The position numbers and the translations under genes were made by a program. Positions 1 through 64,000 of a stretch of DNA of 64,000 bases are shown piece by piece. The DNA lies in the NCBI GenBank assembly GCA_033439265.1, contig JAVTVX010000017.1, positions 8,640,001 through 8,704,000 on the forward strand, given 5' to 3'. Numbering within the stretch: position 1 is the stretch's first letter; every line of letters starts with the position of its first letter. The DNA comes from Dillenia suffruticosa. Its lineage: Eukaryota > Streptophyta > Magnoliopsida > Dilleniales > Dilleniaceae. Below the pieces are notes generated by a model. That model made no database searches. It saw only the letters and a list, made by a program, of their open reading frames with translations, and was not told where the DNA came from.

Positions 1-2002
1 CTTCATTCCCCTGTAGTTCTTCTACTGAAGCATTAAGAAACGCTGTGCTATCAGGGATAGGACCGTGCAAATGATTGTAGGATACATCGACCAGAGATAA
101 GCCACGCATATTTTCAAAAGACTTGGGAATCAAACCACAAAGGTTGTTGTGCGATAGATTAAGTGACACCAGGCTCTCCAAACTCTGTATTTCAAATGGT
201 ATCTCCCCTGCCAGCTTGTTGTTGCTGAGATCAAGCTCAGAGAGATGGTTTAGCCTCGTAATCTCCAGTGGGATATTTTGGCTAAATTTGTTAGAGCTTA
301 AATTCAAGTGGAATAAATTTGAGGAATCCCCCAAGGTTTTGGTTATGGGCCCGTCCAATGAATTCATTGACAGGTCCAAATAGCTAAGTGCAGAAAGAGA
401 CCCTAGTTCTGGAGGTATGCCACCAATGAAGTGATTGTCATTCAAGCACAGCTCCCACAAAGATCTTAAATATCCAACTTCATTTGGAATCTCACCAGAT
501 AAATGATTTGAAGATAGATCAAGTACCCCAAGTTGAGTCGATCTTTTGAGCTGAGATGATATCTCTCCCGTGATATTGTTTCCAGCAACTTTTAGGGTTC
601 CCAATTTTGGCCATCTAGCCCAATTGTCTGAAATGTGACCATAAAAGTTATTGTGGCTCAGATCAATAAAATCTAGATGTGGATAGACTCCAAATGCCTC
701 CGAGATGTTGCCGGAGAAATTGTTATAGCCCAGCCAAAGTCTCGACAATGTGGAACAGTTTTTTAAGCTTTGGGGGACCAAACCGGTGAAGTGATTGTCG
801 CTTGCAGTGAGATTTTCAAGTTTACCACCTAGACAAACTTCGTGCAAAGACCCTGTGAATTGGTTTGTGTCGAGTTGAAGTATAGTTAAGCTAGTCAGCT
901 TTTCTAGTTCTTTAGGAATTGACCCAGAAAATTGGTTGTCACGGAGAAATAATATCTCTAACTCCCTTAAGTTGCCAAGTGAAGCTGGAACGGTGCCGTT
1001 GAGATAGTTTTCACTCACTTCAAGGTCAACCATGGAGGTCAATTTTCCTAGTTCTTCAGGAATGGGTCCCGACAGGTAGTTACTATAAAGATGGAGAAGA
1101 TTTAGATTGGTTAGATTACCTAAAGAGGCTGGAATTGAACCGGAAAGATGATTCGTTTGGAAGCTGAGCTCTTCAAGGGATTCCAAGTTCCCCAATTCCG
1201 GTGGGATTGGACCAGAGAGTAGGTTGTTAAACATGTACAGAACAGAAAGATTCCTCAAGTTTCCAAAAGCAGAAGGAATTGAACCAGAAAAATTATTGGT
1301 GTCCAGAAATATCAAATTAAGATTGGTGAGATTACCCATTTCTGGAGGAATTGGACCTGACAGTTGATTCTCATAGAGATAAAGAGAAACCAAGTTGCTT
1401 AAATTTCCAATAGAAGCTGGAAGTGACCCAGAAAGATAGTTTGTATACAAAGCAAGTTCATAGATCGACTTTAATTGGCCTATCTCTTCAGGAATAGACC
1501 CATTTAACTGATTTTCAACCAAATGAAGGACTTGGAGATTTGTTAACTCTCCAATTTCTGGTGGGATATTTCCCACGAAATGATTGGTGGAGAGATCAAG
1601 ATAGATGAGTTTGGAAAGAGAACCGATTTCAGGCGGGATTGTATCAAAAAGTTTATTCATGCTTAGATCAATATATGCAAGATTAGGAAAAGATGAGAAT
1701 GAGAAGCCATGGAGTGTACCTCCAATGCCTGCGCTTGTGAGGTTTAGTCTGTTGACTCTTCCTGCTTTGTCGCAAGAAATGCCATACCAATGAATGCAAG
1801 GGCTGTGAGTGCGATTAGACATCCATGAAGAGAGAATGGACTGAGAGTGGCTTGAAAGACTAGCCTTCCACTTGAGAAGGGCATTAACTTCTTTGGTAAC
1901 ACCAGAAGCCAATGCATATTTGAAACCAGGTGAGACAACTAACAATGCCACGAAGTACAAGAATGCAATGCAAAGCATTTTCTCTAGCTTTGATGAACCC
2001 AT
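1..2002 (-). CDS. LRR receptor-like kinase, MIK2-like, copy 1 (partial, runs off left edge)
   Basis: This is the 5' part of a plasma-membrane leucine-rich-repeat receptor kinase gene. The start codon is at 2000-2002 and I read 667 codons in frame to the window edge without a stop. It aligns base for base, with no net indel, with 14823-16824 of copy 2, and only scattered substitutions separate them. The visible part holds a signal peptide starting [10 protein letters not shown], a cysteine-containing LRR N-cap, and about two dozen LRRs of the LxxLxLxxNxLxGxIPxx type. The window ends just before the membrane segment, so transmembrane and kinase parts lie outside. The family perceives peptides or other apoplastic ligands; the ligand here cannot be read from sequence. 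Intactness beyond the edge is unknown. Confidence 0.92.
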   Translation of the reverse strand, partial: MGSSKLEKMLCIAFLYFVALLVVSPGFKYALASGVTKEVNALLKWKASLSSHSQSILSSWMSNRTHSPCIHWYGISCDKAGRVNRLNLTSAGIGGTLHGFSFSSFPNLAYIDLSMNKLFDTIPPEIGSLSKLIYLDLSTNHFVGNIPPEIGELTNLQVLHLVENQLNGSIPEEIGQLKSIYELALYTNYLSGSLPASIGNLSNLVSLYLYENQLSGPIPPEMGNLTNLNLIFLDTNNFSGSIPSAFGNLRNLSVLYMFNNLLSGPIPPELGNLESLEELSFQTNHLSGSIPASLGNLTNLNLLHLYSNYLSGPIPEELGKLTSMVDLEVSENYLNGTVPASLGNLRELEILFLRDNQFSGSIPKELEKLTSLTILQLDTNQFTGSLHEVCLGGKLENLTASDNHFTGLVPQSLKNCSTLSRLWLGYNNFSGNISEAFGVYPHLDFIDLSHNNFYGHISDNWARWPKLGTLKVAGNNITGEISSQLKRSTQLGVLDLSSNHLSGEIPNEVGYLRSLWELCLNDNHFIGGIPPELGSLSALSYLDLSMNSLDGPITKTLGDSSNLFHLNLSSNKFSQNIPLEITRLNHLSELDLSNNKLAGEIPFEIQSLESLVSLNLSHNNLCGLIPKSFENMRGLSLVDVSYNHLHGPIPDSTAFLNASVEELQGNE

Positions 2003-2042
2003 GGTTTCTGCGTGTGAGTTCAAGTTTGGTAGCAATGAGCTA

Positions 2043-2050
2043 TATTTATA
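2043..2050 (-). promoter_or_regulatory. TATA box of LRR-RLK copy 1
   Basis: TATAAATA read on the minus strand, about 40 bases upstream of the start codon. The same box sits at the same distance in copy 2. A start site about 30 bases downstream would leave a 5' leader of only 10-15 bases. Confidence 0.6.
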
Positions 2051-2059
2051 ACTGCATTT

Positions 2060-2921
2060 TGCAGCACTTGGAGACAATTCAAGGCCCACAAATATTAGAT
2101 TTAGAAAGGGAGGGAGGGGAAAAGTCCTGTTGCTTAGGAAACTTCTTTTCCTTTTATTATTTTAATTTTTTTTCTTCTATCCCCTTGGGTTTTGTAAACC
2201 TTCTGATATTGTCCTCCTATATTTCCACTCCACTCCTTTTCACTTATTGGAAAATACTCCAGGCCTAGTACGTGGAAAATAATTCACAAAGCAGACCCAA
2301 TGGATGTTTAATGCGAAACAAATGTGAATTGCATACATGGATTTTTCTATAATTTGGTCATTTAAAAACTACCATCTCTTATAGAATGAAATAGTAAAAT
2401 AATCTGACTATTGGATGAAAATTTCACTCACAGCTCCATAAATGTCAATTCTCATTAAATTATAAAAGTTTTTATCCTAAATGTTACCATTTCATCTTTT
2501 GTTATGTAAGGTTATGAGTAGAAATTGGGACCATTAGCCCAACTGCAAGGGTACATGTTGGAGGAAACTAAAGTTACCGTTCAAAGGATGACATTGATCT
2601 TCTGATTTTTTGTTTATTAGGCATTATCCGACACTGGTACTTAACTTTGCCCTCTCTATAACAAAAATAACAACGTAGCTAGTTACCACTGTTATGGATG
2701 TCCAAATGTGTGTGAAAATAAGCATATGACCAGTGAGGGGGCCAAACAAAAGTTATGAGTAGCAGGCACGCTTGCACACATTAGTACAAACCCAAAGAAT
2801 GGTTAAGTATTTTGGGTTCAACCCAATGGAAGAAATGTCTTATCATTTTCGCTGGGCCAAAATAATCATAGAAACAAGACAAGCAAGCGTAAATTTAACT
2901 TTGCAATGGGAGGAAGGGAGG

Positions 2922-2957
<36 letters not shown>

Positions 2958-4270
2958 CAGGCCAAAGAGCGTAATAGCCACGTCAATATTCTTGACTGAA
3001 GCATACAGCAGGGGCCCTTGATACGTTTGTGTATGTGGAAACCATTTTAAACGTCCCTTGACTTTGTTTAAAACACATATTATAGTAAACAGATTATCAA
3101 AAATAAATGAGCTTACAAAGAAAAAAGAAAAGTTACGCGGATTCACTAAACAGACGAAAGAAGGTTGATCAAAACAGAAAGCAAAAAAACATAAAGGTTC
3201 ATTAAATTTCCCTTTTCACTTTTATTTGTCAAGATGAAGAAAGCAGAATAAAAGAATAGGACTTGTGATAGTGAATGTGAAAACAAGAAGAGAAAATCAA
3301 CGAGTTTGATCCCTTCTATGAACCAAAAAAGAAAAAAAAAATTATTCAGGAAATTGACTTATGGTCAACAATTACACTTTGTGGCACATCCATGATGCTC
3401 AAATGTGCAATTTCGTGGAATGGAAAGCAAAATTGTTAAGAGAAAATTTAATAAAGCGGGGAGAAGGGCATTTCCCTCTGTTTTATCACTCTCCCGCATT
3501 TAAAAAAATATCTTTTTATTTATTCGTTTATTTATTATTGATTAAAAGATCTATATGTTTAAAAATGTATAATAAGGGATATTGAAATTATTACTTTTTA
3601 AAAACTAAACCTTTTTATGCATATAAAGAAAATCTAGGTCTACTTGACTCGGAGTCAACTGGGTCACCACGACCTTTGTCTGGAATTCAGAGGTTGACTT
3701 GTAACCCCAATTAGAAGCAATTTTACAAAGTCCGTCCCATTAACATGCATTTGGCCGGAGTATGCAGAAAATCTCCGTGCCGTGTCTTATGTTCCATCAA
3801 TCATTATATTCAATACCAGAACTGATTATTGAATAAAACTCTTCGTTTCTACATAAAAACCTTTTTGTTCTAGAAAAAAAAAATTGTAAAATAAAATAAA
3901 ACAAAATCCCAAGTAAGCTTAAAACTGAGAAAGGGAAGAGGGGAAAAAGGGGCTCCTCCTGCGGACCTAGGTGTGATTTCACTTTGATAACCCACATCAG
4001 AACTTTAATAGAGAAGGTTTAACTATGTTAAAATTTCCCCTATTCCCACTCCAAAGGATGAAGATACTTTATTTTACTACAAAGGATGTTAAAATTTTGA
4101 CAATAAACAAAACATAAAATTACTTCCATTCAAATTTTCCTCATCTTGGCCATATTAACAAGCCTTAGAAGAATGTAAAAGATGAATTATTAACACCAAG
4201 CATATAACCCGTAGGTACTTACATTATAACTCAGTAGACTTGATACAATAACCAGAATGTAAAAGCTGAA
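2060..4270. repeat. Upstream flank of LRR-RLK copy 1, duplicated with copy 2
   Basis: No gene is visible. Blocks at about 2040-2110, 2245-2340, 2970-3510, 3520-3850 and 3850-4270 match, in the same order, blocks upstream of copy 2 (16865-17470 and 24300-26727). About 115 bp near 2110-2240 and about 580 bp at 2341-2920 have no counterpart there. The two copies are therefore a segmental duplication, and matching ends near 4270. A (GA)n microsatellite at about 2927-2957 lies at the edge of one unmatched block. Confidence 0.75.
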
Positions 4271-5165
4271 ATATGATCATCTTGGATAAGTTCTTAAAAG
4301 AGTCCAAAAGCAAGGAGGCAAAGTTTTCAAATAGGATGCCTGCATTCTGTAGTGTTGGCTTAGTGGGATAAGTGACTTGTGGGTTGCTTAACGGCCGTCA
4401 GTTATAAAAAAATATTTTTAATTTTTAATTTTGTTTTTAAATAAAAATTATAAAATACATTGATTTCTGGATGTTCTATAATATATTCCAAAGTTAAAAA
4501 TTTCAAAAATGTGCAAAAATAAATTATTAACTTTCTATTAAGAGAAAAAATGATAAAATTGATATTGAGTTCAAAATAAATCTATTTTCTAAGTCATTCT
4601 TTACCTTGTGATATTAAAAAAATCATCAATCATTAAATCAAAAAATCAATTTCATTCATATTTTTCATTTAAATGCATTGGTTAAGTTTTTCTCTTTAGA
4701 AAAATTATAATTTTTTTTAAAGTAAGCATACATTAATTTTTTCTCTCAAAACAAATCAATTCCATTCATATTTTCTCAGATACATTAATTTAAGTTTTCT
4801 CTCTCCAAACTCATTGATCTTTCTACAAAAACCGAAAGTTTTTTCTCTTTAAAACTAAATAGATTAGTTTTCTCTTTATATACATTTTGATTTTATTTTT
4901 CTCTCTAAAATACAAAATTTCTCTAAAATTAATTATATTAATTTTCTCTCACTATAAAATTAATTTAATTTACATTTTCTAAAATCAAACTTAGATTTTC
5001 TCTATCTAAAAGTAAACACCATACTTTTCTCTAACTTCATTTACATTTTTCTTTCCCTAAGTAAATTAGTTTTAAACTAATTAAGTTGATTAGTAGTCTA
5101 ATATTCGGTCCCCTCCTTGTTGCTCTCACCAAACATGTCCGTGTCCATGATGGAAAACTATGCAC
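4270..5165. repeat. AT-rich spacer with degenerate pyrimidine repeats
   Basis: No credible coding sequence. From about 4660 to 5060 a TTTTCTCTxxAAA-like motif recurs irregularly every 30-50 bases, separated by AT-rich spacers. It looks like a decayed simple repeat; I see no mobile-element termini. Confidence 0.4.
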
Positions 5166-5172
5166 CCGAAAA

Positions 5173-5212
<40 letters not shown>
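5166..5212. repeat. Long poly(A) tract
   Basis: An almost pure run of about 45 adenines. It could be the tail of a retroposed sequence, but I recognise none to its left. Confidence 0.8.
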
Positions 5213-5215
<3 letters not shown>

Positions 5216-5892
5216 ATGCACCTTCTGAGGGGCAAACGAATAATTTAACTTGCTTTGTGTTTTTCTGTATGTCCATGGAACTTTTGCATCCCGACAATCA
5301 GAACAATAATAATAATAATAACTACTATTTGAGTTTTAATATCAAATTTTAACATCGATCATTTGTAAGAAATTAAAATTTAAAAACAAAAATAAAAAAT
5401 ATAATATTAAAAAAATAAAAATAGTTAAAAAATAAAAATAAAAATAAATTATCAATAAAAATTTAAAATATTAACTAATTGATAGTATAAGAAAATTCAT
5501 TTAATAAATTCATATGGTAAGCGGGGTGGGCAAACATGTGCTCCTAACAAACTAATTCATAAGTACTATGCATATGCTCAAATCTTTTCTTGAACAATTA
5601 ACCAGCAATTGAACACTTATCCTTACTTAGAGAAAGAATTTTATTTCCTACTATTTGATTTTGTTACAACCTGGTAACAGTTGTTTTTTTTTTTTTCTTG
5701 TATTGTTCTTATTTCTTTGTTTATTTGAAATAGACGAGCCCCCTTTCCCTTTTCAGTAGTTGGCTTTTATGGTCACTTGATATCAGCGTTTTTAAAATCC
5801 AACCGGTAGATGATTTGGTCAATTTATTAGTTTATTAATTTATTCATCAGATTTATCGAATCATTTTATGAACAGAAAAATATCATCATAAT

Positions 5893-5934
<42 letters not shown>

Positions 5935-6930
5935 ACATATTTTATATTTTAAAATAAAATAAAATTCATATATCTTTAAGAAAAAAATAAATTTACCTAT
6001 TAACAACACAAAAATTTTTACTAGTAATGAAAATCGATTAGATCGATTTTAAATAATTTTAATTAAATTTTATTTTATTTGATTTGATTTAAACTATAAA
6101 AGGATTTATGATCAAAACGATCGATTCAATTTGATTTTAAAAATACTGCCCGTGGTATATATTTGATCTAAACTTTAATTTTATCCTTAGTAAGTGTATG
6201 TTTCTGTATATTTTACTTGATAGTTTTTTGAATTCATCTGTATTGTCTTGTCAAGGTACCGGGTTAAATCATGTCATCCTTTCATTTCTTCAATAAGGTC
6301 AGCTCTCATACGCGTTACTTTTTCGTTTTTTTAGTCGAAATACTCTGAATTGTGGCGTCAGACAGACTTCACTATCCTATTGAATAGGACTAGAATGAAA
6401 ACGAAGTGGGTGAAACATGGCCTCACAACATTTTGTAATGGGTACCACGGACCCGTGCACTCGACTTGATTAGCCCAGCCCATCAATTTTCTGAGCTTCG
6501 CAGCATTTCCCAGACTGACTGGTTTAGGCCAATCTTTTAGAACACATTTAAAATCCAACCAAACGTGCCCATACCTTTTAGATGAACCAGGAGTACACCA
6601 TTTGTGTACACGGTGTGAAATTTAAATTTTATCTAAAATATTAGGATTGCGTGTCCATAAGAAATAAGTATAAAAAAATAATTACAATATTGTTATGAAA
6701 ATATTTATGAAAAATTAAATTAACATAGAAATTAAAATTTATTAGAAAAATGGCAAATACTTTATTAATTAACATAATTAAGAATCATAAAAATTTGAAA
6801 TTGTGAGTAAAAAATATATTAATAAGAGAACTAAAAATGATTGATATCAATTAGAAACAAATTGAACAATCAAAGAATAAATTATGATATTTTTTAGTGA
6901 ACCTGTTGGGTAAAAATCGTCATATACCAA
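5213..6930. other. AT-rich intergenic stretch
   Basis: I see no gene. It contains a short AAT run near 5306, an uninterrupted (TA)n microsatellite at about 5898-5930, and AT-rich low-complexity DNA. The short minus-strand reading frame at 6358-6558 shows no recognisable domain. Confidence 0.5.
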
Positions 6931-6934
6931 AAAA

Positions 6935-8445
6935 AAAAAAAAGCTTTGAGGATTGGTCAGTGGTCTATCGGTTGAGTCACAAAGTACTAGTACTTTACGA
7001 CGACAAGAGTTTTGAGGATTGGTCGGTGGTCGGTCGTCTCAATCAAAGTATTGGTACTTTGCAATCCTCAATATCATGCTAAGAATAGTTAGAATTTCCA
7101 GAAGAAGATGCCCTCAATGGTCAGTCATCTCAGTCACAAAATATTAATAGTTTGCGACTATAAGAATTTTGAAGATTAGTCAATGATCAGTCATCTCGAT
7201 CACAAAGTACTAGTTCTTTGCAACCGCAAGAGTTTTGAGGAGTAGTCAATTGTCTCAGTCATAAAGTACTAGTATTTTGCGACAGGAAGAGCTTTGAGAA
7301 TTAACTTCCATAAACTATGAACATCAAGATCATGACACACTACTCTCTTCAACTAATCTCGACATACTAGAATTGGTCGACGGTCTATCGTCCCAGTCAT
7401 AAAGTATTGGTACTTTGCGACTACAAGAGATTTGAGAATTGGTCGGTGATCAGTCACCTCAATCACAAAGTATTAGTACTTTGCGACTGCAAGAGTTTTG
7501 AGAATTGTTCAGCGTCCGGTACTTTGTGACTGCAAAAGTTTTGAGAATTGGTCGGTACTCGATCGCCTCAATCACAAAGTACTAGTACTTTACGACAGCA
7601 AGAGATTTGAGAATTGGTCGATAGTTGGTCGCCTTAGTCACAAAGTATTTGTACTTTGCGAACGCGAGAATTTTGAGGATTGGTCGGTGCCCTTAGTCAC
7701 AAAGTACTTATACTTTGCAACCGCAAGAGTTTTGAGAATTGGTCAGTATTTGATACTTTGTAACTACAAGAGCTTTGAGGATTCATCGGTGGTCGGTCGC
7801 CTTTGCAAACGCAAGAATTTTGAGGATTGGTTGGTGTTCAGTTACTTTAGTCACAAAATACTAGTACTTTACGAATGCAAGAGTTTTGAGAATTGGTCGG
7901 TATTTGGACCCCTCAGTCACAAAGTGCTTATGCTTTGCCAATGCAAGAGTTTTGAGGATTCGTCAGTGGTTGGTCCCCTCAGTCACAAAGTATTGATACT
8001 TTGCGATGACAAGAGATTTGAGGATTAGTTAGTGTTTGGTTGGTTCAGTCATAAAGTACTAGTATTTTACAAATGTAAGAGTTTTAAAAATTGATCGGTG
8101 TTCGATTCCCTCAGTCACAAAGTACTTGTACTTTGTGAATACAAGAGCTTTGAGGATTGGTTAATGGTCAGTCGCCTCAGTCGCAAAGTACTGATACTTT
8201 GCGATGGTAAGAGGTTTGTGGATTGGTCAGTGTTCGATACTTTGTAACTACAAGAGATTTGATGATTGGTTAGTGTTCGGTCGTTTCAATCACAAAGTAT
8301 TGGTACTTTACAAATGCAATAGCTTTGAGCATTCGTCGGTGTTCGGTCGCTTTAGTCACAAAGTACTTGTACTTTGCGAACGCAAGAGTTTTGAGAATTA
8401 GTCGATAGTCAGTCACCTCAGTCACAAAGTACCGATACTTTGCTC
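6935..8445. repeat. 66-bp minisatellite with palindromic core
   Basis: A degenerate tandem array with a period of about 66 bases, roughly 20 whole or partial units. Each unit has a GAGTTTTGAGGATTGGTCGG-like half and a half centred on AAAGTACTAGTACTTT, a 16-base perfect palindrome intact at 6981-6996 and 7576-7591. Because 66 is a multiple of three, some strings of units stay open as 22-residue peptide repeats (6897-7082, 7498-8028, 8204-8401). The first codons differ and stops interrupt most units, so I do not call a gene. A different repeat interrupts the array near 7300-7375. The array ends about 45 bases before a TATA-like site. Confidence 0.88.
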
Positions 8446-8490
8446 ACCATGTAGTTTTGTTAGTTAACTGGTTTGCCTGGTCTGAGAGCC

Positions 8491-8498
8491 TATAAAAG
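8491..8498 (+). promoter_or_regulatory. TATA-like box beside the minisatellite
   Basis: CTATAAAAG on the plus strand, directly downstream of the 66-bp array. No convincing reading frame follows, so it may be the core promoter of a non-coding transcript or of a dead element, or chance. Confidence 0.3.
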
Positions 8499-8499
8499 T

Positions 8500-9560
8500 T
8501 CCTGCATAGTTCAAAAAACAAAATCAACATTTATATCTAAATTATTTGTTCTCATATATTTTACAAAATTTAGAAATCTTAAATAATTATTTAGAGTCAA
8601 CACCATAGTCAGAGTTTTTTGGTATTACGTGTTTAGAAATAGGAAAGACAAACACAAAGCTTTACGGCAGAAGAATAGCTTCCATATACCATGATCATAA
8701 TTAGGCACACCACTCTCGTTAATCTTAACCGGAAAATAACCATTTTGAAACAACAATAAATATGAAGAGCAGTAGAACAAATGTCAAGTAAAGCAAATAT
8801 TTAAAAGCAAGAAAGACAAACACAACCTTAGGAGAAATGGCTTCCATACACCACGATCATCATTAGGTACATCACTCTTTTCAATTGGAACTGAAAAATA
8901 ATTTTTTGGAAGAGAGACACATAAAAATAAAGAGAGAGAGAAAAAAAAATTTACTCAATGATCACATGCCCGTATCCATTTGTCCTGCTTATATGGAGAG
9001 AGAAAGAGAGAGAATGAATATAGAGGAATTGTATCTACACACCATGATTATCAAGATTTTGGCACAACACTCGCTTCAACTAATCCGTACGACTTCCATA
9101 CACATGATTATCAAGATCATGGTACACGACTCTCCTCAACGAATCTGTGCAACACATTGGAATTGCATGTCCATTTACCCCGCTCTAGGAAAGAGAGAGA
9201 GATACAGAGCTCCAGTTTTATGGTCCTCGTAATAAATAAAGAAAGAAATATCATCACAATATTCTAGTCCAACACAACTCACCAAATGATAAATGAGTAA
9301 ATAATGAGAGAGGATAGTGAGAATAATAAATGAGAGAAATTAGAGAGAATGTTTAGTATGAGAAGCTTTTAGAGAAAGAGGGTGTATGTGTACTAACAAT
9401 ATTGGAAGACACATGTTAACATGTGACGGTGGAGAGAAAGAGAGAGAAGTAGGATATATGGTGATAGAATTATGGGACCATTTTTACAACATGTATATTT
9501 GTATATAAATGTTTGAGAGTATGTACTTCACCAAATGCAACCAATGACACATCATATGTC
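8500..9560. repeat. Dispersed short repeats, GA-rich, no gene
   Basis: A motif resembling CTTCCATACACCATGATNAT followed by CACxACTCTCTTCAACTAATC recurs near 8680, 8840, 9040 and 9095, and once inside the 66-bp array near 7307. The rest is GA-rich. CACATGTTAACATGTG at about 9410-9425 is a perfect 16-base palindrome. Overlapping small reading frames at 8885-9267 fall on these repeats and look non-coding. Confidence 0.55.
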
Positions 9561-10140
9561 TAACTCAGACGGCCAGCTCACCAATAATGAATCACACCCT
9601 GCCAAATGGAGGACGAGTAAAATCGAGATGGCAAGTGATCGTTCACGCTTAGATCTATATAGTTAATAAATTGATTTGTCCGAAATATTTTACAAGTTTG
9701 GATTGTGAGAATAAATTCGAATTTTAAATTGAAATTAAGTTTGAACACAAAACCCCTTTTAGACACGAGAAGGCTTAGTCTGAGTCTAACCAGTGCCCAG
9801 TTCTACTATGGCATTCCAAGGTTAGAAAATAGTATCATAGAACAGAGTAACTCCTTTGGCTCTTTTGTTTCTGTTCGGGCCCTATCTCAGTGCAGGGAGA
9901 GAGAAGCCTCTGATGCCCCCACCAAATAATTTGAGTTAAATGATCCAGAAATTAGACAAGGTTTTGGACATCTCCTTTTCTTGTCTTAATTTTTGGTGGT
10001 GGTTTTCATAGAAGTGGTTTCGAAATGGAGAGTTGTATTTATTGCTGATTCAGGTTCCTTCTGGTCCGGTGACGCAAGCCCTCAAAATTTGGGGCACCAA
10101 AGAAAGTAAATTTTGGCAGGAGCCTACCATTTGTGAAATT
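9560..10140. other. Spacer without recognisable gene
   Basis: Mixed-composition sequence. The small frames here (9578-9766, 9705-9929, 10039-10239) match no family I know. It may include decayed 3' sequence of the neighbouring receptor-kinase pseudogene. Confidence 0.35.
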
Positions 10141-10149
10141 CAGACAACT

Positions 10150-12270
10150 GTTGTAAATTTTGATTGGTAAAGTAACAAATAATATGGTACCTTCAAGATG
10201 CCAAACATCTCCTTGTCCCATGATAGACATGCGTGGCAAACATATAATGAAGTGTCTAAATCAGAAATACGAGCTTTGAATTTAGAATTATACAAAATAA
10301 TTTTTGCTTTGGCTATGGCTTCATTGTTGTTGCTAAAGATTTCAGCTCCCCCTTTGATGTACTCATAAACCAAAACGAGAAATAGGCGTTTGAGCAAACC
10401 ATAGAATTTTCCTATGTTGCAATGCTGAAATTTGCTTTGCAGGTTGTAATCTTCCCCTCCAATGTAGTACATACATGTTATCAAAATTCATTTGTTTGCT
10501 TTTATTTTTCTCCTTCTCCGAAAATAGATATGGGAAAAGAACTTTGATGGTGTGATCTGTAAGTACACCTTATGAGCTGAGATGATATCACACCTGTAAC
10601 ATTATTTCCCGCCATTTGCAGGTGGTCAATTTAGGGCATCTGGCCCTATTATCAGATTTGTGACCATAAAGGTTGTTGTGGCTCATATCAATGTAATCTA
10701 GCACCGGATAGACACCGAACACGAAGTTGTTTCTCTCAAATCGAGCTCTGAACAAGGTGGAACAGTTTTTTATGCTTGGCGATTGGGCTGTGATAAGTCG
10801 CTTTTACACATAATTTGGATGTGATTTTTAAGACTTATCATAAATTTTTTGGGGAAAATTCATTACATTTCTTACTCAATGATATAATTGTTATTTCAGG
10901 CATTAAAATTGAGTGGAAATCAGTTATGGAATGGAATCTAAAAGACAGGAGAATCCAAAAGTCAACTGGGGCAAAGTCTAAGTCAAAGTTCATTTGAATC
11001 CAAGATTGAAGTCCACTTGAGCAAGCCCAAATTCAAGAGAAGTTTATTCAAGATTCAAGCTATTTCCAAGTCCAAACCCACAATTCAAGCTCAAGGACAG
11101 GACTTTGGGCCCATAATGCACGCCAAGAATGGAAGAACAGGGCACGGAAGAAGGAAGATTGTGCAAATCTTGCTGGAAACTGGAAGTAAAAGAAGAATTG
11201 GAAACAGAAATCTGAGGAAGAAGGCATGTGAAAACAAGAAAATTGGAAAGAGAATCATAACCCTAGTGTTTGAAGAACCCTATATAAGAGACGTTTGGAG
11301 AGAGGGAGAGCAGCTTGAATTTTAGCTTTAAATGATCATAATAAATAAGGTTATTAATGAAAAAATTAATTAATATTCATATGATTGACAACTCTATTAA
11401 CTAAAAATATCAAATTAGGTCACTGAAGTGGTTGTCTGTCGCAGTGAAATTCTCAAGCTTACCACCTAGATAAGTTTTGGGCAAAGAACCGAAAAATGGT
11501 TTGTATGCAGCTGAAGTACTCTTATACTAGTCAACTTTGCTTATTCTTTAGGAACTGAACCAGAAAGTAAATTGTCATGAGAAACAATGCCTCTAGGTTT
11601 ATAACGTTGCCTAGGGGTGCTGGAACAGCACGGTTGAGAGAATTCTCACTTCAAGGTCAACAATAGAAGTCAATTGGCCTAGCTGCTCAGGAATACTACC
11701 ACTGAGATCATTGGTTAAATTACCTAGAGAGGCTGGAATTTAACCAGTCAACTCATTTTTTTTTTAAGGCTTAGATCTTGAAGGTTTTTCAAGTTTCCCA
11801 ATTCTGGTGGGATTTGACCGGAGAGATGATTGCCAAATATTTATTAAAAAAAAAATTCAAGTTCCCAAAACTTGAAGGAATTGAGCCAGAAAAATTATTG
11901 TTGCCCATGAATATGACATTAATGTTTGTGAGATTTCCGATTTCCAGTGGAATTGATCCAGAAGGTGAGTTGTTATAGAGATATGGAGACACCAAGTTGC
12001 TCCAATTCCCAATACGAGATGGAATAGGCCCAAAGGCTGGTTTGTGTACAGAGCAAATTCATTCATAGATTTCATTTCCTTTTTCCTATGTTTTCAGGAA
12101 TTGACCAATTTAACTGATTCTGAACCAAGTGAAGGACTTGGAAGGTTTGTTAGCTTTCAAATTTGAGGTGGGATATTTCCAACAAATTGGTTCGGAGAGA
12201 TCAAGGTATATGAGTTTGGAGATAGACCCAATTTGAGGTGGGATGTTTCCTACTATGTTAGGGAAATTCA
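10150..12270 (-). pseudogene. MIK2-like LRR receptor kinase pseudogene
   Basis: A third, broken member of the array, same orientation as copies 1 and 2. Read on the minus strand, 12270 to 11413 resembles the LRR region of copy 2, with frameshifts and short deletions. An insertion occupies 10791-11412, LRR sequence resumes at about 10790-10560, and 10484-10150 keeps kinase remnants: HCNIGKFYG for [15 protein letters not shown] for LVYDYI, and KARISDLDTS for [10 protein letters not shown]. The LRR C-terminus, membrane segment, glycine loop and HRD catalytic loop are missing. It can encode no working receptor. It is much more diverged from copy 2 than copy 1 is, so it is the older duplicate. Confidence 0.85.
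10791..11412. mobile_element. Probable solo LTR inside the receptor-kinase pseudogene
   Basis: A 622-bp block interrupts the alignment of the pseudogene with copy 2. It begins TGATA and ends TATCA, the inverted TG...CA ends usual for LTRs, and has a CCTATATAAGAG promoter-like stretch near 11279, as an LTR would. No gag or pol is present. The family is uncertain; a Gypsy type is my guess. I could not find a clean target duplication. Confidence 0.5.
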
Positions 12271-13289
12271 TCTACGAGCAGCAACCAAAAAAAAAAATGT
12301 AAAGGGAACAGTTGAGCATGGAATAAGTTTTGGTCAATTTAAAAATTTCGGTCTCAATGATTGGGTTGGATTTGTTGATAATATGAGTAGTATGTGAGGT
12401 TACTATTTTAGTTTTGATTTTAGAATTTATTTTTGGTAGTATTGCAAGAAAGAAGCTATAACTCAATTCAAAGCAAAACCAGAATATGTAGCTACTACTA
12501 TTGCTACCGTGGTGAATCAAGTTCTTTCGATTAGGAAATTCCTGGCTGATTTGTATATAGAGCAAAAAAAGGAAAAAAAAAAAAATACACCCCGCGCACA
12601 CACACAAATATTTACTTATTGATTGCCAATAATACAGTGTTTCATGATAAAACAAAATAAAACATTTCAAGTGTAGGAATAAACAATGTTAGAAATTCTA
12701 TGGACCAACTTCTATAGACCGGTTTATTCTCATTTGCATTATTTACTTATTGATTAATGCGTTATGAAGAGCCCTTTTCTATATGTTCTTGTTGATTATG
12801 AAAGGTGAAACTTTTGTTTAGAAGGTGGATATTTATGGTTCAATATTTATGGAATTGATTTTGGGGGGGGGGTAGGGGAATTATGATTGAATTCATTATG
12901 AAATGTGGATATTGTTTTGATTTTTTATAGATAAGTAGCCACAAGAAATTGTTTCATTTAGAAGCAAAGTAGACTGTTGGACAACTGGAATGAGGACATA
13001 TGGTTTGAGAGCACATCTGGTTCTGTTTCATTGGCAATATGAAAAAAGAGAAGTTGAAAATTGAGTGTAAAATGCCATATGTTTAACCAGCCGCCTGAAC
13101 TTTACCTTTTCTTTAAAGAAAAATAAGTGTTCACCATATACCTTTTGTTTTCACTTTCCTCGTCAAGGTTTTCACATTATTTTTTATGCTCACTTGGGCT
13201 AAAATTCTTGACAGAAATATTATAATTCACTTGTTCCTCGAGTAAAGTGAGAGAAAGGAAAAGCAAGTTTTAGTGGAGAATGTAAAGAT
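12271..13289. other. Spacer between pseudogene and copy 2
   Basis: AT-rich, with no gene. The minus-strand frame at 12272-12670 is low-complexity and unrecognised. A G-run occurs near 12865. Confidence 0.4.
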
Positions 13290-13392
13290 AGTCCCCAAGG
13301 GAACAGTCTAGTGGTATAAATCCCCTACTCCAATCTGTAGAGTCAGATTCAAATCTTAAAGACGAGAAAAGAGGAGATGGTTTCCACCAAAA
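13290..13392 (+). repeat. SINE-like sequence
   Basis: GGAACAGTCTAGTGGTATAA resembles a tRNA-type A box, and CAGATTCAAATCTT about 40 bases later resembles a B box. A short A-tract follows. A related sequence occurs near 37785. A 15-base sequence beginning GAAAAGAGGAGATGG is repeated 36 bases apart around the A-tract. Confidence 0.4.
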
Positions 13393-13628
13393 AAAAAAAA
13401 AGAAAAGAGGAGATGGTTGCTTGACGACTTTGTGAACCAAAAGGGTTCACAAGCGCTCACTAGTTTCTGCTGCTGATTTTTGACGGTAGTACTTATTAAA
13501 ACAGCAAGATAATGACACTCACAAAGCTTGGTAAATAAAAGGAAAACATCATTGTTAAGGCAGAAAAATATTGAAAAAGCAGAGCAACTTCTTTTGGTCA
13601 CAGGGCAGTGTTGGACTAGAAGCTTCAG

Positions 13629-16600
13629 CTATGCCGCAGAGTGCATTGAAAACACCTGAGAGACACTCTTCATGGTTGGCCTAGTCAAAGGATTGACATT
13701 CAAACATGCAATTGCAACCTTTATAATCCACTTCAATTGCTCCTCGACATGAATGCCTGGTTGGGAAAGACGCTGATCTAGCATATCATTCGGCTGTATG
13801 GTCTCCTTCTCAAATGAAGGCAACATTATGAAAGAGATCAGTTCACCCAGATGCTTTCCTTTGATCACTTCCAGGGCCAGCACTCCAAAACTATATACAT
13901 CACACTTTTCTGTCACTTTCATAGGGAAAGCAAGCTCTGCAAAAAAAAGGGGGGGGGAATTGTTAGCTGGGTAAAAAATTTGTGAAAACAAGGAAATTGA
14001 AAATTTGAATTATGTTACCCGGTGCCAAATATCCATAGGTGCCTGCAAGCCCTGAAAAGTTGGACGAGTCTAGCTTTAGAAGCTTAGCAGTACCAAAATC
14101 AGAAATGTGAGCTTCCAACTGGGAATCAAGCAGAATGTTTTTGCTTGATATGTCCCTGTGGACAATAGGTGGTGAGAGATCATGGTGCATGTAAGACAAG
14201 GCATGAGCCACACCCTTGATGATGTTTATTCTCTTAAGCCAATCCAATTCTCTAGCTTCTTCATTGTTCCCAAGGACTGCAGCCAAGCTACCCCTGTCAA
14301 TGTAATCGTAAACCAAAAACGAGTGAAGGGCATGTGAGCAAAATCCGTGGAGTTTCACAATATTGCGGTGCCGAATTTTTGTCAATGCTCTTATCTCATT
14401 CATAAACCCTTTCTTGTCTTCAATCTCACCATCATGTAATGAATGCAACTTCTTCACAGCAACAACATTGCCGGATGCCAACTGTGCTATGTAGACGCTT
14501 CCTTGTCCACCTTTTCCTATGCAGTGCACTTGGTCAAAATCATTTGTTGCTTTTATTATTTCTTCATATAAAGTCCTTCCTCCAAAAATTGAAATGGAGA
14601 GAGAATCTTCGCTGCCTGGATCAATGTGTGTTGATGGTGCCCGAGAGAACTTTCTTCTGTGACAAAAGATAACAACTGTGACCAAAGCATATAAAAGTAA
14701 AAGTGCACCCACAATGGGAAGTACAATTAGCAACACAATGTGATGGCTGTCCTTTTTCTTGGCACGTGCATTTGTTGAGGAAGGACTACAAGGTTGGAGC
14801 CCAGTCACACTTCCGCATAAGCCTTCATTCCCCTGCAGTTGTTCTACAGAAGCATTAAGAAACGCTGTGCTGTCAGGGATAGGACCGTGCAAATGATTGT
14901 AGGATACATCAACCAGAGATAAGCCATGCATATTTTCGAAAGACTTGGGAATCAAACCACAAAGGTTGTTGTGGGATAGATTAAGTGACACCAGGCTCTG
15001 CAAACTCTGTATTTCAAACGGTATCTCCCCCACCAGCATGTTGTTGCTGAGATCAAGCTCAGAGAGATGGTTTAGCCTCGTAATCTCCAGTGGGATATTT
15101 TGGCTAAATTTGTTAGAGCTTAAATTCAGGTGGAATAAATTTGAGGAGTCCCCCAAGTTTTTGTTTACAGGCCCGTCCAATGAATTCATTGACAGGTCCA
15201 AATAGCCAAGTGCAGAAAGAGACCCTAGTTCTGGAGGTATGCCACCAGTGAAGTGATTGTCATTCAAATCCAGCTTCCACAAAGAGCTCAAATATCCAAC
15301 TTCATTTGGAATCTCACCAGATAAATGATTTGAAGAAAGATCAAGTACCGCAAGTTGAGCTGTTCTTTTGAGCTGAGATGATATCTCTCCCGAGATATTG
15401 TTTCCAGCAACTTGTAGGGTTCTTAATTTTGGCCATCTAGCCCAATTGTCAGAAATGTGACCATAAAAGTCATTGTGGCTCAGATCAATAAAATCTAGAT
15501 GTGGATAGACTCCAAATGCCTCCGAGATGTTACCAGAGAAATTGTTATTGCCCAGCCTAAGTCTTAACAATGTGGAACAGTTTTTTAAGCTTTTGGGGAC
15601 CAAACCGGTGAAGTGATTGTCACTTGCAGTGAGATTTTCAAGTTTACCACCTAGACAAACTTCGTGCAAAGACCCTGTGAACTGGTTTGTGTCGAGTTCA
15701 AGTATAGTTAAGCTAGTCAGCTTTTCTAGTTCTTTAGGAATTGACCCAGAAAATTGGTTATCACGGAGAAATAATTTCTCTAACTTTCTTAAGTTGCCAA
15801 GTGAAGCTGGAACGGTGCCGTTGAGATAGTTCTCACTCACTTCAATGTCAACCATGGAGGTCAATTTTCCTAGTTCTTCAGGAATAGGTCCCGACAGGTA
15901 GTTACTATAAAGATGGAGAAGATTTAGATTGGTTAGATTACCTGAAGAGGCTGGAATTGAACCAGAAAGAAGATTGGTTTGGAAGCTGAGCTCTTCAAGG
16001 GATTTCAAGTTCCCCAATTCCGGTGGGATTGGACCAGAGAGAAGGTTGTTAAACATGTACAAAACAGACAGATTCCTCAAGTTTCCAAAAGTAGAAGGAA
16101 TTGAACCAGAAAACTTATTGGTGTCCAGAAATATCAAATTAAGATAGGTGAGATTACCCATTTCCGGAGGAATTGGACCTGACAGTTGATTCTCATAGAG
16201 ATATAGAGAAACCAAGTTGCTCAAATTTCCAATAGAAGCTGGAAGTGACCCAGAAAGATAGTTTGTATACAAAGCAAGTTCATAGATCGACTTTAATTGG
16301 CCTATCTCTTCAGGAATAGACCCATTTAACTGATTTTCAACCAAATGAAGGACTTGAAGATTTGTTAACTTTCCAATTTCTGGTGGGATACTTCCCACGA
16401 AATGATTGGTGGAGAGATCAAGATAGATGAGTTTGGAAAGAGAACCGATTTCCGGCGGGATTGTATCAAAAAGTTTATTCATGCTAAGATCAATATATGC
16501 AAGATTAGGAAGAGATGAGAATGAGAAGCCATGGAGTGTACCTCCAATGCCTGCACTTGTGAGGTTCAGTCTGTTGACTCTTCCTGTTTTGTCACAAGAA

Positions 16601-16824
16601 ATGCCATACCAATGTATGCAAGGGCTGTGAGTGCGATTAGACATCCATGAAGAAAGGATGGACTGAGAGTGGCTTGAAAGACTAGCCTTCCATTTAAGAA
16701 GGGCATTTACTTCCTTGGTAACACCAGAAGCCAATGCATATTTGAAACCAGGTGAGACAACTAACAATGCGATGAAGTACAAGAATGCAATGCAAAGCAT
16801 TTTCTCTAGCTTTGATGAACCCAT
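13629..16824 (-). CDS. LRR receptor-like kinase, MIK2-like, copy 2 (complete)
   Basis: Two exons, 16824-14019 and 13936-13629, around an 82-base GT-AG intron, encode 1037 residues. From the N-terminus: signal peptide (1-30), LRR N-cap with a Cys pair, about two dozen LRRs (to about 650), a membrane helix (about 694-720), then a kinase domain with [10 protein letters not shown] (about 770), [19 protein letters not shown] (about 888), DFGTAK (about 908) and an APE motif created exactly across the splice junction. All key catalytic residues are present, and HRD makes it an RD kinase. The frame is open for 65 codons upstream, but I chose MGSS because it starts the signal peptide, is shared with copy 1, and the TATA box lies inside the extension. 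The family is LRR-XIIb, close to MDIS1-interacting receptor-like kinase 2. The ligand is unknown. Confidence 0.95.
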
Positions 16825-16864
16825 GGTTTCTGCCTTTGAGTTCAAGCTTGGTAGCGATGAGCTG

Positions 16865-16872
16865 TATTTATA
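16865..16872 (-). promoter_or_regulatory. TATA box of LRR-RLK copy 2
   Basis: TATAAATA on the minus strand, about 40 bases upstream of the chosen start, conserved with copy 1 while the surrounding sequence has drifted. Confidence 0.6.
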
Positions 16873-17023
16873 ACCGCATTTTGCAGCACTTGGAGAAAAT
16901 TCAAGGCCCACATATATTGGATGTAGAAAGGAGGATACTCCTAGCCTAGTACGTGGACAATAATCCACAGAATAGACCCAATGGTTGTTTAATGTGAAAC
17001 AAAAGAGAATTGCGTACACACAC

Positions 17024-17089
<66 letters not shown>

Positions 17090-17472
17090 ATAGCTACGTC
17101 AATATTCTTGACTGGATCATACGGAAATAGACCAAAGAAAGTTGTTTAAATTAGCGGTTTAAAGTTCAAAACAGAAAGCAGAAGACTATAATGGTTCATT
17201 AAATTACCCTTTTCACTTTTATTAATCAAGACGAAGAAAGCAGAATAAAAGAATAGGACTTGTGACAGTAAATGTGAAAACAAGAAGAGAAAATCAACGA
17301 GTTTGATCTCTTTTATGAACTAAAAAAGAAAAAAAATGTACAGGAAATTGACTTATCGTCAACGATTACACTTTGTGGCTCATTCATGATGCTCAGATGT
17401 GCAATTTCGTGGAATGGAAAGCAAAATCTTTACGAGAAACTTTAATAAAGCATGGTGAAGGGCATTTCCCAG
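16873..17472. other. Upstream flank of copy 2
   Basis: This is the counterpart of the flank of copy 1 (about 2050-3480), with two blocks absent. It contains a long (GA)n microsatellite at about 17029-17087. No gene is visible. Confidence 0.7.
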
Positions 17473-17952
17473 TGATGGTACATGGCCTAAGCTATGCGAA
17501 GCCCAAAGGTGGCCAAGCCCATGAGCCACGGCAAACTCTCTCGATATCCACCGATCACTTTTCTCTTGACGAACCAACTAACCGGTACCTCCGTTTGTCG
17601 GCTCTTAGATCTATTCGATACTCGGTGTCAACTATTTAATTCGCTATGGAGATATTTACTTCCTTAAAAAGGTGAGAAAAATCTTACAAAAATAGAAAAG
17701 AAACCCATCACCGTAGCCGATAAGGAAAGAAGCTCCATGATGATTTGAACTTTCCTAACGAGTAAGATTTTTCAGTTTTTGAGAATCTTTTTGATATGAT
17801 TTTCCCGAAATCTCATAACATTCCCATAAAAAACACTAAGAGTCTTATCACTCCGCATGCACACAACTCTGAGGAGGAGAAGATTAAAAACTTTAAGGCA
17901 TTTACCGCCCAGATAAGTCCTCTTGACCTACAAAGCACACAAAGCATACGCC

Positions 17953-17994
<42 letters not shown>

Positions 17995-18187
17995 CCTCTT
18001 GGTTGGTATCAGTCTGTTTTCCTTCCTTTCGAAAACCGCTCTTTAACTTGAGTATTTGAGCTTTCCCCTGCCAAATCACCCTCTAGCAGTCTTTTGCAGG
18101 TCTTATCGATCAAGACACTCGGGCGGCCAAGTAATTCTGTTCGAGTTAGCGAAGTCATCATCTGTGGAGCCAAACCCCCCTCCAACA
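17473..18187 (+). repeat. 5' LTR of the Gypsy element
   Basis: A 715-bp repeat starting TGATGGTACAT and ending CTCCAACA, matched by 23607-24286. Roughly one base in five differs over the first 200 bases by eye. It carries a (CT)n tract near 17957. Confidence 0.88.
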
Positions 18188-18190
18188 GAT

Positions 18191-18207
18191 TGGCACCGTC
18201 CATGGGA
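18191..18207 (+). other. Primer-binding-like site
   Basis: TGGCACCGTCCATGGGA starts three bases after the 5' LTR. Its place and its TGG start fit a tRNA-primed Gypsy element. Confidence 0.55.
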
Positions 18208-18329
18208 GCAAACTGATTTCTCGACTCAGTTATCCCATGCTACCATCTTTTTCCCTCTGTCATGGCATCAGTTAAGAGAATGAAGCAAACAATTGGTTTA
18301 GACGATGACAATTTTGTATGAGTTGACAC

Positions 18330-21300
18330 TTGCTGATGTGATATGCTAATCATTATAGCGAGAATCAGCTCATACCTCGTCAAAAGGACCTTTGTGGATC
18401 AAGGAGCGGAATGTGACATCTTCTTTCGGGACACCTTCTAGTAGATAGGTTTCATCCATCTCAACTTCGACCCTCTGATTAGTCCATTAGAGAGCTCACT
18501 AGCAAATGCATACAGTCGGAAGGCCTTATTTCGCTCACGTATCGCTACGCTCGCCTCCTCATCACGCTGTTACACAGACCACTTTTTACGTTGTAAAGCT
18601 TCCATCCCCTTACAATGTCATTCTAGGTCATCCCAGCCCAAACGATCTTGAAACACCACTGAGCACTAGACACATGAAGATCAAGTTTAGAACACTCTTG
18701 GGGATCGCGACACTTCATAGTGAATCCAACCCGTTAACCACTCCCATAGCGGAAGGAGAAGGGGAAATGTTGGCAAAAGACACTATAGAACTCTGGGATG
18801 ACACCGAGCAATAGTTAAAATCTCAACCTGGAGAAGGGGAATCAAGGTTTCCATCACCGACATGCCTAGTCAAACCATTCAAGTCGGTGCCCACCAACCG
18901 ACATCCCTTCAGAAAGCAATCGTGGAATGCTTGCGACGCCATTCCAAGGTCTTCGCATGGTCCCCCGAGAACAAGTCAAGCATTCATCCCTCGGTCATAG
19001 TCCATAAGCTGACTATAAAAGCCGATCACAAGCCTGTCAAGCAAAAGAAACAAGTATTTGCGTTGGAACAACAACGTGCGATGCAAGAAGAAATTCAAAA
19101 ACTCTTAACAGCAGGGTTCATCCAAGAAGTGAAATACCCCGAGTGGTTGGCAAACGTGGCCATGGTAAAGAAAGCGAACGAGAAGTGAAGAATGTGCGTA
19201 AATTTTACTAATCTCAATAAGGCGTACCCAAAGGATAACTATCCGCTCTTCAACATTAACAAGTTAGTTGACCATTCATCTGGTTACCAACTTTTGAAAT
19301 TCATGGATGCATACTCTGGTTATAATCAGATACGTATGACCCCTGAAAATGAGGAAAAACCAGCTTCATTACGGAGTTTAGTACTTATTGCTACAAAGTT
19401 ATGTCATTCGGCCTCAAGAACACTGGGGTAACCTTTCAACGCCTGGTCAACAAGGTCTTCAGAGATCAACTTGGTAGAAATGTAGAAGCCTATGTTGACG
19501 ACATGCTCGTCAAAAGCCCCAATGCCGACGATCATGTCGTAGACTTGGAAGAGACATTACAAATGTTAGAACAATACAATATGATGTTAAACATCGGAAA
19601 GTGCACCTTTGGGAATGTCTAGAAAATTCCTGGGCTTCCTTATTACTCACCAAGGGATTGAGGCGAATCTGAAAAAAATTCGAGCCATACTAAACATGAT
19701 ATTACCAAAAACAATGAAAGACATGCAACACCTCATAGGCAGGATAACAACGCTAAACCGATTCATGTCGAAAGTGTGGGAGAAGTATAAACCTTTTTAC
19801 GATGGTATGAAGAAGTCACAGAAGTTTGCATGGACGCCCGAGTGACAAACTGCATTCGAAAGGCTCAAAAAATATCCCATGTTGCCCCCGCTCCTCTTCC
19901 GATCGATCCCTGGTGAGAAACTATACTTCTACCTCTCTATTTTTGACCATGTGCTCTGCTTCGTCCTCATGAGACATGAATCTAGCGTACAAAAGCTAGT
20001 TTATTATGTCAGTCGCATACTTCACGAGTTCAAAGTGAACTATAGGCCCATCTAAAAGATAGCTTTTGTTTTGGTCGTCACCATCAGGCGTCTTTGACCT
20101 TACTTCCAAGCTAAGACTATCGTTGTGCTAGCCAACCAACCCATAAAACAGATTCTACAGAAGAGACATACCTCTGGTCGGCTCATCAAGTAGTGTATTG
20201 AATTAGACGAATTCGACATCGAATACCAATAAAGATCAGCTATCAAGGGCCAAGCCCTCGTGGACTTTATCCTCGAGTGAATAATCCCGACACCTATCGA
20301 GCAGCACTTTGCGGATGGCAAAGAAGAATACTTAAATAGAATGGACCCTCCATGTCGACAGGTCGTCCAACTATTCGGGAAGTAGAGTTGGACTCATCCT
20401 AATGGGTCAGATAATTTTAAAGGCTGAATACACCCTCCATTTTGACTTCGAGCAACCAACCAAGCTAAATGCGAAACTCTCCTGACTAGTTTGCGGATCG
20501 CGGCGTCATTAGGGGTCCGAAGTATATGGGTCATCACCGATAGTCAATTGATCGTTAAGCATATCAACCAAAGAATCGACGATGACGAAGTATTTGTCCA
20601 AGATATACCAAGCGGTAGACAAATTTGTTAAGGTAAACATACAACAGATCTCTTGATTCAAGAACGCACGAGCCAATACGCTCTCGAAGTTAGCTAGTTC
20701 CAACTCAATGGCAACAAACCGCACTATTTACATAGTAAGCCTACCATGCCCTAGTATCGAAGAGCCCAAACAAGTCTTGTCGGTGAACAACTCACCAAAT
20801 TGGAAGGACCCTATAAAAGCCTATCTGAAGAACGAGCAACTCTCAAGCTCGCCCTCCGAAACTAACCGGTTAAGACGTAGACCCACCCATTATGCTATCA
20901 TCAACGGAAACCTCTACAAGAAATCATACACACATCCATATCTAAAGTGTCTGACACCTGAAAAAGGGAACTATGTACTCAGGGAAATCCATAAGAGAAT
21001 ATACGACAGTCACTTGAGTATCCAAAATTTGGCAAACAAAGCCCTTCGACAGGGGTACTACTGACCAACTAAGAAGGATAATGCGCACAATTATGTCAGA
21101 AGGTGCAACAAGTGTCAGTGTTTCTCATTGGTGCCACACCAGCCCTTTACCTGTCCAATATCCAGCCCATGGCCATTCGCCCAATGGGTAATGGATATCC
21201 TAGAACCGTTTCCCCTAGCGACCGGATAGCAGAACTTCTTGATCATAGTTGTGACTATTTCACAAAGTGGATAAAAGTCGAACCATTAGTTCAAATCATC

Positions 21301-22020
21301 GCTGATAATATACAATACTTTATGTGGATATCCATCATCACTAAATTTGACATACCCTACGTCCTAATCACGGACAGCGGCGAGCAGTTTGACAACAAAA
21401 ACTTCTAAGACTTCTGTAGAAAGTTAGAGATCCAACATTGTTTCACTTCTATCGGTTACCTGCAAACCAACGGTCTCGTAGACATAACCAATCTATTGAT
21501 CTTACAAGAACTAAAAGTCACGCTAGATAAGATCAAAGGCCATTGGGTAGACGAGCTCTATAACATTCTCTAAACTTATTAGACGATGCCTCGAAGGGCA
21601 ACATTTGAAACATCATTCAACTTAACATATGGTAGTGAAGCAGTCATACTAGTCAAAATTGCGATACTTTCATTGAGAGTGGGTCAATATGCAGAAGGGT
21701 GAAATAAATCTGCGCTATGTGAATGACTAGACCTACTTGCCAAGTGAGGGGGAACCACATTCATCCGCATGGCCGCTTACCAGCAACAAACAGCAAGATA
21801 CTACAACCGACAGGCCAAAACTAGAACATTCAAAGTAGACGACTTGGTACTTAGAAAGGTGTAAGCCACCAGTCAACCCCAATCAACCCAATCAGGGGGC
21901 AAACTGGAACCCAATTGGGAAGGTCTTTATAAGATACACTTAGAAATCCGCCTATGCACATATCGTCTTGATTACTTAGATGGCTCGCCGATATCTAAAA
22001 CGTGGAACTCTGAGAGCTTG
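18330..22020 (+). pseudogene. Fossil Gypsy pol region
   Basis: Remnants occur in order: protease-like (about 18330-18800, a DQGAECDIF motif), reverse transcriptase (about 18862-19850, with YVDDMLVKS), RNase H-like (about 19850-20700) and integrase-like (about 20708-22000). The region cannot encode a working polyprotein. Confidence 0.8.
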
Positions 22021-23606
22021 CACATCTATTATCAGTAAGGGTCAATGGTCATTCGAACGAGCACATCCTGTTCCACGCATAATCAAACGATCACATAAAA
22101 CCCCTATGGACCTTTAACTTGCTGTGCTAACCTATCGACCTGCTCCATAGGATGTGTCGTTAGATAGGGATTTATCTCCCTAAACGAGCCAATATCGTCT
22201 AGTCCTCCCAAATAAAGTCTACCGATAGAGATTTATCTCCCTGAATGGGGTCAATATCGCCCGGTCCTGTCGAACAGAGTTTATCAATAGAGATTTATCT
22301 CCATGAATGGGCCAATGACGTCCAATCCTCCTGAATGAAGTCTATTGTTGGGATCTATCTCCCCGAATAGGTAAATACCGCTCCGACTAACGAGTGAACA
22401 TGTCAAGGAAAGAGTTTTCTGAACAAGATGGATATAGCCCTTGCACTCGGTTAAGCTCTCTAACAGGTAGAATTATATCGGTCCAATCCTATTTGTCGAG
22501 TCACTTGCTCAACATCGCAGCACTCATCATACACATCAGTGGACTGCTGATGACAAGATAATCATTTAAAAGCAAGATTGACAAATAAGTAACAGAAAGC
22601 TCTTCTTTTATTTCAATAAGATTATTACATATCAGAAAACAAATCTAGATACAATGCGAAGAGAATCTACAAGTCCTGAGTCGGACTGGATTATATCAAA
22701 GGCAAGACATGAGGAATCTACAATAGAAAACCAATCCGATGCAAGTCCAGAACCAGAAACAGCTCCATGACTCATCGTCGTTACAAAAATGGATCACAGG
22801 AGCCTCCACAACCTACCTAGAAACTCCAAGCAGTGGAGTTGAAGAGGATAAAAATTGCAAATCCTTATCAGCCGGAGCCGGGGAAAGAATTAGAGAAGGT
22901 AGGAGTTTACCAAAAAAAGACCGAGATGATGTATCAAGTTCTAAACCCTCTGCCATGCCCAGACTCTACTATTTCCCTACACTTCCCGTCGCCCGACCGA
23001 TGGAGCACTAAGAAGTGTCCAAGACAACCTCTGCTACACTTATACGACCAGGCGATAGTTCTAACCCCAGAAGAGAGTTCTCTCTGTGCAAAAAATATCT
23101 CTCCCTCATAAGGTTGAGAACTCTAATGAGAGCCCTAACGATTTTCACCACAACGTCCGACCACCAAACAATATGATGAGATCTCACATCAACAATCCCA
23201 TTTTTAATGAAATCTCGCATAAACAGAAGTTTTCTAAACTACGGGGTTTTGTGACTCAAAACTCATAATCGAGTTATCTCTCAGAAATGCAGACTCTCAA
23301 CAGTAGAAACTCACAAAACCACTCATGGCAGTACGCAAAATCTCTCTGAGACAATGTTGAGTCATACAATCTCTATTTATAGCCGCGAAGACATGATCCG
23401 TGCGACCTTGGGTAGATGAACGATCCAATGAGAAAGGCATGCAATGAATAGGGAGTTTCAACCCCTTCAACTCTCCATGAAACATTTATTCATAAATCAT
23501 TAATTCAGAAGTCCAATGCATTAACACTTTCGCGACTTCCCAAGTATCAACCCTTAACTTACTCCTTATGTCTCTCTTACAAAGTGACATAAAGAGTAGG
23601 GACAAA
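22021..23606 (+). other. 3' internal region of the Gypsy element
   Basis: Between integrase and 3' LTR. It contains diverged direct repeats near 22150-22400 built around GAGATTTATCTCCCTGAA. No gene is recognised. Confidence 0.5.
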
Positions 23607-24286
23607 TGATGGTACATAATCCAAGCCATATGAAGCCCAAAGGTGGCCAGGCCCATGAGCCGTGGCAAAATCAAATCTCTCGAAGTTCACCGATCACTCA
23701 TCTCTTGACGAACCAACTGACCAGTACCTCCATTGGTCGACCTTCAGATCTCCTCAATGCACAGTATCAATTATTCAATTCGCTAGAGAGATATTTACTC
23801 CCCTAAAATCACAGGAAGAATCTTATGAAAATGGAAAAGAAACCCAACACTATAACCGATAAGAAAAGAATCTCTATGATGATCTGAACTTCCCAAACGG
23901 ATAAGATTTTATAATTTTTGAGAATTTTTCGATCTGCTTTCTCTCAGGACACTCCCATAAGAAGAGTAGGATTTTATTACCCCGCATGCACATGACTCTG
24001 AGGAGGAGAAGATATAAAAACTTTAAAGTGCCTATCATCCAGGTAAGCCCTCTTGACCTACAGAGTACACAAAGCATACACCTCCCTCTCTCTTTCTCTC
24101 TCTATCGATATCAGTCTATTTTCCTTCTTTTCAAAATCGCCCTCTAACTTAAGCGTCGAAACTCCCCCATCAGAACACTCTCCGGTGGTCTTTTGCAAGT
24201 CTTATCAATCAAGATATTCAGGCAACCGAGTAATCCCACTCGAGTTAATGAAGTCATCATCTATGAAACCAAACTCACCTCCAACA
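23607..24286 (+). repeat. 3' LTR of the Gypsy element
   Basis: A 680-bp partner of the 5' LTR with the same TGATGGTACAT start and CTCCAACA end. No clean target duplication was found on comparing the two flanks. Confidence 0.88.
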
Positions 24287-24639
24287 TATGTTATTTTACT
24301 TTCCTACATTTGGAGATGTCTTTCTATTTAGTCATTTATTTATTATTGATTAAAAGATCTATATGTTTAAAAAACCATAATAAGGGATATTGGAATTATT
24401 ATTGTTTAAAAAAGCTAAGCCCGTGTGCATTTTAAGAAAATCTAGGTCTTCTTGACTTGGAGTCAATTGGTCGCACTGTCACCACCACCTTTATCCGGAA
24501 TGCACTGGTTGACTCGTGACTCCAACTAGTACAATTCTACAAAATCCATCCTATTAACATGCTTTTGACCGGAGTTTGTACGCAATCTCCCTCAAGTGTC
24601 TTATTTTCATCAATCATTATATTTAAAACTAGTTATTGG

Positions 24640-25880
24640 TCTGCGCAAACGGATGGGATGCTCACAAGACGTGAATTATCTTTTTTTTTCATTGTATAAA
24701 TATTTGTTAAATTAATAATTAATTTAATATTTAAATTAAATTATTATCCAAAAATTATAATATATATCAGTAAAAGAAAAAAGAAAAGTCTAACCATCGA
24801 AATTCTTGAAAACACCGAAATTCTTAAAAACACCAACAAATAAAGTAAAAGAAAAAAGTAAGAAATGGAACAAAAAGACAATAGAAATAAAAGGATGATC
24901 ATCCGTGGATCAAAAAAAGAAATAAAATCTATATTAAAAAAAAAAAAGCAAGACTCAAGAAAAAAAGGATCAAAAAATAAAAAAAGTAAAGATCCGAATG
25001 AAAAAAATAAAAATAAAAACTATGATTTAAAAGTAAAATGAACAAATGAACAACTATCCGTGGGGCTAAAAATGAAAAAAAAAAAAAAAAAAAAAAACCT
25101 TTGTTCAAAAAAGACAAGGACTAAGGTTAAAAAAAAAGTATAAAAAAAAGGACATGAATGAACAAGTGGAACCAAAAAAAAGCGGGGACAAACCTATACT
25201 TAAGAAAGAACCTAAAGAAAAAAAATTTGGGTCAAAAACAAGGGCCTAAGTGAAAAAAATAAAAAACCTTGGTTTAAAAAAGATGAGCGACCATCCGTGA
25301 CACCAAAAAAAATAAAAGAGGAAAACCTAAGTCTCCTAAAAATGAAGAATTTAAGAGAAAATAAAAAGGTTTAAAAAAGGAACAAGGAGTTGAATAAAAA
25401 AAAATGTCAAAAAATTAAAGGACAACCATCTTTGGGGGTAAAAAAACAATAGAAGAAAAATCTGTCTCAAAACAACAAAGGATTTAATTGAAAATAAAAG
25501 GTCAAAAAAAGTGAAGAATCTGAATGGGAAAAAAAATACGGTCCAATAAAGACTAAGGACTAAAGTGAAAAATAAAAAGTGGTAAAAAAAACCACAAGGA
25601 CTTAAACGAAAGACGAAAGATCTAAACCAAAAAAAATGTCAAAACAAAAAAGAGGTAGTATTTGAATAAAAAAAATATTAGAACCCAAAATTATAAAATG
25701 ACCAAGTAGTAACATCCCCAAAAAAAGAGGAAAAAAAAAGCTACACATAAAAAAGGCCTTATTGAAAAGGATGGAAAAGAACCAAAAAAACAAGGCTGCG
25801 ACAAAAAATTATATTGGGACATTTTTCGCACACGATAAGCGCCTTTGGAGCTTTATATTGATAGGGATGAATACCGTAAC
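24640..25880. repeat. A-rich insertion with degenerate ATCCGTGG repeats
   Basis: About 1.25 kb absent from the paralogous flank of copy 1, which continues on both sides. It is extremely A-rich on the plus strand. A (C/T)ATCCGTGG-like motif followed by poly(A) recurs near 24895, 25053, 25290 and 25425, and phrases such as AAGGACTAA recur, so it is a decayed tandem repeat. No coding region or known termini; its origin is unknown. Confidence 0.6.
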
Positions 25881-26128
25881 ACATTATTGTTAGCTAAAAA
25901 CTCTTCGTTTCTATATAAAAGCCTTTCTGTTCTAGAAAAAAATTATAAAATTAAATAAAACAAAATCCCAAGTTAGCTAAAAAAAATGAGAAAAGATAGA
26001 GAGGAAAACGAGGCCCCTCCTGCCGACCTTGGCGCTTTCACTTTGTAACCCATATCACGGCTTTCATTTTGTAACCCACATCATACTTAATTGAGAAGGT
26101 TTAACCATGCTAAAATTTCCCCATAATT

Positions 26129-26480
26129 TCATTTGTCGCGGCTCCCAGTGGCTTGTTATTCTAAACATTTGTACGTTTGTAGTTGTATGATATTGGCTCC
26201 AAATTTTGGGTATTACCTTTAGCCTTCATCGTGAAAACTAAGAATTTGCGGTAAAACTGTACCAAGTAACTCAAGCCATATATTTAAGATAAGCTAATCT
26301 GACAAATGAATCTTCCCTCACGAAGTGACATAACAGGGAAATTCTACCTCTTATGTTATACAAGAAATAAATCCGCTGTCTAGATTCCAGAGAATTTCAA
26401 ACCTTCTACACTGCTACATCTACAATAAAACGAATAGATCAAAGGTCATATCCAAAGAAAATTAAGGGTACCCAAGCGAC
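26129..26480. other. Extra 350-bp block in the copy 2 flank
   Basis: The flank of copy 1 passes directly from sequence matching 26128 to sequence matching about 26480. This block is either an insertion here or a deletion there. No gene or element ends are recognised. Confidence 0.5.
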
Positions 26481-26726
26481 TAAGCATGAAGATACTTTAT
26501 AACAAAGGGTGTTTTTGACAATAAATAAAACATAAAATTACTTCCATTCAAATTTTTTCTCGTCTTGACCATATTAACAAGCCATAGAAGAAAGTTTCAG
26601 GATCATCTTGGTAACAAAATTCCTAATTTAGCAGCACCCAATTATTAATACCAAGCATATAACCTATAGGTACTCACATTAAAACTCAGCAGACTTGGTA
26701 CAATGACCTGAATGTAAAAGATGAAT

Positions 26727-28157
26727 CAGGTTGAGCACATAAAATAAGTGTAGACAGTGTTTTAAAACGGTAGCTGATGAATAAAAGCCAGCTCAAATAT
26801 TAGTACTAGCATCATACATATCGAATGGATGTCAATGCAGTACGAGGTTCAAATGCTACCTAGCATTGGCATGGAGGGAACAGGTCCTGGAGCAAACTAG
26901 TATCTGGATCTGCCATTAAAATCTTGCAGGAGTGTTGGAGGGGAAAAGGCGCACTGGAACCAGTTAAAGGTAATGCAATCAAAGCATAAAACTGAAAATA
27001 TAACTCAACCTTGCTGATAACTGGGGGTCAGAAACAGCAAAAAATTGCTGGAGCAAGCCGCAACACAGCTACCAGACCAGGCATTAGACATCAACAGCAT
27101 AAAAAGAGTAGCACCACATTTGAATGATCAGCAAGTGCAGCAACAACCGATCTAGATCATATCGGCTATCACTTCACAGCTACAGCCACGATCTCGTGCT
27201 GTAACATAATCAACAGGAATCAGCTAATTGCTATACTCACAAGCACATGCACCAAAATGTTTCAGCACATGAAGCATTACTAGTAAGAACCCTTTTCAGG
27301 CTGATATTAATGGCATAATCTAATAAGATCCCAGCAAATAAAGTATCCGTTACCATGTCCAAGCCTCATGGCAACAATGGTCAGCACAGCTTAGCAGGAT
27401 TCATCTCAGTATCAGCATTATCACAAACTGATTCAGCATTTAACCGCATCAGCTATAGCGAAGGCATGTGAAACTACAACTATCTTTTTTTGGACACCAG
27501 AGCCACTGGAACTCCCTCCCAGGCCAAGCACCAAAGATCAGGCAGTAGTTAGGTCAAGAGTCGAAATCCCCGAGGACATGAGACTTCACTACGATGTGAG
27601 TAGTAAACCTTACCAATGATATTATTGAGAAATAAACTAAAGATATTATGGATTGGACCCAGCATGATATCAACCAGCAAACAGCATCGAGAGCTAGTAC
27701 ATCATCTTTCCAATCAGCTACAACTAGTTGTCACGAGCTCAACTATAGCCAGCCCATAAATGCTCCATAAGTATATATGCCCACAAACAGGGTATGTCAA
27801 TCAACATTGCATGCTAAGGACAAAGAATAAGAGATGCTGGGGAAACAAGCAAGAAAAAGACACATATTAAGACAAAAATCCAGGTACACTCAACAAACAC
27901 ATAATAACATCTAATTAGATCACAAGGAAAATACAATCCAATAAGATCAGTCTACAGCAGATATTAGCTAACCTACGAAACTGTGGAGGACTGTGATCAA
28001 CACAAAAAGGATAACCATCAACAAATATCGAGATTCCATAGCAATCAGGCCCGAGAATCAATATTTCTAGTCAAAACTTGCGAACACCACCAGAAAACTC
28101 CTAAAATTAAAACAGCTAACAAATATTCATCAAGCCAAACCTTCTCCATATGTTTCA
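26727..28157 (-). other. Downstream region / probable 3' UTR of SC35
   Basis: No conserved reading frame. It lies directly after the SC35 stop codon on the same strand. The match with the flank of receptor-kinase copy 1 ends near 26727. The transcript end cannot be set from sequence alone. Confidence 0.4.
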
Positions 28158-28774
28158 TCATTCCTGAAAAACAAACACATGTAGAGAATCAGATCTAATT
28201 CAATTACTTGCCTCTAAGCTAACATCAAAATATCTTATCTAATCATGAGACTCACATCAGCATCAGAATTTCGAGATGGGCTTCTAGAATCAGATCGGCC
28301 ACGTGGCGAAACACTTTTTGCAGCAGGAGATCGTTCAGTGGTGCGTCCATTAGGACTATCCTCTCTCGGAGTTGTTCTGCGAGGTGATGGGCTCCTCTGA
28401 GGACCAGGACTGCGCCGCACAGGGGAAGCACTAGGGAACAAACACGTGTAGAGTCAAACAACGAGTTCGAATGCACAAACTGAGATCTCAAGTGAAAAGA
28501 AACGAGGGCAACATATACCTCTCATAAGATCGGCTTCGACTTCGCCTCTCATCATCATACCTCCCTCTACCACGGTCTCTGTGATGATCAGGACTAGCAC
28601 TGTGGCTCCTGCTTCGACGACGATAATCTCTGTCCCTCCCACGGTACCTGTCACGATCATACCTATCTCTACTTCTACTGCGACTTCTCCTCCTATAATC
28701 CCTATCCCTATGGTCATCACGATACCTGGAAAAAAATCCATCAATTTACTATTGTTTACAACCAAAAGACAAAA

Positions 28775-28812
<38 letters not shown>

Positions 28813-31501
28813 TCATTTTTCCAAAACTAATACAGGCCAAAGGGGTTCCCACCATAATTAGATGGTATTAGTTGACCTATTTGAAGACCCATGTCAAGCG
28901 AAAAGGAAGCAATGTCAGGTATATAACTATATGTGCAAACACAAGACCAGAAGCAAAATCTGGGGACTTAGAACAATGGATGCTCATAGTAAGCTCTTAA
29001 CAACAATAAGTGTAGATAGAGCTTCATATCAAATTTGCTTATAATAAATGAGGGATCACATGTCAAAGTTTAAAAAACTAAACTGACACCTCATTCGCTT
29101 CCATTCACTCCACCATCCTCCCTTTTTACACCATCCTCCTTTTCCTTCTCTTTGTTGTTCCATCTCAGATTTATGAACTCATCGTGTAACAAGAAGAAAA
29201 AAAAAGTCCCCTCCCCCCACCCCACACCTTTTTGATTTAACATCTTCAATGGTTCTCTGAGTACCATGGAAAGTACCCAATTTACAGGAATTGAATTTGA
29301 TTACATGAAGAGAGCTTTTTTCACAAAATGAATGTGACATCTCAAATGATTTGTTGTTTCATCCAGATCCACCCCCACCCCACACCCGAGAAAAAAAAAA
29401 AAAAAAAAGACCATTGGAACGCATGGCACCATCAAATTTCCTTTCATCCAAATATTCACATTTGTCCTTAGAAAACAAAAGTTTACTCTCATAGTTTAGG
29501 CAAAATTTATAAATCAATGCTGCTGTATAAATTTAAAGAACTAGAAAAATATGCCTATTAAATTCCAAGATCCTAGATAAAATGGGAAACATAGAAGCTT
29601 CTGCCGCGGCCAATAATCAACGCCAATAAGTGAAAAGCTAAACATGATGCTAGTTAAAAGACCACTCAAAATTTTTGAACAAATAACTATTAATCTGCAA
29701 GTAGGGTTTCTCACCTCGGCCTAGGGCTACGGCTTCTCGATCTTCCTCTTATCCTTGGCACGGGCTCCACTATCCGTCCCTTGTGGCTGAAAAAGAGAGA
29801 AATAAATTAAATTTATGGCATTTACTGCCAAATGAAGGAGCAATTGTCCAAGCAAAAGCAACAACTTATTAATCTTGACCATCACATAGAAACACATAAC
29901 TATGACTCATTAATTATGAAAAAACTCAAGGAAGAGAAGCCAACAACAATTGCTGAAGAGGATAAATAGAAGATTAGGACACATAAGAATGTGAAAATTA
30001 AGAAGACCAAATAAATTTCTTTCTGATTTGATAAGAATCATCAATATATCCAAACAAAAAATGAGACGTGGAATTCTACATATAAAAGCTGCTCATATAC
30101 TTTACTGTCAGCATGTTTGAGCATCCTAACAGAATAACATGGACCTTTATATCTTTGAAAAGGATTAAGACTTCTCTAGCTATAACCCAAGGCACCAAGA
30201 ATATCAATTCGTAGTCACATTCATCAATAGAAAAATTAGTCCAGCACCCTCTTTATCATTTCAAATGATTAACTCAGATAAATGACATTTTTACCAACAT
30301 TTATTCAATGATGCACCACAATTTAATCATATAAAACTATAAATATCAGAAGGTGGAGCTCAAAATGTACCCAGCATGTTGCAACTCTTAACAACAATAA
30401 TTATAGGAGCACTCCGTTGGCCTTATAAGCAACTAATTTTTGACAAGTTTAACTAGATGTTTTAGGATAGAAATAAAGGTTGAATAGCAGTAGGAAAGTT
30501 ATTTAAAAACATCTCGGTATCTAGATTTTTTCCAATTTTCTACTTTATCCTTATCAGAATTTCTTTTATGGAAAATCTTAGCAAATCAATTTCAAGGGTT
30601 TATACGTCAAAAAAAAAAGCCCACAGTTCAATCACCATAAGCCTCTCTTCTCTTCATTGATAGTATGGGTAGATGCATTAAATTAAAAGTGACACAAACA
30701 TTTAAGCATTCTTTGGCTGATAACTTACATTGAGCAAATAACATAGAATAACCCTAGATGAAACACAAATCATACACTATTGTCATAGAATTTTCAACAG
30801 TCAATGCACTAAACTCTTTGAAAAAGAGGATAAGTATATGTGAACCTTTTAATATAACTAGGCCCATTCCCTAACTATCAAATACAACCGCAGGCTAAGT
30901 ACAATACAAAACACAAAGCAATAAATATTAAATAACAGTTATCTTAAATAACATACCCACATCATATTCAGATAAAAATATGCGAATGCTAAATAAATTA
31001 GCTAGCTTATACATAAAAAAAGTTATTTTCCAAAGAAGAATTAAGGGACTTACATTCTTTCAGCATTCGGCCCGTACTTAGCGAATTGAACCATTATCTC
31101 TCTACCATCAACATTCCTTCCTGTCAGCATGAACCCAGATCAATTTTTATACAATTTCCAAATTATCTGAAACGATCGACAATAAGAAAAGGCAAAGCTT
31201 TTTACCATCGAGCTTCTCCACAGCCTTACGAGCTTCGTCCTCATACTTATACCGAACAAACGCAAATCCACGCGAGTCTCCGGTCCTAAACAAAACCACC
31301 AATTTCAATTAATTTTTCCAATAAAACTTAATCGAGAGAGAGAGGGGGAAGAAAGAAAGAACCTTCTGTCACGAGGGATGAAGACATCGACGACCTTGCC
31401 ATACTTGGCAAAAAGAGGGTAGAGATCATCAGCAGAAGTTCCTGCATCGAGAAATTAGTCGGATAAACAAAAAGAGAAACACACACACATACATATATAT
31501 G

Positions 31502-31536
<35 letters not shown>

Positions 31537-31613
31537 CTGAAAGTGATGTTGAGAACGAGAAGAGAGTAAGTGTCTTTGATATCAGGAGGACCAGATCGAC
31601 CGAAGTGCGACAT
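28158..31613 (-). CDS. SC35: SC35-type serine/arginine-rich splicing factor
   Basis: Eight coding exons, all with GT-AG junctions in matching phase: 31613-31538, 31441-31363, 31285-31206, 31120-31054, 29786-29715, 28725-28519, 28430-28256 and 28163-28158. They encode 253 residues starting MSHFGRSGPPDIKDTYSLLV. An RRM spans about 14-94, with RNP2 LLVLNI and RNP1 RGFAFVRY. The hinge KYGPNAERIHKGRI and a C-terminal RS domain full of RS/SR and RSP motifs follow. SC35 binds pre-mRNA exons and recruits U1 and U2AF components in nuclear speckles. The last exon holds only Glu and the stop. Retaining the last intron would instead add VSLMIR and stop at 28235. Two large introns (29787-31053, 28726-29714) could host the regulated splicing known for plant SR genes (inference). 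Confidence 0.96.
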
Positions 31614-31644
31614 TCTTCTGCAAGGGCAAGGGTTCGTTTGTGGT

Positions 31645-31660
31645 GTTAGGGTTAGGGGCG
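31645..31660 (-). promoter_or_regulatory. Telo-box-like motif in SC35 leader
   Basis: CCCTAACCCTAACA on the minus strand, about 35 bases upstream of the SC35 start. Telo-boxes (AACCCTAA) are common near start sites of plant genes for translation and RNA processing. No clear TATA box is seen. Confidence 0.4.
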
Positions 31661-31749
31661 GAGAAAGAGATGAGGCAGAGTGAAGAGAGAAGAGAGCGAG
31701 AGGGTATCGAGTTTTGGACCTTCCGCGATTACTTGAATGCCCCAACCCC

Positions 31750-33011
31750 CATAAACATAGCGTTTTGGCACCAGGATTATTATAGAAATAAATAAATAAA
31801 TGTGAAAGTCCAATTTTACCCTCTTAACTTGCCCCTAATCTTTTCTTTTTTTATGCAAACGCCTCTCCTCAGAGTTAAATCTACATTTCAGCTCTTCCAT
31901 CTACTATCGACTAATTTTTGCTATTGAATTGCACATGACTTTCCTCTTAAAAGGTTTTAATGAATTTTTATTAATTTTTTAAATACTTTTGTTGCACTTA
32001 GGCCGCAAGGGCTTCGACTACTGAAAGGGGACAAAGAAATCAAGGTTTGCAAGCGACAATGTCTCCTCTATTACGGTGATGAAGAATCCTAAAACTCACA
32101 AAAGGGCTCTGTAAAGGATCTTTTAGGTGATCAAACACATGGATTTCAATATTTACATTTTAGCCTCCTGGGATTTCGAGTTCTAAGATTCGAAAGACAA
32201 AAATATACAGATTGTTGGCTTGCTTTAGGCTGTAAAACATATTTAGAGGCTTAGACTGAAGCAAGGGTTGAAGTCTCCTCACTTATCTATGTGCACACGG
32301 TGTAAATGAATCGTTGTTGTCCTGGATCTAAATTTGCAACTCATTATAATTACCTAAAGATCGACTTCACATAAATTCCCTCCTCTCCCTCTCTACTTAG
32401 TACTGTGGACATTTATAGGTCTCTGACATTGGTATCGAATTTTTTTTTTTTCAAATATATCGACCGATATCTGAAATTGTATTTTAATTAATCCGATTTA
32501 AAAGTTATCAACTCTAATTTAGAGAAATTTTTCTCAAAGTAATTTTTTTTATTGTTAAATTTCGAATTCAAAATTTAGTTAAACGATTTAATACTTTTAT
32601 CAATTATACATACTATCCGTCGATATGTTGAAATTTTTTGAAAACATGATTTGTACACAAATAGGAAATATGATATTTTGAAAATTTTGCTATTTGGGTC
32701 GGGATATTAATTGTAATCGGCGGAACATTGTGGAAGAAAGCCGTCTAGGGTTTTAGAAAATTGGCCGGTTGGTGTTCAATAATGATGTTTGGTTTCGTTG
32801 ACATGCAATGGCTCGATTGAGTTCAGTGAACACGATTCATGTGAATTTGATAGAATTTGACCAATAAGCTCCTTGAATGATTGAGTTGAATATTTGATGC
32901 ATTTTTCAAGTTAAATTGTAAACATGGCAATACGGCTATTCAATTAAGGTATATAACATGAGAGAAATAGCATGTGTTTAACGTTTTTCCAAGGATGAAT
33001 AAAAAATTGAT

Positions 33012-33047
<36 letters not shown>

Positions 33048-34030
33048 ATTATAGTCACGTACAATGAACAACGAAGCTTAATGGACCATGGATATAAGGG
33101 CTGAAATATATATCTTCAAAGTTTAGAATGTTTCACAAAAAAAAAAAAAAAAAAAAAAATTCATAAAACTAATTCTGTTCAATCCAAAGCTCAAGAAACA
33201 AAATAACACTTTTTGCCTAAAAAAAAATAATCATAGTTGAATAATGCTAATATAAAAAACTTGCGGGAAACCAAAAACCTATTTTACCAACCCTCATGGA
33301 AAGTTGATGTATTCAATGGCATTGTATCTCACATTGAATTTCTTGATTTTTGATACTTAATGTAATTATTTGTTACTATTGTATGAAAAACTATGCTACT
33401 CTGTAACTATTAATAAAAAGGAACACAACATTATGGTAGCTCAAAATTTATTAACATTTTGTTTTTCATGATTTTCTTAAAAATCAAAATTTTACATTAA
33501 AAACACAAGAAGGGGATTTAAATATTTGAGTAAACTACCGATAACTTTTTCTTAAAAAAATACAATCCAATAATTTCATCAACTAAAAAAAAAAAGAACT
33601 CAATTAATTTAGATATAATGATTAATACCTATTTTTAATAATATTATTACAAGACATTATATGTCACTTCATAATTTTTTGTTTATTTTGATTATATTAG
33701 ATGTTTCGATACTAGACCTGCTCTTCAGATTTTAAATTCGTGAGTAACATTCATTTTAGGATTGAATCGATTATCTATTTTTGTCCCAAAAAAAAAAATA
33801 TTTTAATATCATCATAACCTTTTTACACCTTTTAATTATTTTGTAGATCATTTCACATATTGGACATTAATATAATACTCAACTAACCATTTACCGTAGG
33901 ATGTGGATGATTGTTGCAAAAATTCAGTGAATATCTTTTGGTCTTTTGTGTTTTTTATTGTATTTGTCTTAGACATATATTCCATTAATCTCTCCACCCT
34001 CCGAATAAGTTTTTAATTTTGATTACATTC
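31750..34030. other. AT-rich intergenic DNA
   Basis: No gene. It holds a (TA)n tract near 33018-33043, a poly(A) run near 33138 and the SINE-like repeat listed separately at about 32440. Confidence 0.5.
32440..32620 (-). repeat. Degenerate SINE, reverse orientation
   Basis: Read on the minus strand, TTTTGAATTCGAAATTT (B-box-like) leads to AATCGGATTAATTAAAAT, then ATATCGGTCGATA and an A-tract. The same 3' order occurs near 34500, 42600, 46100 and 50450. Confidence 0.5.
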
Positions 34031-34140
<110 letters not shown>

Positions 34141-34493
34141 TTATGAGATAGAGGTGCCACATTGACTTTAAGTCTTGCACATGCTAAGGGCAAATTTTGC
34201 CATAAAAAACACCTTATATTTTGAATTTTGAATTTTGAATAATAAAGTATCGAATAGCATTTTCTTTTCATTTAAAATTTAATGTCGCTTATATTTATTA
34301 GAATTTATTAAAAACAAAGGGTCACAGAGGTTCTTCTTGGAAACCCAACTAATTTTATTCAAATAGTTCTGAAATCTAATTTTAGAATTGACACGTTTAC
34401 TTAATTTTTTACTTTTAACATTCGATCTCTAGGTTTTAATTAATAAAATCGAATATTTTATTATTAAACCCACCTTGGTAGAGTCACCAAGTT

Positions 34494-34640
34494 TATTGCT
34501 TTTTTTTCTTTTACACTATATCAATCGGTATCCGGAGTCATATTTTGAGTAATTCGGTTTAGTACTTGCAGTGGCTTATTTAAATGAGTTACCCTCTAAA
34601 CGTAATTTTTTTATATTTAAGTTGTAAATCAAATTCAGAA
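34494..34640 (-). repeat. Degenerate SINE, reverse orientation
   Basis: On the minus strand, AAACCGAATTACTCAAAATA followed by CTCCGGATACCGAT and an A-rich tail matches the 3' end of the other SINE-like copies in this window. Confidence 0.45.
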
Positions 34641-34868
34641 ACTTGATTAAGAATTCTAATGCTACGTTTTATTAGGACAACTAACATTTCATGACATTGA
34701 TGACATAGCTTGTAAGTGCGGCCCAGCCCATAATATTTATGTTAGTGTTAGGCCTGCATCTCCCTCGCCAGTTTTGTGGGAGGCCCTTTTAGCTTTTAAC
34801 TGATCAACTAAATGTTAATTTCTAGTCACAAAGGATTGAAACCCAAAGCATTGTGTAGAAGAGGATTA

Positions 34869-35028
34869 TGTTTCAAGGGCCATACCACGGTAAAGTCAAA
34901 TGGAAGATGCTGCTGAATTTGGATGGTCGTGGAGACCTCTTTCCCGGCCTTGTTTCTCCTGAAATATTTCCCATGAAGATTTGTCATCCTACCAGCAAAA
35001 GTACATATCTTACCGTCAAAACTAGTAA
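34869..35028 (+). pseudogene. Fragment of an STP-type sugar transporter gene
   Basis: About 160 bases resemble exon 4 of the STP gene at 48712-49137. The translation keeps SPEIFPMKICHPTSKS against [15 protein letters not shown], and the DNA keeps ATGCTGCTGAATTTGG against ATGCTGCTGGATTTGG. The match fades on both sides, and no other exon is found nearby. It is the remnant of a lost duplicate about 8 kb upstream of the intact gene, in the same orientation. Confidence 0.75.
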
Positions 35029-35678
35029 TATATTAAAAAGAAAATTTCATGATTGAATACCTTTGCAAACGATTCACGAAAACAAAGCATACCATAACAA
35101 AAATAAGGAAAATTAGTGATTCCCTTTCAATATACAACCCTAAATTTAGGGCACTGTCTCACAAATTCCAAGATACAGCTCAACCTTTAGATGGACCATA
35201 AACTCCACAATAATAAAAAGAGTTGCTCTTGCTTAATGTTAAAGGATTTTCTACTAAAATAAAAAGGAAAATCAAATTTCTCAACTGAGGAAACTTGATA
35301 ACTAAGAAAAATATTGGGCAATTGAATATTAAAAAAAAAAAAGGATAGCTCCCGACATGTACCCAATTAGCCCAACATAATAAAGAACTGGTAAGACTAG
35401 AACCATTGCATGCATCTGTTTCGGCACCGTAGCCTAACCGACACGTTTAATTGTCTTGGACCATCCAAATTTGATTGATTGCTTGCTTGCCAAAATTTTG
35501 AAGGTATTCCCGCTATAATTGTGAGCTTCGAGATTTTTTAATTTAATAAACAAATTAATAATATGAAGCAACCCTTTTTTTTATTTTAAAGCTTATATTT
35601 TACATTTTCGTGTTGAGAGGGAAGGTTGAGACTGTCAATAGGAGTTATTACATTAAGTTGTAGAAAAAGAAGTAAAAC
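35029..35678. other. AT-rich spacer
   Basis: No gene or element recognised between the transporter fragment and the hAT element. Confidence 0.45.
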
Positions 35679-35686
35679 ATTGCAAC
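35679..35686 (+). repeat. Left target-site duplication of the hAT element
   Basis: ATTGCAAC, repeated exactly at 37173-37180. Eight bases is the diagnostic hAT length. Confidence 0.8.
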
Positions 35687-37172
35687 CAATGTTATCAGAA
35701 CCGTATCGCATATGACCCGTAAAATTCAAAAATATGGTTGAATCGATTGGACCGCGGATCAATATGGTCGAATCGCTGATTTTTTAATAATAATTAAATA
35801 TATATATATATATATAATCAATAATAATTAAATATTAAAATTCAAAACTTTTTTGCAAAATATACATATCAAACCACATTTTTTCTTCCCACTTTCAGAT
35901 ATTCCTTCTTCCACACAATAATTCCAAGTAGGATCACTTCGACCTCTAACAAATTTATAGGGAGGAGAAGAACTTGGGGTTGAGTTTATAGGAGATGGTG
36001 ATGTTGATGACATGATCATGAGCTAGAAAAAGATAAAAGAATTACTCACAATTGATGATACTGCAGAAATGATTCAAACAAGAACCTAACTTGTCAATGT
36101 TCACATAAGTTCACAGAAATGAAGCACACAACTAGTGCGTGTGTGTGATATGTGCAAAGGTGATTGAATTGCATAGTCAGGGGTAAGTGCTTCCTCTAGT
36201 CACGAACACCCCCTCCTCCACCCCAGTACCAGTCTGATTTGATCTCAGAATCACTTCATATAACCTCTAGGGTCTATATGACCTCAACTAACTACCAGCA
36301 ATTGTCAAGACCAAAAATAACCCCCCGAACTCTAGCTCTTCATGTAGTAGGGTCTAAAATTCAAAATTCTGGAAAATGAATTAAAGTTCTTTCTGGACAA
36401 TGAGCATAGAGAGAGAGAGAGAGAGAGAGAGAGCCTAACTTGTGGATCGCGACTGCAAGACGTTGCTTGTGACTCCAAAACAGAGAGCGATAACCTGCAA
36501 TTGAAATCGAAGACCATTGAAACTGAAGTCGAAATTGAGAGTGAGAAGACAAAGAGTGTGTTACAAAAATTCTAAAAATTATAAAAGCCCTAAAATTTGG
36601 TATTTCAATTCAAAACCCTAAAAATCGTATAAAACCCTAAATTTCAATTCAAAACTCTAAAAATCAAAATTTAATTCTAAATATGTTAAGAGTTGAGAGA
36701 TAGACTTTACCTTACAAAAGAATCGACAAACGTCAAGCCGCAAGCGTGGAACTGTGAACTGTCGAAAGAGAGCGAAGACGAAGACGAAGACGAAGAGTAA
36801 AGACGAAGACTGTGAGAGCCAGAGAGAGCAGTGAGAGTGAGAGAAAGCAAGAGAGAGAGAGAGAGCAGTGACAGATCGAGAGAGAAGGTAAGGGTGAGAT
36901 CGTGAGAGACGAAAACGAATTCGCAAAGAGAGCGAGAGAAAGCAAAGAGAGAGAGGAGGGGCAACGAAAAAAAATTACCTTTTTTTTTTTAACCTAGACC
37001 GCGGTTTTCTTGAACCGACAGTTCGCGTGGTTCGCGATTGCACCGCCATTGAACCGTCGGTTCAGTCCGATTCAAGTATAAAATGGTATTTTTATCCACC
37101 TGAATCGTAAAAACATTATGAAAAGGGTTGAACCGGTTGAACCGACGATCCAGTTCGATTTTTATAACACTT
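35687..37172 (-). mobile_element. hAT DNA transposon, non-autonomous, with transposase N-terminal relic
   Basis: A 1486-bp element flanked by a perfect 8-bp duplication. The termini are imperfect inverted repeats: CAATGTTATCAGAACCG on the left, and AAGTGTTATAAAAATCG when the right end is read inward (12 of 17 match). Subterminal sequence is rich in GAACCG/CGGTTC words in both orientations. A minus-strand segment at 35828-36019 encodes a BED-finger start, RGRSDPTWNYC followed by CIFCKK, as in plant hAT transposases. The finger's His half and the catalytic domain are absent. CT/GA tracts fill 36400-36960. It needs a transposase from elsewhere to move. Confidence 0.82.
35828..36019 (-). pseudogene. 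BED zinc-finger start of a hAT transposase
   Basis: 63 residues: a Ser/Pro-rich leader, then VRGRSDPTWNYC and GLICIFCKK with a CxxC pair, the first half of a BED-type DNA-binding finger. The reading frame ends before the zinc-binding His/Cys pair. It lies wholly inside the hAT element. Confidence 0.65.
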
Positions 37173-37180
37173 ATTGCAAC
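37173..37180 (+). repeat. Right target-site duplication of the hAT element
   Basis: ATTGCAAC, an exact copy of 35679-35686. Confidence 0.8.
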
Positions 37181-38135
37181 TTTGGCGAAACAAAACTATC
37201 TTAGATATAAAGGATGTTGGGGGCCGTTACTGTAATTTTAATAGGAGTACAACTAGTCCCATTCCATTCCGGTATTCGAGTCATACTATTGATTTGACTT
37301 GAGTACAGTAAAATCAAATCAAGAAACTGTTTCTTTTGATTTTGATTTTAATTTTTATTTTTTATAAAATTGAAACTCTAAATCATGATTAAAAGATTTA
37401 TGAGATTCACTGAAACAGTAATGTTCTTTCTTGAGTTGGATAACATTGCCGAATTGAACAAGCTATCATCTATTTTAGGGCCATTGATTGTTTTTTATTA
37501 TTAGGAATCCGAGAGTTAGGGTCGATGATTGAATTATTCATGAGAAAATGATTTTTTTTTAATAGGGCCAAATAGCACTTTACAAATGAAAAACAAACAA
37601 GAATGACAATTTTCTTTTTATAGCCCCTTGAAATTGCTATGCCATTCCTTTCTAAGAATTTTGTTATGGTATCTGTACACATGTTTATTAATTTATATAT
37701 TTATTTGCCACTAATCACTTTTACAGAAAGCATTTTCTGCCTATAGTAAAACAAAGTGAAACATGGAAAAAGTTTTCGTCTCAAGAAAACAGTCTAATAG
37801 TCAAAATCTTCCTCCTCAACCTGAAAATCTAAGATTCAAATATCTGTACAACAAAAAAAAAAATGAAAACAGTTTGGCCATTCAATTATGTGGCTAAGCC
37901 CACATCCCATCATTAGATAAATTTAAATAGTCTTATTGTTGCTCCAAAATCAGCTCTATTCACCAACAACATCAACAACAACAACAACCACAATAACAAT
38001 AATGGTGATAATAATAATAATCTTTTCAAATAAATAATTAATATAAATTGAGGAAGAACTTTTGATATGCAAATAATTTTTTTTTTACTATACTAGTTTT
38101 GAACTATACATGCATTAAACATATACAAAATTTAA

Positions 38136-38171
<36 letters not shown>

Positions 38172-41100
38172 ATAAATAAGCACGTGTGAATAAAAATATG
38201 TAATTCCACAAGATGAATTAGGAAATTTATCCTTTAAATGAAGACAATATTATTATTAGCTCTACTTAAATAATCATATCTTTTTGTAACTGGTCTTTAA
38301 TTTGTCCTTTTCTATTTGTAATATTTTCTTTATTGAAGTATATATATATATATATATATTAGAGTTTGTAGTGAATAGGAAAAAAGATAATTATTGTACT
38401 AATAATTGTATGCGATGAAATGTCCTCTATCGTCTCAAAAGTAATTTATTATGGAAGCAACTAAAGGAAAATACCAAAGAATGATTTCATTAGGGTGAAA
38501 GCACAAATTAATTCAACTTTCTTTTTCTGGGAAATTTCAAACAAATTCAATGACATTGATTGATATACGTAGTTCCCAATAGAGGATAGAGCTTCATTTC
38601 TTGCTTCTACGCGTTGTCAGTCTAATTTTACCATCACCCTTTGTCCGTAGCTTGTTATTTTTATAGCTTAGTCGCAAGTCACATCAAAATCAGTCTAGAC
38701 CAACCCAAAAGCATGTTTGGTGGTCTCAAACTACCTATGATTTGTCTTAATGGTAAAACAGATTAATTTGCAAGTAAAAGTAGATTTATTTACTAAAAAA
38801 AATTAAAGTTATCATTAATATTAATAATTTCAATTAAGTTTAGAGTCAATATTCCCAAACATACTAAAATCAACTATCCAATGACCAAGTACATCGTGAT
38901 ATTAATTTAAATAAGGAATTTATTATATTAAATAAGAATGTGCTGATAATACTTAAAAGAAAATATTCTCTCTTTTCCCATTTCATACGATCACCTGGGG
39001 CAAGTAAATCACAACATTCGAGATTATGGTTTTCTTCCTTTATCTTTTTTTCCTCTAACTTATAAGAACAACTTAAAATTTGTATTCCAATTACTTTCTT
39101 TTTCTTTCTTCTTCTTCTTCTTTTTTTTTTTTTAAGCATTTTGTTGTTGATTTGAGAACAAATTCTCTTAAAAATTATTAACTAGGAAAAAAAATTACCT
39201 ATTAAGATAGTAAAAGATACGCAATTAACGAAAGTCACTTTCGCAAATTAGGCTATTGGACGATTGTTAGGTTGCTTCTAACAAGTGCAATAGCTCAGGT
39301 AGGCAATATTTTTATAGAGATTAAGGATTTGATTGATTCTATTTTCTTGTATTCTTGTTATCATGCGAAGCAAGATCCTAACAAGATAGCCCATTGTTTG
39401 GTTTGATTTAGTTTGGTTAGCTTTTCCTAGTGTACAAGTACATGAGATTAAGCTTAGTAGTGATGATCTCACTCTCTCTCAATTTCATAAAATTTGGGTT
39501 TTGTATTTCGTTTAAACAAAAAAAAAGGTACATGAGGTAATTTTCCTATGGGGCTTATTATTTTTGGTAATAAATGAGCTTTTTCAATAAAAGAAAAAAA
39601 AAAACCATACTAACCATGCGTTCTTGGTACGTCAATTAAACATATGCTCCATTTTTTTTAATTATTGAATATGTATGTTTGTCCGGACCAGCAAAGTTGG
39701 TTACGCAATTCTTGTTCCACACTGAGCCAACTTGCATTCAAACAAAGTCAACTCAGATAATTGTACATATATGAGATCCATATGATCCAAACAAGTGTAC
39801 CTGCTGGTCTTACGAAGACCTCCCAACGTGTCCGGTAAATAAATTTTTATAATGTTTTTGACCGCAAGGGCACGCTCAGAAAAAATGAGATTCAACATAA
39901 TAAATTTTTAATATAAAAAGAATTATATGATAATTTTTGTTATTTTATTTTTTAGTTAAACATAATAAAAAAAATTCTACTTCTAAAATTATATTGTTTG
40001 TACTTTCTTTTATTTTAATTAAAAATATTATAAATAATAAAAATAAAAATAAATTGATACAAATCGAGCGGAGTTAAAGATTTTTCCTTGGATATCAGCT
40101 CTCCGTAAGCATTCAATGCGTTCTTTCAATATTCTATTCTGTTCATAAATGATCGGTAAAGTCAACTTGTAGTCTGGCCATCTGTCTTGCCAGTGCAGTG
40201 TTTATTCCTCCTCCATGCTTGCTGGAGGGAGCTTTTCAACTTTTAATTCATTAATTAAGAAGTTTGAAATCCTAAAATTACATAATAAAATTAATTTTCT
40301 ATTCAATGATCATAAATATTATTATTATTATTATTACTGAGATTTGAATTTATTTTACCAAAAGAAATTACCAACCACATAATTTTCAAACTATGTCTAT
40401 TTATGTGATAATGGAAAAAATTATCTTTTGTATTTGTAATGTTAATTGTAATAAATATATATAATCATTAAAAAACAGTAACGACAATGGACTAAACCCT
40501 TTTATATTTGTGAATTGATTTAGTTTATCTTTGTTTTATGTTATTTAATTAATAATTTTCAAATTAAGAAAAAAAGTAAAAACTGTACAATTTTGTAATA
40601 AAAATCAAATTTTCCATAAAAAACTAGGATTTTTATTATAGTAATACCTTTTGCATTAAAATCTCAAATAATCTTGAATTCACTTAACCTCAATTTCGCA
40701 AGCGAGCAGGGTCAGATATAATGAGTTTAATTGGTTTATTTCTTCTTCTTCCTCTTATTCTTTCTCAAAAACTTAGTGAAGTATATCTTTTATGAAAAAT
40801 AAGTACTCTTAAATGTTAAATAATGTTGGCATAGTAAACGTTTATGGGGTGATGTCAAACACAATTTCTATGTTTGTTCATATAATTTGTATGTATTTAA
40901 AAGTTAAATAAGTTTATTAGTGAATAATAGTAGCATATATTTCATCTTTACAAAAAAAGTAGAGGTTACTAATATTTCTACTACCTTAAAAAGAAAGGTA
41001 GTTGTAATTCATAAGAAATTTGCAAGAAAAAAGTGAAATGGATCCTTTTTTTGTGTAAATAGATTTTACTTACCATCAATTAATATTTGAATTTTATTCG

Positions 41101-41533
41101 ACTAATTCAATCTGAATATTATAGAGTCTATTAAGGGATTAATTTTTTTAAATTTCGTTTCTTTATTTTCATGACTCGAATTCAAAACTCATAATCAAAG
41201 GAGTACAATGCTAGATCGTTACACCCGCGGGAGCTTGGTTAAAATGACTATTTTTGGTTGTTGAGGTGAGAGCAATCCAAAAGGAACCTGTTCCTCTTTG
41301 GAAATTAAAGCCATTTATAAATTTGGGTCCATGTTATAACACATTGAAACCTAACTTGATGGCAATGATCAAACAAAGGAGTCCTTGTCAACAGTTGAAG
41401 ATGGGACAATCAATTATAAAGTGCTAACCGAGACGGGACATGTACTTAGGATGGGGCTGCAAATAAATTTGTCAGGTAGAGCATCCACAAGGCAAGAATA
41501 GATAGACTCAAGGACAATGAATCCAACCTGATA

Positions 41534-41585
<52 letters not shown>

Positions 41586-42600
41586 GTGGAGAGGAAGGAG
41601 AAGAAAATAAAAAGGTGAGGGCTGAATGAGTTGTTGCGTGATTTTGGGGCCAAATATTGTTCATCGCGCTGATAATAAAATTGAGTGGAGCCATTGATAA
41701 ATGTCAAAACATCTACCTTAAACGTACAGCAGATTTTTTTATACATTATTTAAGGAATATATTTTTATTTACCACAAAAAAAGGCAAATGATACATGCAG
41801 AACATCAAATGATAACCTCTAATTTTGTATATAAGAGGCACGGATTCAAAATTTTTATAAAAAAAAAAAGAATGATATTAATTGAGATATAGATAATTTT
41901 ATTATAAGACTCACATGGGAATGCTACTTTTTTGGCGATATTGTTGCTGGCTTTTGTATTTCTTAATTTCTTTTAATTGTTCTTAGATGCTATTTCACCC
42001 CCACTTCCCTCAAAAAATGCCGAAAACCATTTACATATTGGAACTCAGAATATTCAGATGTGGAAGTGTAATATATTTATTAACGTTGGGCGTTGAAGTT
42101 TTGGGGAGTCCCAGTTGCACAGCTAAATTAAGCACCAACTTGATCCTTGGATGAGAGTGGAATGTATGGTTTACCCCGTGACTAGCTAACCCCCCCCCCC
42201 CTCCCCTCTCTCCATGCTTATTCCATGACAAAATATATTACAAGGCAAGAATATATTACACTTCCAATTTTCGATTTACAAGAAAGGTTGTAAATCTAAA
42301 ATTATATAATAAGGGGTAATTCTATTTATATAAAGAATAAGAGAACCGCAAATTTGAATATACTTTTTAGAGAAAGGCTACCGGATACAAATTTACTAAA
42401 TTATGTCTATTTGTATAAAATATTTTTATTTCTTATTTCTCTTTAATTTCTTAATAAATAATTAAAAAGGCAAAAAAAAAGACCAGAATTAATGTTGAAA
42501 TTTATGAGTGCAAAAAAATTGAATTTCATATCATTATAACTATTAACGAAAAATCTCAAATTTGAGTTATAAGAATATAGAAATGAAATTTATGAGAGCT
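37181..42600. other. AT-rich gene desert
   Basis: No gene is recognised. It contains a SINE-like piece near 37785-37865, a CAA/ATA run near 37970-38020, (TA)n runs at about 38140-38168 and 38340-38360, a long (ATT)n microsatellite at about 41534-41585 and a C-run near 42190. A possible reverse-orientation SINE at about 41160-41235 has a GAATTCGAGTCATG B-box-like site on the minus strand. Confidence 0.5.
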
Positions 42601-42690
42601 AATCTCTTAATGGGTTCTATAGTATTCGTATCGAATTAATCGGATTAAGTTTGAATATCGATAGGTAAAATTCAAGAAAAAAAATCATTA
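42540..42690 (+). repeat. Degenerate SINE
   Basis: TCGAATTAATCGGATTAAG, then GAATATCGATAGGT and an A-rich tail, the same 3' order as the copy at 50291-50507. Confidence 0.5.
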
Positions 42691-42901
42691 TAACAATTAA
42701 TTGCGACACCAACCTCAAAGGCAAAATACAAAGCAGTGGATTTGCTTGGATGAAAGTGGGTTCATGAACCACGAGGGGAAAAAAAAAAAAAAAAAGGAAA
42801 AAGAGAAAGAAAAGATGGCTCATGAGTTGTACCGGCATTTCAAACGTTTACCATTATTATATTCCACGACCAGCTAATGTGTACAAAAGCGTCTTATTTT
42901 C

Positions 42902-42920
42902 TATAAACGCACAATATAAA
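42902..42920 (+). promoter_or_regulatory. TATA box candidates of the STP gene
   Basis: TATAAAC and TATAAA at 42902 and 42915, about 115-130 bases before the start codon, which would leave a leader of about 90 bases. Confidence 0.5.
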
Positions 42921-43032
42921 CACACAAGCTGAAAACAGGACGCCAAGCCGGCTCTGCACTCTAGAACTGTGCACTGGTTTTCGGCAAAGTCTTGCGTGGT
43001 TTCAGAGAGAGAAGAAAGAAAAGAAGCCCAAA

Positions 43033-46000
43033 ATGGCCGGAGGCGGTTTCGCCGTTACTGGCGGCGGAAATTATGATGCAAGAATCACGGCATCGGTGGT
43101 GATAACCTGCATCGTTGCTGCGTCCGGTGGTCTCATTTTTGGCTACGACATCGGTATCTCAGGTGGGTGTCTTTCATACCCCATGTTTAATAAAACATGA
43201 GGACTCTATCTTTTGAGTTTTGAAGTAAATTTTCTTAAATCAATCTTGAAATCATCTTTATTAAAATCTTAATTCAATTCTACAAAATAAAGTTATGTGA
43301 TTTTAAGAATGATCTTTACTGAATTTGTGTAGAATTCTAATCATTTCCTACAATTTATCCTTAACCAGTGATGAAAAATGAAAATAATAAAAATCAAAAG
43401 GGAAGATTTTGTTCTATTGGGTTACGAGGACCTAATTGATTCGTAAGTAATTATCTTGTTGAAGAGATAATGTATGTAGAGTTGGAAAAATGTAGTAGTT
43501 TAGTTTTAGATGGCAGAGGATGCTGTGATTCGTCTCAGCTTGACAGTTAGGTAAGCTTTCTTGTCTTCCCTCAGTCAAAATCATAGGATATTGGACTGAT
43601 CATTCCTACGCTGACAATATTCAGATGAGTAAAGGCAACTTTAAAAAGTCAAGAATAGATTAGATGAAAATTAAGTGAATTTTTACCGTAAAATTATTAA
43701 TATAATATTTTTATTTTTATAAGAGAATATAATTTTTATTTTTAAAATTACGTATTTTCTAAAAATACTTTACTTTAGTTAAAAATATGTCAAATAAAAT
43801 AAAATAAAATTAAGTTAAAAAAAAATAATCCAAAGTAAGCTTTTTTTCCTTTCCTATTGCCAAGAAAAGAAAAGAAAAGGCTATGGTAAATTTTCTACCA
43901 AGATCTTTACAAAAAAAAAAAGAATTTCTTGCATTGATTTTTATATTTTAATTTTCTAGTACCCATTTTTTTGAACCCATGAAAATATTAACTTTCGCTT
44001 AAAGATTGATAAACTTAACTGTATGACAGAAAATTTTTTGCTAATAGACATTTTATATAGCTTGTAAATTTGTAAAGAATTTTCTTTGTACGAATAGCAA
44101 AACTATAATAAAAATTATAGTATTTCTCCAATGGTTTTTTTAATTTTGGAGAAGGTTTTTATTTCAACCATTTCCTATTGTGGCTTCAATGAATAATAAA
44201 CATTTTTTTTTTTAGTTCGCCATGATCATTGATTTTGGGACCTGATCAACAAGCAAGAATGAGACCAAACTGCAAGAGTTAGAATGAAATTTACGAGTAA
44301 GAAAATCTAGGAATTAATCGGTTAGTCTAACTAGGTTCGGGCTGGGTTTGAACCAAAAAAGCTGTGATGCTCAAACCCCCAAAACATGAAATTGGGTTGT
44401 TTGTAATTTTTTTTTAAATACTAATTTTCTTTTTAATAAATTTATTGTGTATTTGGTATGCTTGGATGGTTTAAACTTGTCTAAATTTGTTTTTGATTTT
44501 ATTCCATTTATAATTTAATTAAAATAAAAAAATTATATAAAAATATAATTTTGCAACTAGAAATTTCTTTTAAAATTCAAAGTTATTATTTTAGAAAAAT
44601 TTCTTGCATTTAAAATCTCAAAAACTTCTCTAAAAGTCATCCCTTTATGCATATAATTTTAAAGATGAGTGAAAAATCTCAAATCCATTTCCTCAATCTG
44701 ATCCAAAAGATTTTGGCCCTACGCCGGTGATCGTTAAGAAGATCTAAAATGTAAATAGTAGTCCTACACTTTTATTCTAGTATAACTTTACTCATGATTT
44801 CACTAGATGTGACATAAGTCTAAAATTAAATAATCTGTACGTAGTAGATAGAGTTAGCATAACCTATGAAAAATTAATCATCATGGTTATCATAATATGA
44901 GAAAAAATATTTGCAAGGTCCCCTACTAAACTTGAAAAAATGCAATCAATTTGATCCAACGGCTCACAAGGATTCGGGACGTGATGTCAAACATAGGTAA
45001 GAGGTGTGTCATGGGTGCAAGGCTGTTCCCATGCGCACAAACAACATTTCTCTTTCAATCAACTTTGTCATCTCTCTCAAATTCTAAAGTGGGTTTGGTT
45101 GGGTGGGTGGACCAACTTTTTATGACGCTGATTTCCAAATCCGCCACAAAAGCGTACCTCATAACCGCGATGCCCGGTATCATTGTGCAATTTTATAAAT
45201 ATTAATTATTATAAAATTTATAAATTTTAATATTTACATAAAAAAATCTAAAGAAAAATCCTTCAAGATCACGTGACTGTTACTTGATAGTTATGGTTAA
45301 TCAAATTTAATATGATACAACTAACCCCAACAGTACCCTTGGTGCAACTTTAGAACAAATGTCATATAATACTTTTAGAAATAACAGCTCAGAGATGAAA
45401 CAAATCCCATAAAAATTTAGTTAATATTAGGTAAACGATTCAGGCCAACCGGCTCAATACCTGAACCACAAATGTCAAGAAAGTGATCCCGGGGGGGGGG
45501 GGGATCTAACAAACGACGACAGCATTAAATATTTCTTAAGATTGCAAGATCACGGGGCTGACCCCTTTTGTAATTGTGGTTTGCGATTAAGCATGTTATG
45601 GACTGGAATTGGACTATTAACATTTTAATGGGAATTTTAGTGACAAATTTGCCTAATTCTTTTTATGTAAGAAAGTAAGTAATAATACTTTATTTAATTC
45701 TTTGATGGTAAACATTAAATTGAATCACTAGACTCATAGGAATTCTAGTAAAAAAGAAATAGTCAATATAATCAAAACAATTGATTTTTTTGGGTATATG
45801 TATTTAAGTAATGTTATCACTAAAAATGAGATGCATTGGGTAATTTTTGTGTTATATATTAAATAATGCTTCATTTATAAACTAAATACTCTCATTTTTA
45901 CTATTTTTCATCTCATGTAATAAAAATTTTTTACTATTCTCATTTTGACAAAAACATATAATTTAGATTCTTTTTTTTTTTTTAAGATACATACTCTGTT

Positions 46001-49000
46001 GGTTAGCATGTCTAATTCTCTTAATTAAGTGCTCGGATTCGAGATTCCTTAGGAATAGAAAAAACTATTTTGGGAAACCTCCCCCTCTATAGGAGACCCG
46101 ATAGTCAGGTCGATCCAAATTAGTTAGAATAAAACTCCGAATACCAGAGATCAGGGACCAAAAAAAAAAAAGCATGTATGATATCTTCCTCAACTCTCAG
46201 CTAGCTCTTCATTTCTAAAGAGGATGTCTTAGCGGAGTCATAGGAGAGAAAGGAATAGAAAACATATTTTTATATAAAGATTTAATTAGTGGATTTACAA
46301 ATTCTAATGTACTCCCTTAGTATTGACATAATAACCTTAAAAGATTTTAGTAGGTGTTAATAATAAACAAAACTATTTTGCACCCATTCCATAAATTTGA
46401 TCTGTTTTAAAAACATTATTCAAATGGAAATTTGTAAGGTAAGAAAGAGAAAGTATCAAATAATTGAGCACTACTAATTGCTTAGTACTAAAAATGTTCA
46501 AGTAAAACTAACATTAGATGTTGTCCCAAATTTGTTCTTCTATTTACAGGAGGCGTGACAACAATGGTACCTTTTCTTAGGAAATTCTTCCCATCAATAT
46601 TGAGGAAAGCTGCATCCGCCAAAACAAATATGTATTGTGTATATGACAGTCAACTATTGACTGCATTCACATCTTCACTCTTCATAGCGGGGCTTTTTGC
46701 ATCACTTCTGGCCAGTCGGTTCACCATGGCTTTCGGCCGTAGAAACACCATGCTGTTAGGTGGTCTCACCTTCCTTGCCGGCGCCGCCATTAATGCTGGT
46801 GCTCAGAATGTGGCAATGCTCATCCTTGGCCGTATCTTGCTTGGTTTTGGTGTTGGCTTTGCTAACCAGGTGACTTTGGTTTCTCACTCGCTTATTACCT
46901 TTTTCAAAATTAACTAAGCAAACAATTAACTTCAAAATCACTCACTATGACCAGCATACTGCAATTATACCCTTAATCTTATACTAAATTCACACAATTG
47001 GTTAACATTTAAATCCCCTTTTTTTTCGTTTTTTCACCAACTGGGATGTGTATTTTATCCGACTAATATACTTCAAACACTATAAAGTGTGACATTGGTA
47101 TTTTTTTATTTTCATGTGTGTAACGTTCTAACGCTACACCCATGGGAATTGGATGTAACAATCTAAATTTGTTAAACTGTTAGTAATGACTAATCCCCTT
47201 CCTCTCATGGTAAACCCTTACGGGTACAACCTTAACATTGTTGCAAAACTTGCATGTCAAGCGAAATCTTTTTAAAATCTTACCCATAAAATATTCTCTC
47301 TGTTTTTTTTTTTACACATTATTTTCTTTTCTTTATAATTTTTTTTCACGAAAATATATGTTCGACTTTTATGTACTTGAATTGAAACAAAACATAACAA
47401 TACCTTAACCAACGTGTCGATTCCATTTAATTATATTTAATGTAATATTAGGGTTCCCCATACTTTGAGGATATAATGACAATGGTTTGTACCTTCTTTG
47501 TAAATCCAACTAGCTATCCGGTGACTATTTAAATAATACTACATTTTTTTATGCCCAACGAGTGATGTCACAAAATTTAAAACATGCAAATTTTGGTGAG
47601 CCGACCGGGGGCTGGATTAAGGCGTGTCAAGCTTTCACCCTATTAGCACATCTGAACTACATTAGGAACAATACAATTAACAGTCTCAGCTAGAAGAAAA
47701 ATTAGTATATACTTTATGATTTTAATTGAAATAATAGAAATACATAAGGAGCTTTGAGAAAAATTCAGGATCTTAATTGGAAAATTTTCATTTGACCATG
47801 ATTCTCCAAATTGATGATCTAATCTTCAATTAACCTGATCTTGAATGTAGGCAACTCCAATATATCTATCAGAAATGGCACCACCTAAGTGGAGAGGCGC
47901 ATTCAACACAGGCTTCCAATTTTTCATAGGCATCGGCGTAGTCACGGCCAATTGCATAAATTATGGAACATCCAAGCTCAACAATGGTTGGCGCATCTCC
48001 CTTGGCCTTGCCCTCGTTCCTGCCTTTGTCATGACTCTGGGTGCACTCTTCATTGCTGACACCCCTAGCAGCTTTGTCGAGCGAGGAAAGCTAGAGCATG
48101 CCCGAAAGGTGCTTCAAAAAGCGCGTGGCAAAGAGGTCAACATTGAGGCGGAATTGAGTGACTTGATCAAAACAAGTGAGATCTCAAAAGCAGCAAACCA
48201 AGAACCTTTTGTGACAATTCTTGAGAGGCAATATAGACCTCATTTGGTCATGGCTATTGCCATACCATTTTTCCAACAAGTCACGGGGATCAACATTATT
48301 GCATTTTATGCACCCGTTCTGTTTCAGTCTGTGGGATTGGGAAGTGACTCGGCTTTACTCGCAGCCATTATATTGGGGTTGGTCAACTTGGGATCCATTC
48401 TGGTTTCCACTTACGTGGTTGATCGATATGGGAGACGGTTTTTGTTCAAGGAAGGTGGACTTCAAATGTTTATCTGCCAGGTAATAGTCATATGCTTTAA
48501 CAATTATGCAATTTGGAAATTTTCAAAAATTAGCCGTCACTAACAAATCTATATTTCACATGATAAGATATGATACTTGTTGACCTACAGAGATAAAATA
48601 TTTTATAACTATGATATTTGCTAGATTTAGAGGAGATATTTAACCAGTTTAACTCTACCAATTGTGGTTGAGGATACAAGTTAGTATCATTTTTGTGGCA
48701 TGCCCATGCAGGTGGCTGTGGCCGTTGTTCTTGTAGCCACAACAGGTGTATCAGGAGATCACCGCATTTCAAAGGGCTATGCCATACTAGTACTTGTGCT
48801 AATGTGCATCTATGCTGCTGGATTTGGCTGGTCATGGGGTCCTCTAAGCTGGCTCATTCCAGCAGAAATATTTCCAATGAAGATCCGTCCTACCGGACAA
48901 AGCATAAGCGTTGCAGTCAACTTTGGAACCACATTTGTTCTGTCTCAGACATTCTTGACAATGCTATGTCACTTTAAGTTTGGAGCATTCCTTTTCTATG

Positions 49001-49137
49001 CCGGTTGGATTGCCATAATGACCATTTTTGTCCTGCTTTTCGTGCCAGAGACCAAAGGAATTCCTCTGGAGTCAATGTACACTGTTTGGGAAAATCACTG
49101 GTATTGGCGCAGATTTGTTCAGTGTGGCCCTAACTAG
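43033..49137 (+). CDS. STP5: STP5-like monosaccharide/H+ symporter
   Basis: Four exons with GT-AG junctions in phase, 43033-43162, 46550-46869, 47851-48480 and 48712-49137, encode 501 residues, the usual STP length. It is a plasma-membrane, 12-helix major-facilitator protein that imports hexoses with protons. Visible motifs: MAGGGF start, [13 protein letters not shown] in helix 1, [11 protein letters not shown] after helix 2, [80 protein letters not shown] and [11 protein letters not shown]. The N-terminus, the SGGVTTM stretch and the HWYWRRF tail fit STP5 best among the Arabidopsis STPs as I remember them; the exact ortholog is less sure than the family. Intron 1 is 3.4 kb. Confidence 0.95.
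43163..46549 (+). other. STP gene intron 1
   Basis: 3387 bp, GT-AG, AT-rich. It contains a G-run near 45491 and a SINE at about 45975-46172. The small frame at 44951-45205 has no recognisable domain. Confidence 0.85.
45975..46172 (+). repeat. tRNA-derived SINE in STP intron 1
   Basis: TTGGTTAGCATG fits a tRNA A box, and GGATTCGAGATTCC a B box about 35 bases later. CTCCGAATACC and a 12-base A-tail close it at about 46172. I found no clear flanking duplication. Confidence 0.65.
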
Positions 49138-50279
49138 GCTTGCATTTTGTTTAGGAGATTCGTGGACTCAGCTAGCTAGCTGGCTACTTCAGGCGCATGG
49201 TAGTGTTATTTCTGTTATTTGTAAAGGTTTATCAGTTTGTCATAATGCAAGTGCTAGATGAACAAGGTTTCACAGAAATCATTGACAAAAGGGTAAACTA
49301 TCTGGTGTTGGTGATGCAAGGAAATGAAAGTATGGTTTACAGTATACATTTTGTTCTAACTCTTGATTAAATTAATTGAAAGGCAATGATTGTATGGTTT
49401 CACATTTTGTTATAGCCATATGCTGATGTTAAGTATAACCAAGAGGGAACTGTGATTAGATTTTCTAAAATGGGCATTTAATTTTGTCTCGCAGCTCATT
49501 TACGCTAGGATCTTAAGCAGATAACCCATACCACCGGTCACGATTTAGTCCTTGTAATTGATGGAATTGCTGGAGAGCTCCACCTTAACAGAGTGGTTAT
49601 ATTTCAGAAAATTTTGTTGGACTTTACAACAGAAACAAATCAGGCATTAGTTTGTCAAGGCGATAGCTTAAGATATAACCAGGGATTCCTCTTTTATCTT
49701 TTAATTTCAATGTTTCTTTTTTCTTTTTGGATGGCTAAAAAGAGGAGAGATGACCAACGGAGTTTTCTCCTCCATAAAAAGAGATCATTTATCAATAAGA
49801 TATCATGACAATGCTATGCAAATGCCGCATCGACGCCTCGTTGATCTATTTTTAAAATGTGGTTGATCAAATTGTTTAAATTAAAAATAATTTAAAGCTA
49901 TATTACTCCAAATACATTTCAAAAGTGGATGTATTATTATATCTAAAATTTTCATGACTTGAAAGAGTTACATATTGTACCAAGTTTTTTTTTTTTTTTA
50001 GTACCATGGCTAAACCACCACCCAGTATCCGGAATTTTATCCTGACTAATCTGAATCGACCCCTGCAGGGCCCATTTTATGGGAGCGGGTCTCCCAATAT
50101 TGTTTTTTCCGTGGCTAGAGAGAGTCGAACTCCCAGAAACGAAGGTGTCCATCTCATCAACGTCAACAAATGTCAGTACCAAGTAAGTTTTTTTTAACAC
50201 AACATAAAAGTATCCATGAGTAATAGGATAATTGAGAGAGAGATTTGAATTTAGAACTCTTTTTATACCATCTAAAAAT
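49138..50279. other. STP 3' region and spacer
   Basis: It begins with the probable 3' UTR of the STP gene. No other gene is seen. Near 50006-50180 a stretch containing CGAACTCCCAGA resembles decayed tRNA-like or SINE sequence. Confidence 0.4.
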
Positions 50280-50518
50280 GCTTATAAATTACCAACGTGG
50301 GTTGACTCAACTGGATGTGGGGTTAAGTACCCTTAAACATGACTGAGATTTGACTCCCACTGAGAGTATCGGGTTCTCATGTGTATAGAGCGTTCCCCGT
50401 TGTGAGACCCGCCCTCCGAAATGAGCTACTGTAACTGTCGGATTAGTCAGGGCAAAACCCTAGATATCGGGCGGTGGTATTCAAGACATGAAACCAAAAA
50501 AAAAAAAGCTTATAAATT
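50280..50518 (+). mobile_element. SINE with perfect target-site duplication
   Basis: The element at 50291-50507 (217 bp, A-tail at about 50495-50507) is flanked by the exact 11-base repeat GCTTATAAATT (50280-50290 and 50508-50518). GACTCAACTGG resembles a tRNA A box and GATTTGACTCC a weak B box. The 3' half, GGATTAGTCAGGGC then TATCGGGCGGT and poly(A), is typical of plant Au-type SINEs. The intact duplication suggests it is the youngest SINE here. Confidence 0.8.
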
Positions 50519-52100
50519 GCACTAATTACACCAAAAGGAGTACCAATTTCACGAGCAATAGGATAATTGCAGATGACTTGATACAAGTTTCTCCACATAA
50601 TGATAGAGTCGTCTAGGATTAACATTGGGCCAATTACTAATAAATGAGAGTAGTAAATGATGGTGATCCAACAAGATTGGGGTACTCAGAGGAGGTGAAA
50701 CAGAGCAATCAAAGTTAGGTGGATAGAGTTGTATATGATTAACATTAGGCCAATTGCTAATATATGGGAGTCGTAAATGATGGTGATCCAACAAGATTGG
50801 GGTATTCAGAGGAAGCGAAACAGGGCAATCGAAGATTGGTGTGTGGGAACGGTAGGGCTCCGCTTGCATTTACTTTTCAGCGTGCTCAACTCTCAATGAA
50901 TTTGCATAAATTAATTTTATTAATTTATATATTATAGTTAATGGGTAGATTTTACTTGATTAGATATATAATCATAAAATTCATAATTTTAAATATTACA
51001 AATAATTAGCTAAATTATAATCAGGTAGCAATATTTGTGCAAATGATATCTACCTTACTACTCTATTATTGAGCGACTTGTGAATTTATAAATTTTCACG
51101 TCACAGTGATCATATTTTTTTTTACATTGTTCAATTACACTGGAGACTAAAAACTAACTATTTGATGTGGGTAATAATAATGGGGTTTGTACTAAGAGCC
51201 TCCATAATTTATTTGTCATGAAGAATTTAAAGGGTAGAAAGACTATCACTTGCATTTATAAATGTAGTTGATACACATGGAGAGAGTAAAATATTCAAAT
51301 ATTCAAATCAAATCACTGATCTCTCTTTTTAACATAAAAATTTGTGTAATTTCATACCTCCAAATTTTATAATGTAGAAAAGTTAAAAAGAGATCGGAAA
51401 GCAATTATTTGTTGGTATTTTGTTTTGCTCTCTTTTTTATCTTATTTCTCATTCTTGAATTTTATTTATTTATTTATTTATTTTTTTACATCTTCACTGC
51501 ATCCGACCAATGTTTTAAACCGTTTGAACCAATTGGACCCAAAATTAAAAAAGATGACTATATTCAATCCACGGCCCGAATCACCCGCGGCATCCACTTG
51601 TACCTTTTTTTTGTCATTTATGTACAAATAGGTATAACCGTAGCGAAACATGGCCATGACCCAGCTGAAACGGACGTATTAATTATCAGTACAAATATTG
51701 ATAATTCTCTGTTTTCATCAACTATCAAGTTTAATAGTGCTGGGCCTTGGCGTAGAGCTGAAGAAAAGCGGAAGGGGGAATGTCCATAAAATTGTTTTGG
51801 CTTGTTTTAGTGGAGACCCTTAGTGTACCATTCACAATTTCAGAGTAAGGTGCCATGTAATTTTGGGACGGAAAATGCTTGGCAATTAGGCCTTTTAATA
51901 AATTGCCAAAATTGTCTTTCTCCAAATATATGATTTGACCTATATCATAAAATAAACTCTTCTGCATGCAACGTTATAGTCTGAAAATGGATACTGTTTT
52001 ATATGTATTGAAGTTTTGTCCTAGTTTCAAGAGTCATTTGAAATGAATGAACAAATTAAATCCTCTTCCTTCTTAGAATCGATGCTTCTCAAAATACGTT
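50519..52100. other. Intergenic DNA
   Basis: No supported gene. Near 50620-50830 two copies of about 105 bp (sharing TGATCCAACAAGATTGGGGT) stand in tandem. Small frames at 51409-51789 and 51731-51967 match nothing I know. Confidence 0.4.
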
Positions 52101-52104
52101 GCAA

Positions 52105-52155
<51 letters not shown>

Positions 52156-52331
52156 GTTTGAAAAACTTTAATGAAGGGGAAGAAGAGGTGGGTTGGGAGC
52201 ATTAAACAGAAACCGGTGGTGAGAGTGACGAAGAAAGGTGTTGTGGGAAAGCGAGATCCTTCAATGCTCCTTCTTCAATTCTGCGTTTAAGTGAATTCAT
52301 GTTGGGTTAAAGTAGACAGGTAGACATTCGA

Positions 52332-52372
<41 letters not shown>

Positions 52373-52608
52373 TTCATCTCCTTAAAGACTTTGTAATGGA
52401 GGAGTTTTTGCTCCTTTTTCATGGATTTTCCCCTCATTTTCCATTTATCCGTACTCAAATTCTGTCCTTTACCTCACCTAATGACCCCCTTTTATACAAA
52501 AACTTTCAATAGTATGCTTAGGTCTTTTATTTTATTAGGGCACTAGCAGTGATAACGAGTTGATGACAAGGGGGTCCCTCCCCCAAATTCAAGCCCCTAT
52601 ACCCCACA

Positions 52609-52650
<42 letters not shown>
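52101..52650. repeat. Cluster of three GA/CT microsatellites
   Basis: (GA)n at about 52112-52152, (CT)n at about 52336-52367 and (CT)n at about 52613-52648, the last followed by a short GCGCGCG run. GCAAGATTTGAGAG precedes the first and occurs again in the CFL1 leader at about 53536. Confidence 0.85.
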
Positions 52651-52651
<1 letters not shown>

Positions 52652-53270
52652 GCGCGCGTAGAGCGACCATCATATATACATTATCAAATTAAGTAACAAT
52701 AGAAGACACTAAAAACATCATGAGTGAAGGTGTTCATGTAAGTAGACAAAGTTAAGGAAGGTAGTTGTTAGGAGAAGTTCGGTTAACCTTCGTAATTATA
52801 ACATTCATTTATTGAGATATATAAACATGAGTCATCGGATGTGCTTGTCTTAAATGCGAAGGGGACGTTGAGAGCTTTAAAAGTTTCTGGCTCCTTGAGT
52901 GACCAAAATCTGGAAATTGGAGTTACCATCTATATATTTAAGAGCCCAAGTCATTCAATCCCCCTCTTCTTCAACCGCATACACTCTTACATTGGGAGGG
53001 GGTCCTATGCACGTATTGTTTATTGTTTAAACATTAACTAGCACATCTGAGTGTGTCAACGGATCAAATATGCAACACACACTGAACCTGAGTGGCTTAC
53101 GTGCCGTTTCGCGACTCTGGGTGTGTTTAGAACCGTGAGGAGAGCACCATCCTCCATAGTTCACATGAAGCCAAAGGCCTCTCAATACCTGTATTTATAT
53201 TTGTGTGTATGGTAATGAGAGTCGGGGACATTAAGAGAGAGAAAAGGAGTTGGTTAGAATTTCCAATCCT
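52651..53270. other. Upstream region of the CFL1-like gene
   Basis: No gene. It is probable distal promoter sequence. Confidence 0.4.
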
Positions 53271-53273
53271 AGC

Positions 53274-53280
53274 TATAAAA
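53274..53280 (+). promoter_or_regulatory. TATA box of the CFL1-like gene
   Basis: TATAAAA in the context AGCTATAAAAGCAG, about 390 bases before the start codon. The leader would carry a (CT)n tract (about 53511-53536) followed by a GA-rich stretch. Confidence 0.55.
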
Positions 53281-53665
53281 GCAGCTTTGGATCACTAGGT
53301 AAATGAAGAAGGTAGCCAAGTTGGAAGTGCACGTCATGGAAACGTGGGTCCTCTCATAATTCTCCTTTTAAACCTGCCCTCTCCTTGGATTCTTATACTA
53401 TTAGTTTGTGGCTGCACTCATTCCTCAAATTCAACACCTCCCTATTCCACGAACCGACTCCATACCATTGCATTCCTTTCCTTGAAGACGCCAAGATTAA
53501 TCGATCGGGCTACTCTCTCTCTCTCTCTCTCTCTCTGCAAGATTTGAGAGCGAGAGAGAGCAGAAGGCTAGTAAGTTGCCTACATCTGTTGTAGTTAGGT
53601 GCTTGGATTCTTCATCGTTCGCCGAAAGTTAAAAGAGTGTGAGATAGTTCGATCAATTCAAAGCC

Positions 53666-54419
53666 ATGGTCTCTTTTCAGAGGGATCTCTCTCCCAATCA
53701 GAGCAAAACAACCCCAGAATTTCTGAATTCAAAGAGAAAATGGGAAGAGACGGAAACTGATCAAGGTTTCAAGAAGCGATCAACATGCAAAACAAAACCT
53801 GTGGTGGACGTTGATCTTCAACTTGAGACTCCCGTATTGTCGGATTGGCAACGTTGTCTTAATATCAAGGTGTCACTATATTAGCGCTAAGTTATTGTGT
53901 TCTCGTACTAAATTAAAGTCATATAACTTCATCTCAAGTCTATTTCATTTTATCTCCTGTTTGCCATGCATGCAGTCAGGGCATATATACTTCTACAATA
54001 CAAGAATCCAAAAGAGAACGTCGGAAGATCCGAGGACATGTGCAAAGCGACCGAGTTCTACCCACATGAGCTTAGAGCTTGAACTGAGCCTACCATATGA
54101 CTCACTAAGGCTAAAAGGCTCCGAGGACAACTCAGTGAAGAATAACTCGAGCAGTGTCACACACAATCCCGGTAACACAATGTTGAGTTCCATCGAACAC
54201 CAAAACAACTCATTCAGGTTAAAGCGAACTCTGTCGTGGCTAGCAGCAGAAGAGGATCAAGAAGAGATGTTAGCAGCAGTGTGCGGGCAGTGTCACATGC
54301 TGGTGATAATGTGCAACTCTTCTCCATCCTGCCCAAACTGCAAATTCATGCACCCACCCAATCAAGCCACTCCAAGCTTATTCAAGCCTAGTTTAAGTCT
54401 CTTATGTTGCAAAGACTAG
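53666..54419 (+). CDS. CFL1: CURLY FLAG LEAF 1-like WW/EAR protein
   Basis: Two exons, 53666-53869 and 53976-54419, around a 106-base GT-AG intron, encode 215 residues. A basic N-terminal region (KRKWEE, FKKRS) precedes a WW-like domain that straddles the junction: LSDWQRCLNIK, SGHIYFYNTR and KRTSEDPR. The position of the second WW tryptophan holds Ser. MSLELELSL is an LxLxL EAR-type repression motif. A conserved tail follows: SWLAAEEDQEEM, then CGQCHMLVIMC and CPNCKFMHPP, a cysteine cluster likely to bind zinc. CFL1 proteins are reported to restrain cuticle formation together with class IV HD-ZIP factors. That role here is by homology. Confidence 0.88.
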
Positions 54420-55643
54420 ATTACCTTACCGTAGTCTACCGTCCAAATGATATGGTCTATTATAAAAAAGTGACTATTGCATATATTATTTCCTAAAATC
54501 ATTCTAAATCTCGTGTCCGGAGCACTCGGGCTACGGGTGTACGCAAAGAGCGATGAAGGGTCTAATTTCCACCTTTTCCTTTTTTCGGTGCCCAAACTGG
54601 GTTTTGGTTAAGGATTTGGATGCCCTGGGAAAAACTCAGAGATCCACATTTTGTATGACTATTTATAAGATTACGTCTCTTTCTTCCTCCAATGGTTGTT
54701 TCAGCAGAGAATATTCTACAGCTGATTTTGATTCAGCGACGTTGCAAATCTCGGTTAACCATGCAGTGGCTTGATGGAGCAACAGCGCATGAATATCGGT
54801 GACTGTGAGCAGACAGTGACACCACAAGCATGCAGAAGCCAGAGAAAGAGACGCACATGGAGCACAGATTCGGCACAGAGTGAGTGCCGTTCAGTGCCCA
54901 CGCAACAAGATTAAATCTCCAAGATATAATCTCAGAAGAGCATATAAACCCTAGTAACTGCACATGCAAAGCACAACTATATTGGGATGAGATGGCAACA
55001 AGTCCACCATCCTAGTCTGCTGTATGTGAACTATTACACTGTCTCACCACCATTGGGGTATAGTTCTCAAGAATGAGATCGACACTTCCTTATAACAAGA
55101 ATAAAAAGCTTTTTCTCTACCTTTTTTTGACACTTCCTTATAACACGAAATAAAAGCTTTTTCTCAACATTTTTTTTCATTAAAAACATATGTCAACATT
55201 AAATACTGTTGACAGTTCAATGTGTGTGAGAGATTAAGAAAAAATGAATTAGATAATATGATTAAATAGAGGACGAAAATAGAGAAGGTAATTTTGTCAT
55301 CCACCAGACTCACTTTAATGTAAGTCAAGCTTGCAGTAAAAATATGAAGGAAAAAAATTAAAAAAAAAAAAAAAAAAAAGGGAAAAGAGCAAATGTTTAA
55401 CTGCATCATTGCCACCACTCTTCCGCATGGATTACAATACTTGGGACAAAAGTGACAAAATTTTGATTCCCCATATTCCCAGGATTAGTTTACTAAATCA
55501 TGAGAAAACAGAGAACGATGGTGATACTATGGCTTCAGATTGATTTGCATGTAGTGCCTATTATTAGTACCTGATGGGTCAATTGCTTCTAGTTCTAGCC
55601 AGTCAACTGCAGCGGAAATTGTGGCTTAGCTACTTGCATGGTT
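54420..55643. other. Spacer between convergent CFL1-like and CCR4-like genes
   Basis: Probably the 3' UTRs of both genes. The small frames at 54553-54774 and 54733-54969 are unrecognised and overlap on opposite strands. A poly(A)-rich tract lies near 55355-55380. Confidence 0.4.
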
Positions 55644-57354
55644 TCAAAATAGGCGGTAATGTTCCTGTCCTAAAGGTGGCTTGAAGCTGAAGCGTGCCAT
55701 GAGGGCGATATGGTCGGATGACCAAAGAGGTGATGGAAGACCGCTTCCTAGATCCTCACTGTCCAAAAGCTCCAACAAACCCTCAACCTGTAACTTGTCC
55801 ACTGTTTGAGAATATAAGGAGTTAATATTAGCGAGTACTAACAGCTTATATGGGTGCTGATCAGGGAAAAAAAATGTTAGCATTGGAAAATGACTTGAGG
55901 TTCCAAAAAATGTATGATAAATATTATCCTCCAACTAGCTTTCCACACGCCCCGCCGCCGTGGGGGGGGGGAGGTGGTTGCCAACAAAAATAACATAAGT
56001 TTAAATGCTCCCAACCCATGAGGACGAATCTGGAACTAGCAAAAAGAATACAAGAAATAGTATCATATAAATGCTGCAGCAGAATGAAAACAATTCTGAG
56101 CTACCTGAAGCTTTTGCTAGATATATTCATGATTTGCAGGCTAAAATTATGTATAAAATGTCTTGAGTAATCAAAACTCTCAATTTCATCTTGATGATTA
56201 CCATAGGAATCAGTACCTTGACAGTTGTGGCTGTGTCATAGCTTGCATGCAACCTAAGCATCAGGGCCAGATCCTTCTCGTCTGCCCCCCCCCCCCCCAA
56301 AAAAAAAAAAATTGTCCTCTGAATCCCTCCCTGCTGAGAATTCTGTCAGGGATTCATCTTGAATGCCCAAGGATTTCTTTGCCCCTAATCCTACTACAAA
56401 GCACCTTGGAACCCTATGCCTTGTATTTTTAACTAGGAGAACCTGTTTCCCAACTAAAACAACCTCAGGACAATACATTGACTCTATTACTAAATTATCT
56501 CTTGCCAATAGTCTTTACAACCATATTACCAGTGTCAAAGGCATGTACTTCTCAGCAAGGGAGGACTGATGCAGTACATGCTAAGGACTTGAGGACAGAT
56601 TTCAAGTAGAAATGTTGGAATTAGCAGACAGGACTTTTGCTATAAGCTTTTCTTTTTTTTTTTTTTTGGGTATTACATTATACCGCTTTTGTATGATTAA
56701 AATTGCTCACCGGTACTAATTTTTTTCCTTCCTTTTTTCCATCTCTCAGATTCCTGAAACATTAGGTCCCATGTTCTCTTCATCTCTCTCCACCATTCTA
56801 GACCTTTAAATTAAGGCAAAGTCTAGAATTAACAGGATTAATAGCAAGTTGATTGAATATCCCACTCTATATGTTCTTCGAAGGATGGGTGACAACATGC
56901 CTGCAGCTTTTGTTTTGTGCAATGAAACGACAAGGTGCTTGAGCAACTAAAATGAGAGAGGAAAAATATCTGGTTTCTTTCAAAGTAAACATTTGGAGAC
57001 TACTTGGTCAGAGACCCAATTCAGATGATATGAAGTTTTCTTTGGTAGGAGAAAGCTTATCAGGCTGTTTGCAGATCATTTCCAGAAAAGATGGTTCAAC
57101 ACTGTGGGATAGGGAGTTCAGCGCCAAGTTCCCGTGGACTTTCACAAAGGCTTGGAAAATGTTAATGTTTGAAGAATCTGTATTGCCGAAAGCCATTTCT
57201 TTGTTCTTATTCCGAAAAACCTCAGGCTTTATGGCCCCCATCAGCCTAGGGAGAACTTTTAAGGGTTATCTCCAAGTAGTAGCAAGCGTTAGTTAGCTTT
57301 GTGGATAGAGTGAATTGTCAGTGTTGTCTAATTGTTAATGAGGTGCTGGCTGCC

Positions 57355-57409
<55 letters not shown>

Positions 57410-60400
57410 CATGATGCCTACCATCCTTAGTTCCTTTAGTGCTACCAAAATCAAATCCCTTCTATGAATATTGTCGACCATCAGAAATTCTTCCCTGAGC
57501 TCTGCTATCATCCTTCGGTCCTCTAGTGCTACCAAAATCCTGATCAACCAATTTCCCCTTTCTCTTTTACATTTTTCTTGCAGCAGCTACATGATGCACA
57601 ACTAGCAATGGTATAAAATGCGATCTAGATGTCTTGGAGCCTAAATTATAGGAAAAGATTAAGTGATGCTAACAACTCATGAGATCATTGTTAATCAAGA
57701 TAAAAAATACAAGGTTATAAGGTCCCAAAATCAGGCTATTTGGATCTCCTTAGATCAAGCAAAAACCAAAGGATGGCATGGTGTAATTGTAGGAGATCAA
57801 TTGTACCAAAGCAATCCTTAAGATCCTGTATATGCAGTACCACTACATAGGAGACTTTAAGAGAATTTATGGCTTTATGCCCAAAGTTCCAGACTGCCAA
57901 AAGAGGATAATAAAATGTAGACAGATTTTTGGACAATCCTTGATTGATCTGTACCCAAAAAAGCATGCCGGTGCTAGGACAAGTAAATGCAAGAAGATGA
58001 ACCGTATATATGAGACTATTTTGTTAAACAAGCTCTGCATATTCTCCAGCATTACTTGTATTCTAACAAAATTAAACAAATTCCAGATTAAACCATAAAA
58101 GGAGACTAGACAGCATGCACAATCACAAATTAAGAAGATTCACTGCAGTTACTCAATGGTACAAAGTGCACATAATACCTGTGTAGAAAATGTAGTCCAA
58201 GGTGCCTGAAAATCTTGGTGTGAAATTGGTGAAGAAAGGTTCTTTGGCTTGAGTGTCCATTGGCTTCTTATATCTATCCTCAATCACCCTTGAATCCAGT
58301 AAAGATGAATATGCACTACCCTGGAAAAAAACCCACCCATGTAAGAGGGTAGGATTGTGCAACAATAATTGAAGTTACAACTAATTTAAAACATTTCAGT
58401 TATTTATCATTTCCTGAAAATTTATCTAGGGGAATGAGGAATAAAAATGAAAGATTCTGAAAAGGAAATCTAAGCAAAGATTTCATGTAGGGATCAAATA
58501 ACATCACAACTTTAAGAAGCATGAATTGAAAGACAGATCCTATAGAAAACACAAAATACCATACCAGGGAGATTGAGTGTTGAAGCTTGAGATGCGGAGC
58601 TATGCTATATGGATCTTCCTTAATAGAGTAAACTCTCCGAGTAACAAGAAGATTATAAGGCTCACTGGAACATTGAACAATGGAGCAGAAGTTTTAAGTT
58701 AAACAAATGAATAAATATAGATATCTGCATCATCCATTTAAAATGCAAAGGGCAATATTACATTATGTCTCCTCTGGAAGCCTTAGTTGAAAACATAAGT
58801 CCCATGGAAAGAAAAATAAATTTTTTGGCCAAAGTACAAGTGTCTTCATAAAAAACAAAAATAAAAAAAATGAGTTTTTGAGTGTTATTAGCACTCCTTA
58901 GAAGTTAGAAACAGATTACTAAAAGAAATTGGATGGATAGAATGTGTCAATTTCAGAGTCATCTTCTTAGTTGTCAACAAACTTTATTAGTTTCATTTTA
59001 AATGAAACGATGTGAAATCATGTACATGAAACAAGCAGGCACAAACACAAATGTCTATATTTATATAATGCCTACACTGCAAATGTTTCTGGATCTGCCG
59101 CATGCTATTGAGGTCCTCCAAAAATCTAACTTCTAGGAGCTCAAAAGGCAAGGACCAAGGTTGGACATTGCTCTATTGCTTTATGAAAAGCCTTACAGAA
59201 GGCAAGGGCACCAAACACAGTCACTTCTTTTTGGGAAGTACAGTGGAGAAAAACCATTACTAATGAGAAACCACATGTGGCCGCCTTGGTGAACAAAAGT
59301 AGTTTGAGCAACCATAAAAGCATAAGCTATCTTCCGCTAGATTTCTCTTGGACTAGGATGATGTGCGCTCCTCCACAATTGAAGCACGATACTTCAAAAT
59401 AGAATTTGTGCCTTTGTCCACCTATGCGAAAGACATTTGACTCACCAAACACATTTCAGCTATGAGATGTGGCACATCCAAGTTTTTATTATTAATATTA
59501 ACCTGTGAACAGACATTCCTTTGTAATACTTTTTGATTTAGAGACATTTCAAGGACTTTTTAATCATGACCATGTATAGTTACTCTTAATACAGTCAAGG
59601 TGCTTCTACTGCCTTTTTATGAGAAAAATATTATATCAGAGATAAGAAAGAATGTACAAAAATTTAGAGATAAGAAAGAATGTACAAAAGCTCCTAAGGA
59701 TAATGGAATCTTAGGAGTGACAACAGAGCTCAAAAACAAGGGGCCATAACATGAATGCCCTCCAATCTCTCTTCAACTCTTCCAAACTAAAGGCCTTATA
59801 AATTCCAAAGGCATAAGCCCATAGAGAAGTGGGGGGGGGGAAGGAAAATCTTATCTCACAAAATAGAAGAGTCAATCATCTGATTTCTAAATATCCTTGC
59901 AATCTGCTTTCTCCCAATACACCAAAAAATGGCAAGAAGCGCATACTTACAAAGCAAATGAGCGTCATTCTTCCCACCTAAACTTCTAAATCTCATACGA
60001 AAGAAATGTGGGAGGCTACTTGGACAAACCCAAACATTATCACATATCACCTACCTCTGACAAAGGTATTTTAGGAAGGGCCAATCAATTTAGGCAAAGC
60101 CCTTTTAAGCCTATAGTGAGTTCTTTGCATTTTTACAACATTAGAAATTGGATACTACAGTGATTCTATTTGGTGGAAGGGTGGCGGGAGGGGCAGAAGG
60201 AAGGGCAGTTTACTCTGAAATCCTTTAAGTCCTTTTTCTATTTTTTTTTTATAGGCTGGAGCTCCGTGAGTTGGCCACTCTCATTTTCCTTGGAAAGGGA
60301 TTTGGAAAGTGAAAGCCCCCCTCCAGGTTTCTTTTTTCGGGTGGGAGGCAGTGTGGGAGAGTATTCTTACCTTGGATAATTTGCAAAAATGAGGCATGTT

Positions 60401-63400
60401 CTTGTGAATAGATGTTTTATGTGCAAATCTGAGGCTGAATGCATTCATCGTCTTCTATTATATTTCACCTGTTACATTGCATGCGTGTGAGGGAGTTGTG
60501 GAATATGGTTTTGGGTTTTCTTTATTATTCTTGGATGGTGGCGGGAAGTATTGAAGATGGAGTCTAGACTGGGTCATATTTGCCCACGCATGAGGCAAAT
60601 AGACATCTTTTGGCATTAGTTCCTTTCTTTATTTTTTTGGATAGTGTGTGGGAATGAAATTCTAGGGCTTCTGAGGGTAAAGAGAGCTCTTTAAATGAGC
60701 TAAAAGTTAATAGGTTATTTTCCTTTTTTTTTTTTGGATTTCTAGAGACTCTATGGACATGGATATAGATTTTTTTGACTTGCATTGAATTTCTAGCTTT
60801 GTAATTTACTTTTGGGTGGCTTCCCCTTAAAGCCCTTGGTACAGCATTTTATTCATTAAAAAAAAAAAAAAAATCACAAATCGCAAAAAGACGGTTCCAT
60901 GTCTCCAAATAAATGATCTCTACTCTCAGAATGTTTAACACACAACAAAAGCATTCGAGGAGATAGCTGCAGAAGATCTCTTCTTTCAGTGAAGTCATTC
61001 CTATAAATCTTATTAAGTACCATACACCATGAAAAAGCCATGACATTTGTACGAGCCTTTTTCCTTCTTAATAAAATCATTTAACGGAAAACGAGGGTGC
61101 TCAAGAAGGCTAAAAAGTTGATTAAAAAAGGATTTGCCCAAGAAAGAACCAGAAGTGTCAAGAGTTCAAATCCTAGTGCCTGAAACATTATGGGAAGGTT
61201 TATTTTCCTCCAACAAGGAAACTGTATGGCTTTTCTATCATTAAGATTTCATTAATAAAAAAAAAAATCAAAGTCCTAAGAGATCGAACTATCTCCGAAC
61301 TATAAAAATCTTTGATAGAGACGGAATGAAATCTAAATGACCTATAAAGATGAGGGAAGGAGGGGAGCATAGCCGAATCCCTGATCCGCAATACTCCCAA
61401 AACATGAAACAAGAGTCATCACCCACTTTGAAAGACATAAAATGAAATAAAGAATTATTTAAATGAGAAATGAAATTTAAGGGACTGTAAAAACTCTTGC
61501 CCCAACACTCTTTATAACCTCATGCCAAAGGGGATTGTGTTCTAAGGGAAATCTCTAAAGCCATTTGCTTGCCAAAGAGATTTTGTTGTTTCCACATTAC
61601 CGAGACGCAAACTATCTGCAGAATCAAAGTTCACTAAATGATCTCCTGTTATCAGAGATGATCATGCATCAACTTCTCATCTTATCCGTTACCTCAACAA
61701 AAACCCGAAAAACAAAAAATAAATAAAAATAAAATAAAAAACAAACAAGCAAACAAAAAAACTAGAGAGAGAGAGAGAGAAAGTACAGGGAAAAATTAGA
61801 CAAACACAGAAGGATAGGGGTGATACACCCACCTAAAATAAGAAAAGCTCCTTTCTATTGATCTAATCTACTAGAAATTGTCCAGAAATTTTGTCCATTA
61901 CCGGATCCCAGAACTGTACGTACCTAGGATTACCCCCAAAGGAACCCCTAAGTAAGAGATAGGCACTCCCTCTTCATACAGTTAGTAATCCTTCCCAGCC
62001 AATCAAGAACCATGAAGCTCACTTGTTGCCCTATTAATCTTAAACCCCAAAATTGTTGACCGATGCGATCGTATTGCAAAAGCTCTCACTATCCTCTTTC
62101 AAAAAGAGAATCGTATCATTGGCAAACTAAAGATGGAAGATATAAATCTCCTCTTCCCCCACTCCAAGATTGAAAAAACACTAGCACGGACCCCCCTATC
62201 AATCAATCCACTTAAAGGGTCAACTACAAGAGTAAATAGAAAGGAGAGAGAGGTCCTCCCTTCCTTAACACAAGCAAGGCACAAAACCAAGTCTTGAGCT
62301 CTTTATCAATGATAACCGAAAAGCTAGCCAACACCTTTGCCACAATAAGATAAAGATTAATAGAGAGGCTAATAGGTCTAAAATCCTTCACCCTCAAAGC
62401 ACAGGATTTCTTAAAAATAAGAGCAATAAAAATAAAATTCATACTTTTACCAACCACTACATGAACATAAAACCCATCAAACACTCCTAGACAAATCTTC
62501 ACAAATAATACCCTGGAATCCTAATAAAGAGCATGGTAAAACCAAGGTTCAGGGCATTATCCCTATCAAAACCAAAAAGAACTCCTCGGATCTCATCTCT
62601 CTCAAAAGATCACTCTAACCAAGGGGCATTAGAACTCACAATAGGAAACAATCAAGCCCCTCAATGATGGGACAGTCAATAACCAGCAGCTTATTAGTCT
62701 CTCTTATAAAGAGCAAATCAAGGTAATTTGGACATTCAATACGTGTGTATGTATTGGTTCCTTGCTATCTTTGAAACATTTATAGAATAGATTGTAGATG
62801 TAATGCCACATCATTATTATGTATGTAGAACTGTATTATTATTATATCATGTCTGAGCTTGTTGCTGCTGGCTAATTACAGCTCTAAACATTGATAGCCA
62901 CAGCAGTCAGTAAAATTGTTCAGTCTTTGGCAAGACTCATGCTAAATTTCCCCTCTAGGAGAGTAAAAAGCCAACAAAAACAGGCATTCTCCTAAAGGTA
63001 ATATTTGCTCAAATCACTCAGTGTATCTGATTAGATCTTCCTCTAAGATAAGGGTTGCTATAGAAAACAAAACTCCCACTCATAATTTTCAATGTTAAAC
63101 TAGCTTGAAATGGTCAGAAGCTACCAAGAAATGTCTACCATCATCTGCAAACTAATGAAATGAAAGGAATTTTGGAGGAACTTACAATGGCTTTTAATGC
63201 AATTGTAAATTCCTGGATAAGAAGCATAAAGTCACTGGCATAAGTCCTGATGACAGCAATTTGGGGTAAAGTACTGAAGGATGAGATGGAGATCGTGCAA
63301 TTTCCAGAAAAAAGAACAAGATGGATATAATCCCTTCTTTGAAATTGGATCCACCACATATCAAGTCACACATTTGCCTACATGTATATGTGTATATAAT

Positions 63401-63929
63401 TCTTTGGACACCACACTATGCATATAAGAATATCTATGCATACATGTGTATAGAAGAACTGCATTAAAAACTTTCATTTGTTATTTTCTAGTCATTACTC
63501 TTTCAAATTCCCATCAGAGAAACATTCAGGTGGCAGAAAAAGACTAACCTTCTTGGAAGCGAGTTCAGATCCCCACATATGACAAGAGGAATTTGTGACT
63601 GGACAAGAATACTCTCTAGTACATTAACTAGATTTGAAACCTTGAATGGCAAAATCAAAACCTATATAAATCTAAATGTTCTCAATAACAGAGAATTGAA
63701 CGGTAGTATGCATTAAACCCCACCTGAAACAATTTTACATCTGGAAGATTTACATTGCTATGTATATGTGTGTTTGCCTGTTTCAAAACATGACTATGTC
63801 AGCACTCAGATGTTTTTCAGTGGAAGAAAGCTGCGAAGATTAATATTATACCACACAGATTCTGGACAGGAAGGCATCTGGAACTCTGTCAATAACTGTT
63901 TCTAATACCACAATCACAGCGACATTGTC
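55644..63929 (-). CDS. CCR4-type deadenylase (3' exons, gene continues past right edge)
   Basis: Six in-phase exons with GT-AG junctions, 63929-63852, 63777-63724, 63640-63549, 58664-58565, 58320-58179 and 55801-55644, encode the last 207 residues of an endonuclease/exonuclease/phosphatase-fold protein. Landmarks: [20 protein letters not shown] (metal/catalytic His region), [13 protein letters not shown] (the GDxNS motif), [27 protein letters not shown] and [16 protein letters not shown], with the catalytic SSDH. It resembles plant carbon catabolite repressor 4 homologs, which shorten mRNA poly(A) tails; I cannot say which. The N-terminal half lies outside. The third intron here is 4.9 kb and full of LINE sequence; the last is 2.4 kb. 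Confidence 0.92.
55802..58178 (-). other. Last intron of the CCR4-like gene
   Basis: 2.4 kb, GT-AG. It contains a long (CT)n microsatellite at about 57359-57408, a C-run and A-run near 56286, and G-runs near 55966. The plus-strand frame at 56952-57296 (114 codons) matches nothing I recognise. Confidence 0.8.
59850..62740 (-). mobile_element. L1-type LINE, broken, host to a second LINE
   Basis: Decayed ORF2 on the minus strand, read from 62740 leftward: RT start ([11 protein letters not shown]), [12 protein letters not shown] (62400-62360), GPLSPF and [23 protein letters not shown] (the catalytic FADD box with Asn), ISYLGVPLG (about 61950), a [11 protein letters not shown] segment (about 61400), zinc-finger-like [12 protein letters not shown] (about 60910), then after an interruption [20 protein letters not shown] (about 59940-59890). 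Many stops and frameshifts. Confidence 0.75.
60052..60873 (+). mobile_element. 5'-truncated LINE inserted in the minus-strand LINE
   Basis: Plus-strand L1 3' end: TLDNLQK and [18 protein letters not shown] (reverse-transcriptase zinc-binding region, about 60375-60470), then a LINE-type 3' tail and a 16-base poly(A) ending at 60873. TCACATATCAC on the left and TCACAAATCGC after the poly(A) may be a worn target duplication. Its orientation is opposite to the surrounding LINE, whose zinc-finger region it splits. Confidence 0.7.
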
Positions 63930-64000
63930 CTGCAAAGCATATAGAAGGAGCATATTGAGGCAATTTCCTTGATAGAGGAAAGAAGACTTCTTAAAAATAT

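Follow-up and report, generated by a model that had tools for sequence, protein, structure and literature searches.

The question raised by this locus is what kind of DNA a long, degenerate minisatellite represents, and how it came to lie where it does. The DNA analysed, referred to here as the window, is a stretch of 64,000 nucleotides of the Dillenia suffruticosa genome (contig JAVTVX010000017.1, positions 8,640,001 to 8,704,000 of the forward strand). An earlier reading of its letters alone, the sequence-only reading, had noted a 66-bp tandem repeat with several features suggestive of function. As described below, the repeat very probably belongs to a rolling-circle transposable element, whose parts are listed in Table 1.

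Table 1. Positions in the window of the array, the element that carries it and their parts.
Feature	Position	Strand	Basis or remark
66-bp tandem array, 23 recognisable units, 43-bp and 59-bp spacings	6939..8443	.	unit profile
Non-unit patch within the array	near 7302-7375		sequence comparison
Complete non-autonomous element, 3,083 bp, very probably of the Helitron superfamily	6587..9669	-	Helitron_like_N-linked ends and two empty sites
3′ terminus: CTGG (6587-6590), then host T (6586)	6587..6617	-	read from the window sequence
3′ subterminal block, common to other copies	6587..6893	-	sequence comparison
Element 5′ part	8446..9669	-	from about 8490-8510 on, common to array-bearing and array-less copies
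5′ terminus TTATTAACTATATAGATCTAA; other copies TCATTAACMATATAGATATAA	9649..9669	-	read at copy ends
TATA-like CTATAAAAG	8490..8498	+	seen in 2 of the 23 rows aligned, one from the window and one from its segmental duplicate

The 66-bp array

A degenerate array with a 66-bp unit lies at about 6939-8443, inside the interval 6935-8445 to which the sequence-only reading had assigned such a repeat. That assignment is borne out, in that a profile of the unit recognises 23 units from 6939 to 8422, and 13 of the 22 spacings between them are 66 bp. The remaining spacings are 43 bp (three), 59 bp (two), and 64, 93, 138 and 45 bp (one each). The patch within the array that does not consist of units resembles a module in the right block, defined below, of copies that lack the array (L042, L043 and L046).

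The unit core, AAAGTACTAGTACTTT, has 51 matches in the 596-Mb genome compared to one for its reversed control, and this excess means that the array repeat occurs beyond chance. One locus (L003) has a core match without any 66-bp unit, so not every core match marks an array.

Dispersal of the array and blocks common to its copies

A 440-base query taken from the array gives 138 genome matches, which were grouped by the analyst into about 20 places. The array loci examined are 14 of these (the window copy and 13 further), together with seven array-less loci, and some core matches fall at places beyond the loci examined. A second query, which starts at the end of the array, yields 76 matches, obtained from the 40 candidates that were scored out of 190. 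Copies with the array align from near the start of this query, and many others align only from about window 8485-8515.

Two blocks are common to the copies, called here the left block (about 6589-6893) and the right block (8490 to about 9670), and the copies have little else in common beyond these. The exception is that the flanks of the window copy and of L029 also match, because this region is a segmental duplicate. In the other array copies the parts follow the same order, with the array just inside the 3′ subterminal block, which it adjoins in those copies that keep that block. The genome search that the sequence-only reading had proposed thus finds the repeat at about 20 places with common flanks. 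Its suggestion of subterminal repeats of a large DNA transposon comes close, as the array borders the inner side of a 3′ subterminal block in an element that is very probably of the Helitron superfamily.

The 66-bp unit is absent from copies L042-L048 and L060. The last of these (C17:12836200-12838150) is a Helitron-type element of 1.75 kb that has these ends and the left block, and its middle holds a different tandem repeat of 21/43 bp. The stretch at which the right block begins has inverted copies in the array-less loci L046 (98-470 and 3121-3463) and L045 (2583-2812 and 3783-4029), and long direct repeats occur outside the array in L040, L042 and L047. A search for terminal inverted repeats by self-comparison lists inverted matches longer than 60 bp in L033, L045 and L046.

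Termini of the element

Read on the minus strand, the element begins at 9669 (5′ end) and finishes at 6587 (3′ end). In the general layout of the copies, the left end consists of a hairpin, CTRR and a host T, while the right end starts with TC or TT. Relatives that lie beside Rep genes (L049, L050 and L051) have the 3′ end ACACCGCGC-ATC-GCGCGGTGT-ACACCTCCTAG|T. CTAG|T is found at the 3′ end in all eight relatives read, and six of the eight have a hairpin with 9-bp arms and a 3-nt loop, 11 nt from that end, which is weaker in L059 and L060. At the 5′ end, all five relatives read start with TCATTAAC. These relatives were read at their ends. Four of those read at the 3′ end and one of those read at the 5′ end (L049, L050, L051, L058 and L059) belong to elements for which a Rep match is listed, the others being identified by their paired ends.

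Both end patterns are abundant in the genome, with 176 matches to the 3′ pattern compared to three in the reversed control, and 108 matches to the 5′ pattern compared to none. Profiles of the ends, built in part from the array copies themselves, find the 3′ end in 10 of the 14 array loci, the 5′ end in 10, both in seven and at least one in 13, with neither end found in L034.

Canonical Helitrons have a 5′ TC and a 3′ hairpin followed by CTRR, and they insert between A and T, as set out in the sections of PMC4067079 used here. The CTRR end is present in the window and in six of the eight array copies read (the exceptions being L033 and L037), and is absent from the array-less copy L046. At the 5′ end, 10 of 15 copies read TC (five of five relatives and five of seven array copies), four read TT (the window, its duplicate L029, L043 and L048), and one, L046, reads neither. 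The 16-20-nt palindrome that canonical Helitrons carry about 11 bp from the 3′ end is present in six of the eight relatives and eroded in the window. The ends of the window copy are indeed eroded throughout: its 5′ end is TT, its 3′ CTGG still conforms to CTRR, and its hairpin retains degraded 5-bp arms at 6595-6599 and 6612-6616, 8 nt from the end.

The insertion site departs from the canonical A|T. In 14 copies, with L046 set aside as its end is unaligned and with the window and L029 representing one insertion, the 5′ end is preceded by T in 10, by A in two, by G in one and by C in one, and the window insertion site is T|T. Since a strict A-T target is not found, the element is filed under the Helitron superfamily only.

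Pairing of the termini with Rep genes

The Helitron_like_N domain (PF14214), found in Rep proteins, has 149 matches in the genome, 122 of which were used in pairing them with the element ends. With a limit of 20 kb, 19 of 100 listed 3′ ends (at 18 Rep places) are accompanied by a Rep match whose order and strand are as predicted, at distances of 8.4-18.5 kb, compared to 0, 0 and 0 of the 100 in the three alternative configurations. The same holds for the 5′ ends: 14 of 100 listed (at 12 Rep places) are accompanied in the predicted arrangement, and 0, 0 and 0 in the alternatives. The two ends also accompany each other, in that for 11 of the 100 3′ ends listed a 5′ end lies where predicted, at up to 30 kb, compared to 0, 1 and 0 for the other configurations. 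The same genome therefore contains partner elements that combine a Rep domain with these ends, a mark of the Helitron superfamily.

Empty sites and insertion history

When the flanks of the window copy are joined, they match C17:8564412-8564701 and C17:8487995-8488279, both on the contig of the window, across the junction. The match covers query positions 2-248, with the junction at 200, at 71% identity. Host DNA runs continuously through AAATTG at the position of the element, and 3 bases are gapped in the alignment about five bases left of the junction. The junction therefore delimits the element to 6587-9669. No target-site duplication is seen at these two paralogous empty sites of the window insertion, as in the Helitron superfamily, and none is seen by eye at the copy ends.

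The duplicate of the window insertion, L029, also carries the array and lies about 13 kb upstream. Identity between the two is 81% for the left block, 82% for the array and 85% for the right block; L029 has 329 array bases that the window copy lacks, and the window copy has 21 that L029 lacks. The window copy would have inserted among LRR receptor-kinase genes, and the tandem duplication of that stretch would have come later.

Origin of the array

The array is very probably passenger DNA of this old, non-autonomous element, because the termini are of the type linked to Helitron_like_N, empty sites exist, and the array occupies the same place in other copies. The Rep/helicase proteins of autonomous elements would have recognised TC at the 5′ end and the hairpin with CTRR at the 3′ end, and copied the element by rolling-circle replication. 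Slippage or unequal exchange may have produced the array itself at a time before dispersal of the copies, and it would then have spread as a block. The copies would later have become methylated and decayed through C-to-T and G-to-A changes.

In three loci, the 3′ subterminal block also occurs internally, in four copies (L035 at 2041 and 3800, L039 at 2808 and L040 at 2323). These lack the terminal arm, begin at positions 10, 17, 18 and 19 of the 3′-end profile, and each follow an array unit. It is conceivable, though unlikely, that an array beside a Helitron 3′ end is a hot spot for template switching during rolling-circle copying. If so, transposition itself would make and lengthen arrays, and sub-families would gain different repeats at this place, as with the 21/43-bp repeat of L060. 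However, a single inherited duplication or a nested insertion explains these joins equally well.

Palindromes in the unit

The sequence-only reading had described a perfect palindrome in each unit, which does not hold. Among 19 palindrome cores in the window, two are perfect, while 10 keep seven of eight pairs, six keep six and one keeps four; across 13 loci, four of 112 ungapped units have a perfect core. The unit consensus does keep seven of eight pairs, a value equalled by only 36 of 2000 shuffled consensus units, and some palindromic make-up of the ancestral unit is therefore likely.

This consensus, and the fact that the array adjoins the 3′ block wherever that block is kept, would be expected if the array were a working part of the Helitron, with palindromes that bind protein or form hairpins and so aid replication or termination. 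Such a role is improbable. Perfect palindromes are few, the copies without the 66-bp unit include one that has another tandem repeat instead (L060), and the palindrome arms do not covary, with 16 double-changed paired cells compared to 14.7 in column shuffles (781 of 2000 reach 16). In addition, the single unit that was folded has no folding excess (z 0.04; 97 of 200 shuffles as good). The proposed ladder of hairpins or row of dimer-binding sites thus finds no support.

The TATA-like site

The TATA-like sequence noted past the array is present as described, but it appears to be without significance. The two aligned rows that contain it are one insertion, the window copy and its duplicate, and in most array copies this position has CYTAAGAAA or a sequence close to it. 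A solo LTR of a retrotransposon, with a U3 region that bears a tandem repeat upstream of a TATA box, was favoured early, as the succession of array, TATA-like site and block common to array-less copies resembles U3 followed by R-U5. It was dropped on account of the TATA rows, the Rep pairing and the empty sites, and is now very improbable: the ends are CTRR and TC rather than TG..CA, the empty site has no target-site duplication, and both ends pair with Helitron Rep genes.

Relatedness and decay of the units

Mean identity between units is 0.734 within loci and 0.723 between loci. This near equality suggests that the array predates dispersal and that the arrays were probably dispersed as blocks. 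More than three units are present in 11 loci; in seven of these, the window included, units are more alike within the locus than between loci, and in four less so, so that some local spread of units, at most, is likely. In the window, units are 0.773 identical among themselves compared to 0.746 to others. This slightly greater internal likeness, together with the degenerate units and the 43- and 59-bp spacings typical of slippage, would suit a simple local minisatellite that expanded independently between LRR kinase genes, an option the sequence-only reading had named; the presence of the same unit with the same flanking blocks at many places refutes it and leaves it scarcely any probability.

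Decay in the element consists mostly of C/G transitions, a pattern that, as read from the substitutions, fits cytosine methylation. In the array, transitions affect 19% of CHH, 28% of CHG and 28% of CG sites compared to 3.5% of A/T sites. Two stretches of the right block give CHH 22% and 17%, CHG 33% and 26%, and CG 30% and 32%, with A/T at 6.5% and 4.1%. The left block gives CHH 25% compared to A/T 5.7%, with CG at 0 in only 13 cells.

The array also contains the open frame that the sequence-only reading had linked to a coding phase, a stop-free stretch of 183 aa at 7477-8028, and agreement with the unit consensus differs by codon phase (0.78/0.88/0.78). A remnant of an exon coding for 22-residue repeats is nevertheless extremely improbable, and the coding reading was rejected: the stretch has no Pfam match, 44 of 112 units are interrupted by a stop in this frame, and the C/G decay, which also affects the non-repeat blocks, may alone yield such a phase difference. 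The palindromes, the open frame and the TATA-like site do not look like working parts, as judged from sequence comparison, and no function need be invoked for them. All three kinds of feature can thus be incidental when they are seen in raw sequence.

Relationship to known elements

The Dillenia element resembles canonical Helitrons in its ends, in the position of the hairpin, which in its relatives lies about 11 nt inside the 3′ end, in the lack of a target-site duplication and in its Helitron_like_N partners. It differs from them in having mostly T rather than A before the 5′ end, and in its long internal tandem array.

Arrays of this kind are known in animals. In the parts of PMC7492417 used here, the Pacific oyster Cg_HINE elements, which are non-autonomous Helentrons, are described as dispersing satellite-like arrays as the middle of the element, in various combinations of flanks and repeats, at a TT target without duplication and with an empty-site test. 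The Dillenia element is like them in each of these respects, whereas Cg_HINE, as described there, belong to the Helentrons of animals and carry subterminal inverted repeats as well as a microsatellite, and the ends here are TC and CTRR. The DINE-1/HINE elements are likewise given in the relevant sections of PMC4067079 as non-autonomous, with central or tandem repeats in some copies, a TT target and a 3′ stem-loop, all of which have counterparts here. They are also characterised there by subterminal inverted repeats and endonuclease-bearing partners, and the likeness of the Dillenia element to them rests on the other features.

Helitron-borne satellite-like arrays are thus on record in oysters and Drosophila, at least in these portions of PMC7492417 and PMC4067079. 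No plant Helitron with a 66-bp array was found in the literature searched, though one may still be in print. At the present locus, a puzzling minisatellite very probably lies within a Helitron-superfamily element whose ends are defined and for which Rep-bearing relatives and empty sites exist. The locus would add a plant case to the dispersal of satellite-like arrays by rolling-circle elements, a route that the sources cited describe for oysters and Drosophila.

Other features of the window

Two stretches of the window, 1-3476 and 14823-17470, are duplicated, and an ORF on the minus strand at 13963-17145 encodes LRR and protein kinase domains (Pfam). At 18503-19188, the reading frames resemble by eye a decayed Ty3/gypsy polyprotein, and the 128-aa ORF of that stretch has no Pfam match. 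The window also contains other tandem repeats, with units of 62 bp at 22163-22344 and 120 bp at 50602-50841.
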